Part shown: in pieces, positions 1-64,000 of the stretch
How positions within the stretch are numbered: the stretch's first letter is position 1
How the letters are laid out: every line of letters begins with the position of its first letter
Source of the DNA: Cyclobacteriaceae bacterium
GTDB lineage: Bacteria; Bacteroidota; Bacteroidia; Cytophagales; Cyclobacteriaceae
Direction of reading: 5' to 3'
Length of the DNA stretch: 64,000 bases
Assembly: GCA_016787645.1 (NCBI GenBank)
Contig: JAEUUF010000001.1
Span: 1 to 64,000 of the forward strand
Notes under the pieces: generated by a model
What the model was told of the DNA's origin: nothing
Databases searched by the model: none
Seen by the model: only the letters and a program-made list of their open reading frames with translations
Made by a program: the position numbers and the translations under genes

Positions 1-3000
1 CCGGATCTGTACATCATCCGTGCTGGCCGTACACGTACCGTTACTGATCGTCCAGCGCAACACATAGGTCGTGCCCGCTACTCCGTTGAAGGTCGTCGTC
101 GGGTTGCTCGCCAGTACAAAACTGCCGCCCGCCCCGCTCACGATACTCCACGCTCCCGTGCCGATTATTGCTGTGTTGGCCGCCAGTACCGCACTGGCCC
201 CGCATATGTTCTGATCCGCGCCCGCCGCTGAAGTAGTCGGGGCTGAGTAGTTAGTCAGTACAATATCCTCAAACGTGGCAGCGCAAGATCCACTGCTAAC
301 CGTCCAGCGCAAAGTGGCACTAGTGCCGGCGGGAACCCCGGTAATGGTAGTTGTATTCGATGATGGGTTGCTGATAGTAGCCGTACCCGCTTGTACTGAC
401 CATAATCCAGTGCCGACGCCAGGGGCTGTAGCCGCCATGGAGAATGTTCCGTTATTGCACTGGTCAATATTTATTCCGGCGTCAGCTACAGACGGAGGAG
501 CGCTATTTGTCAAAACAACCTCATCAAAGCTAGGAGTACACACCCCGTTACTGATGGTCCAGCGAAGTGTGGCGCTTGAGCCAAGTGGCACGCCAGTAAC
601 CCCGCTATTGAAGGCGCTTGCCGTGGTGATCGTAGCTGTACCCGATACTACCGTCCACAATCCTGTCCCCGTCGCCGGATTATTGCCGGCCAATGTAAAA
701 GCACTGCCATTACACTGTTCCTGATCTGCGCCTGCTGCCGAGATTGCAGGAGCAGTGTCAACCGTTACAACAACCGGCTTAATATCAAAGCATCCGGCAG
801 CTGATGTTCCTTTAATGAAATAAGTCCCTGCAGTTGCCATGGTGGGTGTCGCATAGGAAACTGAAGCTCCGGCATCCGTCCAGTAGGTGAAGACCAGGCT
901 TGCGGTAGACCCTGCAGTAACGGTTGCTGAAGTTAAGTCAACCGTTCCTGGAGCGCAGACGGCTGCCGGGTTAGTCACTACAACGGTAGGTGTAGGATTG
1001 ACCGTGGCTGTAACTGGCTGTATGGCGGTACAACCGCCAGCTGTTGTGCCTTTAATGTAATACGTGCCTGCCGTTGCAGTAGCAGGTGTTGCGTAGGCAA
1101 TTGTTGCTCCGGCGTCTGTCCAATAGGTCAACGTCAGTCCTGGCGTGGAACCAGCAGTGACTGCAGGAGCAGTAAGGTCTACGGTGCCCGGTGAGCAAAC
1201 CGCGGCTGGGTTGGTGATTGTCAGAGACACGGGTGGCTCCACCGTAATGCTGTTACTAGAAGCAACCTGAATACCATTCCCATCACGCACAGAGAGCGTA
1301 TAAATGGTGGATATTGCCGGATTAGCGACAGGGTTGGCAATTGTTGAACTGCTCAAGCCCGCGATGGGCGACCAGGAGTACACAACAGTCGGATCGCCGG
1401 TTGCAATGGTCGTCAGTGTGCTTCCGGCGCAAACGGTCCCTCCTCCACCAACGATACTAACAGTCGGATTGGCAAGCGTAATACCGGTACAGTAGGTATT
1501 AACTCCACCACCCAAGGGCACGGCGGTCAGTGTCATGTTCACGCCAGCCAGTACCACGCCTTTAATCCACGGGTTGGAATTTTGATCAAAGTTGCCCGGC
1601 AAATATGCGCCTGCTATACTTCCTGAAGCTCCTGTGACATCCGCTCCAACAAACGTTCCGGTGATGTTGGCCGTGGCTCCGGTAATGCCAGACTGGCCGA
1701 TAATCCAGTATCGGGTGAGGAAGTTTGCTGCACTTGCGTTGTTGGGATGCTTCGCATCCACGACCCGGGCGCTCACATAGGCAGAAGAGAAGGAGCCGGC
1801 GGTGACATTCACGGCCACTGGAGATGAGTCAACTCCGCCCGTGTTGTCTCCAATGGGGAACGTAAATGAGCCTGTGGCGTTAAACTCTTTTCGAAGTTCG
1901 CCACCGCTTGAAGCCAGGATTATTCCAACAGGGCCTGGTATTGTGGCCCCAGGGGCCAGGGTAAGGATATTGACTCCTAGATCAACATTCCCTGCGGGAA
2001 GATTCAATGAATTATTTACGCGCGCCGTACCTCCAAGTGTAGCAGTACCACCAGCCTGGTTAACCGTCAGGTTATAATAACTTGTAGGGAAGATCGACTG
2101 ACCGGTCCCATTATAAATTACCGTATTCCCCGAGTTAATTGCGTTAAGCGTATTAATGCCCACAGCACCGGACAAGGTCAGGGTCGCGCCCGTTGCCTGG
2201 GTAAAGTCTCCTGTACCATTCAGCGAAGTTCCAACGGTAAGCGAATTGTTGTTAATCAGTGTCACTCCCGCAACATCCACATTGGGAATCGAGAGTGTTC
2301 CAGTGAGGCTCTGGGTATTCGTATCAAACGTATGGACACTTGTTCCAGCCGTAAACGTTCCATTGTTGGTAATCCCACCGCGGAATGTCACGGGCGCTGA
2401 AAAATTTAGCCAGGTGGATCCAGCTCCAACGGTAACCAGGCCGACAAATGTCTGGGCCCCCGTACCGAGCAGGTTCAAGCTACTGGAATTAATTGTGGTG
2501 TTTCCACTAACAGTTAGCACAAAAGCCCCCGCAACAGTAAATGAAGTCCCGCTACCGACCACGAGATTTCCACCCACATTCGTATTTACGCCAACGGCTG
2601 CTGTCGATGAACCTGCCGTTGTCAGATTAAACAAATTCACAGGGGATGTCCCACTAATGTTTTGAACACCTGCCCCATTCAATGTGGTAGTGCTGGTTCC
2701 GGGAACAATGGTTGCACCGTTGTTAAGTAGATCACCACCGAGGTTTACCGTCGTTCCAGCAGTAAATGTTCCGGCGGTCAGGGTGACAGTGCCTGATACC
2801 GCTAGTGTTGAAGGAGCCGTGAAGTTACCGGCCGTTTGAGTCAGGTTGGCTGTATTCAGCGTAACTGTACTTCCCCCGGCACTGAGCGTACCACCGGATT
2901 TGTTGATGGTCAGGTTGTTGAATGTCTGGGTGGTCGCAGTGCCGTTGATGCTCTGTGCCCCAGCGCCATTGAAGGTTACTGTTCCAGCGCCGGGCACAAA

Positions 3001-4278
3001 CGTACCGCCATTGTTTGTGAAGTCACCGCCAACATTTGTAGCCGTACCGGCTGTGAAAGTTCCTGACGAGAGCAGCACGTCTCCCGAAGCATTGAGCGTT
3101 GCTGGACCAGTGAAGGAGCCTGCAGTTACCGTGAGGTCGGCAAGGTTCAGTGTAGTTGTACCGCCCCCGACCGTCAATGCTCCGCCACCCTTATTCACTA
3201 TGATGTTATTAAAAGTCTGGCTTGCATCAGTGCCGTTGATTTGTTGAGCAACCCCAGCGTTGAAATTGATCGTGGATGTGCTTGGAGTAAATGTGCCCCC
3301 ATTATCTGTCCAATTACCCACCACATTGTGTGTAAAACTAGCTCCATCCAAAGTAGCGCCCGAATTGAGGATTACATCGCCGCCGATGGTAAGTCCTGTA
3401 ACCGCCGTGGTACTGGCTGCACCTGAAATAGTGAGGTTGCCGGCTATGCTAGTAGTTCCTGCCTGCAGGGTTTTTGTCCCACTTCCCGACAATGTTAGAT
3501 TGCCGCCGATATTCACATTGTTGATCGTTTGGGCTCCTGCCCGATAATATTCAACTGTCCCTGCCAATGGCACCGCGACTGATGCAAATGAATAGTTAGA
3601 ACCCCAGTTGGCTGCCCCTACTCGCAACGTTCCTGCAGTAAATGAAGGGGTGGAAGCTGTTAGAAGAAATGTGCCAGGATCAAAGGTTCCATTGGTTAGC
3701 GAAAAGGTACTAGTTGCACTACCGAAGACGGTGATTGGGCTTGCTAACGTCACTGTACCGGATGGCTTATTGATGATGAGCTGACCATTAGTTGCCGCGG
3801 CGCCATTTATCACCCCTGATAACACTTGATTCCCCGAACCATTCAAGGTCAAAGCAAATGAGCCGGTCGCTGTTCCATTAAATGTGTAGTTGCCACCCAC
3901 ATTTATTACCCTGGCAGTACCCCCACCGTTGAGATTTCCAGTCCCCGAAAAGTCCGCTGAGACAGTCAATGACTGGCTAAAGTTTACAGTCAATTGAGAT
4001 GGGGCCGCTGCAATATTTACGGAGGCACACGCTGATGGGACGTTAACGGTCACAATGAAGCCGCCTTCTATAAATACAATATCCCCCGCCACAGGAAATA
4101 TCCCAGGCCCCACAGCTGCACCCCCACTCGTCAGGGACCATGTATTATTGTTGTTCCAGTTCCCTGTGGCACGGGAATAATAAGTCACTGCCTCGGCACT
4201 GAAGGCGATGAAAACAAAGGCTGAAATCGCCAGACTTCTCAGGATCAACGGCAGAGAATATGGAAGACGTAATTTCAC
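1..4278 (-). CDS. Giant repetitive surface protein, 3' end outside the window
   Basis: An open frame without stops runs from a GTG at 4278 to the left edge, giving at least 1426 residues. I chose this GTG because it starts a good Sec signal peptide (basic VKLRLPYS, a hydrophobic stretch, then AFSAEA) followed by YYSRATGNWNNNNTW, a common mature N-terminus of Bacteroidota exported proteins. There is no in-frame ATG upstream before the stop near 4400. About residues 60-800 are Gly/Thr/Asn-rich strand-turn repeats (GGDFTNNGGTF, NGAGAQSINGT) resembling filamentous-adhesin or autotransporter beta-helices, with a period near 96 residues. From about residue 900 there are two YWTDAGA units of about 80 residues, then three GADQ/GINIDQ...GTGxW units of about 82-86 residues, Ig/PKD-like. 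The C-terminus, where a type IX sorting domain would be expected, is not visible. It lies 180 bp after the lipoprotein gene on the same strand. Adhesin is an inference. Confidence 0.85.
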   Translation of the reverse strand, partial: MKLRLPYSLPLILRSLAISAFVFIAFSAEAVTYYSRATGNWNNNNTWSLTSGGAAVGPGIFPVAGDIVFIEGGFIVTVNVPSACASVNIAAAPSQLTVNFSQSLTVSADFSGTGNLNGGGTARVINVGGNYTFNGTATGSFALTLNGSGNQVLSGVINGAAATNGQLIINKPSGTVTLASPITVFGSATSTFSLTNGTFDPGTFLLTASTPSFTAGTLRVGAANWGSNYSFASVAVPLAGTVEYYRAGAQTINNVNIGGNLTLSGSGTKTLQAGTTSIAGNLTISGAASTTAVTGLTIGGDVILNSGATLDGASFTHNVVGNWTDNGGTFTPSTSTINFNAGVAQQINGTDASQTFNNIIVNKGGGALTVGGGTTTLNLADLTVTAGSFTGPATLNASGDVLLSSGTFTAGTATNVGGDFTNNGGTFVPGAGTVTFNGAGAQSINGTATTQTFNNLTINKSGGTLSAGGSTVTLNTANLTQTAGNFTAPSTLAVSGTVTLTAGTFTAGTTVNLGGDLLNNGATIVPGTSTTTLNGAGVQNISGTSPVNLFNLTTAGSSTAAVGVNTNVGGNLVVGSGTSFTVAGAFVLTVSGNTTINSSSLNLLGTGAQTFVGLVTVGAGSTWLNFSAPVTFRGGITNNGTFTAGTSVHTFDTNTQSLTGTLSIPNVDVAGVTLINNNSLTVGTSLNGTGDFTQATGATLTLSGAVGINTLNAINSGNTVIYNGTGQSIFPTSYYNLTVNQAGGTATLGGTARVNNSLNLPAGNVDLGVNILTLAPGATIPGPVGIILASSGGELRKEFNATGSFTFPIGDNTGGVDSSPVAVNVTAGSFSSAYVSARVVDAKHPNNASAANFLTRYWIIGQSGITGATANITGTFVGADVTGASGSIAGAYLPGNFDQNSNPWIKGVVLAGVNMTLTAVPLGGGVNTYCTGITLANPTVSIVGGGGTVCAGSTLTTIATGDPTVVYSWSPIAGLSSSTIANPVANPAISTIYTLSVRDGNGIQVASSNSITVEPPVSLTITNPAAVCSPGTVDLTAPAVTAGSTPGLTLTYWTDAGATIAYATPATATAGTYYIKGTTAGGCTAIQPVTATVNPTPTVVVTNPAAVCAPGTVDLTSATVTAGSTASLVFTYWTDAGASVSYATPTMATAGTYFIKGTSAAGCFDIKPVVVTVDTAPAISAAGADQEQCNGSAFTLAGNNPATGTGLWTVVSGTATITTASAFNSGVTGVPLGSSATLRWTISNGVCTPSFDEVVLTNSAPPSVADAGINIDQCNNGTFSMAATAPGVGTGLWSVQAGTATISNPSSNTTTITGVPAGTSATLRWTVSSGSCAATFEDIVLTNYSAPTTSAAGADQNICGASAVLAANTAIIGTGAWSIVSGAGGSFVLASNPTTTFNGVAGTTYVLRWTISNGTCTASTDDVQIR

Positions 4279-4427
4279 CGATGGGCCAAGGTTATTGATA
4301 CTGGGGCTGTTGCCAACAAGCAACCTTGGAGAGCAGTTGAGGTGTCGGTGAAATGCGGAAAAGAGGACAAGGGTAAAAGTCTCTGCATAGGGGTCGGCCA
4401 ACTAATCTCTTTATCTCCCTAAAAGAT

Positions 4428-4435
4428 CAAAAGTA
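4428..4435 (-). promoter_or_regulatory. Possible -7 promoter box for the surface protein
   Basis: On the minus strand the sequence reads TACTTTTG, a perfect match to the Bacteroidota -7 consensus TAnnTTTG. No clear -33 TTTG lies 19-21 bp upstream. Transcription from here would give a leader of about 140 nt before the GTG at 4278. That leader contains a short ATG frame (4387 to 4275) whose TGA overlaps the GTG start as GTGA. Confidence 0.35.
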
Positions 4436-4458
4436 ACCGAATTTCGCCAGTTTTTCCC

Positions 4459-5763
4459 CTAATTTTCGAACTTTCCTTCCCGACTGACTTTGATCAGAGT
4501 CATCTTAAACTCCCCCGCGTCAGGACGGCCGGTTCGCATGGTCCCAATAAGAATGATCTTTCCATCAGCGAGCTCGGCGACTGCTCCGCATTCGTCAAAC
4601 CCGGCACCCCCGAAAATAATAGGCTGAGTCCACCCCAATGACCCATCATTGTTAACACGGGTCAATACCCAGTTCTGATTATTGTCAAACCCATCTTCTT
4701 CAGCCAGGACAAAATACCCACCGCTTACTACCGACCGGTACACCGAAGTGTGTCCACTAAGACTGGTCCCCAGGTTGATAGAAAGGGTCTTCTGCTTACT
4801 CAGCACAAAACCATTGATGGCATCCGGCAACGAGGCTTCCGTAATAAACACATCCGAGGTAGCCGTGCTGGACTGAAGGAGCCCGGTTGTAAAATAGCCC
4901 GATGGCGTCGGTGCCACAGAGGTCATCTTTTCATCTGCCGAAGGGGCGCCAGAAAAAGTTACGTCGTTGATCGGGTCACCGTTTACTCCCAGGATCACAT
5001 ACCAGAAATTGTAATTCGGTGTGACTCCCAATGGAACCGTATTCGAGTAACCGAATGCATAGAAATTTCCGAATCCACCCGCCGGCGCCGGTACAATTCT
5101 GGCTGATCCGTCGTCAGAATACTTGCCATAGACTTGCAGCCAACTATTGGGGTACACGGTCAGGTTGGTATACACCCTAACCTTCAGGGCATCATGTGAG
5201 TCGGTGATGGACGGAACGGCACCCGTGTTTCCGGGATTTACATACGTAGATGTACCTGCAATCAAAAATCCATCGCTTATCTCGGTGATTGAGGAAACAT
5301 CTTCATCTTTATTAACCGTGGGAACTCCGGAAATATCTCTGACAACGATCGTAGCACTGTCGACTTTCGCACCATCCTGGGTGACGGTGATGACCATAAT
5401 GTCGCGAAATCCATTGTTATCGTATGTATTGCCTGCCAGGACAAGATTACCCGACGTGGTCAACTCAATGTCGCGTGCCTCTTCATTGTTCTTTCCGCCA
5501 AATTCCCTTTCCCACAATACTTGTCCATTCGCATCTGTCCTAACCACATACCACTGAGTGCCTTTCGTCGGCAAGGTTGGACGGCTGGTGCCAAAGAGTA
5601 CAAGACTGCCATCAGGCAATACAGCAAAATCACGCCCCGTCTGATCTCCATCCTGACCATAAAACCTAACGAAATAGGAAGTGGCTGGATTTTTAATGGA
5701 AGAAGTTGAATCACATCCCTGAAGAAGTGTTAGGAAAATCAACGGAAGAAAAACATGCCTCAC
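4459..5763 (-). CDS. Lipoprotein with beta-propeller-like repeats
   Basis: This 434-residue protein starts at GTG 5763, whose bases overlap the TGA of the upstream gene (GTGA), which suggests coupled translation. The N-terminus is a lipoprotein signal with lipobox LLQGC, so Cys17 would be lipidated. The rest is a series of degenerate blades of about 45-60 residues of the form FGG...D.......SG..VLAGNT, ending with FGGAGFDECGAV and ADGKIILIGT. This pattern is typical of beta-propeller proteins exported by Bacteroidota. No catalytic residues are evident. Its position after a STAND NTPase and an outer-membrane barrel suggests a surface or periplasmic partner of the barrel. The ligand is unknown. 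Confidence 0.8.
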   Translation of the reverse strand: MRHVFLPLIFLTLLQGCDSTSSIKNPATSYFVRFYGQDGDQTGRDFAVLPDGSLVLFGTSRPTLPTKGTQWYVVRTDANGQVLWEREFGGKNNEEARDIELTTSGNLVLAGNTYDNNGFRDIMVITVTQDGAKVDSATIVVRDISGVPTVNKDEDVSSITEISDGFLIAGTSTYVNPGNTGAVPSITDSHDALKVRVYTNLTVYPNSWLQVYGKYSDDGSARIVPAPAGGFGNFYAFGYSNTVPLGVTPNYNFWYVILGVNGDPINDVTFSGAPSADEKMTSVAPTPSGYFTTGLLQSSTATSDVFITEASLPDAINGFVLSKQKTLSINLGTSLSGHTSVYRSVVSGGYFVLAEEDGFDNNQNWVLTRVNNDGSLGWTQPIIFGGAGFDECGAVAELADGKIILIGTMRTGRPDAGEFKMTLIKVSREGKFEN

Positions 5764-6923
5764 TTCTTCTTCCCCCCTTCCTTCCGTATGGACTTGGCCA
5801 CGCTCTTGGTGCGCGCCTTCTTCACTTTTCGTGGATTATACAATGGCTTGATATAACCAAAAGACAACATGAGGTTATCCAACCGGAAATAGTCACTCAC
5901 AAAATGATAGCGGGTGATATTGCCTGACAGGTACGCATTGTGGTCCCCGATCTGTGCAGGGGACAACGAGGAAGGATCCTCATAATAAATCTTTGACTCG
6001 TCAGCCAGGTTGGTCATCCCCCCCATGTACCTCAGGTCGGCAAACAGGTAGTTCCTTCCAATCTTGTACTTGACACCTGCCCCAGCCACCCAGGACTTGG
6101 CAAACGTGCTCCGCTGGTTTGTCACCGATTCAGGTGGTCCTTCTGACACCAATTGTGATCCATTGGGCTTATTATCCACATAGGAAAACTGGTTAGTGGC
6201 CGACAACAGGATATTGGCCGCGATGCCACCATACACAAATGGCCGGAACTGCGGATTGACGACGAAGGAGTACTTCACATAAAATGGAACGTCAAACCAA
6301 AACTGACTCGACTGGATACTGATTTCATCCTGATTACCGAGATAAGTTACGTTTCTATAAAATCCGCGGTTCGAAAAGTTCGCCTCAATGCACAGGCTGA
6401 GGTTGTCATTGATATTCCAGTCAATTCCCCCGCCCACCTGGTAACCTATCCTTATCGGGTTCTCGGCAACCGAGGTATATGGTTCTGTTGACAACGAGTA
6501 AATCTGCTGGTAAATGGATGCATTGAGTCCAAGGCGAAAATGCGGTGTGAAAATCGGTGTCGCCGTGTACTGCTTGCTCAAGTAAACGATGTCAATGGGA
6601 TGGTCGCGTTCGTTGGGAACAAACTCGGGATCAGCCTTCAGCAGTCGCAGGTAATTGTCGCCAGCCGCCATGGGATCATCCAGGATCATGTACGCCTGGC
6701 ACAACACCAGGTAAGCCCGCACCTTCTGGTCATTGGACAGTTGACCGCCCGACAGGCAATCCTTGAGAATGGAGGGAATGCCATAAAAATGACCAGCATT
6801 GAACTCCGCCTCCGCTTGATCCAGCTTCTGATCACAATTCATTTCGCTGAGGCTAAGAGTTTGCGCGGTGCCTGCCGCACAATAGCCCAGCAGAAAAACA
6901 GAAAGTAAGAATCGCAGAATCAT
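5760..6923 (-). CDS. Outer-membrane beta-barrel protein with N-terminal helical (TPR-like) region
   Basis: This 387-residue protein has a signal peptide (MILRFLLSVFLLGYCAAGTAQ). Residues about 25-110 are helical and TPR-like (KVRAYLVLCQAYMILDD...AAGDNYLRLLKADPEF), a segment often placed before the barrel in this group. From about residue 125 the protein has alternating amphipathic strands (FRLGLNASIY, YQVGGGIDWNINDNLSL, FVYGGIAANILL, WVAGAGVKYKIG) as in porin-like OMP_b-brl proteins. The C-terminus is a basic tail rich in Lys and Arg. The ATG at 6923 shares a base with the upstream stop (TGATG), and its own stop overlaps the downstream start, so the three genes form a strict translational series. 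The role is inferred: an outer-membrane component working with the NTPase and the lipoprotein. Confidence 0.82.
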   Translation of the reverse strand: MILRFLLSVFLLGYCAAGTAQTLSLSEMNCDQKLDQAEAEFNAGHFYGIPSILKDCLSGGQLSNDQKVRAYLVLCQAYMILDDPMAAGDNYLRLLKADPEFVPNERDHPIDIVYLSKQYTATPIFTPHFRLGLNASIYQQIYSLSTEPYTSVAENPIRIGYQVGGGIDWNINDNLSLCIEANFSNRGFYRNVTYLGNQDEISIQSSQFWFDVPFYVKYSFVVNPQFRPFVYGGIAANILLSATNQFSYVDNKPNGSQLVSEGPPESVTNQRSTFAKSWVAGAGVKYKIGRNYLFADLRYMGGMTNLADESKIYYEDPSSLSPAQIGDHNAYLSGNITRYHFVSDYFRLDNLMLSFGYIKPLYNPRKVKKARTKSVAKSIRKEGGKKK

Positions 6924-9900
6924 CAGAAATCGCTTATCAACAGGCTTTGACAGGTCGACTCATACCCAATGCCATTGGCTACATAGATATCCCACTCTTC
7001 CTTCGTCATGTTTCTCTTGAGTTTCGGGCAAATCTTCTCCGCCAGCATTTTTGGATCAGTAGGCCAAACACGGACCTCACCGTCATTGCAGGAAGCAAGC
7101 AGGTAATCTGAACCCTCCGCAAACGCCAGTCGCCAGATGTTACCCCGGTTGTTGTCCATCACAATCGGAAGGTCTTCCTCATGATCCACTACCCACATCT
7201 GCAATTTCTTGTCATAACCCGCGCTGGCGAGCAACAAACCATCCGGGCTGAACTCCACATCCGAAACTCCTGCATTGTGCCCGCGCATCTCCTTGATAGT
7301 CTCCATGGTTACATAATCCATCAGCTTGACCGAGCCACGCCAGGTCGAGTCACTTCCCGTGTAACTAACATCCTTGAATTCAGTACCGTAAGCCAGGATC
7401 GAACGCGAAGGATGGAAGGCCACCGACAAGACCCGAACGTGATTGAGTGATTCATCCCTGCGCAGATCAAATGACCGGGTAATAAGATCCATTATGATCA
7501 ATTGTCCCGAGGCAGAGACCGCGGCGAGCAATTTCCCATCATGGCTAATATCGATTGACTTGATATCGTAAGGCAGCTTGGTCAGCACCTGGGTCTCTCC
7601 CGTTCTCGGATTTGACAATCGTATCGTGCGATCAGCACCGGCAGAAATAAAATCTGTTCCACCCGGGATAAATTTGATATCCGACACGAAACCTTTGTGT
7701 CCACGAATGATCCGAGGCTTTTCCCCAGGTGTGCTCAGGTCAAATACCTGAAGTGCTGAACTATCGCTTCCGTTGACAAGGTAATGATCATCATCACTGA
7801 GCGCCAATACCCGGTTGGGGTGCGGGTTGAAGTCGACCATCTCATCGGCCGTCAACTTTAGAAAGTCCCCTTTGAAAATCCTGCCGTCATTCCCGGTGGT
7901 ATAGAATGTGCTGTTCTTGTTGGATACAGCCAAGGCAAACATCTTGTTCTTCAGGTTGCCCGGAACTTTGGCGCGGTTGTAATTGAAGTCATTGGACAGT
8001 TTTGCCACTGAATAATAAAGCCCGTTGAAAACGTAAGGATCATACTTCTTTCCTCCGTAGTTTGTATGATACAAATAACCCTGCATGGCCAACAAGCCCG
8101 CCAAGGTGGGATCATCCATAGTCACAGACTTTGCCTCCAGGGACTGAGCAATGGACAGGTATAGCAAAGCATTGGCACGGTCCCGCTCCCGCGTCGCCAG
8201 TACAGTCTGTTGTTCTGCCCTTTCTCTTTCGAGCCGCTCCTTTCCCTGGGCAGCCAGCGCCAATTGTTCCTGACGCAACGCCTCCTGGTAGTTACGTTCC
8301 GCTCTCGCGCGCTCTACTACAGCAATCTGCAAACTGGAGTCTGCTTTACGCAACGCCTTCGCCGTTTCACGCTGGCTTTGTTCGGCCTGTATCCTCGCCT
8401 GTTCTGCCCGGTTCCTCGCGGCTATAGCATCTTCCTCCGCGCGGATAGCCTGACGCTCTTTCTGCCTTGCCAACTCGGCTTGGTTCTGCGCTTCAATGGA
8501 CTGCATGAATCCATAGATCATGAACAGAATTGCGATGATGGCCGCTATGCCTAAGACCACTGAGAATGCCCGCGCGCGCCGCAATGCCCGGCGTTGCAAG
8601 AGCTCCTGGTTCTTGAGTTCTGCCTCGTAAGTAATCCGGCTCGTATCCAGGAATACAATCGCCCGTTCAAACGCCACATCGTATCGCTGCGCCCAAATCC
8701 TGGTGGGCTGCTGTTTTTTCTGCCAGTTAAGTGCCAGTTGAAGATCGGGTGGCCTCCATAATCCAGCCTTACCGGTTTGGTACAAGGCTGCGGCATCTGA
8801 AATCCGCTTGTACATCTGTGCAGATTCAAATTCCTCCTCCACCCAGTTTGTGAGTCGAGTCCAGATACGCATGAGACTTTCATGCGAAAGCTCAATGGTG
8901 CTGGCCCCGGTTAGCCGCACCTGGCTACCCGGCATCAGGAAGGAGCGCCCGGGTTTGCGGAAACATTCAATTACTCGAATTACATCATCCTCTGAAGCGC
9001 TGCACAATTCAGCAATAACACCCACTTTGGCCTGTCGCCGAAGCCCCTGGTTCTCCTGGTTCTTCTCGGTAATACTTTTGAACAACACTTCCGCGATTTC
9101 CCTTTCGGAAGTGTTTAGTTCCTCATAAGCCTCATTGGCATGCAACGAAAGGGCCTGACCAATTTTTCCAATGGCATTGTAATGCCGTAAATCCATCGGT
9201 TCACCAGGCTCCCGGTTGGCTACCCAATAGTCCCACGTCCGCATGAGGGCGTGCTGAAGAATGGGCAACTGATCCTGGTTGTCCCCAATATCATTGAGAA
9301 GTTTCTTTACCAGTCGGGGTGCTATTCTACCACCGCCAACAGCAACAGGTCCTTCAATGGCCAGTCGCTTTTGCTCACGGCCCATCTGGGGAACCAGGTA
9401 ATTGCTTTCATTTATCGCCTCGGTCAGCCCGGTAAACACCGAGCAATCACCGATGAAATCTGACCGGAGGCTGAATGATACGTAGATAGGAACCTCCCGC
9501 TGCTTGATGGCGGTCAATATCAGGTTAACATACTGCGAAGCCTCATCGGTTGATTCTTCCCCGGTTTCCCTGAATCGGAGGAGCTCTTCAAACTGGTCGA
9601 TCAGGAGGAAGAAGTTCTGACTGTCCTCCCCTTGTAGGTAGCGAATTACCTCCACGAGGCCATTGGAACCACTTCGTAAGACCGACCGGATGATGGCTTG
9701 TTGAATAGGCTTGTCTTCCTGTTTGAGGGACCCCCTGCCTTGCAGGTAATTGACAATTGCATCCGTAAGATTAGAGATCGGAGATGCGCCCGGTCTAGTC
9801 GGCAATACCTGCCAATTGGGGCCATTTTCAGTTAAGTAACCGCCATAAAGGACTGGCACAAGCCCGCAGGCAACAAGGCTGGACTTACCACTGCCAGAGT

Positions 9901-10111
9901 AACCCATGATGGTTACACACCGGTGTTTGGCAAGTTTGCTCAGGATTTCGTCTACCTGGCCTTCACGGCCAAAGAAAAGGTGGGATTCCTCAATGGTAAA
10001 GGGGCGTAAGCCTGGAAAGGGGTTTTCCATCGAGGGCGTAATCTCCTCGTGAACCCCAGGTCCTTCAAACAACAACTCTCCCGATGGCTGGGGATAATTT
10101 ACCATTGCCAC
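6923..10111 (-). CDS. STAND-family NTPase with transmembrane helix, coiled coil and WD40 repeats
   Basis: This 1062-residue protein starts at ATG 10111. Residues about 30-180 carry the entry motif NPFPGLRPF and FFGRE, a P-loop at 70-78 (GYSGSGKSS) and Walker B at about 167-176 (NFFLLIDQFEEL). This is the nSTAND1 arrangement: NTPases of the signal-transduction STAND class that assemble when a sensor part is engaged. A winged-helix-like segment follows to about 480, then one transmembrane helix at about 515-536, an Ala/Glu/Arg/Gln-rich coiled coil at 537-650, and about six WD40 blades from 720 to 1040 (VSDIKFIPGG, VSDVEFSPDG, IWRLAFAEG). The membrane helix would put NTPase and propeller on opposite sides unless it is re-entrant. 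It heads a gene set with an outer-membrane barrel and a lipoprotein. No separate toxin domain is seen. The function is not established. Confidence 0.9.
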   Translation of the reverse strand: MAMVNYPQPSGELLFEGPGVHEEITPSMENPFPGLRPFTIEESHLFFGREGQVDEILSKLAKHRCVTIMGYSGSGKSSLVACGLVPVLYGGYLTENGPNWQVLPTRPGASPISNLTDAIVNYLQGRGSLKQEDKPIQQAIIRSVLRSGSNGLVEVIRYLQGEDSQNFFLLIDQFEELLRFRETGEESTDEASQYVNLILTAIKQREVPIYVSFSLRSDFIGDCSVFTGLTEAINESNYLVPQMGREQKRLAIEGPVAVGGGRIAPRLVKKLLNDIGDNQDQLPILQHALMRTWDYWVANREPGEPMDLRHYNAIGKIGQALSLHANEAYEELNTSEREIAEVLFKSITEKNQENQGLRRQAKVGVIAELCSASEDDVIRVIECFRKPGRSFLMPGSQVRLTGASTIELSHESLMRIWTRLTNWVEEEFESAQMYKRISDAAALYQTGKAGLWRPPDLQLALNWQKKQQPTRIWAQRYDVAFERAIVFLDTSRITYEAELKNQELLQRRALRRARAFSVVLGIAAIIAILFMIYGFMQSIEAQNQAELARQKERQAIRAEEDAIAARNRAEQARIQAEQSQRETAKALRKADSSLQIAVVERARAERNYQEALRQEQLALAAQGKERLERERAEQQTVLATRERDRANALLYLSIAQSLEAKSVTMDDPTLAGLLAMQGYLYHTNYGGKKYDPYVFNGLYYSVAKLSNDFNYNRAKVPGNLKNKMFALAVSNKNSTFYTTGNDGRIFKGDFLKLTADEMVDFNPHPNRVLALSDDDHYLVNGSDSSALQVFDLSTPGEKPRIIRGHKGFVSDIKFIPGGTDFISAGADRTIRLSNPRTGETQVLTKLPYDIKSIDISHDGKLLAAVSASGQLIIMDLITRSFDLRRDESLNHVRVLSVAFHPSRSILAYGTEFKDVSYTGSDSTWRGSVKLMDYVTMETIKEMRGHNAGVSDVEFSPDGLLLASAGYDKKLQMWVVDHEEDLPIVMDNNRGNIWRLAFAEGSDYLLASCNDGEVRVWPTDPKMLAEKICPKLKRNMTKEEWDIYVANGIGYESTCQSLLISDF

Positions 10112-10236
10112 AACTATAGAATCAGAAATTTAGCCAATAAAGCGTTAAGTCAGTAATTGAAAACCGTTCAAAAAGTCGCTCCTTATAGTTCTGGGACCGG
10201 GTCCTAGTTCAAAAAATCCTTGAAAAATAGCCGATT

Positions 10237-13200
10237 TTACACATAATCCAAAACTTGTTCGGCCAATTTCACATTGCTTGCCATCAAATCATAGAGGTGC
10301 TCTTTGCCTAACCTCAGCAAGATGGCCCCTTGCCGTGAAACAAGAAGGTTGGAATTAAGGTACCCTGGAATATTGGGCATCTCTCCAATGAACTCACCCT
10401 GTGAAAAAGCCCGTTTCATTTCGGTTCGCTCGTAGTATTCCACTTCGCCCCGGTAAACGATATAGAATTGTGCATTGGCCTTCTCATCAACCACGATCGA
10501 TTCGTTTGCATTCATGGCTTGCTCCGTTGCCGCGTCTGCAAGAAAAGAAAGCTCAAGTCCTGAAATACCTTTGAATATCTCAAGGTTCTTGAAGAATAGC
10601 ACTTTGTCTAACACGGAGAGTCTTGCGTGCGCCTGCCCGGGAAGGATGATCGTATCCATTTGTCGTTTTAGGTCCATCCCCAGCCTTTCCATATTGGATT
10701 CATATTCTCGTGGATCAATCTGGTACAATGCCCATGCCGCCATTTCCCGGACTAACGGATCCGGGTTAAAGAGCTGGGCAATCAGATCCAGGTTGAACTC
10801 ACTGATTCTTTCCGTTCCAATTTGGCGCAGTACACAAGCTTTTGTCCAACGGTTCGTTTGGGTGAATTCACGATTGATCAGGAATTTCAGAACAAGTTTT
10901 TCATCGAGTTGGACACGTGGATAGAATACTTCCAGTCGCCGAATTCGTTCCTGGTCGGAAAGCTCATCGATGCATGGAATCACGCGTTGCTTCAATTGGT
11001 CCGATAGAAACACATCGAGCAACTCTACGGCAAAGGCCGTTCCTTCTACGGTACCACTTTCAATATTCTCTTTCACGAGCTGAATGGAACGAGCGTCGTA
11101 AAGCATGGCCAGCAACATGTACACGTGGTCCACGTCATTCGAGATTTCATTTCGAAGAGCTTCCTTAATGTCTTTGGCGAAACCGGAACTGCCCAGTTCG
11201 TCGATAGCGCACAGGTTCCAGGAAATATCTCCAATGTCGTTTTCTATGGCATATCTGATCCGGGAGGATTGGGCGCTGTTCGCTCTGAACCCTGCTTCAC
11301 CCAGGGCGAGCAGGACTTTGGACACAACCACCTTGTCCGGAAAGTCAATTTTGTTCCAAAGAATTTCTTTGGCATGCTGCCCTCCGATGTAACCAATAAT
11401 TTGAACGATGCTATTCAACACCGCCGTACTTTGACCGGTCCTGTAGAAGGCCGAATCCAGGATGTTCAGTGCCTTCCCTCCAATAACAACCAACGAATCA
11501 GCCGCCTGGTTGCTATACGCCGGATAAGCCAGGTTGTCAATAAGCGCGCGAATCACTTCCGGCGAACTCTTCTTGATCGCCGTTTTCATGGCGGTCTTAC
11601 GGACATTAGGATCGCTATCTGACAGTAGTTCAATGAGATAGGAGGTGTTTTCTTCGGAGTTTGTGTGAAGCAGTAATTCAGCCGCATACTGCCTGTCGCC
11701 TGCATCCTGCGAACGGGCCAACCGCACCAACCGCGATTTTGTGATGTTACCCCCGCTTTTAATCAGCATTTCGAGCTCACTTCGGTTCAGCAAGTTCTTG
11801 TCCGACACTTGTGCGCGGGATTGGTCATACTTGATAATGTACCGCTCCGAAACGGACAAGCCCTTGAGTTCATTCATTCGTCGCTGAGCAAAAGAATGAA
11901 CTTCGGGACGCTCATTGCGGATAAGCATGTTTACCCATTTATTGGCTCCCTCCGGATCAATCTTTTCCAACAGCTTGAAAGAGAATACGGAGGTTCCAGG
12001 AGTTGGGCCAAGCAATTGCGCTTCCAGTCGCCGCGTAATCCGTTCAGTTCCCAACTCGAGTTTTTCAGCGGAGGATTGCGCAGCTTCGAGTTTCGCCTTG
12101 ATTTTTGATTTATAACCCGCATACATCTTCTGGATTACCAGGAAGTACAGACTCACTAGCATAAGAATGATGATGGGCATCCAGATGATTTTGAAAGAGG
12201 CCATCGTGGCAAACCCAATGATGATTGCCCCGGCGGCAAAGCGGCCTGACTCATTGACCACCCCCTCCACTTTGGATTGAATTCCAAACCTTGAACGATT
12301 ATCGAGTGGGATAAACAGAAGCTTGAACATCGGATTCTCCAGTGAATCCCGGATCATGTTGTTAAAGAGTCGGATCAATGCCACGAAAAGGAAGAAGAAC
12401 AAAAACTTATCCGTCATTTCAGGTGTATATCCAAAATAGACGCCACTGAAGGTCGCGCATAACGCAAAGAACCCAACGATAATCGGAACCAGCATGAGGG
12501 CCACCCGAATGCCGTAATTGCTGACAATACGATCATTGACGAACGTTTGCATAATGAAGCTCAACCCGAAAATAGCCGCGTTGAAGAACGCGAGGAACTT
12601 AGTCAGTGCCAATTGATCAGGGTATTGCACTTTGATCAGTTCCTGGAAAGTAAACTGCCCCAGGATCAGCATGACCATGGAAACCACCAGGAAGATAGAG
12701 AGGAGCTTAGTGTACGGATCCCGAATGACTCGGATAATACCGGCCTCTTTGATCACGGATCGGTCAGATTCCCAGGGGTCATTCTTTGCCAGCGGGTACT
12801 TGAGCGAAATAGCAATGAAAAATGAGGCCGAAATAATGATGCTTATCGCACAGACAATCAAGTAATTGTCGGTTTCACCAAAAAAGAGATCCGCGGTTAT
12901 CGGGATCAATAGGTTCGCCAGGATCACCGCCGTAAGCTGGCCGGTATCAATCCAACCGATGATGCGCTTCGACTGTCTGAAATTGAACAACCGACCAAAC
13001 ACCCCCCAATAACTCAACAGGAGTACGGTGGTGATCGGGCCCATCATGCAGAACATGGTGAATATGATAGGCTCCTGGTATTTTGCCGGGCCGAAGTGAT
13101 ACCCTACATAAAAAAAGGTGGTTAGTCCAACAATAAGAATGATGGTGGCCGAAGTGAGGTTGGAGAACTTAATCCTCGTTTGGGCAAAGGAAAAAATGGA

Positions 13201-13401
13201 AGTTGCCGCTATGCCAAACATTCCTGAATAGAAGAATGCCTGGTTCAATTGATCGCCCAACGTATTGAGAAACAGCGACTCAGCCACCACACTATAGGTG
13301 GCCAGGAATATTCCCATGAAGAATCCCGCCGCAAGCATGAGCAACACCTGCGTGCGTTCCTCCTCCCTGACGTTCAGGTACTCCAACAGTTTGGTCAGCA
13401 T
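10237..13401 (-). CDS. NTT-type (ATP/ADP translocase-like) carrier fused to HEAT repeats and a cyclic-nucleotide-binding-like domain
   Basis: This is a 1054-residue protein. Residues about 15-430 contain roughly 12 hydrophobic segments and resemble the nucleotide transporter (Npt/TLC) branch of the MFS rather than sugar carriers. A charged linker (about 430-540) leads to helical HEAT-like repeats (DAGDRQYAAELLLHTN, DPNVRKTAMKTAIKKSS, DPLVREMAAWALYQID) to about residue 900. The last 130 residues are a cNMP-binding fold (FYIVYRGEVEYYE, GEFIGEMPN). The cNMP phosphate cassette looks degenerate because the usual Arg-Ser/Thr-Ala after the Gly-Glu segment is missing, so true cyclic nucleotide binding is doubtful. 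NTT-HEAT hybrids are known in free-living bacteria; substrate and direction are not predictable here. It stands alone, with an upstream terminator at 13433-13460 separating it from the OmpH-like gene. Confidence 0.85.
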   Translation of the reverse strand: MLTKLLEYLNVREEERTQVLLMLAAGFFMGIFLATYSVVAESLFLNTLGDQLNQAFFYSGMFGIAATSIFSFAQTRIKFSNLTSATIILIVGLTTFFYVGYHFGPAKYQEPIIFTMFCMMGPITTVLLLSYWGVFGRLFNFRQSKRIIGWIDTGQLTAVILANLLIPITADLFFGETDNYLIVCAISIIISASFFIAISLKYPLAKNDPWESDRSVIKEAGIIRVIRDPYTKLLSIFLVVSMVMLILGQFTFQELIKVQYPDQLALTKFLAFFNAAIFGLSFIMQTFVNDRIVSNYGIRVALMLVPIIVGFFALCATFSGVYFGYTPEMTDKFLFFFLFVALIRLFNNMIRDSLENPMFKLLFIPLDNRSRFGIQSKVEGVVNESGRFAAGAIIIGFATMASFKIIWMPIIILMLVSLYFLVIQKMYAGYKSKIKAKLEAAQSSAEKLELGTERITRRLEAQLLGPTPGTSVFSFKLLEKIDPEGANKWVNMLIRNERPEVHSFAQRRMNELKGLSVSERYIIKYDQSRAQVSDKNLLNRSELEMLIKSGGNITKSRLVRLARSQDAGDRQYAAELLLHTNSEENTSYLIELLSDSDPNVRKTAMKTAIKKSSPEVIRALIDNLAYPAYSNQAADSLVVIGGKALNILDSAFYRTGQSTAVLNSIVQIIGYIGGQHAKEILWNKIDFPDKVVVSKVLLALGEAGFRANSAQSSRIRYAIENDIGDISWNLCAIDELGSSGFAKDIKEALRNEISNDVDHVYMLLAMLYDARSIQLVKENIESGTVEGTAFAVELLDVFLSDQLKQRVIPCIDELSDQERIRRLEVFYPRVQLDEKLVLKFLINREFTQTNRWTKACVLRQIGTERISEFNLDLIAQLFNPDPLVREMAAWALYQIDPREYESNMERLGMDLKRQMDTIILPGQAHARLSVLDKVLFFKNLEIFKGISGLELSFLADAATEQAMNANESIVVDEKANAQFYIVYRGEVEYYERTEMKRAFSQGEFIGEMPNIPGYLNSNLLVSRQGAILLRLGKEHLYDLMASNVKLAEQVLDYV

Positions 13402-13432
13402 AGCTGAAAGTTACTGCCTTGTGGCCGGAAAT

Positions 13433-13460
13433 AAAAAAGCCGGAGGTTTTCCCCGGCTTC
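13433..13460 (-). terminator. Rho-independent terminator after the OmpH/Skp-like gene
   Basis: On the minus strand AAGCCGG pairs with CCGGCTT around a short loop, and six T residues follow (plus-strand A run 13433-13438). It lies 20 bp beyond the stop of the OmpH-like gene and before the start of the NTT-HEAT gene at 13401. Confidence 0.8.
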
Positions 13461-13480
13461 TTTATAATCAGGGATTGAGC

Positions 13481-14095
13481 TTATTTCTTTCCTGCAACAG
13501 AGTCCTTGGCAGCCGGTGTCTGTTTCTCGAGGCGATAAGCTTCGTTGAGGCCCTTCACCACATCCTTACTAATGTCGAGACTGTCTCCTGCAAACAGAAC
13601 GTCACTGGACGCATCATACTTGAAGACAATCTGGACGCCATGCTCTTGGCCATATTTGCGAAGAAACGTGGTGACCTTGTTATAGAGTTCCTTTGTCATT
13701 TTCTCCTGGTCAGCGAGCATCTGTTGCGACAAGCTCTCCTGGTATAGTTGGAGGTTTTGCCGCTTCTTGGTCAGGTCCTCTTCAACGGCTCGTGCCTGTC
13801 CGATCGTCATGCTATTCACATTGCGTTGGTACGATTCGAACTCACCTTGAAGGCTGGTTGCGCGCGACTTGAGATCCTGATCCAACTGTTTGCCTTTGGT
13901 TTCAAGTTTTTCGCGACTCACTTTGAAGTAGTCATAGTACTTCAGTACGGAATCTGAATTGATGTAGGCCATCTGGAGATTGCCGGCCGGAGAGGACGCC
14001 GTGTTGGTCGCGCCAGGGCCGCTGAAATGAAGGTAATACAATACGGCTACTGCAATGGCCAGGATGACGTTGAATATCAAGGATACATTCTTCAT
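13481..14095 (-). CDS. OmpH/Skp-family periplasmic chaperone-like protein
   Basis: This 204-residue protein has an N-terminal hydrophobic anchor (SLIFNVILAIAVAVLYYLHF). A short strand follows (MAYINSDSVLKYYDYF), then a long charged helical hairpin (about 75-150) rich in Lys, Gln and Glu, and a C-terminal strand (VQIVFKYDASSDVLF). That is the Skp/OmpH layout of a trimeric jellyfish-like chaperone that holds unfolded outer-membrane proteins in the periplasm. The N-terminus looks more like a membrane anchor than a cleaved signal. A perfect -7 box lies 22 bp upstream and a terminator follows, so it is probably monocistronic. Confidence 0.82.
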   Translation of the reverse strand: MKNVSLIFNVILAIAVAVLYYLHFSGPGATNTASSPAGNLQMAYINSDSVLKYYDYFKVSREKLETKGKQLDQDLKSRATSLQGEFESYQRNVNSMTIGQARAVEEDLTKKRQNLQLYQESLSQQMLADQEKMTKELYNKVTTFLRKYGQEHGVQIVFKYDASSDVLFAGDSLDISKDVVKGLNEAYRLEKQTPAAKDSVAGKK

Positions 14096-14116
14096 ATCGA
14101 AAGGTTAAAATGGACG

Positions 14117-14124
14117 CAAATATA
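14117..14124 (-). promoter_or_regulatory. -7 promoter box of the OmpH-like gene
   Basis: The minus strand reads TATATTTG, a perfect TAnnTTTG match, 21 bp upstream of the ATG at 14095. It implies a 5' leader of about 15 nt. No convincing -33 box is visible. Confidence 0.5.
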
Positions 14125-14138
14125 ATGGGAATAACCAT

Positions 14139-14651
14139 TCACGAGTTATACCACTCCGCATACATGGGGTAGTTGCGCGCGGTACGGGCAATTACCTCCT
14201 TCATTTCTGGACCGATATCCTTAAGCCGCTTTGCCGGGATTCCACCATAGATACTTCCAGGCTCAATGACGGTTCCCGGCAACACGATGGCCCCGGCGGC
14301 AATCACAGAGTCATTTCCCACCACGGCGCCATCCATTATGATAGCACCCATTCCCACAAGGATATTATCCCCCAAAGTACAACCATGTACCACGGCCGCA
14401 TGAGCAATGGAGACGTTGCTGCCAATCACAGTCCTTGCCTTTTGGTAGGTACAGTGAATAATGGCACCGTCCTGGATATTTGTATTGTCGCCGATAGTTA
14501 TGGAATGTACATCGCCCCTTACAACCGCATTAAACCAAACCGTACAATGGTCACCCATGGCGACTTCCCCAACCACTACAGCATTGTCTGCCAGGAAGCA
14601 ATCCTTGCCAAAAACCGGCGTGAACCCCCTGACTGTCTTGATGATTGCCAT
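14139..14651 (-). CDS. Gamma-carbonic anhydrase family protein (left-handed beta-helix)
   Basis: This 170-residue protein is made of hexapeptide repeats typical of the left-handed beta-helix ([IV]GDN and similar steps throughout residues 15-130), followed by a C-terminal helix (MKEVIARTARNYPMYAEWY). The metal-ligand region is seen as GAIIHCTYQK, SIAHAAVVHGC; the histidines match those that bind metal in the YrdA/PaaY/Cam class. Such proteins form trimers with the metal at subunit interfaces, and some are true carbonic anhydrases; activity cannot be decided from sequence alone. It is transcribed divergently from miaB. Confidence 0.88.
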   Translation of the reverse strand: MAIIKTVRGFTPVFGKDCFLADNAVVVGEVAMGDHCTVWFNAVVRGDVHSITIGDNTNIQDGAIIHCTYQKARTVIGSNVSIAHAAVVHGCTLGDNILVGMGAIIMDGAVVGNDSVIAAGAIVLPGTVIEPGSIYGGIPAKRLKDIGPEMKEVIARTARNYPMYAEWYNS

Positions 14652-14667
14652 TTCATTTGAAAAGCCT

Positions 14668-14675
14668 CAAAGCTA
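14668..14675 (-). promoter_or_regulatory. -7 promoter box of the gamma-carbonic anhydrase gene
   Basis: The minus strand reads TAGCTTTG, a perfect TAnnTTTG, 16 bp upstream of the start codon at 14651. It is part of the divergent region shared with miaB. Confidence 0.5.
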
Positions 14676-14729
14676 GCAAAGGGCCGCAAATAAGTAGCTG
14701 ACAAGATGTCACGTCACTACAAATTGTGT

Positions 14730-14737
14730 TAAATTTG
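14730..14737 (+). promoter_or_regulatory. Possible -7 promoter box of miaB
   Basis: TAAATTTG matches TAnnTTTG and ends only 7 bp before the ATG at 14745. Transcription would begin a few bases before the start codon, giving an almost leaderless mRNA. Alternatively the in-frame ATG at 14769 is used. Confidence 0.4.
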
Positions 14738-14744
14738 CGGCCCT

Positions 14745-16208
14745 ATGTCCGAAGAGAAAAGTATTATCATGGACCTCGAAATCCTGGAGGGTTTGCCGCA
14801 GCCTCAGATTGAAGCACGGATAACCCCGTCAAGTGGAACCGGGATGTCGCGGAAAGTATATATCGAAAGCTATGGCTGTCAGATGAATTTCTCTGATAGT
14901 GAGATTGTTGCATCTATCCTTCAAAAGCAGGGATTTGATACTACCACTGAAATCGAGGAGGCTGATGTGGTTTTTCTGAACACGTGTTCTATCCGGGAAA
15001 AGGCTGAGCAGACAGTCAGAAACCGGCTCCAACAGATCAACGGCCTGAAGAAGCACAAACCCGAACTAACGGTGGGCGTTCTGGGGTGCATGGCCGAAAG
15101 GCTTAAGTCCAAGTTCCTTGACGAGGAGAAGATTGTTGACCTGGTTGCCGGACCGGATGCCTACCGCGACTTACCCCTGCTGATTGAAAAAGTGGATGAC
15201 GGCCAAAAGGCAGTGAACACCTTCTTGTCGCGCGAAGAGACGTACGCGGATATCAGCCCGGTTCGACTCAACTCCAATGGGGTAACGGCATTTATATCCA
15301 TCATGCGAGGCTGCGACAACATGTGCACCTTCTGCGTGGTTCCGTTCACACGGGGTCGGGAGCGCAGCCGCGATCCACATTCCATTGTGGCGGAAGCGAA
15401 AGACCTATTTGACAAAGGGTACAGGGAGGTCACCTTGTTAGGGCAGAATGTCGACAGCTATACCTGGAGCGAAGAAGAAAACAACAAGGCGAGGCTGAAT
15501 AGCAAACCCATCCACGAACGGGTGAACTTCGCCCAGTTGTTGGAACGAGTTGCCCTGGTCAATACTGAGCTTCGTATCCGGTTTTCCACGTCTCACCCGA
15601 AAGACATCACGGATGAGGTCCTTCAAGTGATGGCGAGGCATGAAAACATCTGCAACTACATTCATCTTCCTGTGCAGAGTGGCAGCTCAGCGGTGCTGAA
15701 GCGAATGAACCGCGGATATTCCAGGGAATGGTACCTCGAGCGTGTCAACCGGATGCGTGAAATCCTTGGACCGGACTGCGGCCTTTCTTCTGACATGATC
15801 GCCGGTTTCTGCGGAGAAACGGAACAGGATCATCAGGATACCTTGTCGTTGATGGATGCGGTGCGATTTGACTTCTCGTACATGTTCATGTATTCCGAGC
15901 GACCTGGTACGCTGGCAGAAAAGCGATTCAAGGATGACGTTCCGGAAGAGACAAAGAAACGGCGCCTGTCAGAGATCATTGCCCGACAGAATCGGCATTC
16001 ACTGGAGAACAATCAACGCGACATCGGAAAAGTATTCAAGGTGTTGGTTGAAGGAACATCACGGCGATCCGCCGAATTTCTGCAAGGCAGGAACTCGGCG
16101 AACAAAGTGATCATCTTTCCAAAACAGAATAAAGAAAAGGGACAATACGTCTATGTGCGGGTGAGCCGGTGTACCGGTGCCACCCTTGTTGGAGAATTGG
16201 AGGAGTAA
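14745..16208 (+). CDS. miaB: tRNA-2-methylthio-N6-dimethylallyladenosine synthase
   Basis: This 487-residue enzyme is a methylthiotransferase that adds a 2-methylthio group to i6A37 of tRNAs reading UNN codons, using two Fe4S4 clusters and SAM. The N-terminal MTTase domain begins near residue 36 with three cluster cysteines in [19 protein letters not shown] and LGCMAERL. The radical SAM core has [19 protein letters not shown] (CxxxCxxC). A C-terminal TRAM domain covers about 420-485 ([15 protein letters not shown]). About 35 extra N-terminal residues precede the family core. The end of the gene carries the GGAGGA that serves the next gene, five bases away, so miaB and the sigma54 regulator form an operon. 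Confidence 0.96.
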
Positions 16209-16213
16209 GCATT

Positions 16214-17458
16214 ATGGCCCACCTGGAAACTGAAATTCAAAGTGTAAAGCAGCGGTTCGGCATCATTGGAAACGCCCCGATGCTCAACAACGCCGTTCGG
16301 ATCGCCATGCAGGTGTCACCAACGGATATGACTGTGCTCATCACGGGCGAAAGTGGAAGCGGGAAAGAATCCTTTTCCAAAATAATTCATGCACTCAGCC
16401 CGAGAAAGCATGGTCAATTCATAGCCATCAACTGCGGGTCGATCCCGGAAGGGACCATTGATTCCGAGCTTTTTGGCCATGAAAAGGGATCTTTTACCGG
16501 TGCCCATGAAGCCCGCAAAGGCTACTTCGAGGTTACCAATGGAGGTACTATTTTCCTGGATGAAATTGGTGAAATGCCCCTGGGCACCCAGGCCCGATTG
16601 CTGCGCGTACTTGAATACGGAGAATTTATTAAAGTAGGTTCCTCGAAGGTATTAAAGACTGATGTTCGGGTGGTGGCGGCCACCAACGTTAACCTGTTAG
16701 GAAAAGTGGAGGATGGCAAGTTCAGGGAAGACCTGTATTACCGCCTCAACACGGTGCCCATTTATGTCCCCCCTCTCCGGGAACGGGGTAATGACGTGGA
16801 GCTTTTATTCCGCAAGTTTGCATCCGATTTTGCCGAGCGATACAAGGTTAAACCGATCACGCTCACACCCGAAGCCAAAGACCTGTTGCTGAAGTACCGG
16901 TTTCCAGGCAACATCCGCCAGCTCAAGAACCTTGTGGACCAGATTTCTGTGCTTTCTCCCGAGCAAAAAGAAATCACCGCAGATATTCTTCGCAATTACC
17001 TGCCGCAAGAAAGGACCCTGCCTGCGTTGTACAATACGGCTTCCACCCAAGATATTTCCGAGCGCGAAATCCTGTACAAAGTGTTGTTTGATATGCGGAA
17101 GGATGTCACAGAGCTGAAGCGCATCGTGTTGGAGAATATCAATAATCCGGCGCGTGCGGCGCAGATCGTGAAGGAGAATCCAGAGTTGTTTTCAGAGGTT
17201 CATGCGGCGAAACCCGAAGAACCTGTACTATTGAATATCAACTCAGGCCAGAGCGCGACTACCGAAGGGGATGAGGAAGTACAGGATGTAACCCATGAGA
17301 CGGCTGAGGATTCCCTCTCGATTGAGAAGAAGGAGAAGGAACTGATCATGCGCGCCCTCCGCAAGAACAATAATCGGCGCAAATATGCGGCACGGGATTT
17401 GGGAATATCCGAACGTACCTTGTACCGCAAGATCAAAGAATACGAACTTGAAGACTAG
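16214..17458 (+). CDS. Sigma54-interacting transcriptional activator without sensor domain
   Basis: The start is ATG 16214, preceded by GGAGGA at 16198-16203 in the end of miaB; the protein has 414 residues. The AAA+ core begins almost at once: P-loop at 45-52 (GESGSGKE), GSFTGA loop at 92-97 that contacts sigma54, and Walker B at 112-120 (TIFLDEIGE). After a charged linker, a Fis-type HTH closes the protein (KYAARDLGISERTLYRKIKE). Unlike most NtrC-type regulators it has no receiver, GAF or PAS domain, so it may be controlled by level or by a partner. This gene next to miaB and lptE is a conserved Bacteroidota arrangement. Its targets are unknown. Confidence 0.93.
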   Translation: MAHLETEIQSVKQRFGIIGNAPMLNNAVRIAMQVSPTDMTVLITGESGSGKESFSKIIHALSPRKHGQFIAINCGSIPEGTIDSELFGHEKGSFTGAHEARKGYFEVTNGGTIFLDEIGEMPLGTQARLLRVLEYGEFIKVGSSKVLKTDVRVVAATNVNLLGKVEDGKFREDLYYRLNTVPIYVPPLRERGNDVELLFRKFASDFAERYKVKPITLTPEAKDLLLKYRFPGNIRQLKNLVDQISVLSPEQKEITADILRNYLPQERTLPALYNTASTQDISEREILYKVLFDMRKDVTELKRIVLENINNPARAAQIVKENPELFSEVHAAKPEEPVLLNINSGQSATTEGDEEVQDVTHETAEDSLSIEKKEKELIMRALRKNNNRRKYAARDLGISERTLYRKIKEYELED

Positions 17459-17963
17459 GTTTTTGACGCTGATAATTGCCCTTGCCGGAATTGCCTCCGG
17501 CTGCGGTGTCTATTCCTTTTCTGGCGCCGCCACCACGGCCAAGACCATTTCCATTGATCCTTTCTTCAACAACACCGATTTGGCCCCCGCCAACATTGGG
17601 GCCACGTTCACCAACAAGTTGAAGGACTATTACCAGCAGAACTCCAGCCTGCGGGTGGCCGAGGCAGGCGAGCTCCACATTGAGGGTACCGTTTCAGAAT
17701 ACCGGATAAACGCCATGGCTCCGGTTTCAACCGGAAGGCCCAACGATCCGAATACGGCGGCTTTATCCCGCCTGACCATTTCAGTAAAAATTAGTTTTGA
17801 GGATTCCATCGAGCCCAAAAACAACTTCAAGGATCGAACTTTCTCCTTCTACAAGGACTTTGACAATAACCTGAATTTCACGACGATCCAGGAAGACCTG
17901 GAAAAGCAGATCTTCAATCAGATACTGATTGATATCTTTAATGCTACCGTCGCAAACTGGTAA
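17448..17963 (+). CDS. lptE: LptE-family lipopolysaccharide assembly lipoprotein
   Basis: I place the start at TTG 17448, overlapping the last 11 bases of the sigma54 gene. It gives a classic lipoprotein signal, MKTRFLTLIIALAGIASGC, with the lipidated Cys at position 19. No in-frame ATG offers such a signal. The mature part (171 residues in all) shows the LptE-like fold: CGVYSFSGA, a helix in ATFTNKLKDYYQQN, strands with LHIEGTVSEYRI, and a C-terminal helix DLEKQIFNQILIDIFN. LptE plugs the LptD barrel that delivers LPS to the outer leaflet. Translation is probably coupled to the preceding gene. Confidence 0.85.
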   Translation: MKTRFLTLIIALAGIASGCGVYSFSGAATTAKTISIDPFFNNTDLAPANIGATFTNKLKDYYQQNSSLRVAEAGELHIEGTVSEYRINAMAPVSTGRPNDPNTAALSRLTISVKISFEDSIEPKNNFKDRTFSFYKDFDNNLNFTTIQEDLEKQIFNQILIDIFNATVANW

Positions 17964-18019
17964 TGTTCAGCCGTTTGCCTGAGTAATGAATTTGCTTAGA
18001 TTTACCTTTCATTCAGAGA

Positions 18020-18880
18020 ATGGAAGCCGCGGCATTCAGCAACCTTGTCACTAATTATTCCTCGTTGACTCCCGAGGAACTTAAGGCTTTGCAGCATTTG
18101 GCTGAAGAATATCCCTATAGCCAGCTGCTTCACATGCTGGCCAGCCGGGGTGCTCAAGACACCAAGGCATCCGACCAGCAATCCTGCCTCCATCGGGCAG
18201 CAGTTTATGCCACCGACAGGACGGTCTTGAAGCAAGTGATGACTTCTTCCCCAAAACCCAGGTTAGCCACCACCCGCGCGGATCGTCCCGCAACTGCCAC
18301 ACCTGCCCCTGTAATTGTTGAGTCCAAGGTGGCCGATGCACCACCCGCGTTGAAGAAAGTTGACTCCGCGCCAACATCCATCACTCCTTCTCATCCTCTA
18401 CTCGAAGGTGATGCCTTACGCGAAGACATTGATTTTCAATTGCACCGCTTGCACAAGCTGATGCACGACTTTGATGACAGCTATGAACGGCTGAAGAACC
18501 AGAACTCAGCCGAAGAGAAATCAAAGCCACTGACTAACCCTGATCCAGCCGGCTCCGACGCCTCGCTTATTGAAGAAATAAAGACCAGCCGAAAGAAGCC
18601 GAAACTCGTAAGCCCCAAGGTTGCCGAACAAGGTGAGATCATTGATCATTTCATCAAAGTCGCACCCACTTTACCCAGGACTAAGCCCAAGGAGCCAGCC
18701 GCCGATCTCGCCGAAGAATCGGTTAACTATGGAGACGGCATCGTATCAGAAACCCTGGTGGAAATACTCCTCAAGCAGGGTAAGAAGGACAAAGCCATCG
18801 AGATGCTGAAGAAGCTCATTTGGAAGTTTCCACAGAAAAAGGCTTACTTTGCCGCTCAAATTGAAGCACTGAAAAGTTAA
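18020..18880 (+). CDS. Conserved hypothetical protein between lptE and secG, TPR-like C-terminus
   Basis: A 286-residue protein with no signal peptide. The first 70 residues are helical (LTPEELKALQHLAEEYPYSQLLHMLASRG); a middle Pro/Lys/Ala-rich part (about 80-230) looks disordered; the last 45 residues form a helical pair (VSETLVEILLKQGKKDKAIEMLKKLI) like one TPR unit. I do not recognise a catalytic motif. It sits 56 bp after lptE and only 3 bp before secG, so it is probably co-transcribed with secG. A role as a cytoplasmic scaffold or helper is conceivable but is only a guess. Confidence 0.75.
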   Translation: MEAAAFSNLVTNYSSLTPEELKALQHLAEEYPYSQLLHMLASRGAQDTKASDQQSCLHRAAVYATDRTVLKQVMTSSPKPRLATTRADRPATATPAPVIVESKVADAPPALKKVDSAPTSITPSHPLLEGDALREDIDFQLHRLHKLMHDFDDSYERLKNQNSAEEKSKPLTNPDPAGSDASLIEEIKTSRKKPKLVSPKVAEQGEIIDHFIKVAPTLPRTKPKEPAADLAEESVNYGDGIVSETLVEILLKQGKKDKAIEMLKKLIWKFPQKKAYFAAQIEALKS

Positions 18881-18883
18881 CTC

Positions 18884-19213
18884 ATGTACACGTTATTCGT
18901 TAGCCTCACCATTTTCGCCGCAGTATTATTGGTTCTTGTTGTTCTTGCCCAGAATTCCAAGGGAGGGGGATTGTCCAGCCAGTTCGGCGGAAGCTCAGCC
19001 AGTAACCTCATTGGTGTCAAGAAAACCGGAGATTTGTTGGAGAAGATGACCTGGGGACTTGCGATCAGTGTTATGGCCCTTGTTCTGGCGACAAACTTCA
19101 CCACTCCCAATGCGGGTACCTCCACGGATGACCTGCTGGAGCGGGCAAAAGAGCAGCAGGAACTCCCCGCCCCTGCCCTGAAGAAGGCAGAAACCGATAC
19201 TACGAAAAAGTAG
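18884..19213 (+). CDS. secG: Preprotein translocase subunit SecG
   Basis: A 109-residue protein with two transmembrane segments: VSLTIFAAVLLVLVVLAQ at the start and WGLAISVMALVLATNF at about 55-72. They are separated by the characteristic Gly/Ser-rich loop NSKGGGLSSQFGGSSASNLIGV of the SecG family. SecG belongs to the SecYEG inner-membrane channel and assists SecA-driven export. The C-terminal tail is charged (LLERAKEQQELPAP). It begins 3 bp after the preceding gene. Its last 14 bases overlap the end of a convergent gene on the other strand. Confidence 0.93.
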   Translation: MYTLFVSLTIFAAVLLVLVVLAQNSKGGGLSSQFGGSSASNLIGVKKTGDLLEKMTWGLAISVMALVLATNFTTPNAGTSTDDLLERAKEQQELPAPALKKAETDTTKK

Positions 19214-19937
19214 TTGGCTGTTCCGATTGGGACAGGTATTTGATCAGCAGCCGTTTGGCCACTGGCACCAGTGTCTCCTGGTAAGGAAACCGAATCTTTG
19301 ACAACACAAGAAATGCGGCCGGATTTGGCAAGTCGGTATACCTCTTCACCAAATCCATTTTGATACTCTCATAGGTATTGGCAAGGTTATACACCGTTGT
19401 TCCAATAAATGTAGTTTGCAGACCGCGCATGGGCTCCTGGCCACTTTGAAACATGGTGACCTGATAGCGATAGATATTGGTTTCTGTCTCAGGTGGCTGG
19501 GTCATAAACATGTATCCTTCACGAGCATACAAGGGCACCACACCCACCGAACTTAGTTCACATTTGGATTCCACAAATTCATAGATGGAGGACCCTTCTT
19601 CGAGGTGTCCGCGCAGCTGCGGGATAGCAAACTCCATAATGGCTTCAATTTCCCTCATGACCGCATCGTCTTGTATGATTTTGCGGTAGCTGATCTCCAA
19701 CTGCTGAAGCTTCTCCCTTGAAAGTTCTTTCGGGAAGTTTTCTACAATCAATGACTTATTACTCTGAAGGGCAATCAGGTTGCGGTAGTGAAAGACAATG
19801 TCAGCCAAATGGGGATACAACTCAACCTTACTGAAGGAGTCCCGCACTGATTTCAAATACGCGAGGAGCATATACTTCTTGTACTCAAAGTCGATGAGTC
19901 CCTCTGTAAGCCAATTATCCTGCAACCGCTTTTCCAT
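19200..19937 (-). CDS. Conserved hypothetical protein, cytoplasmic
   Basis: A 245-residue protein without signal peptide or membrane segment. The first half is helical (FEYKKYMLLAYLKSVRDSF, KLQQLEISYRKIIQDD). The middle part has strands (GVVPLYAREGYMFMT, NIYRYQVTMFQ, LQTTFIGTTVYN), and a helical tail ends in VPVAKRLLIKYL. I recognise no known enzyme motif. It is convergent with secG and overlaps its 3' end by 14 bp, and it is divergent from groES across 246 bp. Confidence 0.72.
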   Translation of the reverse strand: MEKRLQDNWLTEGLIDFEYKKYMLLAYLKSVRDSFSKVELYPHLADIVFHYRNLIALQSNKSLIVENFPKELSREKLQQLEISYRKIIQDDAVMREIEAIMEFAIPQLRGHLEEGSSIYEFVESKCELSSVGVVPLYAREGYMFMTQPPETETNIYRYQVTMFQSGQEPMRGLQTTFIGTTVYNLANTYESIKMDLVKRYTDLPNPAAFLVLSKIRFPYQETLVPVAKRLLIKYLSQSEQPTTFS

Positions 19938-20043
19938 AAGGCTACTTTTTTATGAACGAAGGCCCGATACAATCATTGAAATCTATCCCCTAAATACGAA
20001 ATACCCTGCCAGAGGTCAACCCTGACATTATTACGGAAAACCT

Positions 20044-20135
20044 GACATTTGCGACCGCAAACTCCCCGGTTCCCGGGTGCCAAATCTGCCAAAAGCCTAA
20101 AATCTGCCAAATTTGGCCATTGGCACGATAATGGA
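20044..20135 (+). promoter_or_regulatory. groESL upstream region with TGCCAAA repeats, palindrome and promoter-like boxes
   Basis: The stretch holds three TGCCAAA copies (20078-20084, 20087-20093, 20105-20111), the last within a perfect 12-bp palindrome GCCAAATTTGGC (20106-20117). At 20044-20051 GACATTTG differs by one base from TAnnTTTG. At 20121-20127 TGGCACG matches the -24 half of a sigma54 promoter, but the -12 half (TGGA instead of TTGC) is poor. No CIRCE (HrcA) element is present. The repeats may bind a regulator; which one is unknown. Confidence 0.4.
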
Positions 20136-20183
20136 CGATGGCGGGACGTAACAAATGGTTCTTAAACCAAACTCTAAATCCAT

Positions 20184-20462
20184 ATGGCGAAAATCAATTT
20201 CAAACCGAACGAAGACCGCGTGCTGGTAGAACCTGCCGCCGCGGAGGAAAAGACGGCCTCAGGCATTATCATTCCTGATACGGCCAAAGAAAAACCCCAG
20301 AAAGGCAAAGTGATCGCAGTTGGTGATGGCCTCAAAGACAAGCCGGTAACCGTGAAAGTAGGCGAGCGCATCCTCTATGGAAAATACGCCGGCACTGAAA
20401 TCACCATCGATGGAAAAGACTACCTCATCATGAGGAACTCCGACATCTTCGGAACGATCTAA
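20184..20462 (+). CDS. groES: Co-chaperonin GroES
   Basis: A 92-residue protein of normal GroES length. It shows [13 protein letters not shown], the mobile loop region with [26 protein letters not shown] and the closing [14 protein letters not shown]. GroES forms the heptameric lid on GroEL and together they fold cytosolic proteins in an ATP-dependent cycle. groEL follows 27 bp downstream, so the two are an operon. The upstream region with repeats is noted separately. Confidence 0.98.
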
Positions 20463-22118
<1,656 letters not shown>

Positions 22119-22141
22119 TTCATTTGGTTTAGGTTACGGTT

Positions 22142-22175
22142 AAACCCGTTCGGCTCGTGCCGGACGGGTTTTTTC
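22142..22175 (+). terminator. Rho-independent terminator after groEL
   Basis: AACCCGT...ACGGGTT with an inner CGGC/GCCG extension and a 4-base TCGT loop region forms a GC-rich hairpin, followed by six T residues (22169-22174). It begins 24 bp after the groEL stop. Confidence 0.9.
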
Positions 22176-22210
22176 TTTGTCTTCCAAGCCGTAGATTAGG
22201 GTAATAATTT

Positions 22211-22585
22211 ATGCTCCTCTTCAAATCCTTTACCGAACTGGCCGCTTACCTGATGGTTTACATCGCCCGGGCCGACGGCCAGGTGCATTATCTCGAAGAG
22301 TCAACACTGCGGGACCATTTGGGTTATTTCTCAGGCGAACCCGATGCGGAGATACTCCGTGCATCCAAATGCTGTGATGCCAATCCCCTGGTCAAAATCC
22401 AGGATGTCCTCAATGCCAATGAGTCACTGATAGGTTCCACCTCCTTTAATGATCGCATGGAACTCATCCGAAGTCTTTACAACATCATCAACTCCGACGG
22501 CCGTGTACATGAAGAAGAAATGGCTACCCTGCGATCGATCCGTATGGCCCTGGAGCAATCCGCTGGCGGAACCCTGGTTTCTTAG
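22211..22585 (+). CDS. TerB-like small helical protein
   Basis: A 124-residue, fully helical, cytoplasmic protein. Two related halves each contain an acidic turn followed by a helix: ARADGQVHYLEESTLRDHL and INSDGRVHEEEMATLRSI. The pattern A-x-x-DG-x-[VI]-x-x-x-E is the signature of TerB/DjlA-N folds, which are thought to bind metal at the acidic residues. No ter operon genes accompany it, so a tellurite role is not implied. It follows the groEL terminator and is convergent with the next gene. Confidence 0.72.
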   Translation: MLLFKSFTELAAYLMVYIARADGQVHYLEESTLRDHLGYFSGEPDAEILRASKCCDANPLVKIQDVLNANESLIGSTSFNDRMELIRSLYNIINSDGRVHEEEMATLRSIRMALEQSAGGTLVS

Positions 22586-22591
22586 TCGGTC

Positions 22592-23086
22592 TTACATCCT
22601 CTTTCCCTTAACATACTTCTTCACAATTGTTTGATCAGGGGGATAGTTTGCCGTTGCTACAGGCGTAATCTGGGCCTGGATGCACTTCCAGTTTCCATCC
22701 TCCTTTACGTAGGTGTCGGTGTACTGCGACATCCCTGTAATTTCCTCGCCGTTTTTAATGATAGTGTATTTATTGACCGACCGCACCAGGGCGGTGTTGC
22801 CAATGATAGTGATCTTTTCATCCCGGTAGTCCCAATAAACAATGACTTCCGGATCAAACCCATTTACCCACGCTTTCAGGTACTCCTCCCGGCCCACCCA
22901 TGCACCCTGGCTGGTGATGCATATGAAGCCCGGATGGATGAGTTTGGCGTGCGAAACAACATCGTTCGTAACAAAATTGTGAATGAATCGGGCATTGATC
23001 TCCTTCAATTGCTCAAGTTCAGTTTGCTGGGCAGCACACGAAACACCCAGGAATACACAAATGAAAAGGCTGAGAAAGAGTTTCAT
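22592..23086 (-). CDS. Exported SnoaL/NTF2-like protein (DUF4440 type)
   Basis: I start the gene at ATG 23086 because it gives a signal peptide (MKLFLSLFICVFLGVSCAAQQ), with SC at the cleavage or lipobox region. An upstream extension would be read through the divergent repeat-free stretch and has no signal. The 164-residue product then shows the NTF2-like cone: helix LKEINARFIHNFVTND, then strands (HPGFICITSQGAWVGR, ALVRSVNKYTIIKNG, TDTYVKEDGNWKCIQAQITP). Members of this family are diverse and often lack known function. It lies 27 bp downstream of the DinB-like gene on the same strand and may be co-transcribed with it. Confidence 0.8.
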   Translation of the reverse strand: MKLFLSLFICVFLGVSCAAQQTELEQLKEINARFIHNFVTNDVVSHAKLIHPGFICITSQGAWVGREEYLKAWVNGFDPEVIVYWDYRDEKITIIGNTALVRSVNKYTIIKNGEEITGMSQYTDTYVKEDGNWKCIQAQITPVATANYPPDQTIVKKYVKGKRM

Positions 23087-23112
23087 AAAGTGGAGGATTA
23101 AGGGTTTAGGAA

Positions 23113-23556
23113 TTAGGCGAGCAACTTTTTCACGAAGCCAATCTGTCCCAGGTGGTAGATGTCGTGCTCCATTGTTCCATTCAGCGCTTCCGCCAGGTCT
23201 GGGGTAAGCGAAGACTGGTTCATGAGGGCTGAAGCGAGCGCCTCCTGGGTTACCGCAAAAGATTGTAGAACATGTTTCCACCCTTTACTCTTTAGCGTCT
23301 CGAGGGCAGGCCAGTTATCGGGGTGGGTTGAAGTGAATTCCTCCTGTCCGTCTCCCACCAGCTGCGCGATAATAGCTTTTCTCCGGAATGTCATGTGTGC
23401 GACGATTTCTGCTATAGAATGTGCATTGGCTGCCGGACGTTGGAAAGCTTGTGCTTCCGACACATTTTTTAATTTAGCCTGAAAGGATTCACCAAACCAT
23501 GGTTCACCCTGGTAAATCCTGTCCAGTCGCTTAATCCATTCAGTGGATATGTTCAT
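23113..23556 (-). CDS. DinB-family metal-binding protein
   Basis: A 147-residue four-helix-bundle protein. The likely metal histidines are in NAHSIAEIVAHMTFRRK and near the end in GTMEHDIYHLGQIGF, the pattern of DinB/YfiT-like proteins. Many members in other phyla act as thiol-dependent transferases, but in Bacteroidota the function is usually unassigned. A perfect -7 box lies 20 bp upstream. The gene is divergent from an AraC-type regulator with about 110 bp between starts, so the regulator may control it. Confidence 0.8.
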   Translation of the reverse strand: MNISTEWIKRLDRIYQGEPWFGESFQAKLKNVSEAQAFQRPAANAHSIAEIVAHMTFRRKAIIAQLVGDGQEEFTSTHPDNWPALETLKSKGWKHVLQSFAVTQEALASALMNQSSLTPDLAEALNGTMEHDIYHLGQIGFVKKLLA

Positions 23557-23575
23557 GAGTCTATCGATTTGATGG

Positions 23576-23583
23576 CAAACGTA
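23576..23583 (-). promoter_or_regulatory. -7 promoter box of the DinB-like gene
   Basis: The minus strand reads TACGTTTG, a perfect TAnnTTTG match, 19 bp upstream of the ATG at 23556. It lies in the region shared with the divergent AraC-type regulator. Confidence 0.5.
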
Positions 23584-23668
23584 TCTACCCAGACATCAAA
23601 AAACCTTAGAATTCTTGCTATTCTGACCTGTGCCAAACCTTGGAAAGAAAAGCGCGTTACCTTTGATT

Positions 23669-24553
23669 ATGCAGGCCGAAGTGCATTTGATCCACCAGTC
23701 AGACTTCTACCAGATCAGGGACTTCAGGTGTGCCTGTGTAGAATGTTCCACCTCCAAACTAGAACAATGCGAGCGTTTCTCCATTTGCTTCGTTCGCAAG
23801 GGATACTACGAACAACATGTTTTCCGGCAACAGCAGGAAATGCACGTGGGAAGAGTGCTGGTCACTAAGCCTGGAATTGAGTACGTCATCCGGCATATCG
23901 ACAATCAGCCAGATCTTTGTACCTCCATCAATTTCTCGGATGCGTTTTATCTGCACCTGCAAGAATACCTTTCCGGAGAATTGAGTTGGTTCTTCCGCAA
24001 CCCCGATTTGCAGTCCTTGTTGCTCACTTCCCCGCCCGAGGCGGAGTACCTGCATCAACAGATTCTTGCGGCGGTGAGTGGAGGTGTCAAACTTGAAGTA
24101 GACGATCTGGTAGTCAGGTTGGTCGATGCGGTGATGCGCATCATGGGAAACTCACCGGTTCCCGCTGCACTACCAGAAAACCTGAAGCGTCATCACCTTC
24201 AAACTGCAGAAAAAGCGAAAGACTACCTTATTCGCAACTTCCACCAGGAGGTTAGCTTACAGCAGTTGGCAGATCATTGTTGCGTCAGCCTTTTTCATTT
24301 CAGCCGAATCTTCCGATCAGTTCTCAAAACCACTCCTCACCAGTATCTGCTGGCGCTTAGACTGCATCACGCCCGGCTATTGATGGATTCCACCGATGCA
24401 CGGGTAACCGAGGTGGCCTTTCAAAGCGGCTTCCAAAGCCTTGAACATTTCACGACTTCCTATCGCAAACACTTTGGCACTACTCCATCAGCAAGCCGGA
24501 TGGGCAAGGGACAGGGTGATGGCCAATATTCACGCGGAGTAAAACGAGGCTAA
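23669..24553 (+). CDS. AraC-family transcriptional regulator
   Basis: I use ATG 23669 (294 residues); an in-frame GTG at 23630 would add 13 residues. The N-terminal half is a cupin-like sensing domain (FSICFVRKGYYEQHVF, GRVLVTKPGIEYVIRHIDN). The C-terminal 100 residues form the two-HTH AraC/XylS DNA-binding domain: LQQLADHCCVSLFHFSRIFR, then TEVAFQSGFQSLEHFTTSYR and HFGTTPSASR. The N-terminal segment is cysteine-rich (FRCACVECSTSKLEQCE), which could be a metal or redox site. It is divergent from the DinB-like gene and may control it. Confidence 0.88.
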   Translation: MQAEVHLIHQSDFYQIRDFRCACVECSTSKLEQCERFSICFVRKGYYEQHVFRQQQEMHVGRVLVTKPGIEYVIRHIDNQPDLCTSINFSDAFYLHLQEYLSGELSWFFRNPDLQSLLLTSPPEAEYLHQQILAAVSGGVKLEVDDLVVRLVDAVMRIMGNSPVPAALPENLKRHHLQTAEKAKDYLIRNFHQEVSLQQLADHCCVSLFHFSRIFRSVLKTTPHQYLLALRLHHARLLMDSTDARVTEVAFQSGFQSLEHFTTSYRKHFGTTPSASRMGKGQGDGQYSRGVKRG

Positions 24554-24574
24554 CCCGCCGCTCCAATCAGCACC

Positions 24575-26602
24575 TTACTTTACCGCATTCCGGTACAGGA
24601 TCCCGCACATGGTAATAAAGAAGGCGACACCCAGCAGGTGATACCCGCTCGTTCCCAGCGCGCTCAACATGCCGTGCTCAATATTGAGAGTCTTCATGAA
24701 CGACTCATTGGTCACCGTAAGAATTGCAGCAAATACTCCCGTAAGCGCCCCACCGGCGATGAGACCGGTTGCAAACAGGCTGCCTTTCCCCAAATCCTCC
24801 TCCTCTTTCGCCTTGTTCATTTTTTCGGCACGGTAGTCAATGTATCCTTTCATGGCACCACCAATGAAAATGGGCAGCGTCGTGGCCAAAGGAAGATAAA
24901 GCCCAATCGCGAAGGCCAGTGCTTTGATGCCGCAGAGTTCGATCATGACGGCCAGGAAAACGCCCACCATAACGAACTGCCAATCAAGATTGAATGACAA
25001 AATCCCACGAGCCAGCGTGGCCATCAGGGTGGCCTGAGGAGCGGGATAACGATCACTGCCCACGGCGTGGGTGATGCCTTGCGCCATCATCTCCTGGGTG
25101 GGTGTGTCCAATATCTTTACCACGAGACCGATAGCGATTGAGGATACAATGGCCCCGATGAACAGCGCAATCTGCTGGAACCGGGGTGTCGCACCCACGA
25201 TATAGCCGGTTTTGAGATCTTGTGAAGTTGCACCGGCATTGGCCGCCGCGATACAGATCATGCCGCCTACCACCAGAGCCAGCGGCTCGTACAACTTGCC
25301 GCTCCAGCCCACCGCGGTGAAGATGAGGCAGGTGCCCATGAGTGTAGCAATAGTCATCCCTGAAATCGGGCTGTTACTTGACCCTACAAGGCCCACGATG
25401 CGACTGGCCACGGTGACGAAAAAGAAACCGAAGACAATAATGAGTACTCCGATCAACAGCTTTTGGATTAGGCCGTCGCCTGGAATATTGGGCATGATGG
25501 TGAGTACCGCGATGAGGATGATACTTCCAATGATGACTACCTTGAAGGAGAGATCGCGGTCAGTGCGCAAAATACTTTTCTCGCTCCCCTCTTTCAATGA
25601 TCCCATGCTTTCCCTGAACGAGCTTACGATGGTGGGAATGGTTTTCATCAGCGTAATAAATCCACCGGCGGCCACCGCGCCGGCGCCTATCTGACGAATG
25701 TAAGCGCGGTAGATTGCATCGGCGTAACTGCCAAAGGAATGCGTGGCAGGATCCCAGGACCCTGGTCCTCCGGATGCATTCAGGTCGGTGAGGTATCCCA
25801 ATTTCACCAGTTGCATGGCAATTGTATCGGCTGGCACGAGGGTCGCCAACAAGGGTATCATGGCCCACCAGGCCAGCACGGAACCGGCTACCAGCACGCC
25901 GGCAATCTTTGGACCGATGATATAGCCTACACCCAAATACTCCGGCGTGATTTCTCCTCGTGTCGCAGCCGATGGCCAAAACTTGTTCACCTGGCTGGTC
26001 ATGTAGGCCGGAGTCTCCGCGATAAGGTGCACTACTTTCTGTAATACTGCATAACCAAAGGCCACGCCCATCCCGATGAAGGCCGTCCGCGCAAACTCTC
26101 CTCCCTTTTCCCCCGCCTGCAAGACAGAACCACATGCTGTACCTTCCGGGTACGGGAGTGTGCCGTGCTCTTTCACAATAAGAGAGCGCCGCAACGGGAT
26201 CATCATCAACGTGCCCAACATACCGCCAAAGGCCGCCAGGATAAGAATGGTCAAGTAGTTGAAATAGCTCTCGCCTACACTCACCCCATTCTCACCGGGT
26301 GATAAGAACAAGAATCCCGGCAAGGTGAATACTACGCCAGCTGCGATGGACTCGCCGGCCGACCCGGTTGTCTGTATGATATTGTTTTCAAGGATGGTCG
26401 TCTTCAGAAACTTTCGGCCCAACGTAATCGCTATGACCGCGATGGGAATCGAGGCGGATACCGTCAACCCGGCTTTCAGTGCCAGGTAAACCGTTGAACA
26501 GCCAAAGAGAATACCAAACAAAACACCGAAGCCCACTGATTTTACAGTGAACTCAGCAATGTTTTGTTCTGGTGCGATGTAAGGCTTGAAGTTCTTATCC
26601 AT
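24575..26602 (-). CDS. OPT-family oligopeptide transporter
   Basis: A 675-residue integral membrane protein with about 15-16 hydrophobic segments. Recognisable OPT features are the N-terminal EFTVKSVGFGVLFGILFGCS, TTGSAGESIAAGVVFTLPG, LPYPEGTACGSVLQAGEKGG, and NSPISGMTIATLM. Bacterial OPT proteins import oligopeptides, or metal-chelate complexes in the YSL branch, using the proton gradient; the substrate cannot be fixed here. It lies 63 bp after the POT gene on the same strand, so two peptide-type carriers probably form one operon. Confidence 0.9.
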   Translation of the reverse strand: MDKNFKPYIAPEQNIAEFTVKSVGFGVLFGILFGCSTVYLALKAGLTVSASIPIAVIAITLGRKFLKTTILENNIIQTTGSAGESIAAGVVFTLPGFLFLSPGENGVSVGESYFNYLTILILAAFGGMLGTLMMIPLRRSLIVKEHGTLPYPEGTACGSVLQAGEKGGEFARTAFIGMGVAFGYAVLQKVVHLIAETPAYMTSQVNKFWPSAATRGEITPEYLGVGYIIGPKIAGVLVAGSVLAWWAMIPLLATLVPADTIAMQLVKLGYLTDLNASGGPGSWDPATHSFGSYADAIYRAYIRQIGAGAVAAGGFITLMKTIPTIVSSFRESMGSLKEGSEKSILRTDRDLSFKVVIIGSIILIAVLTIMPNIPGDGLIQKLLIGVLIIVFGFFFVTVASRIVGLVGSSNSPISGMTIATLMGTCLIFTAVGWSGKLYEPLALVVGGMICIAAANAGATSQDLKTGYIVGATPRFQQIALFIGAIVSSIAIGLVVKILDTPTQEMMAQGITHAVGSDRYPAPQATLMATLARGILSFNLDWQFVMVGVFLAVMIELCGIKALAFAIGLYLPLATTLPIFIGGAMKGYIDYRAEKMNKAKEEEDLGKGSLFATGLIAGGALTGVFAAILTVTNESFMKTLNIEHGMLSALGTSGYHLLGVAFFITMCGILYRNAVK

Positions 26603-26665
26603 GGTAAGAGGGTTGGGTGATGGTTAATGGCGGCTGAATGTTGGATACCTAATGAAGGGGAATAG

Positions 26666-27922
26666 TTATTTGGGCGTCGTCGATACATTGGTGACAATCT
26701 GATTGTATACAATCATCAGCAAGGTTGAAGTGATGCCGATGGCGGAGAGGATGTACCAAATCATCGCCGGGTCAGTCTCCAGGTAAGTAAGTCTCAAGTA
26801 ATCGCCAATCATGCCTGCGGAGAATGAACCGATGGCTACCGGCAGGAACGCAAACCCCATGAAAGTACCCACCTGGTCCTTCGGGGCCAATGAACTCACG
26901 TATTCATAAAAGCGAGGAGCCTGTGTAGCTTCACCAAGGGCGAACGTAGCCACACCAATAATGGCTGCCAGGATGGTACCACCGGCGCCGATAATGATCC
27001 ACGAAAGGCTGGCAATGCTGAATCCCAGAATAATGGCTAGCACGGGCTTCAAACGGCTAACCAGTGCGGTTACCGGTATAGTAATCACAATCAATGTGAA
27101 GGCATCGACCGTCTCGAGGAACTCAAATGCTTCGTATTTGAGCACGTTGGTAATGTAGAATGGGAAGGAATAGAAGATCTGCCAGAACATCATCCAGAAC
27201 CCCGAGAAGATCAGCAGGAAGCTCATGAACTTGATGTTGGTAAATACCAGGAGCATGTCCCTGAATACCTTTCCAAAAGTCTTTCGCTCGGTTGTATCGC
27301 CCTCCGGTTCCTTAAAAAATATCCACGCACCAAAGAAAAGCATCAGTGAAGTGAGCGAAGACATCACCAACACATACTCAATGCCAAGATCTGCGCGAAC
27401 GCGATAGGCGATCATTGGTCCAATGGCCCCTCCGAGATTCACCAACGTGTAATAGATTGAAAATCCCAGCGCCTGGGTTGTCGGCTTGGAAGTTTTTGCC
27501 ACGGTGCCCACTACGCAGGGTTTGATCAATGATCCTCCAATAGCGGTCAGGATCAACACAATCAGTACATAGTTACGCTTGCCCACTGCTTCGGTTATCC
27601 ACTGCCCATATTCCATCCCGGCAAGGCCGATCAGGAAATAACCAATGCAGAAAATGGCAAAGCACGCCATCAACGTACGGCGAAAGCCATACTTGTCGAC
27701 CAGTACACCGGCCACAATGGGTAACGAGTAAAGTACGGCGTTGAAAAGCCCGGCCAGGAAACCTGCTTCTTCATTGAGTCCCACCTTGTTGGCCAGGAAC
27801 ACGGTAAGCACTGCCTTTGAACCGTAGTAGGCCAGTCGTTCAAAAAGCTCGAGGGTGTTGGCGACCCAAAATATGGGATGAAATCCCGTTCGGATTTCGT
27901 GCCAGCGCTCCGCTACAGTCAT
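26666..27922 (-). CDS. POT-family (proton-dependent oligopeptide) MFS transporter
   Basis: A 418-residue membrane protein with 12 predicted helices. The first helix holds the ExxER-type motif of the POT/PTR family (NTLELFERLAYYGSKAVL), which couples protons to di- and tripeptide uptake. GGSLIKPCVVGTVA and the MFS loop motif VDKYGFRRT are also present. At 418 residues it is shorter than typical POT members (about 450-500). It precedes the OPT gene, which supports a peptide uptake operon. Exact substrate specificity is not evident. Confidence 0.88.
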   Translation of the reverse strand: MTVAERWHEIRTGFHPIFWVANTLELFERLAYYGSKAVLTVFLANKVGLNEEAGFLAGLFNAVLYSLPIVAGVLVDKYGFRRTLMACFAIFCIGYFLIGLAGMEYGQWITEAVGKRNYVLIVLILTAIGGSLIKPCVVGTVAKTSKPTTQALGFSIYYTLVNLGGAIGPMIAYRVRADLGIEYVLVMSSLTSLMLFFGAWIFFKEPEGDTTERKTFGKVFRDMLLVFTNIKFMSFLLIFSGFWMMFWQIFYSFPFYITNVLKYEAFEFLETVDAFTLIVITIPVTALVSRLKPVLAIILGFSIASLSWIIIGAGGTILAAIIGVATFALGEATQAPRFYEYVSSLAPKDQVGTFMGFAFLPVAIGSFSAGMIGDYLRLTYLETDPAMIWYILSAIGITSTLLMIVYNQIVTNVSTTPK

Positions 27923-27983
27923 GAGATCAGGTTTAGGTGTTGTTAAAGTAGCCGATCGTTGTCAGTTTTCCCAACCACCCAAG

Positions 27984-28012
27984 AAAAAACCCCGATGAAG
28001 GTCGGGGTTTTT
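27984..28012 (-). terminator. Rho-independent terminator after pckA
   Basis: On the minus strand CCCCGA pairs with TCGGGG around a six-base loop (27990-28007), and the hairpin is followed by a run of six T (plus-strand A 27984-27989). It starts 6 bp after the pckA stop codon. Confidence 0.88.
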
Positions 28013-28017
28013 CAAGT

Positions 28018-29883
28018 CTAGTTCTCGTAGAGCTCAGGCTCAAGGCTCCACTTTTCGGGGGAACGCCACAGGTTACTGAGCAACAACTCGCGCATGAAGA
28101 TGAATTCCTTAGGGAGATGATCATACATGCGTTCAAACAGTTCGGCATGAGCCAGCAACTCAGCTTTCCATTGCTCGCGTTCGATGGACATGATGTTATC
28201 AAACTGCTGAACGGAGAAATCAACTCCCGTCCAGTCAATGTCACTGTAGTGCGGCATCCAACCGATCGGACTCTCTACCGCGTTGGATTTTCCTTTGATC
28301 TTCTGAATGATCCATTTCAACACGCGCATATTTTCGCCAAAGCCGGGCCACAGGAAATTGCCTTTTTCGTCTTTGCGGAACCAGTTAACCCCAAAGATGC
28401 GCGGCGGGTTCGGGATGCTGCGTCCGAATTGCAGCCAGTGGTTGAAGTAGTCAGCCATATGATAACCACAGAACGGCAGCATGGCAAACGGATCGCGGCG
28501 TACTTTTCCAATTTCACCAAAGGCAGCCGCAGTCGTCTCTGAGCCCATCGTGGCGGCGAGGTAAACACCGAACGCCCAGTTGTGCGCCTGGTACACCAAA
28601 GGAATGGTGGTGCTCCGGCGTCCGCCGAAAATGATCGCGCTTATCGGAACACCATCCGGATTTTCCCACTCGGAGTCAAGCACAGGGTTCTGGGAGGCGG
28701 GAGCAGTAAACCGGGCGTTGGGGTGAGCCACCGGTTTGCCGGAGGCGGGATCCCATTTCTTGCCGTGCCAGTCGATGATATCCTTGGGCACTTCCTTCGT
28801 CATCCCCTCCCACCATATATCGCCGTCGGGGGTCACACCAACGTTTGTGAAAATCGTATTCCTCTCGACGCTCTTCATTGCGTTCGGGTTCGACTTCATG
28901 TTGGTACCCGGTGCCACGCCGAAGTATCCAGCCTCCGGGTTGATGGCATATAACTTACCTTCCTTGTTCGGTTTGATCCACGCGATGTCATCTCCCACGG
29001 TAGTGATCTTCCATCCATCCAGCGATTTGGGTGGAATGAGCATGGCAAAATTGGTCTTACCACAAGCACTGGGGAAAGCGGCTGCGACATAGGTTTTTTC
29101 TCCCTTCGGATCTTCAACGCCCAGGATGAGCATATGCTCGGCCAGCCAGCCCTGGTCACGTGCCATTACCGATGCAATGCGAAGCGCAAAACACTTCTTT
29201 CCAAGAAGGGCGTTGCCTCCATACCCTGATCCGTAAGATACAATGGAACGTTCTTCCGGATAATGCACGATATACTTCACAGTCGGATTGCAGGGCCATT
29301 TCACATCCTCTTGTCCTGGCACAAGGGGTGCTCCCACCGTGTGGACGCACTTCACATAATCATTGTCTTCACCCAGTTGCTCCACCACCTTCTTTCCCAC
29401 CCGGGTCATGATGTGCATATTTACCACCACATACTCCGAGTCAGTGATCTCGACTCCAATCTGGGAAATCTCAGAGCCCAAGGGACCCATGCAGAAAGGA
29501 ATCACATACATGGTACGTCCCTTCATACAGCCATTCATCAGCTTCTTCAGGGTCTGCTTCATCTCTTTTGGATCTACCCAGTTATTGGTAGGTCCCGCAT
29601 CATCCTTCTTGCGGCTGCAGATGTAGGTTCGGTCCTCTACACGAGCCACGTCGCTCGGGTCAGAGAAACAGGCAAAGCTATTAGGCCTCTTTTCGGGATT
29701 CAGTTTGATAAACGTCCCTTTATCCACCAGCATCTGGCATAGGCGATCATACTCCTCCTTAGAGCCATCGCACCAGTAAACATCTTCGGGGCTGAATTGG
29801 GACTTGAGTTGATTAACCCACTCCAATAACTCGGTGTGGGCCACTTTGTAAGTAGGTTTCGAAAGGGTGGCGGTAGCGCTCAT
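28018..29883 (-). CDS. pckA: Phosphoenolpyruvate carboxykinase (GTP)
   Basis: I start at ATG 29883 ([13 protein letters not shown]), giving 621 residues, normal for GTP-dependent PEPCK; an upstream extension has no family similarity. The enzyme converts oxaloacetate and GTP to PEP, CO2 and GDP, the entry step of gluconeogenesis. Visible marks are the kinase P-loop in [18 protein letters not shown] with the reactive Cys, the metal-binding GDDIAWIK, and [10 protein letters not shown] at the start. The absence of ATP-PEPCK motifs makes the GTP form clear. It is monocistronic with its own terminator and sits next to peptide and agmatine genes, consistent with growth on amino acids. Confidence 0.97.
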
Positions 29884-30002
29884 AAACTTGGTGTTTGATG
29901 CAAAATAAGGAACCATGCCCTCAAATGGAAATGATCTAAGTCATAGCAGATTGGCTCATGTATCAGCCTTCAAATAGTGGTCGCAGATGTCCCAGAAGGC
30001 CA

Positions 30003-30010
30003 TATATTTG
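30003..30010 (+). promoter_or_regulatory. -7 promoter box of aguB-aguA
   Basis: TATATTTG is a perfect TAnnTTTG match. Transcription would start near 30015, downstream of an in-frame ATG at 29987 and just before the GTG at 30026, so it supports the GTG as start of aguB. No clear -33 box is visible. Confidence 0.5.
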
Positions 30011-30025
30011 CACAAATTCAACCAC

Positions 30026-30898
30026 GTGAACCGAAAAGTTAACATCGGGCTGGTGCAAATGTCCTGTTCAGCCGTACCCCGGGAGAACCTGGAAAAGGTA
30101 AAACCGAAGATCGCTGCGTTGGCTTCCCAGGGCGCCCAGATCATCTGCCTGCAGGAGCTGTTTACCTCCCTCTATTTCTGCGACGTGGAAGACCACGATA
30201 ACTTCAAGCTGGCCGAGCGCATTCCCGGACCTTCCACGGACTTCCTTGCCCCGCTTGCCAAGCAGCACAACGTAGTCATCATCGCCTCCCTCTTCGAAAA
30301 AAGAGCCGAAGGCCTGTACCATAACACCACCGCGGTGATTGATGCCGATGGCCAATACCTGGGTAAATACAGGAAGATGCACATCCCCGACGATCCCGGG
30401 TATTATGAGAAGTTCTACTTCACACCCGGTGATCTTGGCTACAAAGTTTTCAAGACAAAATTTGCCACCATTGGTGTGTTGATTTGCTGGGATCAATGGT
30501 ACCCGGAAGCCGCGCGAATCACTTCGCTCCTGGGTGCCGAAATTCTCTTTTACCCGACGGCGATTGGATGGGCTACCAGCCAGGACGCTGAAACGAACGA
30601 CGAACAATACCAGGCATGGCAAACCATTCAATGCTCACATGCCGTAGCCAATGGAGTCTATGTAGTTTCTGTGAACCGTGTGGGGATGGAAGGAAACATG
30701 AAGTTCTGGGGCGGTTCATTTATTTCCAATCCGTTCGGCAAAGTGATGTACAAAGCCTCGCATGACAAAGAGGAAACTCATGTTGAAGAACTGGACATGG
30801 ACAAAAGCGACCGATACCGTACCCACTGGCCGTTCCTTCGCGATCGTCGAATTGACTCGTACCAGCCCATCACCCAGCGCTACCTCGACGAGTCCTGA
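30026..30898 (+). CDS. aguB: N-carbamoylputrescine amidase
   Basis: The start is GTG 30026 (MNRKVNIGLVQMSC), supported by the promoter box just upstream and by the usual family length: 290 residues. It is a nitrilase-superfamily enzyme with the Glu-Lys-Cys triad in LQELF, KYRKMHIPD and ICWDQWYPE. It hydrolyses N-carbamoylputrescine to putrescine, CO2 and ammonia. The next gene, aguA, makes its substrate and begins 12 bp later, which makes the assignment strong. Family features ETNDEQYQAWQTIQCSHA and FWGGSFISNPFG are present. Confidence 0.95.
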   Translation: MNRKVNIGLVQMSCSAVPRENLEKVKPKIAALASQGAQIICLQELFTSLYFCDVEDHDNFKLAERIPGPSTDFLAPLAKQHNVVIIASLFEKRAEGLYHNTTAVIDADGQYLGKYRKMHIPDDPGYYEKFYFTPGDLGYKVFKTKFATIGVLICWDQWYPEAARITSLLGAEILFYPTAIGWATSQDAETNDEQYQAWQTIQCSHAVANGVYVVSVNRVGMEGNMKFWGGSFISNPFGKVMYKASHDKEETHVEELDMDKSDRYRTHWPFLRDRRIDSYQPITQRYLDES

Positions 30899-30910
30899 TT
30901 TAAGAGCATC

Positions 30911-31951
30911 ATGAAACAAACCCCGCGCGAACTTGGCTATCGATTTCCGGCCGAGTTTGAGAAGCACGAATCCACTTGGCTGAGCTGGCCCCACAAAGAA
31001 GCGTCGTGGCCAGGAAAAATAGAAACAATCTATCCGGCCTATTCCTTCTTCGTGAAATTGCTGGCCCAGTCCGAGAAGGTGAACATCAATGTGGTGGACG
31101 ATGCGATGAAAGCATTCGCGCAAGCGCAACTCGACAAGGTGGGCACTGATCTCACCAGGGTTACTTTCCACTTCAACCCCACCAACGACGCCTGGTGCCG
31201 CGACCATGGCCCTGCTTTTCTTATTCATGACCAGGAGAAGAAGAAGGCTATCGTCGATTGGGATTACAATGCCTGGGGTGGAAAATATCCTCCGCATGAT
31301 CTGGATGACATCATACCCACACGGATTGGAAAAACATTGAGTTTACCTGTCTTCAACCCTGGAATCATCATGGAAGGTGGTTCAGTGGATTTCAACGGGA
31401 AAGGCACAATCCTCACCACAACATCCTGCCTGCTGAACAAGAACCGCAACCCAACTTTGACCAGGGAGCAAATTGAAAAGTACCTCCTCGATTACTACGG
31501 GCAAGAACAAGTGTTGTGGCTTGGAGATGGTATTGTGGGAGACGATACCGATGGTCACATAGATGACATCACCCGCTTCATAGGCACTCATACCGTGGTG
31601 ACGGTGGTTGAGTCATCCAAATCAGATGAGAACTACGCGCTGTTGCAGGAAAACCTGAAACTATTGCGATCGATGCGTTTGCCGGATGGCAAGCCACTTG
31701 AAATCATCGAGCTACCAATGCCTGATCCGGTGGTTTACGAAGATCAACGGCTACCTGCCTCTTATGGCAACTTCTATATATGTAACCGATATGTTATTGT
31801 GCCGACCTTCCGATGTAAGAACGATCACGTGGCCTTGGAAATTCTTCAGCGTCATATGCCCGGGCGGGAAGTCGTAGGGATTGATTCAACTGATATCATT
31901 TGGGGATTGGGCAGCTTTCACTGCCTGAGCCAGCAAGAGCCGGCTGTTTAG
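30911..31951 (+). CDS. aguA: Agmatine deiminase
   Basis: A 346-residue enzyme of the guanidino-modifying (PPAD) superfamily that converts agmatine to N-carbamoylputrescine and ammonia. The N-terminal signature is GYRFPAEFEKHESTWLSWP. Catalytic and binding residues lie in NDAWCRDHGPAF, GGSVDFNGKGT, DGHIDDITRF and the closing GLGSFHCLSQQEP, where the Cys is the nucleophile. Together with aguB it forms a two-step route from agmatine to putrescine. Its stop overlaps the stop of the convergent gene by four bases. Confidence 0.96.
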   Translation: MKQTPRELGYRFPAEFEKHESTWLSWPHKEASWPGKIETIYPAYSFFVKLLAQSEKVNINVVDDAMKAFAQAQLDKVGTDLTRVTFHFNPTNDAWCRDHGPAFLIHDQEKKKAIVDWDYNAWGGKYPPHDLDDIIPTRIGKTLSLPVFNPGIIMEGGSVDFNGKGTILTTTSCLLNKNRNPTLTREQIEKYLLDYYGQEQVLWLGDGIVGDDTDGHIDDITRFIGTHTVVTVVESSKSDENYALLQENLKLLRSMRLPDGKPLEIIELPMPDPVVYEDQRLPASYGNFYICNRYVIVPTFRCKNDHVALEILQRHMPGREVVGIDSTDIIWGLGSFHCLSQQEPAV

Positions 31952-32382
31952 GCGGGCTGATGCGCCTTGATCCAGGCGTAGGCTTCCGATTCATTGGAGA
32001 AGACACCCAGGCTGAGGTTCCGGGACCGGTATTTTTCTTCCGCATCAAGTTTGAAACGCTCCATTGGATAGTCAGCAAATATGCTGGCGCCGAGGATAAC
32101 GGCGTGAACCTGGACGCCGGCCTTATCAAACAGCAATCCTTCCCATTCGTCGACCAGCCATTGTTCGATATCCAGGTCTAGTTCGCCCAATAATTCCGTA
32201 TTGGCCAACCAGGCCAGGTTGGTGTATGTCTTTTTCAGTTCAATGTATTCCTCAAGAATCCGGAGCAGGTTGATTTTAAATTCCTCCCCCGGCGGCGGTT
32301 GGAGCCAGCGGTGCCTCAGTACGGGAACGTCGTCATCCAACTCACACCGAACAAACTCGTTTTCAAAAATTCCAATGATCAT
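31948..32382 (-). CDS. STAS/SpoIIAA-like hypothetical protein
   Basis: A 144-residue cytoplasmic protein. The arrangement of short strands and amphipathic helices (FENEFVRCELDDDVPVLRHRW, ILEEYIELKKTYTNLAWLANTELL, DIEQWLVDEWEGLLFDKAG, HAVILGASIFADYPME) resembles the STAS/SEC14-like proteins common in Bacteroidota. The final segment is SNESEAYAWIKAH. The assignment is by overall pattern, not a specific motif. It is convergent with aguA, overlapping by four bases, and 47 bp downstream of the DUF1080 gene. Confidence 0.7.
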   Translation of the reverse strand: MIIGIFENEFVRCELDDDVPVLRHRWLQPPPGEEFKINLLRILEEYIELKKTYTNLAWLANTELLGELDLDIEQWLVDEWEGLLFDKAGVQVHAVILGASIFADYPMERFKLDAEEKYRSRNLSLGVFSNESEAYAWIKAHQPA

Positions 32383-32429
32383 AGCGCTAGCCCACCTCTC
32401 TATACTTCACGTTAACGGAAAGAAACCCG

Positions 32430-33125
32430 TTACAGTTCCCGAATTTTGATGTTCCTGAACCACACGCGACTGCCATGTTCCTGCAGGAGGATATGACCTT
32501 TGCGCGCTTTGCCAAAATCTGGATACTTGACAAACTTACTGTTCTTCAACATGGCCTCCCATTCTGGGGTATACATGGTGGTTTCTACCTGTTTCACTTC
32601 ATTGAGCCAAAATTCCAGGTGGCCCTTATTGCTCACGATCCTCACTGAATTCCATTTCTTCGGTGCTTTGGCGGATTCAACCGGACTGGCAATCAGGTCA
32701 TAGAGGTTCCCGGCCCTGTGTTTGACAATCTTGCCATCCGGGTGGCAGTCGTTATGCAAAATTTGCATTTCCGGACCGGTGTAGTAACCAAATTCATAGG
32801 CTGCCGATTCCACCACGTTAAACATGATGCCGCTATTGCCGCACGAATCAATCTTCCACTCCAACTTCAGTTCGAAGTTTTCAAATTCTCCTTCGGTGAC
32901 AATGTCTTTCACCCCTGTATGAGGATCCAGCCACAACTCCCCATTGGAGGCTTTCCAGAAGTTGCCAATAGTCTTCTGGCCATATTCGTGCCAGCCCCTG
33001 GTTGATTTTCCATCGAACAACAACTTCCAACCCTGCTTCTTCTCCTGGGGGCTGAGGGTATTGTGCGGTTGAGCCAACGAGGTCAGGCTAATGAGGCACA
33101 GCAAAAAAGTGATAATCTTTTTCAT
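32430..33125 (-). CDS. DUF1080 protein, probable 3-keto-glycoside hydrolase, exported
   Basis: The start ATG 33125 gives a signal peptide (MKKIITFLLCLISLTSLAQ) and a 231-residue product. The DUF1080 fold is visible in GWKLLFDGKSTRGWHEYG, FENFELKLEWKIDSCGNSGI, YYTGPEMQILHN and WNSVRIVSNKGHLEFWLN. These proteins are concanavalin-like and have been linked to hydrolysis of 3-keto-disaccharides after oxidation by Gfo/Idh-type dehydrogenases. The neighbours (dehydrogenase, isomerase/epimerase, cytochrome c) support this role. It acts outside the inner membrane. The exact substrate is unknown. Confidence 0.88.
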   Translation of the reverse strand: MKKIITFLLCLISLTSLAQPHNTLSPQEKKQGWKLLFDGKSTRGWHEYGQKTIGNFWKASNGELWLDPHTGVKDIVTEGEFENFELKLEWKIDSCGNSGIMFNVVESAAYEFGYYTGPEMQILHNDCHPDGKIVKHRAGNLYDLIASPVESAKAPKKWNSVRIVSNKGHLEFWLNEVKQVETTMYTPEWEAMLKNSKFVKYPDFGKARKGHILLQEHGSRVWFRNIKIREL

Positions 33126-33141
33126 TCTACTAGCTGGATGG

Positions 33142-33546
33142 TCAATGTTCCTTTTCGCCATCCAGGGAAAGCACATACCGTGCCATGGACTCTGCTTCTT
33201 CTTCGGTAAGATCCACGTGTGCGGCCATGGGGATCTGACCCCATACGCCTGAGCCACCTTTCATAATTTTCGCCGCCAGCAGCTTCACATTAGCTTCCGT
33301 GAACTCATATTTCTCAGCTACTTTAAGGTGGGCCGGGCCAATCACGGTGTTGGTCTTATGATGACAGGTATTGCAATCATTGCTCTTGACCAGTGCCTCG
33401 CCCACCGCAATAGGATCTGCAGCAGTTCCTTTCGCCTCTATGCCGGCATCGTTGGCCACATACTCCTCCGCATTCCTGGTTTCCGTCTTCCCTGAGCATG
33501 CGGAAAGGATAACCAAGCCTGCCATCACCTGTAGCTTTAATTTCAT
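33142..33546 (-). CDS. Lipoprotein c-type cytochrome
   Basis: I use ATG 33546, which has a GGA ahead of it and gives MKLKLQVMAGLVILSAC with lipobox LSAC; an ATG at 33558 would add four residues. The 134-residue protein has one haem site, NDCNTCHHKTN (CxxCH), and a possible axial Met in QIPMAAHVDL. It ends in the helix TEEEAESMARYVLSL. Such small lipoprotein cytochromes accept electrons from periplasmic dehydrogenases. It lies 14 bp after the isomerase gene and 16 bp before the DUF1080 gene, so it belongs to the same operon. Confidence 0.88.
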   Translation of the reverse strand: MKLKLQVMAGLVILSACSGKTETRNAEEYVANDAGIEAKGTAADPIAVGEALVKSNDCNTCHHKTNTVIGPAHLKVAEKYEFTEANVKLLAAKIMKGGSGVWGQIPMAAHVDLTEEEAESMARYVLSLDGEKEH

Positions 33547-33560
33547 CTTAATTTCCATTA

Positions 33561-34613
33561 TTAGAGTCCAAGTACCTTCTTATTTAGTTTCTGATTTTTT
33601 GAAGTTGCCGCAAAGTCGTCAAATGCCTTATCAGCTGCGCGAATTATGTGATGAGCGATGAAAGGAGCCCCTTCCGCGGCGCCCTGCTCGGGATGTTTAA
33701 GACAGCACTCCCACTCCATTACAGCCCAACCCTCAAAATCGTACTTGGTCAGTTTTGAAAAGATCGCTCCAAAGTTGATTTGACCATCTCCCAGGGAACG
33801 GAATCTCCCTGGGCGGTCAATCCACCCTTGGTACCCGCCATAGACGCCGCTCTTTCCTGTGGGATTGAATTCCGCGTCCTTCACATGCATCATCTTGATA
33901 TGAGGATGGTAAAAGTCAATGAATTGCAGATAGTCCAGTTGCTGGAGAACAAAATGACTGGGATCGTACAGAATGCAGCAACGTGGATGATTGCCCGTCT
34001 CCTTCAAGAATCGCTCAAAGGTAATTCCATCATGGAGGTCCTCCCCGGGATGAAGTTCATAGCAGACATTGACACCTTGTTTGTCAAACACATCTAGGAT
34101 GGGCTTCCATCGACGGGCAAGCTCTTTAAAACCATCTTCCACCAAGCCGGAGGGTCGCTGCGGCCATGGATACATGGTATGCCAGAGCAGTGCCCCGGAA
34201 AAAGTAGCATGTGACTTCAGCCCGAGGTTTTTGCTGGCCTTGGCCGCCTGGTTGAGCTGACTGATCGCCCACTGCGTTCGCGCTCCGGATTTTCCCCTCA
34301 CCTGCCGGGGAGCAAACGAATCAAAGAGGTCACCGTAGGCCGGATGAACCGCCACCAGTTGTCCCTGCAAGTGCGTGGACAACTCCGTGATCGCCAAGCC
34401 ATGCGCCTCAATCATTCCGCGGATCTCATCACAATAGTCTTTACTCTTCGCGGCCTGGGCGAGGTCAAAGTAGTTCGCATCCCAGGTAGGAATCTGGACG
34501 CCTTTGTATCCCAGTGAGGCAGCCCACTTGCATATACTTTCCAGCGTATTGAACGGGCGCTTCGGTCCCATAAACTGGGCGAGGAAGATGGCAGGGCCTT
34601 TAATGGTTTTCAT
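33561..34613 (-). CDS. Sugar phosphate isomerase/epimerase-like TIM-barrel protein
   Basis: A 350-residue AP-endonuclease-2/xylose-isomerase-like TIM barrel. Metal ligands are seen in CYELHPGEDLHDG (Glu), LYDPSHFVLQQ (Asp, His), HIKMMHVKDAEF (His) and AVMEWECCLKHPEQG (Glu). There is no signal peptide, so it is cytoplasmic. The ATG overlaps the stop of the dehydrogenase gene (ATGA). In keto-glycoside clusters such proteins epimerise, eliminate or hydrate the 3-keto sugar; the reaction here is inferred from context only. Confidence 0.88.
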   Translation of the reverse strand: MKTIKGPAIFLAQFMGPKRPFNTLESICKWAASLGYKGVQIPTWDANYFDLAQAAKSKDYCDEIRGMIEAHGLAITELSTHLQGQLVAVHPAYGDLFDSFAPRQVRGKSGARTQWAISQLNQAAKASKNLGLKSHATFSGALLWHTMYPWPQRPSGLVEDGFKELARRWKPILDVFDKQGVNVCYELHPGEDLHDGITFERFLKETGNHPRCCILYDPSHFVLQQLDYLQFIDFYHPHIKMMHVKDAEFNPTGKSGVYGGYQGWIDRPGRFRSLGDGQINFGAIFSKLTKYDFEGWAVMEWECCLKHPEQGAAEGAPFIAHHIIRAADKAFDDFAATSKNQKLNKKVLGL

Positions 34614-35767
34614 GATTTAGGTATGGGTATCCATTTTTGTTTCTCTCGGGATGACAGAACGGCGGCTTCAATGAAAGCCATGCCTCTTATGCCCTCCTCC
34701 ACCGTCGGAAAGTCAAATTCTTTTCCAGGATTTTTGCCTGGTTTGTTGGCGCGAACCGCTTTGGCAAAGTTTGCATAGATGTTCGCAAATGCTTCGAGGT
34801 ATCCTTCGGGGTGCCCACTGGGTGTTCGGGTTACCGACTTGGCAGCTGTTGAGAGATAACCGGTTCCTGTGCGGTGGTACTCACGAGGGCGATCAAGCCA
34901 TTTCACAACAAGCGTATTGGGTTCTTCCTGGTGCCACTCCAAACCACCTCGTTCTCCATAGACCCGGAGCGTCAGGTTGTTTTCTTCGCCTGCAGCCACT
35001 TGCGTGGCGACAAGAACACCGGTAGCCTGCTTATCAAAGGCAAGGAGCATTGACGCGTCATCGTCCAGCTTTCTGCCTTTTACCACCTTGTTGAGTTGTG
35101 CGCACAAGGAAGTAATGCGTAAGCCTGTAACATACTCCGCCAGGTTAGCCGCATGCGTTCCGATGTCGCCCGTAGCACCGCCAGCACCCGATCGCTTGGG
35201 GTCCGTTCGCCACCCAGCCTGTTTTTGGCCGGTGCGTTCCAGTGGCGTGGACAGCCAACCCTGGGTATATTCGGCGTACACCTTTCTGATGGCACCCAAA
35301 CTACCGGAGGCGACCAGGTTCCTGGCCTCCTTGATCATGGGATAGCCGGTGTAAGTATGTGTCAGCGCTAATATTCCCTTTGTTTTCTTAACCACACGGG
35401 AAAGATCAATCGCTTCCTCCAGCGTGAGCGTCATCGGTTTGTCGAGCACCACATGAAAGCCACTTTCCAATGCTTGTTTGGCCGGATCAAAATGAACATG
35501 GTTGGGAGTTACGATCGAAACAAAATCCATTCGCTTGCCAGCCGGGAGCTTCTTCTCTTTCTGGATCATCTCAGTATAGGAGCCATAAACCCTGTCCGGG
35601 GGAATGCCAAGCGCTTCACCGCTGGCTTGTGACTTGGCCGGGCTACTGCTAAATGCGCCACAAACCAATTCGATTTCACCGTCCATACTGGCAGCTTTGC
35701 GATGAACTGCGCCGATGAAGGCATCGATCCCGCCACCAATCATTCCCATCCGTAATTTTCTTTTCAT
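34610..35767 (-). CDS. Gfo/Idh/MocA-family NAD(P)-dependent dehydrogenase
   Basis: A 385-residue oxidoreductase with an N-terminal Rossmann fold (MGMIGGGIDAFIGAVHR), the cofactor-domain motif VLDKPMTLT, where the usual EKP is DKP, and the C-terminal domain with GDIGTHAANLAEYVTG carrying the likely catalytic Asp/His. There is no Tat or Sec signal, so it is probably cytoplasmic. It heads the minus-strand operon isomerase - cytochrome c - DUF1080 and is divergent from an MFS carrier. This set fits oxidation of a glycoside at C3. Substrate unknown. Confidence 0.9.
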   Translation of the reverse strand: MKRKLRMGMIGGGIDAFIGAVHRKAASMDGEIELVCGAFSSSPAKSQASGEALGIPPDRVYGSYTEMIQKEKKLPAGKRMDFVSIVTPNHVHFDPAKQALESGFHVVLDKPMTLTLEEAIDLSRVVKKTKGILALTHTYTGYPMIKEARNLVASGSLGAIRKVYAEYTQGWLSTPLERTGQKQAGWRTDPKRSGAGGATGDIGTHAANLAEYVTGLRITSLCAQLNKVVKGRKLDDDASMLLAFDKQATGVLVATQVAAGEENNLTLRVYGERGGLEWHQEEPNTLVVKWLDRPREYHRTGTGYLSTAAKSVTRTPSGHPEGYLEAFANIYANFAKAVRANKPGKNPGKEFDFPTVEEGIRGMAFIEAAVLSSREKQKWIPIPKS

Positions 35768-35935
35768 AGGATTAAACTCATCACTCGCCCAAGGGGAAAA
35801 ATCATCAAATTTTAGGAATAATAAAACACACAGGATGCCTCTTTTTGATGGAGATGGAAATCCAATCAGTTCAACAGGCGAATTATTTGGATGGTCGCAA
35901 ATAAGCCGCCATATTCATGGTCAATCCCCCAACCG

Positions 35936-37258
35936 ATGACTACTCCGGTAAACACCTCCCGTCTCTTCATCGCCAGTTGCCTGGCCTTGCTGGTTACATC
36001 GCTCACCTTCGCCATCCGGGCAAAGATCGAGGGCGTATTCAGTGCTGATTATCATCTCACGGCCGAGGAAATTGGTTGGGCTTTCGGGCCCGCCTTTTGG
36101 GGATTCACGCTGGCTACCTTTCTCGGTGGCGTGATCATTGACGTCATAAAGACACACCGGATCATTTGGCTCGCTTTCGCTTCTCACCTTATCGGTTTAT
36201 CGGTTTTGCTGATCGCCCAGGACAAAGTGATGTTATTTGTTGCCAACCTGATCATTGGGTTCGGCAACGGCAGCGTGGAAGCCGCCTGCAACCCGTTGGT
36301 GGCCACACTTTACCCTAACGACAAGTCCAGGATGCTCAACCGGTTCCACGTGTGGTTCCCGGGGGGCATTGTCATCGGTGGATTGCTTGCCTGGTTGTTG
36401 ATGAGTCAGGCTGGTCTTTCGTGGCAGGTGCTTACTTCATTACTGTTCATTCCACTCGCTTTGTACGGATACTTATTTTTTGGACAACCCATTCCCGAGA
36501 CTGAGCGCGTGTCGAGCGGAGTTACCTATCGCGACATGTTCAGGAACATTGCTGCGCCGGCGACCATTCTTGTCTTGATCAGCCTGATGATTCTCGCCGC
36601 ATCCGTGCCATCCCTTCAACCCGATTTCAGTTCAAACCTCCCCTACATTCTCCTGGGGATTGTGGTAGTTGCCGTTGTGATCGAGGGAAAATTCATCAAC
36701 AAGACCAGCCTGCTGTTTCCTTTAATGCTGTTGGCCATGTTCCTTACCGCTTCGACCGAATTGGGAACGAACCAATGGATCAATGCGCTGCTCGAAGGAG
36801 CCGGGATCGACCCGATGATCATACTCGTGGTGGTGACTGGCATCATGGCGGTTGGAAGATACTTCGCCGGCCCATTGATCCACCGCCTGAATCCGGGTGG
36901 AGTTTTGCTAGGGTCTGCAGTCCTTTCGGTAGCGGGTCTTTATTGGCTGAGTGAATCAAGCGGGGCAGCGATGACGCTGGGTGGTGCTATTGTGTTTGCG
37001 ATCGGGGTTTGTTACTTCTGGCCAACGATGCTCGGATTTGTATCGGAATACCTTCCTGGAAGCGGAGCACTGGGGCTATCGGTGATGGGTGGAGCCGGAA
37101 TGGTGGCTACCTCTATGGTACTCCCCATCATGGGACGCTCCATCGATAATGCAGGCCCGCAGGCGACATTGAAGTTTATGACTTTGCTCCCCGCAATCCT
37201 GGTGGTAATTTTTGTTGCCGTGAACATCGCCGTGAGAAACCGCTCAAGAATACATTGA
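35936..37258 (+). CDS. MFS transporter, probable sugar carrier
   Basis: The start ATG 35936 (MTTPVNTSRLFIASC) gives a 440-residue protein with 12 hydrophobic helices; a longer frame starting at 35891 adds only a polar tail. Features include GFGNGSVEAACNPLVATLYP and NRFHVWFPGGIVIGG, as in fucose/galactose permease-like MFS proteins. It is divergent from the Gfo/Idh operon with 168 bp between starts and most likely imports that pathway's substrate. Specificity cannot be read from sequence. Confidence 0.85.
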   Translation: MTTPVNTSRLFIASCLALLVTSLTFAIRAKIEGVFSADYHLTAEEIGWAFGPAFWGFTLATFLGGVIIDVIKTHRIIWLAFASHLIGLSVLLIAQDKVMLFVANLIIGFGNGSVEAACNPLVATLYPNDKSRMLNRFHVWFPGGIVIGGLLAWLLMSQAGLSWQVLTSLLFIPLALYGYLFFGQPIPETERVSSGVTYRDMFRNIAAPATILVLISLMILAASVPSLQPDFSSNLPYILLGIVVVAVVIEGKFINKTSLLFPLMLLAMFLTASTELGTNQWINALLEGAGIDPMIILVVVTGIMAVGRYFAGPLIHRLNPGGVLLGSAVLSVAGLYWLSESSGAAMTLGGAIVFAIGVCYFWPTMLGFVSEYLPGSGALGLSVMGGAGMVATSMVLPIMGRSIDNAGPQATLKFMTLLPAILVVIFVAVNIAVRNRSRIH

Positions 37259-37321
37259 TAATTATCATAGTGCGATTGCCCGCGGTTATCCATATTTGAA
37301 TCCTACGAAAATCACCCTCCA

Positions 37322-38779
37322 ATGAAGCAATTGATTCTGCTTTCGATCTTCGCGTTGTGCATTCCATCCTTTGGACAGGATGGCCATTACTGGACACAAC
37401 AATATGGCACCAAATCCATGCTGCTTAGCGGGTCCGTCATTGGTGGGGTGGAAGACTTGGGAACTGTCTATTATAATCCGGGACGACTGGCACTTATCAA
37501 AAATCCCGCCTTCCTTTTGAGTGCCAGTGTTTACGAATACAACTCATTGTCAGCCACCGATGCCCTGGGCTCCAAACAAAATGTTTCCCGTGCGGAAGTC
37601 AAAGGCGTACCCACCCTGGCCGCGGGTACTTTCAAATTGAAATTCCTACCCAATCACTTCTTCGCCTATGCGATCATGAACCGTCAACTTACCGACATGG
37701 GCTTCAATTATGCCAATGAAGTACATAAAGATGTGTTTGATACAACGGCTTTGCCCGGGGACGAATGGTTTAATGGCGCTATGGGATTTACCAGCAAAGC
37801 CAATGAGCAATGGATCGGCATTACGTGGTCTCACCCACTAAGCAAAAAAGTCAGCATTGGGGTAACCACCAACTTTGTATCAAACAGTCAGACCAAGGGG
37901 TCCAACATCGACTTGCGCGCTCTGTCATTTGCTTTCTCCGACACACTGGTGGCTGCTTACCATTACAGCCGCAACTACAACTATACTGAAACGGGTTTCC
38001 TCTGGAAGATTGGATTAGCTACACAATTTGGAAATTGGATGTTGGGCCTGACAATAAAGACGCCCATGGTACGCTTAACTGGGACCGGGGACTATGCTTA
38101 CGAAGAGTACTATAGTCCCATCCCTGGATTGAAGAACCAAAACCCGGTGTACACAACCAGCAACCAGACCGGGTTGGATGCGAAATCCAAGAGTCCGTGG
38201 GCTATTGGCATGGGTATCACACGACCCATCGGCAAGAACAAGATTCACTTCAGTACCGAATGGTATTCAGGTGTACCCAGGTATACACTCATGAAGGCCA
38301 GCGATCATACCAGTCAGAGCAATTCTGCCACCACGTTAGGGTTTTTTGTTAGCGACGAGATCAAGAGTGTCTGGAACGCAGGCATTGGAGCGGAGTTGTA
38401 CATAAGCGAACATGTATCCGGGTTTGCCAGTTTCAGTACAGATTACTCCTCTGTGCCCAACGACATCACCCGTTTTATTCAACGCCAATCCGAATCGAGC
38501 AACACCTCCTGGAAAGCGGACTTTTACAACATCGGGGGTGGTGTTGTCCTCGATTTCAAGGGAGCTGATATCACCCTGGGAGTTACCCACACCGGTGCCC
38601 GGCAAACCATACCCCGACTCATTAATTTTCCCGAGTCGGGCGGTGGAGGCAACATCTTTGACACCACTGCCACCAGTGAATTGAAATGGGATCGTTACCG
38701 GTTTGTATTCAGCTTCTCTTTTCCTTTCCTGGCCGACTATGCCAAGAAGAAACTTGAAGGATCAGGAGAAAAGAAATAA
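37322..38779 (+). CDS. Outer-membrane protein, FadL/OmpP1-like
   Basis: A 485-residue exported protein with signal peptide MKQLILLSIFALCIPSFGQ. The mature part begins with a hatch-like N-terminus (YGTKSMLLSGSVIGGVEDLGTVYYNPG), matching the NPA-type start of OmpP1/FadL hydrophobic-substrate channels. It continues with many amphipathic strands (WIGITWSHPLSKKVSIGV, WMLGLTIKTPMVRL, HFSTEWYSGVP, DITLGVTHTGA). The gene ends one base before the stop of the convergent thioredoxin-like gene. A box CATATTTG (37290-37297), one mismatch from the -7 consensus, lies 24 bp upstream. Confidence 0.8.
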   Translation: MKQLILLSIFALCIPSFGQDGHYWTQQYGTKSMLLSGSVIGGVEDLGTVYYNPGRLALIKNPAFLLSASVYEYNSLSATDALGSKQNVSRAEVKGVPTLAAGTFKLKFLPNHFFAYAIMNRQLTDMGFNYANEVHKDVFDTTALPGDEWFNGAMGFTSKANEQWIGITWSHPLSKKVSIGVTTNFVSNSQTKGSNIDLRALSFAFSDTLVAAYHYSRNYNYTETGFLWKIGLATQFGNWMLGLTIKTPMVRLTGTGDYAYEEYYSPIPGLKNQNPVYTTSNQTGLDAKSKSPWAIGMGITRPIGKNKIHFSTEWYSGVPRYTLMKASDHTSQSNSATTLGFFVSDEIKSVWNAGIGAELYISEHVSGFASFSTDYSSVPNDITRFIQRQSESSNTSWKADFYNIGGGVVLDFKGADITLGVTHTGARQTIPRLINFPESGGGGNIFDTTATSELKWDRYRFVFSFSFPFLADYAKKKLEGSGEKK

Positions 38780-39292
38780 CTATTCAGGAATCACTTCTGC
38801 AATCTGTGCCGGGTTCGTTTCGCCCGAGAACAACCCAACCAACTTACCCTCCCTGGAATAGACAAATATCTGGGGCAAAGTCAGTTGCCCAAACGAGGTG
38901 GCGATGGACTCATACGATACATGAACTACAGCCACGCTGTCGGCGGGCTTGAACCCTGAAGCAGCCACAAAAGAGATGATCTCCGGCAACGGCTGACTGG
39001 ACATGAGCACAAGGCTGCAACGCCTGAACAATTGTATGTCTTTCTTCAACGCCTCGATCTCCCGTTGACAATGATCACATTCTGAGTTGAAATAGATAAG
39101 CACCAGTGGTGTGCCTGTCTCCAGGCTGACCCGGTTGCCTTGCAGGTCTGTCAGCTCCAGGTCTGGCAACTGCCTTGCCCTCACCCTGAGTTCGTCGGCT
39201 GACGTGGAGCGATTCAGCCAAATAAAAAGCTGAAGTGCCCCCACCAGCAATACGCCGAGAAACAGAATGACCAGTATGAAGCGCTTTGGCAT
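38780..39292 (-). CDS. TlpA-like thioredoxin-fold membrane-anchored protein
   Basis: ATG 39292 shares a base with the stop of the ROK gene (TGATG), giving 170 residues. An N-terminal helix (FILVILFLGVLLVGALQLFIW) anchors it in the inner membrane. A redoxin domain follows, with LVLIYFNSECDHCQREIE and a CxxC of the form CDHC. The cis-proline region is in FGQLTLPQIFVYSREGK. Such proteins reduce periplasmic disulphides, for example in cytochrome c maturation. The link to glycerol genes is by position only. Confidence 0.85.
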   Translation of the reverse strand: MPKRFILVILFLGVLLVGALQLFIWLNRSTSADELRVRARQLPDLELTDLQGNRVSLETGTPLVLIYFNSECDHCQREIEALKKDIQLFRRCSLVLMSSQPLPEIISFVAASGFKPADSVAVVHVSYESIATSFGQLTLPQIFVYSREGKLVGLFSGETNPAQIAEVIPE

Positions 39293-40221
39293 CAAAATGC
39301 GTCGGTTGCAGTAAGGTAGGCAGCGCCAAAAACGCCAGCACTATCGCCGAGTAAGGGCTGAACAATTGGCGTTGACACATGGCCGTTGTTGAATATGTAG
39401 GGACGAATTGCTTCAAGACCCGCGGTATAGATTTCCGGGATACGGCTCACTCCTCCCCCAATAACAATCACATCCGGATCAATGATGTTGATGATCACGC
39501 TGATCGCCTTCCCAAAAAAGTGGATCAGTCGTTCGATGGTTTGGGTGGCCGCTGCTTCACCCTTAAGATACCGTACGCGTACCTCATGAAGCTTTATGCG
39601 CTGGTTGGTGAGTGAGTAATAATAGCTCTCCAGGGAAGGACCGGAAATGATCTTCTCCACACACCCGCTTTTTCCGCAATAACACGGTCCGCCGGATTCA
39701 TCCAGGAAGTTGTGTCCCCATTCTCCACCGATTCCATGATGGCCATTGATCACTTCTCCATTAACCACAAGTCCTCCTCCCACTCCAGTCCCCATAATCA
39801 CACCAAACACCACCTTTGCCTCTGGAAATTGTTTCTTTACCGCACCCAGGCGTGTCTCTGCGAGGGCAAAGCAGTTGGCATCATTGGCAATGACCACTTC
39901 CATGCCCAGGCGCCGGGTAAGGTCATCCTTGAGTCGCTGTCCATTGAGACACTCAGAGTTGCAGCCATGCATGGTCAGGGTTTCCGGGTCCAATGTACCT
40001 GGAGTACCAATGCCGACTTTTTTCGCCCGGAAGCCTGCCGAACTTTCCATCTTGTTTACCAACTCCTCCAGCCTCGAGAGTACGTGCTCATAACCCTGGT
40101 CGGCCCCGGTTGAGACCCTGTCCCGGAAATGCACATCCTCCACTCCTTTTGGGCCGAGGATAATTCCTTCCGCTTTGGTTCCCCCGAGGTCAATTCCCCA
40201 AATGGTGTGCGGCATGTTCAT
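39292..40221 (-). CDS. ROK-family sugar kinase/regulator-type protein
   Basis: I start at ATG 40221, one base after the glpD stop (309 residues); an ATG at 40215 is the alternative. It shows the ASKHA phosphate motif IWGIDLGGTKAEGIIL, VIANDANCFALAE, GTGVGGGLVVNGEVINGHHG and the ROK zinc site GPCYCGKSGCVEKIISGPS (CxCGxxGCxE). No HTH is present, so it is more likely a kinase than a repressor. It belongs to the glp operon, though glycerol is handled by glpK; a sugar such as glucose or N-acetylmannosamine is a possible substrate. Confidence 0.88.
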   Translation of the reverse strand: MNMPHTIWGIDLGGTKAEGIILGPKGVEDVHFRDRVSTGADQGYEHVLSRLEELVNKMESSAGFRAKKVGIGTPGTLDPETLTMHGCNSECLNGQRLKDDLTRRLGMEVVIANDANCFALAETRLGAVKKQFPEAKVVFGVIMGTGVGGGLVVNGEVINGHHGIGGEWGHNFLDESGGPCYCGKSGCVEKIISGPSLESYYYSLTNQRIKLHEVRVRYLKGEAAATQTIERLIHFFGKAISVIINIIDPDVIVIGGGVSRIPEIYTAGLEAIRPYIFNNGHVSTPIVQPLLGDSAGVFGAAYLTATDAF

Positions 40222-40222
40222 A

Positions 40223-41863
40223 TCAATCCTTAAAGGTAGTAGCGGCACGCATTAATTCATCGATTCGTGCCCCTTCAGTTTCCAGCCTCCTTGAATCCCA
40301 ATGAAGTGCTTCGGACATTGCCTTCAACACGCCTTGCTTCACCCGCACCAGCCGGTGATAATCAAAGTAAAGAAAACCGGTACGCCTTACGAGAAAGTCA
40401 TCGGCGCGAACAACCCGTTCATGCTTCAGCGCAAAGTCGAGCTCAGCTAACGTAAGTCCTAATTCGGGATCCTGCTGTGGATTGGCCTCCGCTGTATCCA
40501 GGATCGTATCCGACTGACGGCCGTAAAGATGAACCAGGTAAGACCCGGCTGCTCCCTTTAATCCCAACTTCTCGATCCGCTGGGCGACCTTGTTCGAATA
40601 CTCGTGGAGTTCTTTGATATCCCTGAATCCTTTCCCGGTCAACACCATGGAATCGGTAGAACATGGCTGGAGATCCAGATTGGAAAAAGTGTTCTCGATA
40701 ATCTTGTCTACCACCCGCTCAGCCATTTTGCGGTAGCCCGTAAGTTTTCCTCCCGCGATCGATATCAGCCCGCTGCTGGATTCAAAAATTTCGTCTTTGC
40801 GCGACAACTCCGAAGCGGACTTTCCTTCTTCATGAATGAGCGGTCGCAATCCCGCCCAACTCGATTCAACATCTGCCACCGTGAGGTGCACCGAAGGAAA
40901 TGTTTCGTTTACAGCATGAATCAGGTAGCGGACATCTTCTGCGGATACACGAATGTCTTCCTTGCTGCCGGCATAATCCGTATCCGTGGTTCCGATGTAT
41001 GTAATTCTTCCCCTGGGTATGGCGAAGATCATCCGGCCATCCGGCACATCGAAGTATATGGCTTGCCGCACGGGCAACCGGTGATAGGGCACCACGATAT
41101 GCACGCCTTTCGTAAGGTGCAGAAACTTGCCTTCCAGCGAGTTGTTCTTTTTTCTCAACACGTCCACCCAGGGGCCCGCTGCATTAACCACAACCTTTGC
41201 GCGAATGGTCAACGATTTTCCCTGGAGTGTATCCACCGCATTCACGCCACATACAACCTCCCCTTCATAAACAAAACTGGTCGCTTGAACATAATTTACC
41301 AGGGAAGCCCCCGCCTCAGCCGCGCGCTTGGCGATTTCAATGGTTAGCCGCGCATCATCGGTACGATACTCGGCATAAATCGCTCCGCCTTTGATATCGT
41401 CGTGTTTGAGCAGCGGCTCATAAGCCAATGTTTGATATTTCGTTAGCATACGGCGCTGGTCTTCGGATTTTACGCCGGCCAGCCAGTCGTAGATCTTCAA
41501 ACCAACGGAAGTCAACCAATAGCCAAGTCCCCGTTGCTCATACAAAGGGAGCAGCATTTTTTCGGGTACCACCAGGTGGGGAGCAAGCCGATGAACGATG
41601 GCTCGCTCACTTCCCACTTCTTTGACAAGCGCAAATTCCAACTGCTTGAGGTATCGAAGACCACCGTGAATCAGTTTGGTGGAGCGACTGCTGGTACCAA
41701 AGGCAAAGTCGGCTTGCTCGATGAGGGCTGTCTTCAATCCGCGTGAAGCGGCATCCAGGGCAATACCGGCACCGGTAATACCCCCACCGATAATGAGCAC
41801 GTCGAAACGCTCAGCTGAAAGGCTTTCAAGTTGGTCTTGCCTGTCAAAGCTCGAGAAAGACAT
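40223..41863 (-). CDS. glpD: Aerobic glycerol-3-phosphate dehydrogenase
   Basis: A 546-residue FAD enzyme of the inner membrane that oxidises glycerol 3-phosphate to dihydroxyacetone phosphate and feeds electrons to quinone. The FAD-binding N-terminus is FDVLIIGGGITGAGIALDAASRG, and the DAO-type core shows SSRSTKLIHGGLRYL, GPWVDVLRKKN and YIGTTDTDYAGSKEDI. The C-terminal helical cap (SDTILDTAEANPQ, HERVVRADDFLVRRTG) is present. It follows glpK by 15 bp and precedes the ROK gene by one base. Confidence 0.96.
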   Translation of the reverse strand: MSFSSFDRQDQLESLSAERFDVLIIGGGITGAGIALDAASRGLKTALIEQADFAFGTSSRSTKLIHGGLRYLKQLEFALVKEVGSERAIVHRLAPHLVVPEKMLLPLYEQRGLGYWLTSVGLKIYDWLAGVKSEDQRRMLTKYQTLAYEPLLKHDDIKGGAIYAEYRTDDARLTIEIAKRAAEAGASLVNYVQATSFVYEGEVVCGVNAVDTLQGKSLTIRAKVVVNAAGPWVDVLRKKNNSLEGKFLHLTKGVHIVVPYHRLPVRQAIYFDVPDGRMIFAIPRGRITYIGTTDTDYAGSKEDIRVSAEDVRYLIHAVNETFPSVHLTVADVESSWAGLRPLIHEEGKSASELSRKDEIFESSSGLISIAGGKLTGYRKMAERVVDKIIENTFSNLDLQPCSTDSMVLTGKGFRDIKELHEYSNKVAQRIEKLGLKGAAGSYLVHLYGRQSDTILDTAEANPQQDPELGLTLAELDFALKHERVVRADDFLVRRTGFLYFDYHRLVRVKQGVLKAMSEALHWDSRRLETEGARIDELMRAATTFKD

Positions 41864-41878
41864 GCTTTTGAGAAATTA

Positions 41879-43369
41879 TCAATTGTCGATCCAACCTTTT
41901 GTCCGTTCAACCGCTTTCAACCAACCCGCATAGAGGCGCTGTCGGTTCTTGGCATCCATTTGCGGAGCGAATCGCTGTTGAATTTTCCGGTAGTTGATGA
42001 TGTCTTTCTTCGTCCACCACCCGATCTGGATCCCCGCCAGGCAAACCGCTCCCATCGCGGTCGACTCAATTACTTCCGGCCGCTCCACTTCGCAGCCCAG
42101 AATATCTGCCTGGAACTGCATCAAAATGGAATTCGCACTGGCTCCTCCATCCACTTTCAAACTCGAAAGGTGAATGCCTGAATCCGCCTCCATGGCGTGA
42201 ATGATGTCTTTGGTCTGATAAGCCAGTGATTCAAGTGTGGCTTTGATGATATGATCTTTGCCGGTATCACGCGTAAGTCCGAATATGGCTCCGCGTGCAT
42301 ACATATCCCAATAAGGTGCACCAAGACCAGCAAATGCGGGAACGACATACACTTCGTTGGAGCCCAATGCCTTCGTAGCGAAATATTCAGAGTCCTTGGA
42401 CTGATCAATCAAATGCAGGCTGTCGCGCAACCACTGAACAGCCGCGCCAGCAATAAAAACACTTCCTTCCAGGGCATATTCCACTTTTCCATCGAGCCCC
42501 CAGGCGATTGTGGTGATGAGGCCATTGGAGGAATACTGGAGCCTGGAGCCCGTGTTCATCAACATGAAGCAACCGGTTCCATAGGTGTTCTTGGCCATGC
42601 CCGGTTCAAAGCACGCCTGCCCGAACAGCGCGGCTTGCTGATCCCCCGCTACTCCTGCGATAGGAATGTTCGAACCTTCAAACAACCAGGTTCCAAAATT
42701 ACCTGAGGATGGTTTCACCGTGGGTAGCAATGAAGCCGGGATATTCAGTTCTTGTAGCATCCGGTCATCCCACTTCAGATCGCGGATGTTGTACAACATA
42801 GTGCGCGACGCGTTGGAATAATCCGTTACGTGTGAAGCTCCATTAGTCAGTTTCCAAATCAACCAGGTATCAATGGTGCCGAACGCCAATTCACCTTTCG
42901 CCGCGCGACTGGCGACACCTGGTACGTTATCGAGGATCCAACGAAGCTTCGTAGCAGAGAAATAGGAGTCAATAACGAGGCCAGTAGCTTTGCGAACGTA
43001 GTCGGTCAAGCCTTTTGCCTTCAACTGCTCACAAATGGGAGCAGTCCGTTTGTCCTGCCAGACGATCGCATTATATACCGGTTCTCCTGTCGAGCGATCC
43101 CACACTACGGTGGTCTCCCGTTGATTAGTGATCCCAATGGCCGCGATGGATTCGGGAGAAACCTGGTTGTCAGCAATCACTTTTTGAAGGACACCCAGTT
43201 GCGTCTTCCAAATTTCCATCGGGTCATGTTCCACCCATCCCGACTGGGGGAAGATCTGTCGAAATTCCTGCTGGGCAATCCCTTTTATTTCGCCCTGCTT
43301 GTTGACCAGTACCGCCCTTGAACTGGTCGTTCCCTGGTCGAGGGCAATGATGTATTTCTGTTCACTCAT
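41879..43369 (-). CDS. glpK: Glycerol kinase
   Basis: A 496-residue FGGY-family kinase that phosphorylates glycerol to glycerol 3-phosphate with ATP. The N-terminal [53 protein letters not shown] and the FGGY signature [19 protein letters not shown] are all in place. Length is typical. It lies between glpF (15 bp upstream) and glpD (15 bp downstream), giving the standard uptake-kinase-dehydrogenase order. Confidence 0.97.
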
Positions 43370-43384
43370 AACCCAATGATCGCT

Positions 43385-44089
43385 TTAGAAAAATGCACCG
43401 TGAATGAAGACGGCGATCAAACCGCCAACCAAAGGGCCCACAACAGGAATCCACGCATAACCCCAATCGGATGAACCCTTGCCGTGGATAGGCAACACGA
43501 AGTGCGCGATCCGCGGCCCAAGGTCTCGAGCGGGGTTGATCGCGAAACCCGTAGTGCCACCCAGGCTGAGACCAATAGCGATGATCAACATACCTACAGC
43601 AATCGGGTTAAGCCCCTGGGTAAATTCATTTTGGCCGATGAGCAGGATAACTAAAACCAGGACCGTAGTGCCCAATACTTCACTGAAGAGATTTGATCCT
43701 GTTTGACGAATTGCCGGGCTGGTGCAGAAAACCGAACGTTTCGTATCCGCATCCTGGGTTACTTTCCAATGCGGACCATAGTGGAGCCAAACGAGAACCG
43801 AACCCGTAAAAGCGCCGGCGAATTGAGCCAGGATATAACCGGGGACGTCCGACCACAGGAAGTCACCTTTTACCGCCAGAGCCAGTGTAATGGCCGGGTT
43901 CAAGTGGGCACCGCTGACCTTGCCGACGGCGTAGATAGAGAGTGTTACGGCAATACCCCACCCGATAACAATGGTCAACCAGCCGGCATTCTCACTTTTG
44001 GGACCTTTGAGAATTGCTCCGGCCACTACCCCATCGCCAAGAAGAATAAGCAACAGGGTTCCAAAAAACTCCGCAGAATATGTATTCAT
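43385..44089 (-). CDS. glpF: Glycerol uptake facilitator, MIP/aquaporin family
   Basis: A 234-residue membrane protein with six helices and two half-helices bearing the NPA motifs: AHLNPAITLA near residue 64 and FAINPARDLGPRI in the second half. The Asp after NPAR is characteristic of glycerol facilitators rather than water-only channels. It is the first gene of the operon glpF-glpK-glpD-ROK-thioredoxin, with 185 bp between it and the divergent LacI-type gene. No perfect -7 box was found in that interval. Confidence 0.95.
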   Translation of the reverse strand: MNTYSAEFFGTLLLILLGDGVVAGAILKGPKSENAGWLTIVIGWGIAVTLSIYAVGKVSGAHLNPAITLALAVKGDFLWSDVPGYILAQFAGAFTGSVLVWLHYGPHWKVTQDADTKRSVFCTSPAIRQTGSNLFSEVLGTTVLVLVILLIGQNEFTQGLNPIAVGMLIIAIGLSLGGTTGFAINPARDLGPRIAHFVLPIHGKGSSDWGYAWIPVVGPLVGGLIAVFIHGAFF

Positions 44090-44274
44090 GACAAGGGGTT
44101 AGTTAAGTCTTCCGGCCGATTTGGGCCCGGCAGGATAATTTTAGGTTAATGACAAACCAAAACTGTACTTTCGGGTTTGGTAAGTCCGCATCAAAATAAG
44201 ACATTAAAGGGATTGAAGGGAGTCTGTCCGCTGAGAAAGTTGGAGGATAGGCCGACCAAATCGCTTCTACCGGT

Positions 44275-45324
44275 ATGAAATTCAGTCAAGTAACGATCAA
44301 GGATATTGCCCGGGAATTAGGCATTTCTCCTTCCACGGTTTCTCGTGCCCTGAAGGATCACCCAGACATCAGTTCTAAAACCAAGGAAGCCGTTCATGCG
44401 CTGGCCGATAAGCTCAATTACCAGCCGAATATTGTAGCGCTGAACCTCCGTCAAAAGAAGACATTCACAATCGGGGTCATTATCCCGGAGTTAGTTCACT
44501 TCTTCTTCTCCACAGTGATTTCCGGGATTGAGGATGTGGCTTACCAGGCCGGGTACAGCGTCTTGCTGGCCCAATCCAATGAATCCTATGAACGGGAGAA
44601 GACCGACATTAAGGCATTGTTCAATAGCCGGGTGGATGGTTTATTGATGTCCATTTCCCGCGAGACGAAGAATTTTGATCATATCGAATCGGTAATCGCC
44701 AAAGGAGTGCCTGTTGTGTTTTATGATCGAACCTACGATGGAGCAGTCTGCAGCAATGTGGTCGTTGACGACTACGTGGGAGCCAAAGAGGCGGTCAATC
44801 ATTTGATCGAGCAGGGCTACAAGAAGATTGCTTTCCTGGAAGGTTCGCCCGGCCTGGTGATCACCGCCGACCGCAAGCGTGGCTACATGGACGCTTTGCG
44901 TGAAGCTGGACTTGAAATCAAGGAGGCATACATCCAGGAGTGCCTCACGGGAAGCCAGGAAGAAGGAAAGCGCGCCACCAAAAAACTGTTGTCGATGCCC
45001 ACTCCTCCTGACGCCATCTTTGCGGCGAACGACCCCATGGCCACCGGGGCCATGCAGAGTGTCAAGGAAAAGGGGCTTCGCATTCCACAAGATGTTGGCA
45101 TTGTCGGCTTCAGCAACTGGTCGTATGGTTCGCTTTTGGATCCATCCCTCACCACGGTGGATCAACCCGGTTTTGAAATGGGTCAGGAGGCCGCTCGTCT
45201 ACTGATACGGCAGATTGAACTTGCCGACAAGAACCAGGAGGACCTTGCCCCCGAAACCCGTGTACTAAAGACACGCCTGATCGTCAGAGACTCGTCTTTG
45301 CGCAACAGTCCTTCCAAAAGGTGA
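44275..45324 (+). CDS. LacI-family transcriptional regulator
   Basis: A 349-residue regulator with the N-terminal HTH VTIKDIARELGISPSTVSRALKDHPDI, a hinge region (YQPNIVALNLRQKKT) and a periplasmic-binding-protein-like sensor domain (IGVIIPELVHFFFSTVISG, VDGLLMSISRE, VGIVGFSNWSYGSLLDPSLTTV). It is divergent from the glp operon and directly upstream of an alpha-glucosidase and two sugar carriers, so the latter are its likely targets. A CAATCGTTG half-palindrome at 45327-45335 with a central CG could be its operator, but this is weak. Confidence 0.92.
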   Translation: MKFSQVTIKDIARELGISPSTVSRALKDHPDISSKTKEAVHALADKLNYQPNIVALNLRQKKTFTIGVIIPELVHFFFSTVISGIEDVAYQAGYSVLLAQSNESYEREKTDIKALFNSRVDGLLMSISRETKNFDHIESVIAKGVPVVFYDRTYDGAVCSNVVVDDYVGAKEAVNHLIEQGYKKIAFLEGSPGLVITADRKRGYMDALREAGLEIKEAYIQECLTGSQEEGKRATKKLLSMPTPPDAIFAANDPMATGAMQSVKEKGLRIPQDVGIVGFSNWSYGSLLDPSLTTVDQPGFEMGQEAARLLIRQIELADKNQEDLAPETRVLKTRLIVRDSSLRNSPSKR

Positions 45325-45410
45325 CGCAATCGTTGTAGGAACAATTAAGGTCTCGCTATTTTGGCGTACCGGTTTCTTTGACTTTACTTCACCCGTTCTA
45401 AGCCTCTCGA

Positions 45411-47807
45411 ATGCCCTCACGCCTCAGTCAACGGTTGGGAAAAATTACTTCCCTGGAAAGAACGCAACACGGCATTCATGCCAAAACTCCGGAAGGAGCG
45501 TTCAAAGTCCAGTTCTATTCAGACACCATCGCCCGCGTATCACTCACCCACACCGGGCATTTCGAGAACTATCCCTATGCCGTGCAGGCAGAGCCCTCCG
45601 GGGTGGAGTTTCAAATGCAAGACCAACGGAAATTCATAGAACTCAAGACATCACGACTCACCGTTGTTGTGTACAAGGATCCAGTTTCGTTTTCATTTAA
45701 AGATGCCGAGGGTCGGGTATTGAATGAAGAGGTAGCCAGCCTGGGCACTTCCTGGATCGGTGATGAGGTGACCAGTTATCGTACCATGCAAGAGAATGAA
45801 CGGTTCATCGGGCTGGGTGAAAAAACCGGTCCACTTGACCGCCGCGGCGCCGGTTATCAGAACTGGAATACGGACGCATTTTCCTACTCACTCATTGAAG
45901 ACCCACTGTATTGCTCTACGCCTTTTTATATGGGCCTGCACCACGGATTGCAGTATGGAATATTCGCTGACAATACTCATAAGAGTTTCTTCAACTTTGG
46001 CGCTTCCAACAATCGGTTCTCAAGTTTCTCCTCGGATACCGGTGGAATGAATTATTATTTCATCGCCGGTGATTCAGTAGCGGAAATCATCTATGGCTAT
46101 TCGTTTCTCACCGGGTTCATGCCGCTCCCGCCGAAATGGAGCATTGGCTACCAGCAGTGTCGTTACAGTTACTATCCTGATTTTGAAGTCCGTTCGTTGG
46201 CGGACACCTTCCGCGCCAAGAATATTCCGGCCGATGCCATTGTCCTGGACATTCATTACATGGACAAGTACAAGATCTTTACCTGGGACCAGGAACGTTT
46301 TCCAGACCCAAAGGGACTTATCGACGAACTGAAATCAAAGAACTTCGAGGTAGTACTGATGTGCGACCCCGGCATCAAAGTGGAAGAAGGCTATGAGCCG
46401 TACGATGATGGGCTAAAACGAGATGTATTTCTAAAATATCCAGACGGCGAGAATTACACCGGCCAGGTATGGCCCGGCTGGTGTCATTTCCCGGATTATA
46501 CAAACCCAAAGACGCGGAAGTGGTGGAAGGAAAAGCTCAAGTCCTACAGCTCACTCGGGGTTGAAGGATTTTGGAACGACATGAACGAGATCGCCAGCTG
46601 GGGGCACATGCTACCAGAGAATGTCGAGTTTGATCACGACGGAGAGCGTGCTACCTCAAGGAAGGCTCGAAATGTCTACGGCTTTCAGATGGCCCGCAGC
46701 ACCTATGAAGCTGCCAAGGAGTTATTGGGGGGAAAGCGCCCATTTAACCTGACCCGATCAGCTTATTCCGGGATACAACGTTATTCTGCCGTATGGACCG
46801 GCGACAATGAATCCTACGATAAACACATGATGTTGGGTGTCCGGATGGTCAACAGCATGGGTATGACCGGGATTCCATTTGTAGGTTATGACGTTGGAGG
46901 ATTTACCGGCGAAGCCGGCGTGAAGTTGTTCGCTCGATGGGTTACCATCGGCGCCTTCTCTCCTTTCTTTCGCGGACATACCATGGTGAATACTCCCGAT
47001 GCGGAACCCTGGGCCTTCGGCGAAGAAGTAGAGAATATCTCCCGCAACTTCATCCGCTTGCGCTACCAGTTGATGCCCTACCTGTATTCGCTTTTTGAAG
47101 AGGCGGCACGAAGCGGCATGCCGGTGCAACGGTCTATGGCGATCACCCATACCCACGATGCCAGGGTGTATGAGCCCCAGTTTCAGCACCAGTATTTTTT
47201 CGGACCTTTCCTTCTCATCGTGCCTGTCGTGAGCCACCAGGAGTATACCAAGGTTTTCTTTCCCGAAGGGCAATGGTATTATCTCTATGATGGAAAGAAG
47301 ATCGCCGGCAACCAGGAAGCGATCGTAGAAAGCCCCATTCACAAATTACCCGTCTATGTGCAGGCGGGAGCCATCCTTCCCATGCAGCGGCCGGTAATGC
47401 ATACCCGTGAGAAAGTGACCGAACTGATCCTCCATATTTACAGCGGGATGATTGAAACCACCTTTGATTACTATGAAGACGACGGCTCCTCTTTCCGTCA
47501 CGAGCAAGGGGTATTCTGCCGTCGCTTGCTTCGCTACCAGGGCGGTGAAAAGAAATTGACGATCGGAAAACAGAAAGGAACTTACGCATGTCCCTGGGAA
47601 ACCATTCGCCTCATCCTTCATGGTGAACCTGCTCCTTCCGACTTCAAGGTGAATGGCAAGAAGGAAGCTGCCCGCTCTGTTCATCATGCTTTTTTCCTCC
47701 CGTTGGAGAAATACGACCCGATCACTGATCCTGACAGCATGGGTGACGAGCCCGTCGTTGAAGTGACCTTTCCTTATTCCCAAGAAACCATTGAAATTCG
47801 CTGGTGA
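45411..47807 (+). CDS. Glycoside hydrolase family 31 alpha-glucosidase-type enzyme
   Basis: A 798-residue GH31 enzyme without a signal peptide, so probably cytoplasmic. The N-terminal galactose-mutarotase-like domain (about 1-230) is followed by the catalytic barrel. Asp390 in FWNDMNEIASWG is the nucleophile and Asp465 in VWTGDNESYD the acid/base. PPKWSIGYQQCRYSYYPD and FSPFFRGHTMVNTPDAEPW are family marks. It releases alpha-glucose (or alpha-xylose) from non-reducing ends. The neighbouring LacI regulator and two MFS carriers suggest uptake of an intact alpha-glucoside and hydrolysis inside the cell. Confidence 0.94.
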   Translation: MPSRLSQRLGKITSLERTQHGIHAKTPEGAFKVQFYSDTIARVSLTHTGHFENYPYAVQAEPSGVEFQMQDQRKFIELKTSRLTVVVYKDPVSFSFKDAEGRVLNEEVASLGTSWIGDEVTSYRTMQENERFIGLGEKTGPLDRRGAGYQNWNTDAFSYSLIEDPLYCSTPFYMGLHHGLQYGIFADNTHKSFFNFGASNNRFSSFSSDTGGMNYYFIAGDSVAEIIYGYSFLTGFMPLPPKWSIGYQQCRYSYYPDFEVRSLADTFRAKNIPADAIVLDIHYMDKYKIFTWDQERFPDPKGLIDELKSKNFEVVLMCDPGIKVEEGYEPYDDGLKRDVFLKYPDGENYTGQVWPGWCHFPDYTNPKTRKWWKEKLKSYSSLGVEGFWNDMNEIASWGHMLPENVEFDHDGERATSRKARNVYGFQMARSTYEAAKELLGGKRPFNLTRSAYSGIQRYSAVWTGDNESYDKHMMLGVRMVNSMGMTGIPFVGYDVGGFTGEAGVKLFARWVTIGAFSPFFRGHTMVNTPDAEPWAFGEEVENISRNFIRLRYQLMPYLYSLFEEAARSGMPVQRSMAITHTHDARVYEPQFQHQYFFGPFLLIVPVVSHQEYTKVFFPEGQWYYLYDGKKIAGNQEAIVESPIHKLPVYVQAGAILPMQRPVMHTREKVTELILHIYSGMIETTFDYYEDDGSSFRHEQGVFCRRLLRYQGGEKKLTIGKQKGTYACPWETIRLILHGEPAPSDFKVNGKKEAARSVHHAFFLPLEKYDPITDPDSMGDEPVVEVTFPYSQETIEIRW

Positions 47808-49072
47808 TGCAACCAATCCAACAACGTCTCTCCAAAACTTTTCTCGCCCTCCTCAGCCTGCCCTCCACGGCCATGGGTTTTGCCCTCTCCGTGCAAATCG
47901 CTGCCTTGAGCTGGATCCTGTCCACGCAATACAAACTGGACATTCACGAAGTGGGCATTGTGTGGGCGGCAGGACCCATCGCGGGGATTGTCGGGCAAGT
48001 GGTGATCGGTGTAATCAGCGACAAAACCTGGTTCTGGGGTGGCCGCCGTCGCCCGTTTATCTGGATCGGTGGTGTGCTGGCCTCGCTTAGCCTGCTGGCC
48101 TTGCCCAACCTGGGTTTAATCAGTGCGGAAACCGGTTTGTCCATTTTGACTGTGGCTTTACCCGTTGCCCTTCTGCTCGACTTGTCGATCAACATCAGCT
48201 TCAACCCGACACGTTCCATCATTGCCGATGTAACGCCGGAAGGTGAGAAACGTACACAAGGCTATACCTGGATGCAGACCATCTCCGGCGCGTTCGGTGT
48301 GCTGGCTTATGCCATCGGAGCAACGAGTGGCAACTACACACTCATTTATTTCAGCGTGTTTCTTGTGCTGGTTTTCTCCGTCCTGCCCCCATTGATTATC
48401 GAAGAACCAAAAGTTCTCGAATCTACCGCGCAGGAACAGCAAGCCTCAAAAACATCCAGCTATGCCGACCTTTATCGCATCTATGCCGCGCATGGATTCT
48501 GCTGGATCGGCGTGCAGACGATGTTTGTTTACATGATCTTTTACGTGAAGGGCAACATGGGAATTACCACCGATGAGTCTTCCGGACAAGTAGTATCGCT
48601 TTCCTTCCTAGTCCTTAGCGTTGTCGGGTTTATTCTTCCGGCATCGATACTTGAACCCATGGCCAAACGCATTGGTCGTGTGCGTGTACACACCTTGTGC
48701 ATGGCATGTATGGCCGCCGGGTATTTGCTGATCGTATTGTTTGGCAAAAGCCCCATGTGGGTCTATGTGTTCATGGCCATTGCCGGCATCGGCTGGGCAG
48801 CTACCGTCAGTCTTCCATTCGCCATCATGACCGAGAAAGTGGACAAGGCCAAAATGGGCCTCTTCATGGGGATCTTCAACTTGTCAGTCGTATTGCCTCA
48901 ATTGCTGGTGAGCCTCGTGCTTGGCGGGATCATCCAGGCAGCCGAGAACAAATCTATCATCTTCATCATCAGTGCGGGCTCGTTGGCGATCTCCGCGATT
49001 TTATGGACATTCGTCAAGGAGGATGCTGTTGCCAAAAACTTCCAGGCGCCGGTCCCTTCTTCCAATCACTAA
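47807..49072 (+). CDS. SLC45-like MFS sugar transporter (first of two)
   Basis: The ATG shares a base with the stop of the GH31 gene (TGATG), so translation is coupled; the protein has 421 residues. There are about 12 hydrophobic helices. The loop after helix 2-3 is SDKTWFWGGRRRPFIWIGG, the RRRP-type motif of the SLC45 / glycoside-pentoside-like MFS branch that carries maltose or sucrose. A second conserved piece is MDLSINI-like (LLLDLSINISFNPTRSIIADV). It is most likely the importer for the GH31 substrate. Confidence 0.87.
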   Translation: MQPIQQRLSKTFLALLSLPSTAMGFALSVQIAALSWILSTQYKLDIHEVGIVWAAGPIAGIVGQVVIGVISDKTWFWGGRRRPFIWIGGVLASLSLLALPNLGLISAETGLSILTVALPVALLLDLSINISFNPTRSIIADVTPEGEKRTQGYTWMQTISGAFGVLAYAIGATSGNYTLIYFSVFLVLVFSVLPPLIIEEPKVLESTAQEQQASKTSSYADLYRIYAAHGFCWIGVQTMFVYMIFYVKGNMGITTDESSGQVVSLSFLVLSVVGFILPASILEPMAKRIGRVRVHTLCMACMAAGYLLIVLFGKSPMWVYVFMAIAGIGWAATVSLPFAIMTEKVDKAKMGLFMGIFNLSVVLPQLLVSLVLGGIIQAAENKSIIFIISAGSLAISAILWTFVKEDAVAKNFQAPVPSSNH

Positions 49073-49080
49073 CTTGACCG

Positions 49081-50601
49081 ATGAGTCAACCTAAACCGCA
49101 CCTCTCCTTTTGGCAAATCTGGAACATGAGTTTCGGATTCCTCGGGATTCAATTCGGCTTTGCATTACAGAACGCAAACACCAGCAGAATATTTGAAACG
49201 CTCGGCGCGGAGACCAGCAGTCTCGCCCTGTTCTGGCTGGCCGCTCCCGTCACGGGTTTGCTTATTCAACCCATCATCGGATTCTACAGCGACCGGACAT
49301 GGCATCCTGCCTGGGGAAGGCGACGTCCCTACTTTGCCGTAGGAGCATTACTTGCCTCCTTTGCACTCTGCCTGATGCCCAACTCGTCGGCCCTGTGGAT
49401 GGCGGTAGGCATCTTGTGGATCATGGATGCCTCCATCAACATCAGCATGGAACCCTTCCGCGCTTTTGTCGGCGACATGCTACCCCCGGCACAACGGACC
49501 GCGGGCTTTGCCATGCAGAGTTTCTTCATTGGCATAGGTGCGATTGTCGCTTCTTTCCTGCCCTGGGTATTCAAGAATTGGTTTGGCATCTCCAACGTGG
49601 CCGAGAACCCGGGCGAGATTCCCGACTCTGTCAAGTATTCTTTTTACGTCGGCGCATTTATGCTGTTTGTCACGGTGATGTGGACCGTATTCAGCACGAA
49701 GGAGTATCCACCACCACCCGGTGAACAATCTGACCTGCGCAACCGGGAGAAGAGAAAAATTGAAGATGAAGAGTTCTATCGAAACCGCTTTGTCCGGATC
49801 AGCCTCCGCTTATGGATTTTGGGAAGTGTGCTCACTGCCCTCATATTCTATCAAGAGCTGGAAAAAGAATTGCTTGTTCTCGGGCTGGGTCTCGTGGTTT
49901 TTGGCACAGTTTTCCTGATCGCCGCCCAGTTCATCCGCCAAGGAAGGTCTTACCTCGGGTTTGTTCACATCACGAAAGATTTCATCACCATGCCCAGGAC
50001 CATGGTGCAGCTCGCTTACGTACAGTTCTTTTCCTGGTTCGCCCTGTTCGCGATGTGGATTTACACCACGCCCGCGGTGACCAGCCATATCTTCCATTCT
50101 TCAGATCCCACGACCACCGCCTATAACGACGGCGCCGACCTGGTGAGCAACCTCTTCGGGGTGTATAATGGAATCGCCGCACTTGCCGCCCTGTTTCTGC
50201 CCATGCTTGCCCGGAAAACCAGCCGGCGCGTGACGCATTTCATCGCACTAACCTGTGGAGGAATTGGTTTGATCTCCTTCTACTTCGTCTCCGATCCTTT
50301 CTGGCTTTGGTTCTCCATGATCGGTGTGGGTATTGCGTGGGCCAGCATTTTGTCGGTTCCCTACGCCATGCTCTCCGGTTCCCTGCCTCCGCAGAAAATG
50401 GGCTACTACATGGGAGTCTTCAATTTCTTCATCGTCATTCCACAGATTATTGCAGGAACGGTACTCGGCTTTCTCCTCGTCCACGTGTTCAGCCATCAAT
50501 CCATCTTCATCATCGTGACCGGTGGCGTTTCCATACTGATCGCCGGGTTACTTTCACTTCGCGTTTCTGACCAGGAGGAAGTTGAGATTAAAGGGAAATG
50601 A
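49081..50601 (+). CDS. SLC45-like MFS sugar transporter (second of two)
   Basis: A 506-residue carrier starting 8 bp after its paralogue. It shows the same motifs, SDRTWHPAWGRRRPYFAVG and LWIMDASINISMEPFRAFVGD, and has 12 helices plus a charged cytoplasmic loop (SDLRNREKRKIEDEEFYRN). Compared with the first carrier it is about 85 residues longer, mostly in the central loop and helices 7-8. Two non-identical carriers of one family in an operon suggest different substrates, or one importer and one exporter. Confidence 0.87.
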   Translation: MSQPKPHLSFWQIWNMSFGFLGIQFGFALQNANTSRIFETLGAETSSLALFWLAAPVTGLLIQPIIGFYSDRTWHPAWGRRRPYFAVGALLASFALCLMPNSSALWMAVGILWIMDASINISMEPFRAFVGDMLPPAQRTAGFAMQSFFIGIGAIVASFLPWVFKNWFGISNVAENPGEIPDSVKYSFYVGAFMLFVTVMWTVFSTKEYPPPPGEQSDLRNREKRKIEDEEFYRNRFVRISLRLWILGSVLTALIFYQELEKELLVLGLGLVVFGTVFLIAAQFIRQGRSYLGFVHITKDFITMPRTMVQLAYVQFFSWFALFAMWIYTTPAVTSHIFHSSDPTTTAYNDGADLVSNLFGVYNGIAALAALFLPMLARKTSRRVTHFIALTCGGIGLISFYFVSDPFWLWFSMIGVGIAWASILSVPYAMLSGSLPPQKMGYYMGVFNFFIVIPQIIAGTVLGFLLVHVFSHQSIFIIVTGGVSILIAGLLSLRVSDQEEVEIKGK

Positions 50602-50681
50602 AGGGATCAACATAGATTGCGCAACCGAACCCAATTTGCGATCGTTAGCAAGAACTATTCAACCACTAAATTTCAACTACC

Positions 50682-51071
50682 ATGGTATTCAAAAATGCAA
50701 TCAGCTGGTTCGAAATTCCTACCAAGGATTTGAACCGCGCCCAGGCCTTTTACGAGAAGATATTCGACATCAAAATGATGGCCCTCGACCTGGCCCAAAT
50801 CAAGATGCGCATGTTTCCGTTGGAGGACCCCATGGGAGTTGGCGGTGCCCTCGTGCACAACGACCAATTTTATAAATCATCCTCCAGCGATGGTCCGCTG
50901 GTATACCTGAATGCTAACCCCGATGTTCAAATTGTACTGAACAAGATTGAAGCGGCGGGCGGTAAAATCCTCGTACCCAAAACGGAAATTTCCAAGGAAT
51001 ATGGGTTCATGGCCATGTTCATCGACACCGAAGGAAACCGCATAGCCCTGCACAGTGTTCCGAAAGCATGA
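50682..51071 (+). CDS. VOC-family (glyoxalase/bleomycin-resistance fold) protein
   Basis: A 129-residue protein with paired beta-alpha-beta-beta-beta modules: AISWFEIPTKDLNRAQAFYEKIFD at the start and FMAMFIDTEGNRIALHS at the end. Substrate is not predictable; members range from glyoxalase I to dioxygenases. Metal residues would be the conserved His/Glu positions, of which a terminal Glu (DTEGNRI) is visible. Its stop overlaps the start of the esterase gene (ATGA), so the two are co-transcribed. Confidence 0.88.
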   Translation: MVFKNAISWFEIPTKDLNRAQAFYEKIFDIKMMALDLAQIKMRMFPLEDPMGVGGALVHNDQFYKSSSSDGPLVYLNANPDVQIVLNKIEAAGGKILVPKTEISKEYGFMAMFIDTEGNRIALHSVPKA

Positions 51072-52282
51072 TGAGATTCCGCACGCCGGCTCTGCTTCTT
51101 TTTGTCATCCTGTTAGTTCAACCCGTTTTCGCCCAGAACAAGAAGGAATTTGCGAAGGCTATGCGTCAGTTAAGGGCGTTTGCAAGCAGTGACTCAGTCG
51201 GTATCCAGGGCGCTGTCGACAAGTGGTGGAACGAACGTAAGCGTAACTACCAGGTACCGCTTACCTCCCAGGATTCAGCCGTTTTCTTATACCGGGGCAA
51301 AGCAACGTCCGTTTCGTGGGCCGGCGATTTTAACGGGTGGGGATCCAAGCCTTTCAACAACAAAGGTGTGAGGGTTAGGAACACCGACATCTGGATACTG
51401 CCATGCCTTTTTCCGTCAGCTGCCCGCCTTGATTACAAGATCATCCTCAACGGCAAAGATTGGATCCTTGATCCGGACAATCCCAACCAGCAGTATAGCG
51501 GCGTAGGCGGAGGCTCGCCCAACTCAGAATTACACATGCCCGCCTGGCGAATAGATCCGGCGCTGCGTGTGCGTAAGAACGTTACCAGCGGCACACTGAC
51601 CGAGTCTCGCATCAACAGTAAGATCCTGGGGTATGAAGTGAGTTATAAAACCTACCAGCCTGCCGCCTCATCACCTGGCACAGTGCTTCCTGTGCTGTAC
51701 GTCACGGATGGCAGTGAATACCTGGACCCGCGACTCGGGAACATGACTCGCGTGTTGGATAATTTACTGGCCGACAAACGTATCGTTGCCCTTCGTGTAG
51801 TATTTGTAGATGCGCGTGACCCTTCCAACCTATCGGTCAATCGGAGAATGGAAGAAATGAGCCTGAATGAAAAGTACCTCGCTTTCTTCAGCGATGAACT
51901 CATCCCCGCAGTAGAAGGCACCTCGGCCTCCTCCCTTTCCGGGAGTCGTGGCATCCTCGGCACTTCACTCGGTGGACTTACTTCGGCCTACTTTGGATTC
52001 CAGCGACCAGACCTGTTCAATCGCATTGGCATTCAGTCACCTGCTTTCTGGTACAAGCCCCAGATCTTTACGATGGCTGAGCAGGTTAGCAACAAGTCAC
52101 TTGAGATTTCCATGACGGCAGGCACCGTTTACGATACTTCAACCGAAGCGGCCAAAATGAAATCCCTAGTGGACAAGCAGGGCATCCGCTGTACCTACCT
52201 GGAGACTCCTGAAGGGCATTCCTGGGGAAACTGGAAAAACCTGCTTGACGATATCCTCATCGGGCTCTACGGTGCCCGATAA
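51068..52282 (+). CDS. Exported Fes-like esterase with N-terminal carbohydrate-binding-like domain
   Basis: A 404-residue protein with signal peptide (RTPALLLFVILLVQPVFAQ). Residues about 70-160 resemble the CBM48/E-set domain (VSWAGDFNGWGSKPF, RLDYKIILNGKDWILDPDN). Residues about 180-400 are an alpha/beta-hydrolase of the enterochelin esterase / esterase D type: nucleophile in RGILGTSLGGLTSAYFG and catalytic His in PEGHSWGNW. Similar proteins de-esterify siderophores or feruloyl/acetyl groups on polysaccharides. The ATG overlaps the preceding stop. Confidence 0.85.
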   Translation: MMRFRTPALLLFVILLVQPVFAQNKKEFAKAMRQLRAFASSDSVGIQGAVDKWWNERKRNYQVPLTSQDSAVFLYRGKATSVSWAGDFNGWGSKPFNNKGVRVRNTDIWILPCLFPSAARLDYKIILNGKDWILDPDNPNQQYSGVGGGSPNSELHMPAWRIDPALRVRKNVTSGTLTESRINSKILGYEVSYKTYQPAASSPGTVLPVLYVTDGSEYLDPRLGNMTRVLDNLLADKRIVALRVVFVDARDPSNLSVNRRMEEMSLNEKYLAFFSDELIPAVEGTSASSLSGSRGILGTSLGGLTSAYFGFQRPDLFNRIGIQSPAFWYKPQIFTMAEQVSNKSLEISMTAGTVYDTSTEAAKMKSLVDKQGIRCTYLETPEGHSWGNWKNLLDDILIGLYGAR

Positions 52283-52353
52283 ATGACCGCTCTCGTTGCC
52301 ACATTCCCGTCTACTCGCTAATTTGAGGCACTAATATTGCCTTTGATCTACAC

Positions 52354-53454
52354 ATGAAGAAACTCTACCCGCTCCTGTTTCTGCTCACCCTTCTTCAAGC
52401 CTGCAGTTCTGGCAAAGCAGCACTCTCCCATGGCAACTATTATGAAGCCGTGCTGGAGTCAGTGAACCGACTGAGGAGCAGCCCGGATAACAAGAAAGCC
52501 AAGGCGGTCCTTCAACAGGGCTATCCATTGGCAGTGGAGTACATTGAAACGGGCATCAAGAATGGCATTGCTTCCGATGATCCCAACAAATGGCGCAATG
52601 CGGTGAAGGGGTATGAGCAGATAAATTACATGAACGACCAGATCAAGACCTCCCTGGGCGCCATGCGCATCATCACTCAGCCTGCCACACGATACGCCGA
52701 ACTCAAGGAAGTCCGCCCCAAGGCCGCTGAAGAATGCTATGGCGAGGGCATAACGGCCATGATGAAGAACACGCGTGATGACTCGAAGCGTGCATACTTC
52801 CTCTTCAAAGCGTCCAATGACTTCGAAGCGGGCTATCGCGAATCGATTGAGATGATGAACCAGGCGGAGTTCAATGCTACCCTTCGGGTCGCTTACGAAG
52901 AAATCAACGCGTCCAATCTCAACTACGGCAGCCTGCAACCCATCATTAACTCGATGAAGCGACAGTTTCTCTCTTTCCATCCGGTATCCCAGCGCGACAC
53001 GGTTCCCCCGCATCAATACCTTCGCCTGGTATTCAACGGTTATCGTGAAGACGGCGCAGCCCGCATCACTTCAAGTACCGAAAACCTGTCGCGGGAAGTA
53101 AAGACGGGCGAGAAAAAAGGAGCCGACGGTAAGACCGTTGATGTGATGACCACCGTCACCGCTAAAATCACCTACTATCGTAAAGTAAAATCGGCCCGAA
53201 GCGCTTCGATGCTGACGATCACGGATGCTTCAAGCCAGGCTGTACTGAAAAGCGAAACGATAGAAGGTCGATCCAACTGGCAACAAGATTGGGCCACGTA
53301 CACCGGGGATATCCGGGCACTTTCCGGGAGCCAGCAAAACTTATGCAAACAACGGGAGTCATCACCCAATGACAAGGATTTGTACAACCAGGCCATGAGG
53401 AACCTGGAGAGCAACCTGGAGCAGGCCTTGCGGGGCTTCTATAATCGGTATTAG
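52354..53454 (+). CDS. Lipoprotein of unknown function
   Basis: A 366-residue protein with lipoprotein signal MKKLYPLLFLLTLLQACSSG (lipobox LQAC). The mature N-terminal half is helical and TPR-like (NYYEAVLESVNRLRSSPDNKKAKAVLQ, DDSKRAYFLFKASNDFEAGY). The C-terminal half has strands (MTTVTAKITYYRKVKSARSA) and a final helix DLYNQAMRNLESNLEQALRGFY. No known motif is recognised; similar proteins are found across Bacteroidota as hypothetical lipoproteins. It is followed by a short hairpin at 53468-53490. Confidence 0.75.
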   Translation: MKKLYPLLFLLTLLQACSSGKAALSHGNYYEAVLESVNRLRSSPDNKKAKAVLQQGYPLAVEYIETGIKNGIASDDPNKWRNAVKGYEQINYMNDQIKTSLGAMRIITQPATRYAELKEVRPKAAEECYGEGITAMMKNTRDDSKRAYFLFKASNDFEAGYRESIEMMNQAEFNATLRVAYEEINASNLNYGSLQPIINSMKRQFLSFHPVSQRDTVPPHQYLRLVFNGYREDGAARITSSTENLSREVKTGEKKGADGKTVDVMTTVTAKITYYRKVKSARSASMLTITDASSQAVLKSETIEGRSNWQQDWATYTGDIRALSGSQQNLCKQRESSPNDKDLYNQAMRNLESNLEQALRGFYNRY

Positions 53455-53467
53455 TTCTACAGCCGCC

Positions 53468-53490
53468 TTGTTCGGAAAATCGCCGAACAA
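53468..53490 (+). terminator. Hairpin between the lipoprotein gene and msrA
   Basis: TTGTTCGG and CCGAACAA form a perfect 8-bp stem around AAAATCG, 13 bp after the lipoprotein stop. Only three T residues follow, so termination would be weak. Confidence 0.45.
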
Positions 53491-53517
53491 TTTGGGTCAA
53501 ATAACAGTTATAAGCCC

Positions 53518-54138
53518 ATGACTCGAATCTTATTCACACTTTGCCTTTTGGCCTCAATCGCATTGGCACATGGGCAGGGCAAATCATCCAAGAGTATGAA
53601 TTCAACAACCCTTCAGGAGGCGACCTTTGGCGGGGGATGCTTCTGGTGCACCGAGGCTGTTTTCCTGGACGTTAAAGGCGTCACCAAAGTAGAGTCCGGG
53701 TATTCCGGCGGCTCGGTCAAGAATCCCACCTACCGGGAAGTAAGCAGCGGGCTTACGGGTCACGCGGAAGTGACCCGCATCACGTTTGATCCGCAACTGG
53801 TGTCGTACGAGGACTTACTGGAAATCTTCTGGAATACCCACGATCCGACCACGCTGAACCGCCAGGGCGCGGATGAGGGCCCGCAATACCGGTCCGTCGT
53901 GTTCTATCATAATGACGAGCAAAAGAAGATTGCAGAGCAGTACAAGGCCCAACTCGAGGCCTCCAAGGTCTACAAGAACAGGATTGTTACCGAGATCAGC
54001 CCGCTGATCAACTATTACCCGGCAGAAGACTATCACCAGAACTACTACGCCTTGAATCCCAACCAGGGATACTGCCAATACGTGATCCGTCCGAAAGTGG
54101 AGAAGTTCAGAAAACAGTTTCAAAACAAGCTAAAATAG
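53518..54138 (+). CDS. msrA: Peptide-methionine (S)-S-oxide reductase, exported
   Basis: A 206-residue protein with a signal peptide (MTRILFTLCLLASIALAHGQ). The catalytic motif is FGGGCFWCTEAVF, followed by GVTKVESGYSGG and SSGLTGHAEVTRITFDP, RQGADEGPQYRSVVFYHN. It reduces the S epimer of methionine sulfoxide in oxidised proteins. With a signal peptide it repairs periplasmic or surface proteins. The msrB gene lies 277 bp further on and is separated by a candidate small RNA with its own terminator. Confidence 0.95.
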   Translation: MTRILFTLCLLASIALAHGQGKSSKSMNSTTLQEATFGGGCFWCTEAVFLDVKGVTKVESGYSGGSVKNPTYREVSSGLTGHAEVTRITFDPQLVSYEDLLEIFWNTHDPTTLNRQGADEGPQYRSVVFYHNDEQKKIAEQYKAQLEASKVYKNRIVTEISPLINYYPAEDYHQNYYALNPNQGYCQYVIRPKVEKFRKQFQNKLK

Positions 54139-54179
54139 CCCTTTTCAGGCTGGGTCATTTTTTTGCGAACTTTGACATA

Positions 54180-54293
54180 CAACCTGAAACCTAAGCGACG
54201 TTCTATCGTTAAGAATCCCTGTAGAGTAACACTCTCATAGGTTTAGGTTTAGGTACAAGATACCCTGGCAGGCGGCCGGGGTATCTTGGTTTT
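54180..54293 (+). ncRNA. Candidate small structured RNA between msrA and msrB
   Basis: The stretch folds as a three-way junction: AACCTGAAACCTA (54181-54193) pairs with TAGGTTTAGGTT (54238-54249) with one bulge. Inside are two hairpins, AGCGA/TCGTT (54194-54210) and AGAGT/ACTCT (54223-54235). A perfect 10-bp terminator stem follows, CAAGATACCC/GGGTATCTTG (54256-54288) and a T tract. A box GAACTTTG (54167-54174), one mismatch from the -7 consensus, would start transcription at the first base of the closing stem. It matches no RNA family I recognise (not SRP RNA). It could also be a leader or attenuator, but msrB has its own promoter-like box. Confidence 0.5.
54256..54292 (+). terminator. Strong hairpin terminator of the candidate small RNA
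   Basis: CAAGATACCC pairs perfectly with GGGTATCTTG around a 13-base GC-rich loop, and TTTT follows after one G (54290-54293). It could end either the msrA mRNA or the candidate RNA. Confidence 0.7.
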
Positions 54294-54374
54294 AGGGGTA
54301 ACCTGCTTTTGCGCTGACGCAATGAACCCTTGGCCAGTACTCGTTGTTTACCAGTCACAGTAATCATTACTTTT

Positions 54375-54382
54375 CAACTTTG
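54375..54382 (+). promoter_or_regulatory. Possible -7 box of msrB
   Basis: CAACTTTG differs at one base from TAnnTTTG and lies 33 bp upstream of the msrB ATG, downstream of the terminator. It makes separate transcription of msrB likely. Confidence 0.35.
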
Positions 54383-54415
54383 AAGCAAGGTAGTTAGCAC
54401 TTAAACCAGTATTCC

Positions 54416-54901
54416 ATGCGCTTTCCCTTTTCCAACACACTCCTACTCGTTCTTATTTCAGGACTTACCGCCTGCGGTCAAACTTCCGCGAAGAAAACGG
54501 CGGATAATCCCTACGCCAGGAAGACGGAGGAAGAATGGAAGAGTGAGTTGACACCGATGCAATTCAATGTGCTGCGGAAGAAAGGAACCGAGCGGGCTTT
54601 CACCGGGGAATACTGGGATCATCACGAAAAAGGACAATACGTTTGCGCAGGATGCGGGCTTCCCTTATTTACCTCCGATACCAAGTTTGAGTCGGGCACC
54701 GGCTGGCCCAGCTTCTACCAGCCCATCTCTCCTGAAGCGGTTATGGTCAATAAGGACCTCAGCTATGGCATGGTTCGCGAGGAAGTGGTTTGCAGCCGGT
54801 GTGGGGGCCATCTCGGCCATGTTTTCGATGATGGTCCTGATCCGACAGGCTTGCGGTACTGCATGAACTCTGTATCGCTGAAGTTCCAAAAAGGGAAGTA
54901 G
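54416..54901 (+). CDS. msrB: Peptide-methionine (R)-S-oxide reductase, lipoprotein
   Basis: A 161-residue protein with lipoprotein signal [22 protein letters not shown]. The SelR domain shows [19 protein letters not shown], zinc cysteines in CAGCG and [16 protein letters not shown] and the catalytic Cys in [12 protein letters not shown]. It reduces the R epimer of methionine sulfoxide, complementing the exported MsrA. Both being outside the cytoplasm points to repair of periplasmic or surface proteins. The order is msrA, RNA candidate, msrB. Confidence 0.95.
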
Positions 54902-54995
54902 AGAGATCAGGGTTAGGGGTCAGGGGCCAAGAAATGCCCAATTCCAGAGCTGCTCGTGGGAGAACTCCATTTTTGTAACTTGTCATCAAAAAGCT

Positions 54996-55850
54996 ATGTG
55001 CCGCCTGCTCGCCTATAAGGGAACACCCATCCTGATCGACAACCTTCTCTACAAACCCAAGAACTCACTGGTCAACCAGAGCCTGCATGCGCGGGAGATT
55101 GAGGAACCCCTCAACGGTGATGGCTTTGGTGTGGGTTGGTATGTGCCCGAGGTTAATGTGGAGCCGATCAACTTCGTTTCGGTTAACCCGGCGTGGAGCA
55201 ACCGGAATCTCCGGAGCATGGCGACCAAGATCAAGACCGACTGCATGGTGGCCCACGTTCGGGCCGCGAGTGTCGGGGAAGTATCTGAATCCAACTGCCA
55301 TCCTTTTCAATACAACAACCTCCTCATGGCGCACAATGGAGGCATCGAAGAATTTGGCAAGGTGAAGCGAAAGATCCGCGAGCCGCTGTCCAATGAACTT
55401 TACAATTGGATCAAGGGTCAAACCGATTCGGAACATATCTTCGCCTACCTGCTCAACTACCTCCTTAAAAATCACAAGACTATCGGCACCGACGAAGTGG
55501 CCAACGCTTTTGAACACACGTTTACTGACGTCAAGAAACTGATGAGCGATGCTGGCATTACCGAACCCGCTTACCTGAACATGGTGGTGACCAATGGTTT
55601 GTTTATAGTAGCCACCCGCTGGGTCAGTGATCCAAAGGAAGAGGCACTTACCATGTACCATTCCGAAGGAAGTCGCTATGTCGTGGAAGACGGCGTTACC
55701 AGGCTGGAAGCTCCCGAGGACGATGATCATGCTGTACTCGTCGTGTCCGAAAAGCTTTCGGATGGACCCGAGTGGACACTCATTCCCAACAACCACCTCG
55801 TGATGGTGGAACAAAACCTGAACGTTCGGGTCAGGCCCATCAAAGCCTAA
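54996..55850 (+). CDS. Class II glutamine amidotransferase (YafJ/EgtC-like)
   Basis: A 284-residue Ntn-type amidotransferase. The N-terminal Cys2 after Met removal is the nucleophile (MCRLLAYKG); further marks are LNGDGFGVGWY, MVAHVRAASVGE and LLMAHNGGIEEF, which carry the glutamine-binding Arg and oxyanion Asn/Gly. It hydrolyses glutamine or a gamma-glutamyl amide; the acceptor domain is missing, so the substrate is open. EgtC acts in ergothioneine synthesis but no other egt gene is nearby. lhgO follows 8 bp later. Confidence 0.9.
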   Translation: MCRLLAYKGTPILIDNLLYKPKNSLVNQSLHAREIEEPLNGDGFGVGWYVPEVNVEPINFVSVNPAWSNRNLRSMATKIKTDCMVAHVRAASVGEVSESNCHPFQYNNLLMAHNGGIEEFGKVKRKIREPLSNELYNWIKGQTDSEHIFAYLLNYLLKNHKTIGTDEVANAFEHTFTDVKKLMSDAGITEPAYLNMVVTNGLFIVATRWVSDPKEEALTMYHSEGSRYVVEDGVTRLEAPEDDDHAVLVVSEKLSDGPEWTLIPNNHLVMVEQNLNVRVRPIKA

Positions 55851-55858
55851 GGTTCTTC

Positions 55859-57049
55859 ATGAGTCAGTTTGATGCCGTTATCGTCGGCGGTGGCATAGTT
55901 GGACTGGCCACGGCCCTGCAGTTGCAGCGCACTCGTCCCCAAACCCATATCCTGGTATTGGAAAAAGAGGACCGGGTTGCCCGTCACCAGACAGGCAATA
56001 ACAGCGGGGTCATTCACTCCGGGATCTATTACAAACCCGGCAGTCTCAAAGCCACCAACTGCATCAATGGCTATCACCAATTGATCCAATTCTGCCGGGA
56101 GCAGAATATTCCGTTTGACCTTTGCGGAAAAATCATCGTGGCCACGGAAGACTTTGAGTTGCCGCGATTGGAGCAATTATACGAGCGCGGTGTGCAAAAT
56201 GGACTCACCGGGATGAAGAAACTACGGGCCGAGGAACTGAAAGAATACGAGCCCCACGTCACAGGCCTCGCCGGCATTTTTGTGCCGCAAACCGGCATTG
56301 TGAACTATACCTTGGTGACCCAGAAGTTTGCCGAGTTGTTGAGAGCCGCAGGCACGGAAATCCACCTGGGCGAACGGGTCATGGGGGTGAAAGACCAGGA
56401 AGTGATCACAGACAAGGCTAGCTATTCCACGAAACTCGTGATCAACTGCGCAGGGTTGTACTCTGATAAAGTCGCTTCATTCACCGTTCCGGGGCTCAAC
56501 GTACGGATCATTCCTTTTCGCGGCGAGTACTACAAGTTGCGAGCTGAAAAGGAGAACCTCGTTCGTAATCTCATTTATCCCGTTCCTGATCCGAATTTTC
56601 CATTCCTTGGCGTGCACTTTACCCGGATGGCCAAAGGTGGTGTGGAGGCGGGTCCCAATGCCGTGCTCGCGTTCAGCCGCGAGGGATACCGGAAATCAGA
56701 TATCCGACTCGGTGAGTTGGCGGAGTCCCTTGCGTGGCCCGGCTTTCAGAAAGTGGCCCGCAAGTACTGGCGCACCGGGATGGGCGAAATGTATCGCTCC
56801 TTTTCCAAGGCAGCCTTCACCCGTGCGCTGCAGAAACTTATACCCGAAATCCAGTCGGGCGACCTGGTGGACGGCGGTGCTGGTGTTCGAGCCCAGGCCT
56901 GCGACCGTGACGGCGGGCTCGTTGATGACTTCATGATCCTGGAATCGAAGCAGGCCATCAACGTATGTAATGCCCCCTCCCCTGCGGCGACCTCGTCGTT
57001 ATCGATTGGGAAGACGGTGTCTGAGTTGGCGGTAAAGCGACTGATGTAG
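55859..57049 (+). CDS. lhgO: L-2-hydroxyglutarate oxidase
   Basis: The start ATG 55859 (MSQFDAVIVGGG) gives 396 residues; an upstream frame extension overlaps the amidotransferase gene and has no family match. The FAD-binding motif is IVGGGIVGLATALQLQ, then ARHQTGNNSGVIHSGIYYKPGS, LFLxGRI-type GVHFTRMAKGGVEAGPNA and the C-terminal CNAPSPAATSSLSIGKTV. It oxidises L-2-hydroxyglutarate, a by-product of malate dehydrogenase, to 2-oxoglutarate and passes electrons to the respiratory chain. Its stop codon lies in a short repeat also found after the recombinase gene. Confidence 0.93.
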   Translation: MSQFDAVIVGGGIVGLATALQLQRTRPQTHILVLEKEDRVARHQTGNNSGVIHSGIYYKPGSLKATNCINGYHQLIQFCREQNIPFDLCGKIIVATEDFELPRLEQLYERGVQNGLTGMKKLRAEELKEYEPHVTGLAGIFVPQTGIVNYTLVTQKFAELLRAAGTEIHLGERVMGVKDQEVITDKASYSTKLVINCAGLYSDKVASFTVPGLNVRIIPFRGEYYKLRAEKENLVRNLIYPVPDPNFPFLGVHFTRMAKGGVEAGPNAVLAFSREGYRKSDIRLGELAESLAWPGFQKVARKYWRTGMGEMYRSFSKAAFTRALQKLIPEIQSGDLVDGGAGVRAQACDRDGGLVDDFMILESKQAINVCNAPSPAATSSLSIGKTVSELAVKRLM

Positions 57050-57105
57050 TCGCGTTGCCGCTTCCTGCATTTTCATTCCAATCAGGTCGAAATGATAAAC
57101 TCTTA

Positions 57106-57126
57106 GTGCGCTACACTTCGGCGCAC
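57106..57126. repeat. Small inverted repeat upstream of the recombinase gene
   Basis: GTGCGC and GCGCAC form a perfect 6-bp stem around TACACTTCG, 40 bp before the recombinase start. It could be an end or recombination site of the element or simply a hairpin in the leader. Confidence 0.35.
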
Positions 57127-57165
57127 AAGGCCCACCTTTGAAGCTCAAAACCAAACCAACTTTTT

Positions 57166-58095
57166 ATGAGCTTCAAGCAATCCGATTATTACACGACGGC
57201 CCAACGGGCAATTGAACAGGTCCCTGGATTTAGGTCTGCCTGGCAGAAATTCATTAAACATACCATCCTTTTTCAGCGAAGTGAGTCTTTGGCCATGAAC
57301 TATGGACGCAACATCGCCCAAATCGCTCTTCACTTTGGCAAGGTGCCCCACCACGTTGAGATCGAGGATATCAAGACCTATTTGTACAATAAGGCTGTTC
57401 ATGAAAGAAAGTCAGAGGGGTACTTCAGGCAAACGGTTTATGGGCTTCGCTATTGGTACAGGTTATTCGACCAGGAGGCCAACGCTATACAGCTTCCGCC
57501 CATCCGCAAAAAGAAATCGCTGCCCGCAGTACTCTCCAGGCAGGAATGTCGTGCTCTTTTTAAAGCTCCGCCTTTACTCAAGCACAGATTCCTGCTGGCT
57601 TTTGGCTACAGCTCCGGCCTTCGTATGAACGAACTACGTATGTTAAAATGTGCCGATGTAGACGTCGATCGGATGCAGATCCACGTGAGGATGGGCAAAT
57701 GCAACCGAGACCGTTATGTTCCGCTCTCGAGGATCATCGCCGACAAGCTGCCACTTTACCACCGGGAATTTCAGATCCAGACCTACTTGTTTGAAGGCAA
57801 AACCCCGGGACAACCCATGGGCAGGCGAAGCATTGCGTATATCATCGCACAGGCGCTTGCCAAGACCAACATCGTCAAGAAAGTCTCTATGCACACCCTG
57901 CGACACAGCTACGCCACACATTTGCTTGAAGATGGTGTGGATATTTACTCTATCCAGAGGCTTCTCGGGCACTCCGACATTCAAAACACGATCACCTATC
58001 TCCACATTGCCAGGCTCAGGCCACTACCGGGGCACAGTCCGCTGGATACGCTGTATGGACGAATACCCAGTTGTGACTGCGGTCAAGGAGCCTGA
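57166..58095 (+). CDS. Tyrosine recombinase/integrase, lone (IS91-associated type)
   Basis: A 309-residue recombinase. The N-terminal SAM-like core-binding domain covers about 1-110 (ESLAMNYGRNIAQIALHFGK). The catalytic domain has Arg153 in SGLRMNELRML, His243 and Arg246 in HTLRHSYATHLLE, His269 in LLGHSDIQ and nucleophile Tyr278 in NTITYLHIA. All catalytic residues are intact. The sequence resembles integrases found beside IS91-type transposases (LYGRIPSCDCGQG end), but no transposase gene follows. Direct repeats TGNTGTAGTCG flank it. It may be a decayed element or a solitary integrase. Confidence 0.87.
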   Translation: MSFKQSDYYTTAQRAIEQVPGFRSAWQKFIKHTILFQRSESLAMNYGRNIAQIALHFGKVPHHVEIEDIKTYLYNKAVHERKSEGYFRQTVYGLRYWYRLFDQEANAIQLPPIRKKKSLPAVLSRQECRALFKAPPLLKHRFLLAFGYSSGLRMNELRMLKCADVDVDRMQIHVRMGKCNRDRYVPLSRIIADKLPLYHREFQIQTYLFEGKTPGQPMGRRSIAYIIAQALAKTNIVKKVSMHTLRHSYATHLLEDGVDIYSIQRLLGHSDIQNTITYLHIARLRPLPGHSPLDTLYGRIPSCDCGQGA

Positions 58096-58227
58096 CTACT
58101 TCTTGGAAAATCTATTTTCTTGTATTCCGATTCATCCGGAGAACCAGCTTCCTATGCGACTGCATTCAAGGTCGTCCGGCTTGGTGTAGTCGACTTTTCG
58201 TGCAAGTCGGAAACCGAGCCTTTAGGG

Positions 58228-60456
58228 TTATAACGTGATCAGGCCATTCAAATCAAGCCTTTGGGGAAGCTTCAGGGCCTTCAGCGCTTCGACAAACTTC
58301 GGAGATTCCCGTTTAATCTTGTCCATGCGTGGATCATGATGGAGGTCGCCATATCGGCCGTAGCTGGGATACTCCCGATTGAGCTCTTTCAATAACTGGG
58401 TAGCTTCCTCGTATTCGCCAAGTATAGATAATAGGATGATCTCATCTCTTCTGAAATGACAGTAAAACATTTTTTCTGAAGGAGCCATGGTCTTTATTCC
58501 TTCGTGAAGAATTCCGATGGCTTTCTCCTTGTTCCCAAGAATAGCGAGTATGAATGCATTTGAGCCATTTTCTTGGTTCAAAACAACTTGACCATAATGT
58601 TTGACCGAGTCTTGAATTCCCAACCAATAAAAGGCGTGTGTCTTCCAATAAGCAATGGTCATGGGATCAACCGTTCTTGCTGTGTCCAGCAAGTCAATGA
58701 CTCCCCTAAAATCCCTTTCAATCAACCGCTTGTCCAACTGATACAAGAAGGGGTCAGCTTCCTCCAACCCAGGCGCCATCTTGCCTTGCTCTTCAAAGAT
58801 CCACACAAGAGATTGTTTAGGTGCACCAAGTATAACACCATTATAATAAGCTTTCTCCGCAGAGGCATAATCGCCCATATTGGCAAAAACAATCATCAAT
58901 TCTACCCATGTGGCAGCATTGCTGGGATCCAATTTTCTTGCCTTTGAAAGGTGATAAATGGCTTCCCTGTGCATTAATTTCCGCTTGTAAATCGCCCCTA
59001 TCCAATTGTTGGCCTCATAGTTTTCCGGATCATGAATCAAGACCTCTTCGAAATACTTTTGTCCTGCATCATAGTTCTTTTCAATAAGGTAAGCTATGAA
59101 TCCAAGGATCAAGGTGTATTTCGGTGAGTCTGAAAAGTGTGCTGTCGCGTAATCCTTTAAACTCCTGACCTCCTTAAGGACACTCTCGTATTCTTCTTTT
59201 CCTTTCAGTCTCGCGTGCCGCGCTATCCAATAGGCTTTCACCCGGATCAAAGAAACGTAGGCGTCAATGAATGATGAATCTTTTTGAATAGCGAGTGCCA
59301 GTTGCTCCTCCGCTTCCAGCCTTCGCTCAAATTCATTTTTGACTGTTTCCAACTCCAGCCCTTTCAGATAATGCGCGTAGGCTTCCATATTTTGCGTGGA
59401 AGAAGCGTCACGCTGGCCTTCCGCCATGGAAAACTCACGAAACACTCTGGTGGCAATCCTGGATTGGAGATCAAAGATGTCAGAAAACAACTCGTTGAAT
59501 GACAGGTTCCAGACCACGCCTCCTGATTTTGCATCCACCAGTTCGATGTCTATTTTGATCCGGTCACCCGCAATCTGGTAGGCCCCGCTCAGCAAAAAGT
59601 TGACCTCCAATTCATCGCCAATCTTGGCCGGGGAATCGGCCACACCGTAGGCCATCGTCGCCTGCATGGAACTGATAAACGCAAACTGCTTGCTCTGCGA
59701 CAACCTCGAACGAATTTCGGTCGCCAGCCCTACCCCATAATTAGCCTGGCTTATGTCTGCAGACACGTTGCGAAAGGGCAACACGGCAATGGAAGTACTC
59801 TTGTTGTTGCCAGCGAATAAACCTGGCCAGAGCACAAAATACGCTGTTGCCCCCAGGGCCAGCAACAACGCCGCCACACCCGCGAGTACGGTACGCCGCT
59901 GACTTGATTTTATGCTAACGGTGGGCTTCACCAGATCACCGTCCAGCACCTGATAAATCTTATGCCGGCCTTCCACATTCTTTAAAATGACCTCGCCGAG
60001 GAATGCTGTTCTGAAATCAGCCTTGTTCCGGATGTCCTTGTAAACAGATTCCGAGATGAGTATCCCGCCTCCAACAGCCAGCCCTTCAATGCGGGAGGCG
60101 ATGTTTACCCCATCACCAAACACATCGTTGTCTTCGCTGGTAACTTCCCCGAAGTGGATGCCGACTTTCAGGTCAACACCCATTTGTTGCTTGGCTATTT
60201 GCCGGATTTCGATGGTAGTCTGGATCGCCTCGGTAATACTGGAAAAACTGGCGAGGGTACCATCCCCCATCTCTTTTAGCCAACTTCCTCCATGGGCCTC
60301 AATTCTTTGCCGGTGGATTTCCCGGTTAATTCTCCGGATCCGCAAGGCCTTTTCCTCACTCTCGCCCATCAATGACGTGAAGCCAACGATATCGGTGAAC
60401 ATGATAGCGGCCAGCGAGCGCCTTGTGCTATGTTGATGCAATTCAGTACCGGTCAT
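58228..60456 (-). CDS. Class III adenylate cyclase with transmembrane helix, TolB-like domain and TPR repeats
   Basis: I start at ATG 60456 (742 residues); a TTG at 60507 is the only further option. Residues 13-175 are the cyclase domain: metal Asp22 (FTDIVGF), Asp65 (MGDGTL), adenine-specifying Lys61 and Asp111, transition-state Asn118 and Arg122 (VNIASRIE). All are present, so cAMP synthesis is likely. One membrane helix lies at about 190-214. A TolB N-like module (SIAVLPFRNVSADISQ) covers about 219-350 and TPR units run to the C-terminus (NWIGAIYKRKLMHREAIYHL). The TPR part would be periplasmic and the cyclase cytoplasmic, a layout suiting signal sensing. Confidence 0.92.
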   Translation of the reverse strand: MTGTELHQHSTRRSLAAIMFTDIVGFTSLMGESEEKALRIRRINREIHRQRIEAHGGSWLKEMGDGTLASFSSITEAIQTTIEIRQIAKQQMGVDLKVGIHFGEVTSEDNDVFGDGVNIASRIEGLAVGGGILISESVYKDIRNKADFRTAFLGEVILKNVEGRHKIYQVLDGDLVKPTVSIKSSQRRTVLAGVAALLLALGATAYFVLWPGLFAGNNKSTSIAVLPFRNVSADISQANYGVGLATEIRSRLSQSKQFAFISSMQATMAYGVADSPAKIGDELEVNFLLSGAYQIAGDRIKIDIELVDAKSGGVVWNLSFNELFSDIFDLQSRIATRVFREFSMAEGQRDASSTQNMEAYAHYLKGLELETVKNEFERRLEAEEQLALAIQKDSSFIDAYVSLIRVKAYWIARHARLKGKEEYESVLKEVRSLKDYATAHFSDSPKYTLILGFIAYLIEKNYDAGQKYFEEVLIHDPENYEANNWIGAIYKRKLMHREAIYHLSKARKLDPSNAATWVELMIVFANMGDYASAEKAYYNGVILGAPKQSLVWIFEEQGKMAPGLEEADPFLYQLDKRLIERDFRGVIDLLDTARTVDPMTIAYWKTHAFYWLGIQDSVKHYGQVVLNQENGSNAFILAILGNKEKAIGILHEGIKTMAPSEKMFYCHFRRDEIILLSILGEYEEATQLLKELNREYPSYGRYGDLHHDPRMDKIKRESPKFVEALKALKLPQRLDLNGLITL

Positions 60457-60566
60457 ACCCGAATCATCGACATTGCCGCCTACAGGCGGTATGCCAGAAG
60501 AAACCAAGTTAAGTATTTATTAACGGATCAAACACCCGTGATTTTAAACCGGCCTTCTTGCAGTAA

Positions 60567-60965
60567 TTATTGTCTTTCAAGGTCATACTTGTAGGTTCCT
60601 GCGCCATTCTTGCTGGCAGTTAGTATTAGTCTTTTTCCGTCAAATGAACAGTCATACATCCCGTCAAGTATTAGGTTCCAGTCGAAGTCAGCAGTCCAAA
60701 CATTTTCATCATTAAAGTTCATTTTGGTGTTGTCAGAAGAAAAAGTCCCTGAACCTCCAGCAGGAATTCGATTTGAATTACCAGAACAAGTATATCTACC
60801 GTTCTTCAATTCCAAGGTTGTCAGTCCAGTTTGTGTCCCAGAACTGTAAGTTACAGTAAACGTACCCTTATATGTTCCATCTTTTATGTTTAAGTCGTCT
60901 TTGTTGCAGCCCGACAAGAGCGTTGCGGTAGTAAAAATAGTCGCTAGCAATAGCTTTGTTTTCAT
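60567..60965 (-). CDS. Small lipoprotein of unknown function
   Basis: The start ATG 60965 gives a lipoprotein signal, MKTKLLLATIFTTATLLSGC, and a 132-residue product. The mature part is all-beta, with strands and Asp/Gly turns (GTYKGTFTVTYSSGTQTGLTT, GSGTFSSDNTKMNFND, DGKRLILTASKNGAG). It resembles small Bacteroidota lipocalin-like lipoproteins of unknown role. It follows a 295-bp gap that holds an imperfect inverted repeat. Confidence 0.75.
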   Translation of the reverse strand: MKTKLLLATIFTTATLLSGCNKDDLNIKDGTYKGTFTVTYSSGTQTGLTTLELKNGRYTCSGNSNRIPAGGSGTFSSDNTKMNFNDENVWTADFDWNLILDGMYDCSFDGKRLILTASKNGAGTYKYDLERQ

Positions 60966-61260
60966 AATTATATTTTGTCGGTAACGCTCCACCAGTCCAA
61001 TTATTGCAGACAACGACTAACGTATGCGACATGCCGGGCTGGAGGAGGGCCTGCCAAGGATATCGTTAGCCTTGCCGAAGGGGCCGCTGGCTTGCTCGTC
61101 GAAGCTTCAGCGAAGGAGGAAAAAAGGCCGGCAAGTCCCGACCAGCGAGCCACTCTCCCACTGGCATTGCGTTCAAATGAATTAACTATTTGTCTCAAAA
61201 ACGAATCCCCGGCATGATGTCATACACGATGTTGTGGGCTTGTGTCGTTATACACACAGA
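60966..61260. repeat. Gap with long imperfect inverted repeat
   Basis: The arms are 61011-61038 (from CAACGAC to ATGCCGGG) and 61207-61252 (from CCCCGGCATG to CGTTATAC). The right arm, reversed, reads ATAACGAC...GACATCATGCCGGG, so CGAC and GCCGGG blocks pair with insertions between them. Between the arms is a GC-rich stretch containing CGTCGAAGCTTCAGCGAAGG. Short blocks GACTAAC and GTTATAC at the two ends resemble but do not fit integron attC core sites. No coding frame is seen. Confidence 0.4.
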
Positions 61261-62163
61261 TTACAGCTTCAATTTATCATTATCAATATTGATTGAAAAA
61301 CGAAATTCGCTCCTGAACTCAGCGTAATTTTTAAGAATGATTTCAGGCACCTCCATTTGGGGATAATGCCCACACCCGGAAATTTCAGTAACATCTGCAT
61401 CCGGAATTAGTTCTTTATATCTCGCTACCATATGCGCTCCGGAAACAGGATCATCCAATCCATCAAGAAGCCTCAGAGGGATCTTTGCTTTTTGCAAAGC
61501 AGTTACCCAACGGTCCCTATTCTGTTGTCGTTCAATAATATACCTTATCAACAAATGCGTGATTTTATGTCCATTATTGTGTTTGATTAATTCATAATGC
61601 ATGCGCAGTTCATCATCTGAAGGTCTCGTTTGGTTGGGGAAAAGAATCGTAAACGAATTGACAAATCGTTCATAAGTAGACATCCTTGCCACTATTGAAC
61701 CAAACCAACCAAGCAGCAATTTCTGGGTACGGGTTGCTCTGTGTGTTTCCGGAAATAAACCTCCGTTAAGGAGACAGCAAGATTTAATTTTATTTTCATG
61801 TCTGTCCAATTGTCTCGCTAGAAGCTCCTGAGCCACTGTATCTCCAAAATCATGAGCAAGTAGATGATAATGATCTATTCGCAAATCGAAAAGCAGCTGT
61901 TCCACAAGGCTGGCTTGATCCTTTATCGAATAATTATATTCCTTCGGCTTTGCCGAAAAGCCAAATCCAATGAAGTCTAATGTAATCACTCGATATGTTT
62001 GACTGAGTGTATCCCATAATTTGTGCCAGTCCCAGGAGGATGTAGGAAAACCATGAAGTAAAACAAGAGGCTCGCCAGTCCCTTCCACCACATAAAATAT
62101 TTGATGACCATTGTACGTAAGCCATTTACCTTTCTTACGCCATTGATCAATCGAGTAAATCAT
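61261..62163 (-). CDS. Alpha/beta hydrolase
   Basis: A 300-residue cytoplasmic protein. It shows VLLHGFPTSSWDWHKLW (oxyanion HGF), the nucleophile-elbow region in HLLAHDFGDTVAQELL, where the residue is Asp (HDFGD) as in haloalkane dehalogenase and epoxide hydrolase relatives, an acid in LDGLDDPVSGAHM and catalytic His in ISGCGHYPQMEVPE. With an Asp nucleophile, hydrolysis of haloalkanes or epoxides is possible. The substrate is unknown. AT-rich composition and flanking repeat-like DNA hint at acquisition. Confidence 0.88.
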   Translation of the reverse strand: MIYSIDQWRKKGKWLTYNGHQIFYVVEGTGEPLVLLHGFPTSSWDWHKLWDTLSQTYRVITLDFIGFGFSAKPKEYNYSIKDQASLVEQLLFDLRIDHYHLLAHDFGDTVAQELLARQLDRHENKIKSCCLLNGGLFPETHRATRTQKLLLGWFGSIVARMSTYERFVNSFTILFPNQTRPSDDELRMHYELIKHNNGHKITHLLIRYIIERQQNRDRWVTALQKAKIPLRLLDGLDDPVSGAHMVARYKELIPDADVTEISGCGHYPQMEVPEIILKNYAEFRSEFRFSINIDNDKLKL

Positions 62164-62440
62164 AACTGGTTGTATGTGGTGTTTAAGATAATGGGCGTTC
62201 TCCTAAACGAATAGGAAGCTTTGATAAATGTTGGATGCCAAAGCTGACCAGCCGAAATCGCCCTGCCTTACCGCGCTAAATTAAGAAAATGATTTTGGTA
62301 CTTGCGCGAAGCCCCAAACTGGCATAAACACCTTGTGGTGAGTCGTGCCACCTAACCGAAATTGTCAGCGTGTACAGGCAATACCATTCAAGATCCAGGC
62401 GAGACGCTTAATTATTTATTTGTTGCGAAACGTTGGAACT
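62164..62440. other. Gap of 277 bases without recognised gene
   Basis: No coding frame is convincing. It contains GGTGTTTA (62178-62185) and its reverse complement TAAACACC (62325-62332), a separated 8-bp inverted repeat. ACCTAAC at 62353 looks like an attC core half but has no partner. Confidence 0.3.
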
Positions 62441-63037
62441 CTACTTTAATTTTTTCAGCAGCCCCACGAATCTACTATCTTCTTTGAGTGACTCAAGATC
62501 AGCATCATTTTCAAATTGCTGCTTTGAATTGAATCCATTGTCAATTGCTTTATTGAGATTTTCAAATGCCTCATCTTTATTGCCGAGTTTTGCGTAACCG
62601 CAGGCAAGGTTATAAAGATTCACACCGGTTGGGTCCGCCGCTATTACCTTTTCAAAAAATTGTACGCCCTCTTCATACTTGCCTATCGAATACATGGTAT
62701 TACCCATGCCGAGGTAAGTAAATTTATCCATACGCCCAGTTTTTTCAGCTCTTGCCAAGAGAGGTTCTGCTTCTTTCGGCCGGCCAAGTATCTGCAGGAT
62801 CAGGTAGCGGTAGATTAAAGCATTTACCTGGTCGGGCTCAAGCTTCAGTAACTCACCAAACACTTTTTCAGATTCCTCATACTGCTTTGCGTTTTTTAAT
62901 GCGGCAGCATATTGAAAAAGAGCTTCTTTGCTATCAGGGTGTTCCTCTACCTTTTCTTTCAGTTCCTCAATATTTTCACTTTGGGCAATGACTGAGAGGC
63001 TGACAAGCAAAAAGAGGAGGGATATTTTGGTTTTCAT
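62441..63037 (-). CDS. Exported TPR-repeat protein
   Basis: A 198-residue protein with signal peptide MKTKISLLFLLVSLSVIAQ. The mature part has four to five TPR units (ALFQYAAALKNAKQYEESEKVF, VNALIYRYLILQILGRPKEAE, TYLGMGNTMYSIGKYEEGVQFF, NLYNLACGYAKLGNKDEAFENL). It ends NDADLESLKEDSRFVGLLKKLK, as in tetratricopeptide proteins of Bacteroidota that scaffold periplasmic complexes. Partners are unknown. Confidence 0.85.
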   Translation of the reverse strand: MKTKISLLFLLVSLSVIAQSENIEELKEKVEEHPDSKEALFQYAAALKNAKQYEESEKVFGELLKLEPDQVNALIYRYLILQILGRPKEAEPLLARAEKTGRMDKFTYLGMGNTMYSIGKYEEGVQFFEKVIAADPTGVNLYNLACGYAKLGNKDEAFENLNKAIDNGFNSKQQFENDADLESLKEDSRFVGLLKKLK

Positions 63038-63324
63038 AACGTGATTATGAGTGGTTCGACTTTTACTATACGCAGTAACTCAACTTTTGGCTGATGATCT
63101 CTTAAGTTTTGTTTAAAAATAACATGGATTAGGTGATCGATAACCAGTTGCGTTCCCGGGTTAACAGTGTCAAGCAGTTCCTGTATAGAGAGTTACTGCC
63201 GAACTTGATTATGGGTAGGGATTGGCTCTTGCCATAGCTTTGGTGTCGAGGTGGATCTGTGTGGCTACGGTATGTACCACAGGAATAAATTAGTAACTTA
63301 AAAGCTATTCCAACTTCCGAAATT
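63038..63324. other. Gap of 287 bases, possible remnant of a coding sequence
   Basis: No promoter box was found. In plus frame 63138-63230 reads VIDNQLRSRVNSVKQFLYREL and beyond for about 30 residues, ending in a stop; the minus frame carries another 50-residue open stretch. Either could be a decayed mobile-element fragment, but I cannot identify it. Confidence 0.2.
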
Positions 63325-64000
63325 ATGCTTCGCAACTTCCTGCTCATTGCACTCCGAAACTTCAAACGCGAACAGATTTACGCAGTTATTAATGTGTCGG
63401 GCCTTGCCGTAGCCTTGATGTGCTGCATCTTCATTTTCCTCTGGGTCAATGACGAGGTTCGCTTCGATCGGTTCCATAGGGATGCCGACCGGATCTTCAG
63501 GGTAATGGAAAATTTCAACTATTCCAATGGGGAGATCTACACCTACGAGGCACTTCCCTCCCCGCTGGCGGAGAAATTGCAAACTGAGTTCGCGGAAGTG
63601 GAAGAAGCTACCCATTACAGCTGGGAACAACGACTGCTTCTTTCTTCCGGCAACAAATCCATTTACCAGGACGGCTATTATGCCGATAGTTCCTTCTTCA
63701 GGGTATTTAGCTTTCCAATCCTCGAAGGCCACCCGGGTCAGTTGCTCAAGGACCTGAATTCGATAGTCGTCACGAAGAGATTTGCCGAAAAGTATTTTCC
63801 GGGAGAAAACGCGCTTGGCAAGGTTATCCGCATCAATAACGAGTTGGACGTAAGGGTTACCGGTGTGTTGGACATTCCCTACAATTCCTCCATCTGGTTT
63901 GACTTTGTCATGCCGTTTGAACTTTATCAAAAGCGTTCCGGGCCTATTCTAGATTGGACAAAACATGTCACCTACACTTACCTGAAACTTCGCGAGGGCG
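63325..64000 (+). CDS. MacB/FtsX-family ABC transporter permease, truncated by the right edge
   Basis: The frame starts at ATG 63325 (MLRNFLLIALRNFKREQIY) and is open to the window end, giving 225 residues of a protein normally about 780-800 long. An N-terminal transmembrane helix (AVINVSGLAVALMCCIFIFLWV) is followed by the periplasmic MacB_PCD domain: DEVRFDRFHRDADRIFRVME, SSFFRVFSFPILEGHP, VTKRFAEKYFPGENALGK. This is the usual start of Bacteroidota macrolide-export-like permeases, which work with an ATPase, often for antimicrobial or lipoprotein export. The rest is not visible. Confidence 0.9.
   Translation, partial: MLRNFLLIALRNFKREQIYAVINVSGLAVALMCCIFIFLWVNDEVRFDRFHRDADRIFRVMENFNYSNGEIYTYEALPSPLAEKLQTEFAEVEEATHYSWEQRLLLSSGNKSIYQDGYYADSSFFRVFSFPILEGHPGQLLKDLNSIVVTKRFAEKYFPGENALGKVIRINNELDVRVTGVLDIPYNSSIWFDFVMPFELYQKRSGPILDWTKHVTYTYLKLREG

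Follow-up and report, generated by a model that had tools for sequence, protein, structure and literature searches.

We propose that a gene cassette in a Cyclobacteriaceae bacterium encodes a relay across the envelope: a receptor in the outer membrane would contact a WD40 arm that reaches into the periplasm from a STAND switch in the cytosol. We put the probability of this reading a little above one half (roughly 0.55). The proposal is based on gene linkage, co-occurrence in 57 of 57 genomes, domain content, a coil of fixed register, an asymmetry of charge around a membrane helix, cysteine pairs on each of the two faces presumed periplasmic, and the replacement of the outer-membrane partner by a TonB-dependent receptor that bears the same TPR domain. 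An earlier reading of the DNA, which we call the sequence-only reading, had suggested a trans-envelope device around the STAND protein, and these observations support it.

Organization of the cassette

The window, by which we mean the whole 64,000-nucleotide stretch that was analysed (C14:1-64000), starts at a contig end. The features discussed here are:

1..4401, (-) strand: giant secreted surface protein, N-terminal part, cut at the contig end
4459..5763, (-) strand: lipoprotein with a beta-propeller of SBBP/delta-60 type
5760..6923, (-) strand: signal peptide, domain of two TPR hairpins and eight-stranded outer-membrane barrel
6923..10111, (-) strand: nSTAND1 NTPase, TM helix, Ala-heptad coil and WD40 propeller
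10112..10236, (-) strand: 125-bp gap, the position of a TIR/DUF4062 gene in other cassettes
10237..13401, (-) strand: ADP/ATP-carrier (NTT)-like transporter domain, HEAT repeats and cNMP-binding-like domain; head of the cassette
13481..14095, (-) strand: OmpH/Skp-like protein (OmpH, 2.2e-24), upstream on the same strand

The order, shared strand, and TGATG and GTGA overlaps of the four genes from STAND to giant are as the sequence-only reading had claimed. The STAND stop codon TGA (6925-6923) and the barrel ATG (6923-6921) have one A in common, and the GTG of the lipoprotein gene (5763-5761) overlaps the stop codon of the barrel gene (5762-5760). The 180-bp gap that it placed before the giant gene is correct if that gene starts at GTG 4278; at its longest, the frame begins with TTG 4401. 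For the STAND gene, ATG 10105 is the more likely start because the near orthologue L067 starts there.

The same reading took all partners to be envelope proteins, which overlooks the carrier-like gene, a part of the unit, as well as the TIR/DUF4062 gene that other cassettes have. The carrier-like protein matches HEAT_2 (1.4e-15) and, below the cut-off, cNMP_binding (2.2e-4), and its residues 104-439 match a plant ADP,ATP carrier in the PDB (9j3j, 1.3e-7). At 74 loci, the gene directly upstream of STAND is the carrier in 52, a TIR gene in 14 and another gene in 8. The TIR/DUF4062 gene lies between carrier and STAND in cassettes outside the window's clade. Its loss in that clade is a single event by a tree built after 13 identical rows had been removed from 115; rows scored as TIR-less include those whose contig stops short of the upstream gene, as well as L048, where the TIR frame is broken and more than 400 bp away.

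No terminator-like site was found on the (-) strand of the 10112-10236 gap. Sigma-70 sites number 14 versus 11.6 in shuffles, and terminators 6 versus 11.2 in the same comparison. A promoter pattern of Bacteroidota type occurs 0 times in the window versus 1.14 expected. By eye, the window's copy of the cassette has similar neighbours within the genus; many genus loci have a similar OmpH/Skp-like frame upstream, for which we claim no membership of the system. A second cassette is present elsewhere in the genome.

Conservation and co-occurrence

The association of these genes exceeds chance, as judged by conserved neighbours. The sequence-only reading called for a search for the overlapping genes in other genomes, and they do occur together: the barrel adjoins STAND in 76 of 76 judgeable loci, and, at loci long enough to judge, the lipoprotein is in place in 72 of 72 and a further same-strand gene follows in 66 of 66. 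These counts come from the best 80 of at least 574 confirmed matches, and hence from close relatives. Carriers of the cassette include Chryseolinea serpens and a Fulvivirga. Across 242 genomes of the order, 71 have the STAND gene (E <= 1e-100) and 57 the barrel (E < 1e-40); all 57 fall within the 71, including five with the two genes apart. Left out of the 57 are weaker barrel matches in five genomes with no STAND gene at 1e-100 (G375, G385, G398, G432 and G441), which among the matches listed range from 1e-24 to 1e-37 and span most of the profile, and a match to profile positions 4-136 only in G371, again with no STAND gene at 1e-100. Two short STAND genes, L207 and L208 (581 and 579 aa), have no barrel nearby.

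The sequence-only reading held that a STAND gene widespread without barrel and lipoprotein would count against it. That is so to a limited extent: a barrel accompanies the majority of these STAND genes within the order, but in families f11, f40 and f52 the neighbour is a TonB-dependent receptor and the lipoprotein is absent.

The STAND protein

Conservation of residues was scored in alignments of complete proteins (59 of 73 barrels, 41 of 73 STAND proteins and 44 of 69 lipoproteins), plus the window's own. The NTPase domain (approximately residues 30-500) matches PF20703 with 304 bits versus a cut-off of 27 (E=2.4e-90), and the P-loop (G-S-G-S-G-K-S-S) and Walker B (DQFEE) columns are invariant across 42 rows. 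Its family profile and these intact motifs place the protein in the nSTAND1 clade. A single TM helix (approximately residues 520-537), the Ala-heptad coil (residues 541-655) and the WD40 propeller (approximately residues 700-1054) follow, in agreement with the architecture first proposed. As to topology, 40 of 42 aligned rows have more lysine plus arginine on the N-terminal side of the helix than on the C-terminal side (mean 6.1 versus 3.8), with the latter also fairly rich in both.

The coil keeps a fixed register. In 122 of 124 homologues its length differs from that of the window's protein by zero or a multiple of 7, and 28 of the 30 non-zero differences are multiples of 7; for seven other segments of the same proteins the figure is 27 of 435. 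Its sequence drifts fast (mean distance 0.73 versus 0.38 for the NTPase). Coil length does not track the partner, with differences of -14 and 0 at injection-system loci and 0 to +21 at barrel loci. We therefore dropped the idea that the outer-membrane partner sets coil length: L194, L205 and L206, embedded in injection operons, differ by 0, L200 and L204 stand at -14, and barrel-type genomes reach +21. A coil shared with kinases was also rejected, the alanine coil being absent from kinases that adjoin TPR proteins in L167, L169, L171 and L179.

The WD40 cysteine pair C1028/C1054 is present in 42 of 42 rows. Among 88 cassettes, partial rank correlations, which are descriptive values, link WD40 distances to those of the barrel (0.58) and lipoprotein (0.54), and NTPase distances to the same two at 0.15 and 0.18. 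Controlling for WD40 still leaves a TPR-NTPase correlation of 0.41, and correlations of this kind are inflated by common descent.

The envelope partners

The assignment of the next two genes to a barrel and a lipoprotein holds. The barrel protein matches OMP_b-brl_2 (E=2.8e-15), and in an AlphaFold2 model (mean pLDDT 92.9) its residues 125-358 form eight strands. Because the modelled barrel has only eight strands, secretion through it, as entertained in the sequence-only reading, is unlikely. Searching PDB sequences with the barrel profile gave no match. The TPR domain (residues 25-97, two hairpins) is presumed periplasmic; its cysteines C30/C56 are both present in 57 of 60 rows and both absent in the other 3.

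The lipobox cysteine of the lipoprotein, Cys17, is kept in all 45 aligned rows, consistent with a bacterial lipoprotein. The protein has a delta-60 repeat match of 1.6e-12, below the cut-off of that model, and its profile matches CylK of the PDB at 5.9e-25.

The surface protein does exceed the 1400 residues first ascribed to it, with 1425-1466 aa in the window depending on the start chosen, but that figure describes a fragment, since the window begins at a contig end. A search with this part did not find the rest of the gene elsewhere in the genome. Five complete giants from the genus have 3813, 4178, 4513, 4657 and 5125 aa, and a sixth extends past 6614 aa; L071, L093, L097, L100, L112 and L137, which look broken or cut, were left out of the complete ones. 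A T9SS C-terminal domain scores above the TIGR04183 cut-off in 6 of 6 giant relatives, the window's copy being cut before its C-terminus. Two further genus giants differ: L211 is above the Pfam cut-off for a sorting domain and not that of TIGR04183, and L214 has no TIGR04183 match. In L132 it is the second frame past the lipoprotein that carries the tail. The window genome encodes SprA.

Exchange of the outer-membrane partner

In all five scanned loci of one distant variant (L163-L166 and L168), the TPR domain forms the N-terminus of a TonB-dependent receptor adjoining STAND; in L168 the helix, coil and WD40 propeller are kept without the NTPase. The TonB-receptor loci have no lipoprotein and no giant. 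Neither gene is found within the sequence examined at two injection-system loci, L200 and L204. Because of these absences, we do not regard the lipoprotein and giant as core components.

The proposed relay and its alternatives

In the proposed relay, the STAND NTPase would lie in the cytosol, and its single membrane helix would lead to the alanine-heptad coil, which would span the periplasm and hold the WD40 propeller close to the outer membrane. At that site the WD40 part would dock onto the barrel's TPR domain. The barrel, with its eight strands, would bear the propeller lipoprotein as well as the giant protein, which type IX secretion would deliver to the outside. When the surface parts bind something or come under tension, the WD40-TPR contact may change and, via the coil, set the NTP state of the STAND domain or its oligomerisation. 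STAND would then act on cytosolic partners: the TIR/DUF4062 protein where present, and the carrier-HEAT-cNMP protein. The membrane sides, direct docking, direction, ligand and output are inferred; the outside-in direction is favoured by analogy.

More tentatively, and at slightly under even odds, the cassette may exemplify an interchangeable trans-envelope STAND module with a TPR socket, a signalling class that we did not find described in the papers searched. Here a cytosolic STAND domain, register-locked coil and periplasmic WD40 head would be wired to the TPR socket of varying devices: a small barrel with a giant adhesin, a TonB-dependent receptor, or a contractile injection system.

Control could instead run inside-out, with the NTPase driving or licensing an outer-membrane event via coil and barrel, such as displaying the giant adhesin, anchoring it or releasing it, or firing or anchoring a contractile injection system. 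The downstream genes would then be outputs: the giant protein, or the injection operon that follows in L200/L201 (with its tape measure) and, within the sequence examined, in L204. Also consistent with this are the STAND and barrel genes inside injection operons in L193/L194 and L206, STAND inside one in L205, and the 13 of 91 STAND genes that have a contractile-injection tube gene no more than 15 kb away, versus 0.16 expected. However, STAND and tube genes show no association at the genome level (p=0.76). STAND proteins are known as switches, not motors, and the TonB-dependent receptors and Reg_prop sensors of distant versions resemble inputs. We consider inside-out control unlikely.

An accessory role in export, folding or anchoring of the giant T9SS cargo, like that of PorE or SprF, would fit the T9SS tails on most giants examined, and PorE unites TPR and propeller at the outer membrane (PMC5053529). 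We nonetheless find this improbable: the barrel is not of the PorP/SprF family (PF11751 has seven loci in the genome, none at 5760-6923), and in other occurrences of the module TonB receptors or injection genes stand in for the giant.

Outer-membrane barrels and surface proteins are typical phage receptors, and other cassettes combine TIR with STAND. Still, an envelope-triggered defence, in which phage adsorption trips a TIR/STAND suicide switch, is a poor prospect given that PADLOC returned 0 matches up to E 0.05 for the four window proteins, that one TIR loss covers a whole clade, that alignment A4, inspected by eye, shows no conservation of the presumed catalytic Glu of TIR, and that, also by eye, the window copy's neighbours are alike within the genus.

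Relation to known systems

Close analogues include TonB-dependent transducers of the FecA-FecR-FecI type. In these, as in the proposed relay, an N-terminal periplasmic domain at the outer membrane is read by the periplasmic arm of an inner-membrane protein, and distant relatives of the cassette do employ a TonB-dependent receptor. The parts differ: transducers use STN, FecR and a sigma factor, none of which is among the Pfam matches of the scanned cassette proteins, whereas the cassette uses TPR, WD40 on a coil and a STAND NTPase. The window's eight-stranded OMP_b-brl_2 is likewise not the barrel with plug of a TonB-dependent receptor, which appears in the distant L163-L166 and L168. SprB/SprF, the giant adhesin pair of gliding motility, also combines a giant surface protein of the T9SS with a neighbouring gene for an outer-membrane barrel, but the window's barrel lies outside that family, and STAND and a propeller lipoprotein are added.

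STAND conflict systems (PMC7159879, PMC8195603) share nSTAND1, TIR and propeller modules with the cassettes. In contrast to them, the cassette has its WD40 beyond a membrane helix and coil, and has outer-membrane partners; "outer membrane" is absent from the main text of both papers. PorE/PG1058 (PMC5053529) resembles the proposed relay in placing a TPR and a propeller on the periplasmic side of the outer membrane, but is one lipoprotein with an OmpA-like domain and no NTPase; the cassette carries TPR and propellers on separate proteins. With AlgoCIS and other eCIS (PMC8894135, PMC8213781) the link is that in some Cytophagales the module lies inside or next to injection clusters that have CIS families; WD40, TIR and STAND as a protein are absent from the searched main texts of both papers, and the window genome has no gp19 tube gene. 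None of the open-access titles listed in our literature searches describes this system.

Biological significance

STAND switches, to which NLR immune receptors and Apaf-1 belong, are mostly known for sensing things inside the cell. A STAND switch wired to the outer membrane, if true, would be a new route for a signal across two membranes. The seven-residue rule of the coil yields a simple, directly testable prediction. Closeness to contractile injection operons in some relatives suggests a possible trigger or envelope anchor of such machines. For these bacteria, such wiring could inform the cell of surface contact or ligands.

Organization of the cassette

The genes of the cassette, and the OmpH-like gene ahead of it, lie in the window as follows, in order of transcription:

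Ahead of the carrier gene, minus strand: OmpH-like gene, transcribed first
10237–13401, minus strand: ADP/ATP-carrier-like gene; HEAT repeats, cNMP-binding-like end
6923–10111, minus strand: nSTAND1-WD40 gene
5760–6923, minus strand: barrel gene
4459–5763, minus strand: propeller lipoprotein gene
1–4401, minus strand: giant secreted protein gene, start only

The sequence-only reading had described a STAND–barrel–lipoprotein–giant operon with overlapping genes and suggested that it is a trans-envelope device; the overlaps are indeed present in the window. Since the window begins at the end of contig C14, the giant gene is incomplete; the available part has no second match elsewhere in the window's genome. 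In the genus, five complete counterparts range from 3813 to 5125 aa, and a sixth exceeds 6614 aa. At 57166–58095, a 309-aa open frame resembles, by eye, a tyrosine recombinase, and is followed on the opposite strand by an adenylate-cyclase-like TPR protein.

A paralogous cassette lies on contig C1 of the same genome (locus L041), in the order carrier-HEAT-cNMP, TIR + DUF4062 protein, STAND-WD40, barrel, lipoprotein and giant, the last running off the end of the examined stretch. The genome has two nSTAND1 genes above the family cut-off, one per cassette. A tree built from 102 STAND proteins (quick model, midpoint root) places the window's STAND in a TIR-less clade of 68 rows (support 100) that lies within the TIR-bearing ones. 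A single loss of the TIR gene in the window's clade is therefore most likely; one other row (L048) is scored TIR-less solely owing to a broken, distant TIR frame. The carrier and TIR genes are separated by a HAMP + SpoIIE phosphatase in two loci (L048:12867–14885 and L054:1436–3388), the latter SiaA-like at 252 bits, under the model cut-off of 700. TIR-like and nSTAND1 pairs at L174, L175 and L177 have no barrel or TPR match beside them and resemble ordinary STAND conflict systems.

Conservation and linkage

The STAND, barrel and lipoprotein genes occur together in other Bacteroidota. We scanned the STAND alignment against 84,980 species, one genome each, and used the best 80 of at least 574 confirmed matches, which include Chryseolinea, Fulvivirga, Reichenbachiella, Imperialibacter, Dawidia and Parachryseolinea. 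Among these 80, the barrel directly follows STAND in 76/76 judgeable loci, the lipoprotein comes next in 72/72, and a further same-strand gene follows in 66/66. Upstream of STAND is the carrier gene (52/74), TIR (14/74) or something else (8/74). In 36/72 loci, the frames of barrel and lipoprotein share 4 bases.

Because the best 80 matches are close relatives, we surveyed 242 genomes drawn evenly across the Cytophagales. STAND (E <= 1e-100) is present in 71 and the barrel (E < 1e-40) in 57, all of them inside the 71 (Fisher p = 1.7e-42, for genomes that are non-independent). The 57 exclude G371, G375, G385, G398, G432 and G441, which have weaker barrel matches and no STAND at E <= 1e-100. Among 91 STAND genes in this survey, a barrel lies within 400 bp in full for 56 and in part for 4; full barrels lie at 423–990 bp for 6 and at 14–15 kb for 4; 8 adjoin a TPR-only match; and 13 have no barrel among the matches listed. 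Five of these 13 are in genomes with a barrel elsewhere (G053, G381, G404, G436, G457), and two are short (579 aa, L208; 581 aa, L207). The loci checked, in G499 and G521, have a TPR-bearing protein (875 and 874 aa) adjoining STAND; the other four are in G391, G443, G455 and G512. Across the phylum (296 genomes), 15 match the STAND profile (E <= 1e-60), eight of them full-length, and a full-length barrel is found in four.

Components of the envelope

The lipobox cysteine is kept in 45/45 aligned lipoproteins. The T9SS type A tail model is passed by 6/6 giants in a first set of complete ones. Two further giants, both from the genus, were scanned: that of L211 passes the Pfam tail model and falls short of the TIGR04183 cut-off, and that of L214 has no TIGR04183 match. 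A similar PNPA...KLVV ending is nevertheless seen by eye on all five complete giants from the genus, and SprA, the T9SS translocon, is present in the window's genome. Downstream of the giant, two opposite-strand genes converge on it in 5/5 loci reaching that far (L211–L215); at L211 one encodes a hybrid histidine kinase with PAS, HisKA, receiver and Hpt domains, the other a sigma-54-type response regulator.

The AlphaFold2 model of the barrel protein (60 rows; mean pLDDT 92.9) has a signal peptide, two TPR-like hairpins built from four helices (25–97) and eight long strands (125–358). An eight-stranded barrel is too narrow for protein export, which argues for a role in anchoring or signal passing. 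C30 and C56 of the TPR domain are both kept in 57/60 rows and both missing in 3/60, as expected of a disulfide.

STAND, which by profile and motifs belongs to the nSTAND1 clade, has one membrane helix, followed by a coil in which most heptads start with alanine. Lysine and arginine are more frequent in the 20 residues before the helix than after it in 40/42 aligned STANDs (mean 6.1 versus 3.8). By the positive-inside rule, the NTPase would thus be cytosolic, and the coil and WD40 part periplasmic. C1028 and C1054, at the end of WD40, are kept in 42/42.

Coil length was compared with the window's in 124 distinct proteins, between conserved anchors (residues 512 and 661). The difference is 0 in 94, +7 in 12, +14 in 7, +21 in 4, +28 in 3, -14 in 2, +12 in 1 and +15 in 1. 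Hence 28/30 non-zero differences are multiples of seven, versus 27/435 across seven other segments in these proteins, although related proteins share changes and the 28 are not 28 events. The two that break the pattern come from the remote L178 and the NTPase-less L168. In sequence, the coil is otherwise among the fastest-changing parts compared. Its ~106 residues would span ~16 nm at 0.15 nm per residue; a periplasm's width is of this order. The outer-membrane partner does not set coil length: four TonB-receptor loci have +14 to +28, yet barrel-type genomes reach +21, and injection-system loci are split (two -14, three 0).

A proposed TPR socket shared by different receptors

In four distant loci with full-length STAND homologues (L163–L166), the next gene encodes a protein of 863–895 aa that matches the barrel family mainly in its first ~110 residues, the TPR domain. 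These proteins, and a fifth at L168, are TonB-dependent receptors. The carrier-HEAT-cNMP gene is likewise present at L163, L164 and L166, where the last gene encodes a Reg_prop/Y_Y_Y sensor whose output is a histidine kinase or SpoIIE. L168 has a kinase of this sort and no carrier gene in view, and L165 has neither in view. The STAND relative at L168:7509–9167, which adjoins the TPR-TonB receptor and the propeller histidine kinase, lacks the NTPase and keeps the membrane helix, coil and WD40. Thus, the TPR domain and helix-coil-WD40 remain paired as receptor and output vary, which is our main ground for proposing a WD40–TPR contact. Distances across 88 cassettes point the same way: WD40 follows barrel and lipoprotein beyond the part accounted for by NTPase (partial rank correlations 0.58 and 0.54), and NTPase scarcely follows them beyond WD40 (0.15 and 0.18), although the NTPase–TPR value is still 0.41 and no significance is attached to these figures.

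The TPR profile also matches proteins beside kinases, and some with neither partner in view. TPR-domain proteins adjoin Ser/Thr kinases with a membrane helix at L167:2473–7468, L169:7663–12832 and L179:6087–8740, the first two identified by Pfam, with PEGA repeats, and the third by eye. The socket may also serve kinases.

Proposed direction of signalling

Features that define FecA-FecR transducers, the closest known systems in working, are the STN, FecR and sigma parts; none is among the Pfam matches of the scanned proteins. The window's barrel is not of the PorP/SprF family, and the layout of PorE, as far as its accessible description goes, differs from the cassette's. None of the four window proteins matches PADLOC, and no description of such a system was found in the accessible portion of the open-access literature searched.

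Signalling from inside to outside is a less likely alternative; the giant adhesin speaks for it, as do contractile injection systems. In several genera of the order, STAND and/or barrel genes are next to or within contractile injection operons with sheath, gp19 tube, CIS_tube, tape-measure, baseplate and spike genes (L193, L194, L200, L201, L204, L205, L206). G416 and G446 have carrier-TIR-STAND-barrel, a short opposite-strand gene, a GH18 gene, two further genes and then sheath, tube, spike and baseplate genes; the tape-measure gene is reached in G416, and the G446 stretch ends earlier. STAND and barrel are within an operon of this kind in G406 and G438, and STAND in G395. The gp19 family occurs in 74/242 genomes of the order, and the family search found none in the window's own. 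Of 91 STAND genes, 32 are in gp19-bearing genomes; for 13, a tube gene is no more than 15 kb away, versus 0.16 expected by random placement, these 13 coming from six genera and hence representing fewer independent events. Presence of STAND and of the tube gene is not associated across the 242 genomes (p = 0.76).

What is swapped is a receptor, and the genes that share the operon in the TonB version encode sensors; we therefore favour the outside-in direction. Linkage, co-occurrence, the register of the coil, the cysteines and the exchange around the socket are observed, and the membrane sides, docking, direction, ligand and output are inferred. The most economical account, to which we give a probability of roughly 55%, is an outside-in relay: an outer-membrane receptor for a putative ligand would contact the periplasmic WD40 head, which a rigid rod would join to a cytosolic STAND switch with a presumed downstream output.
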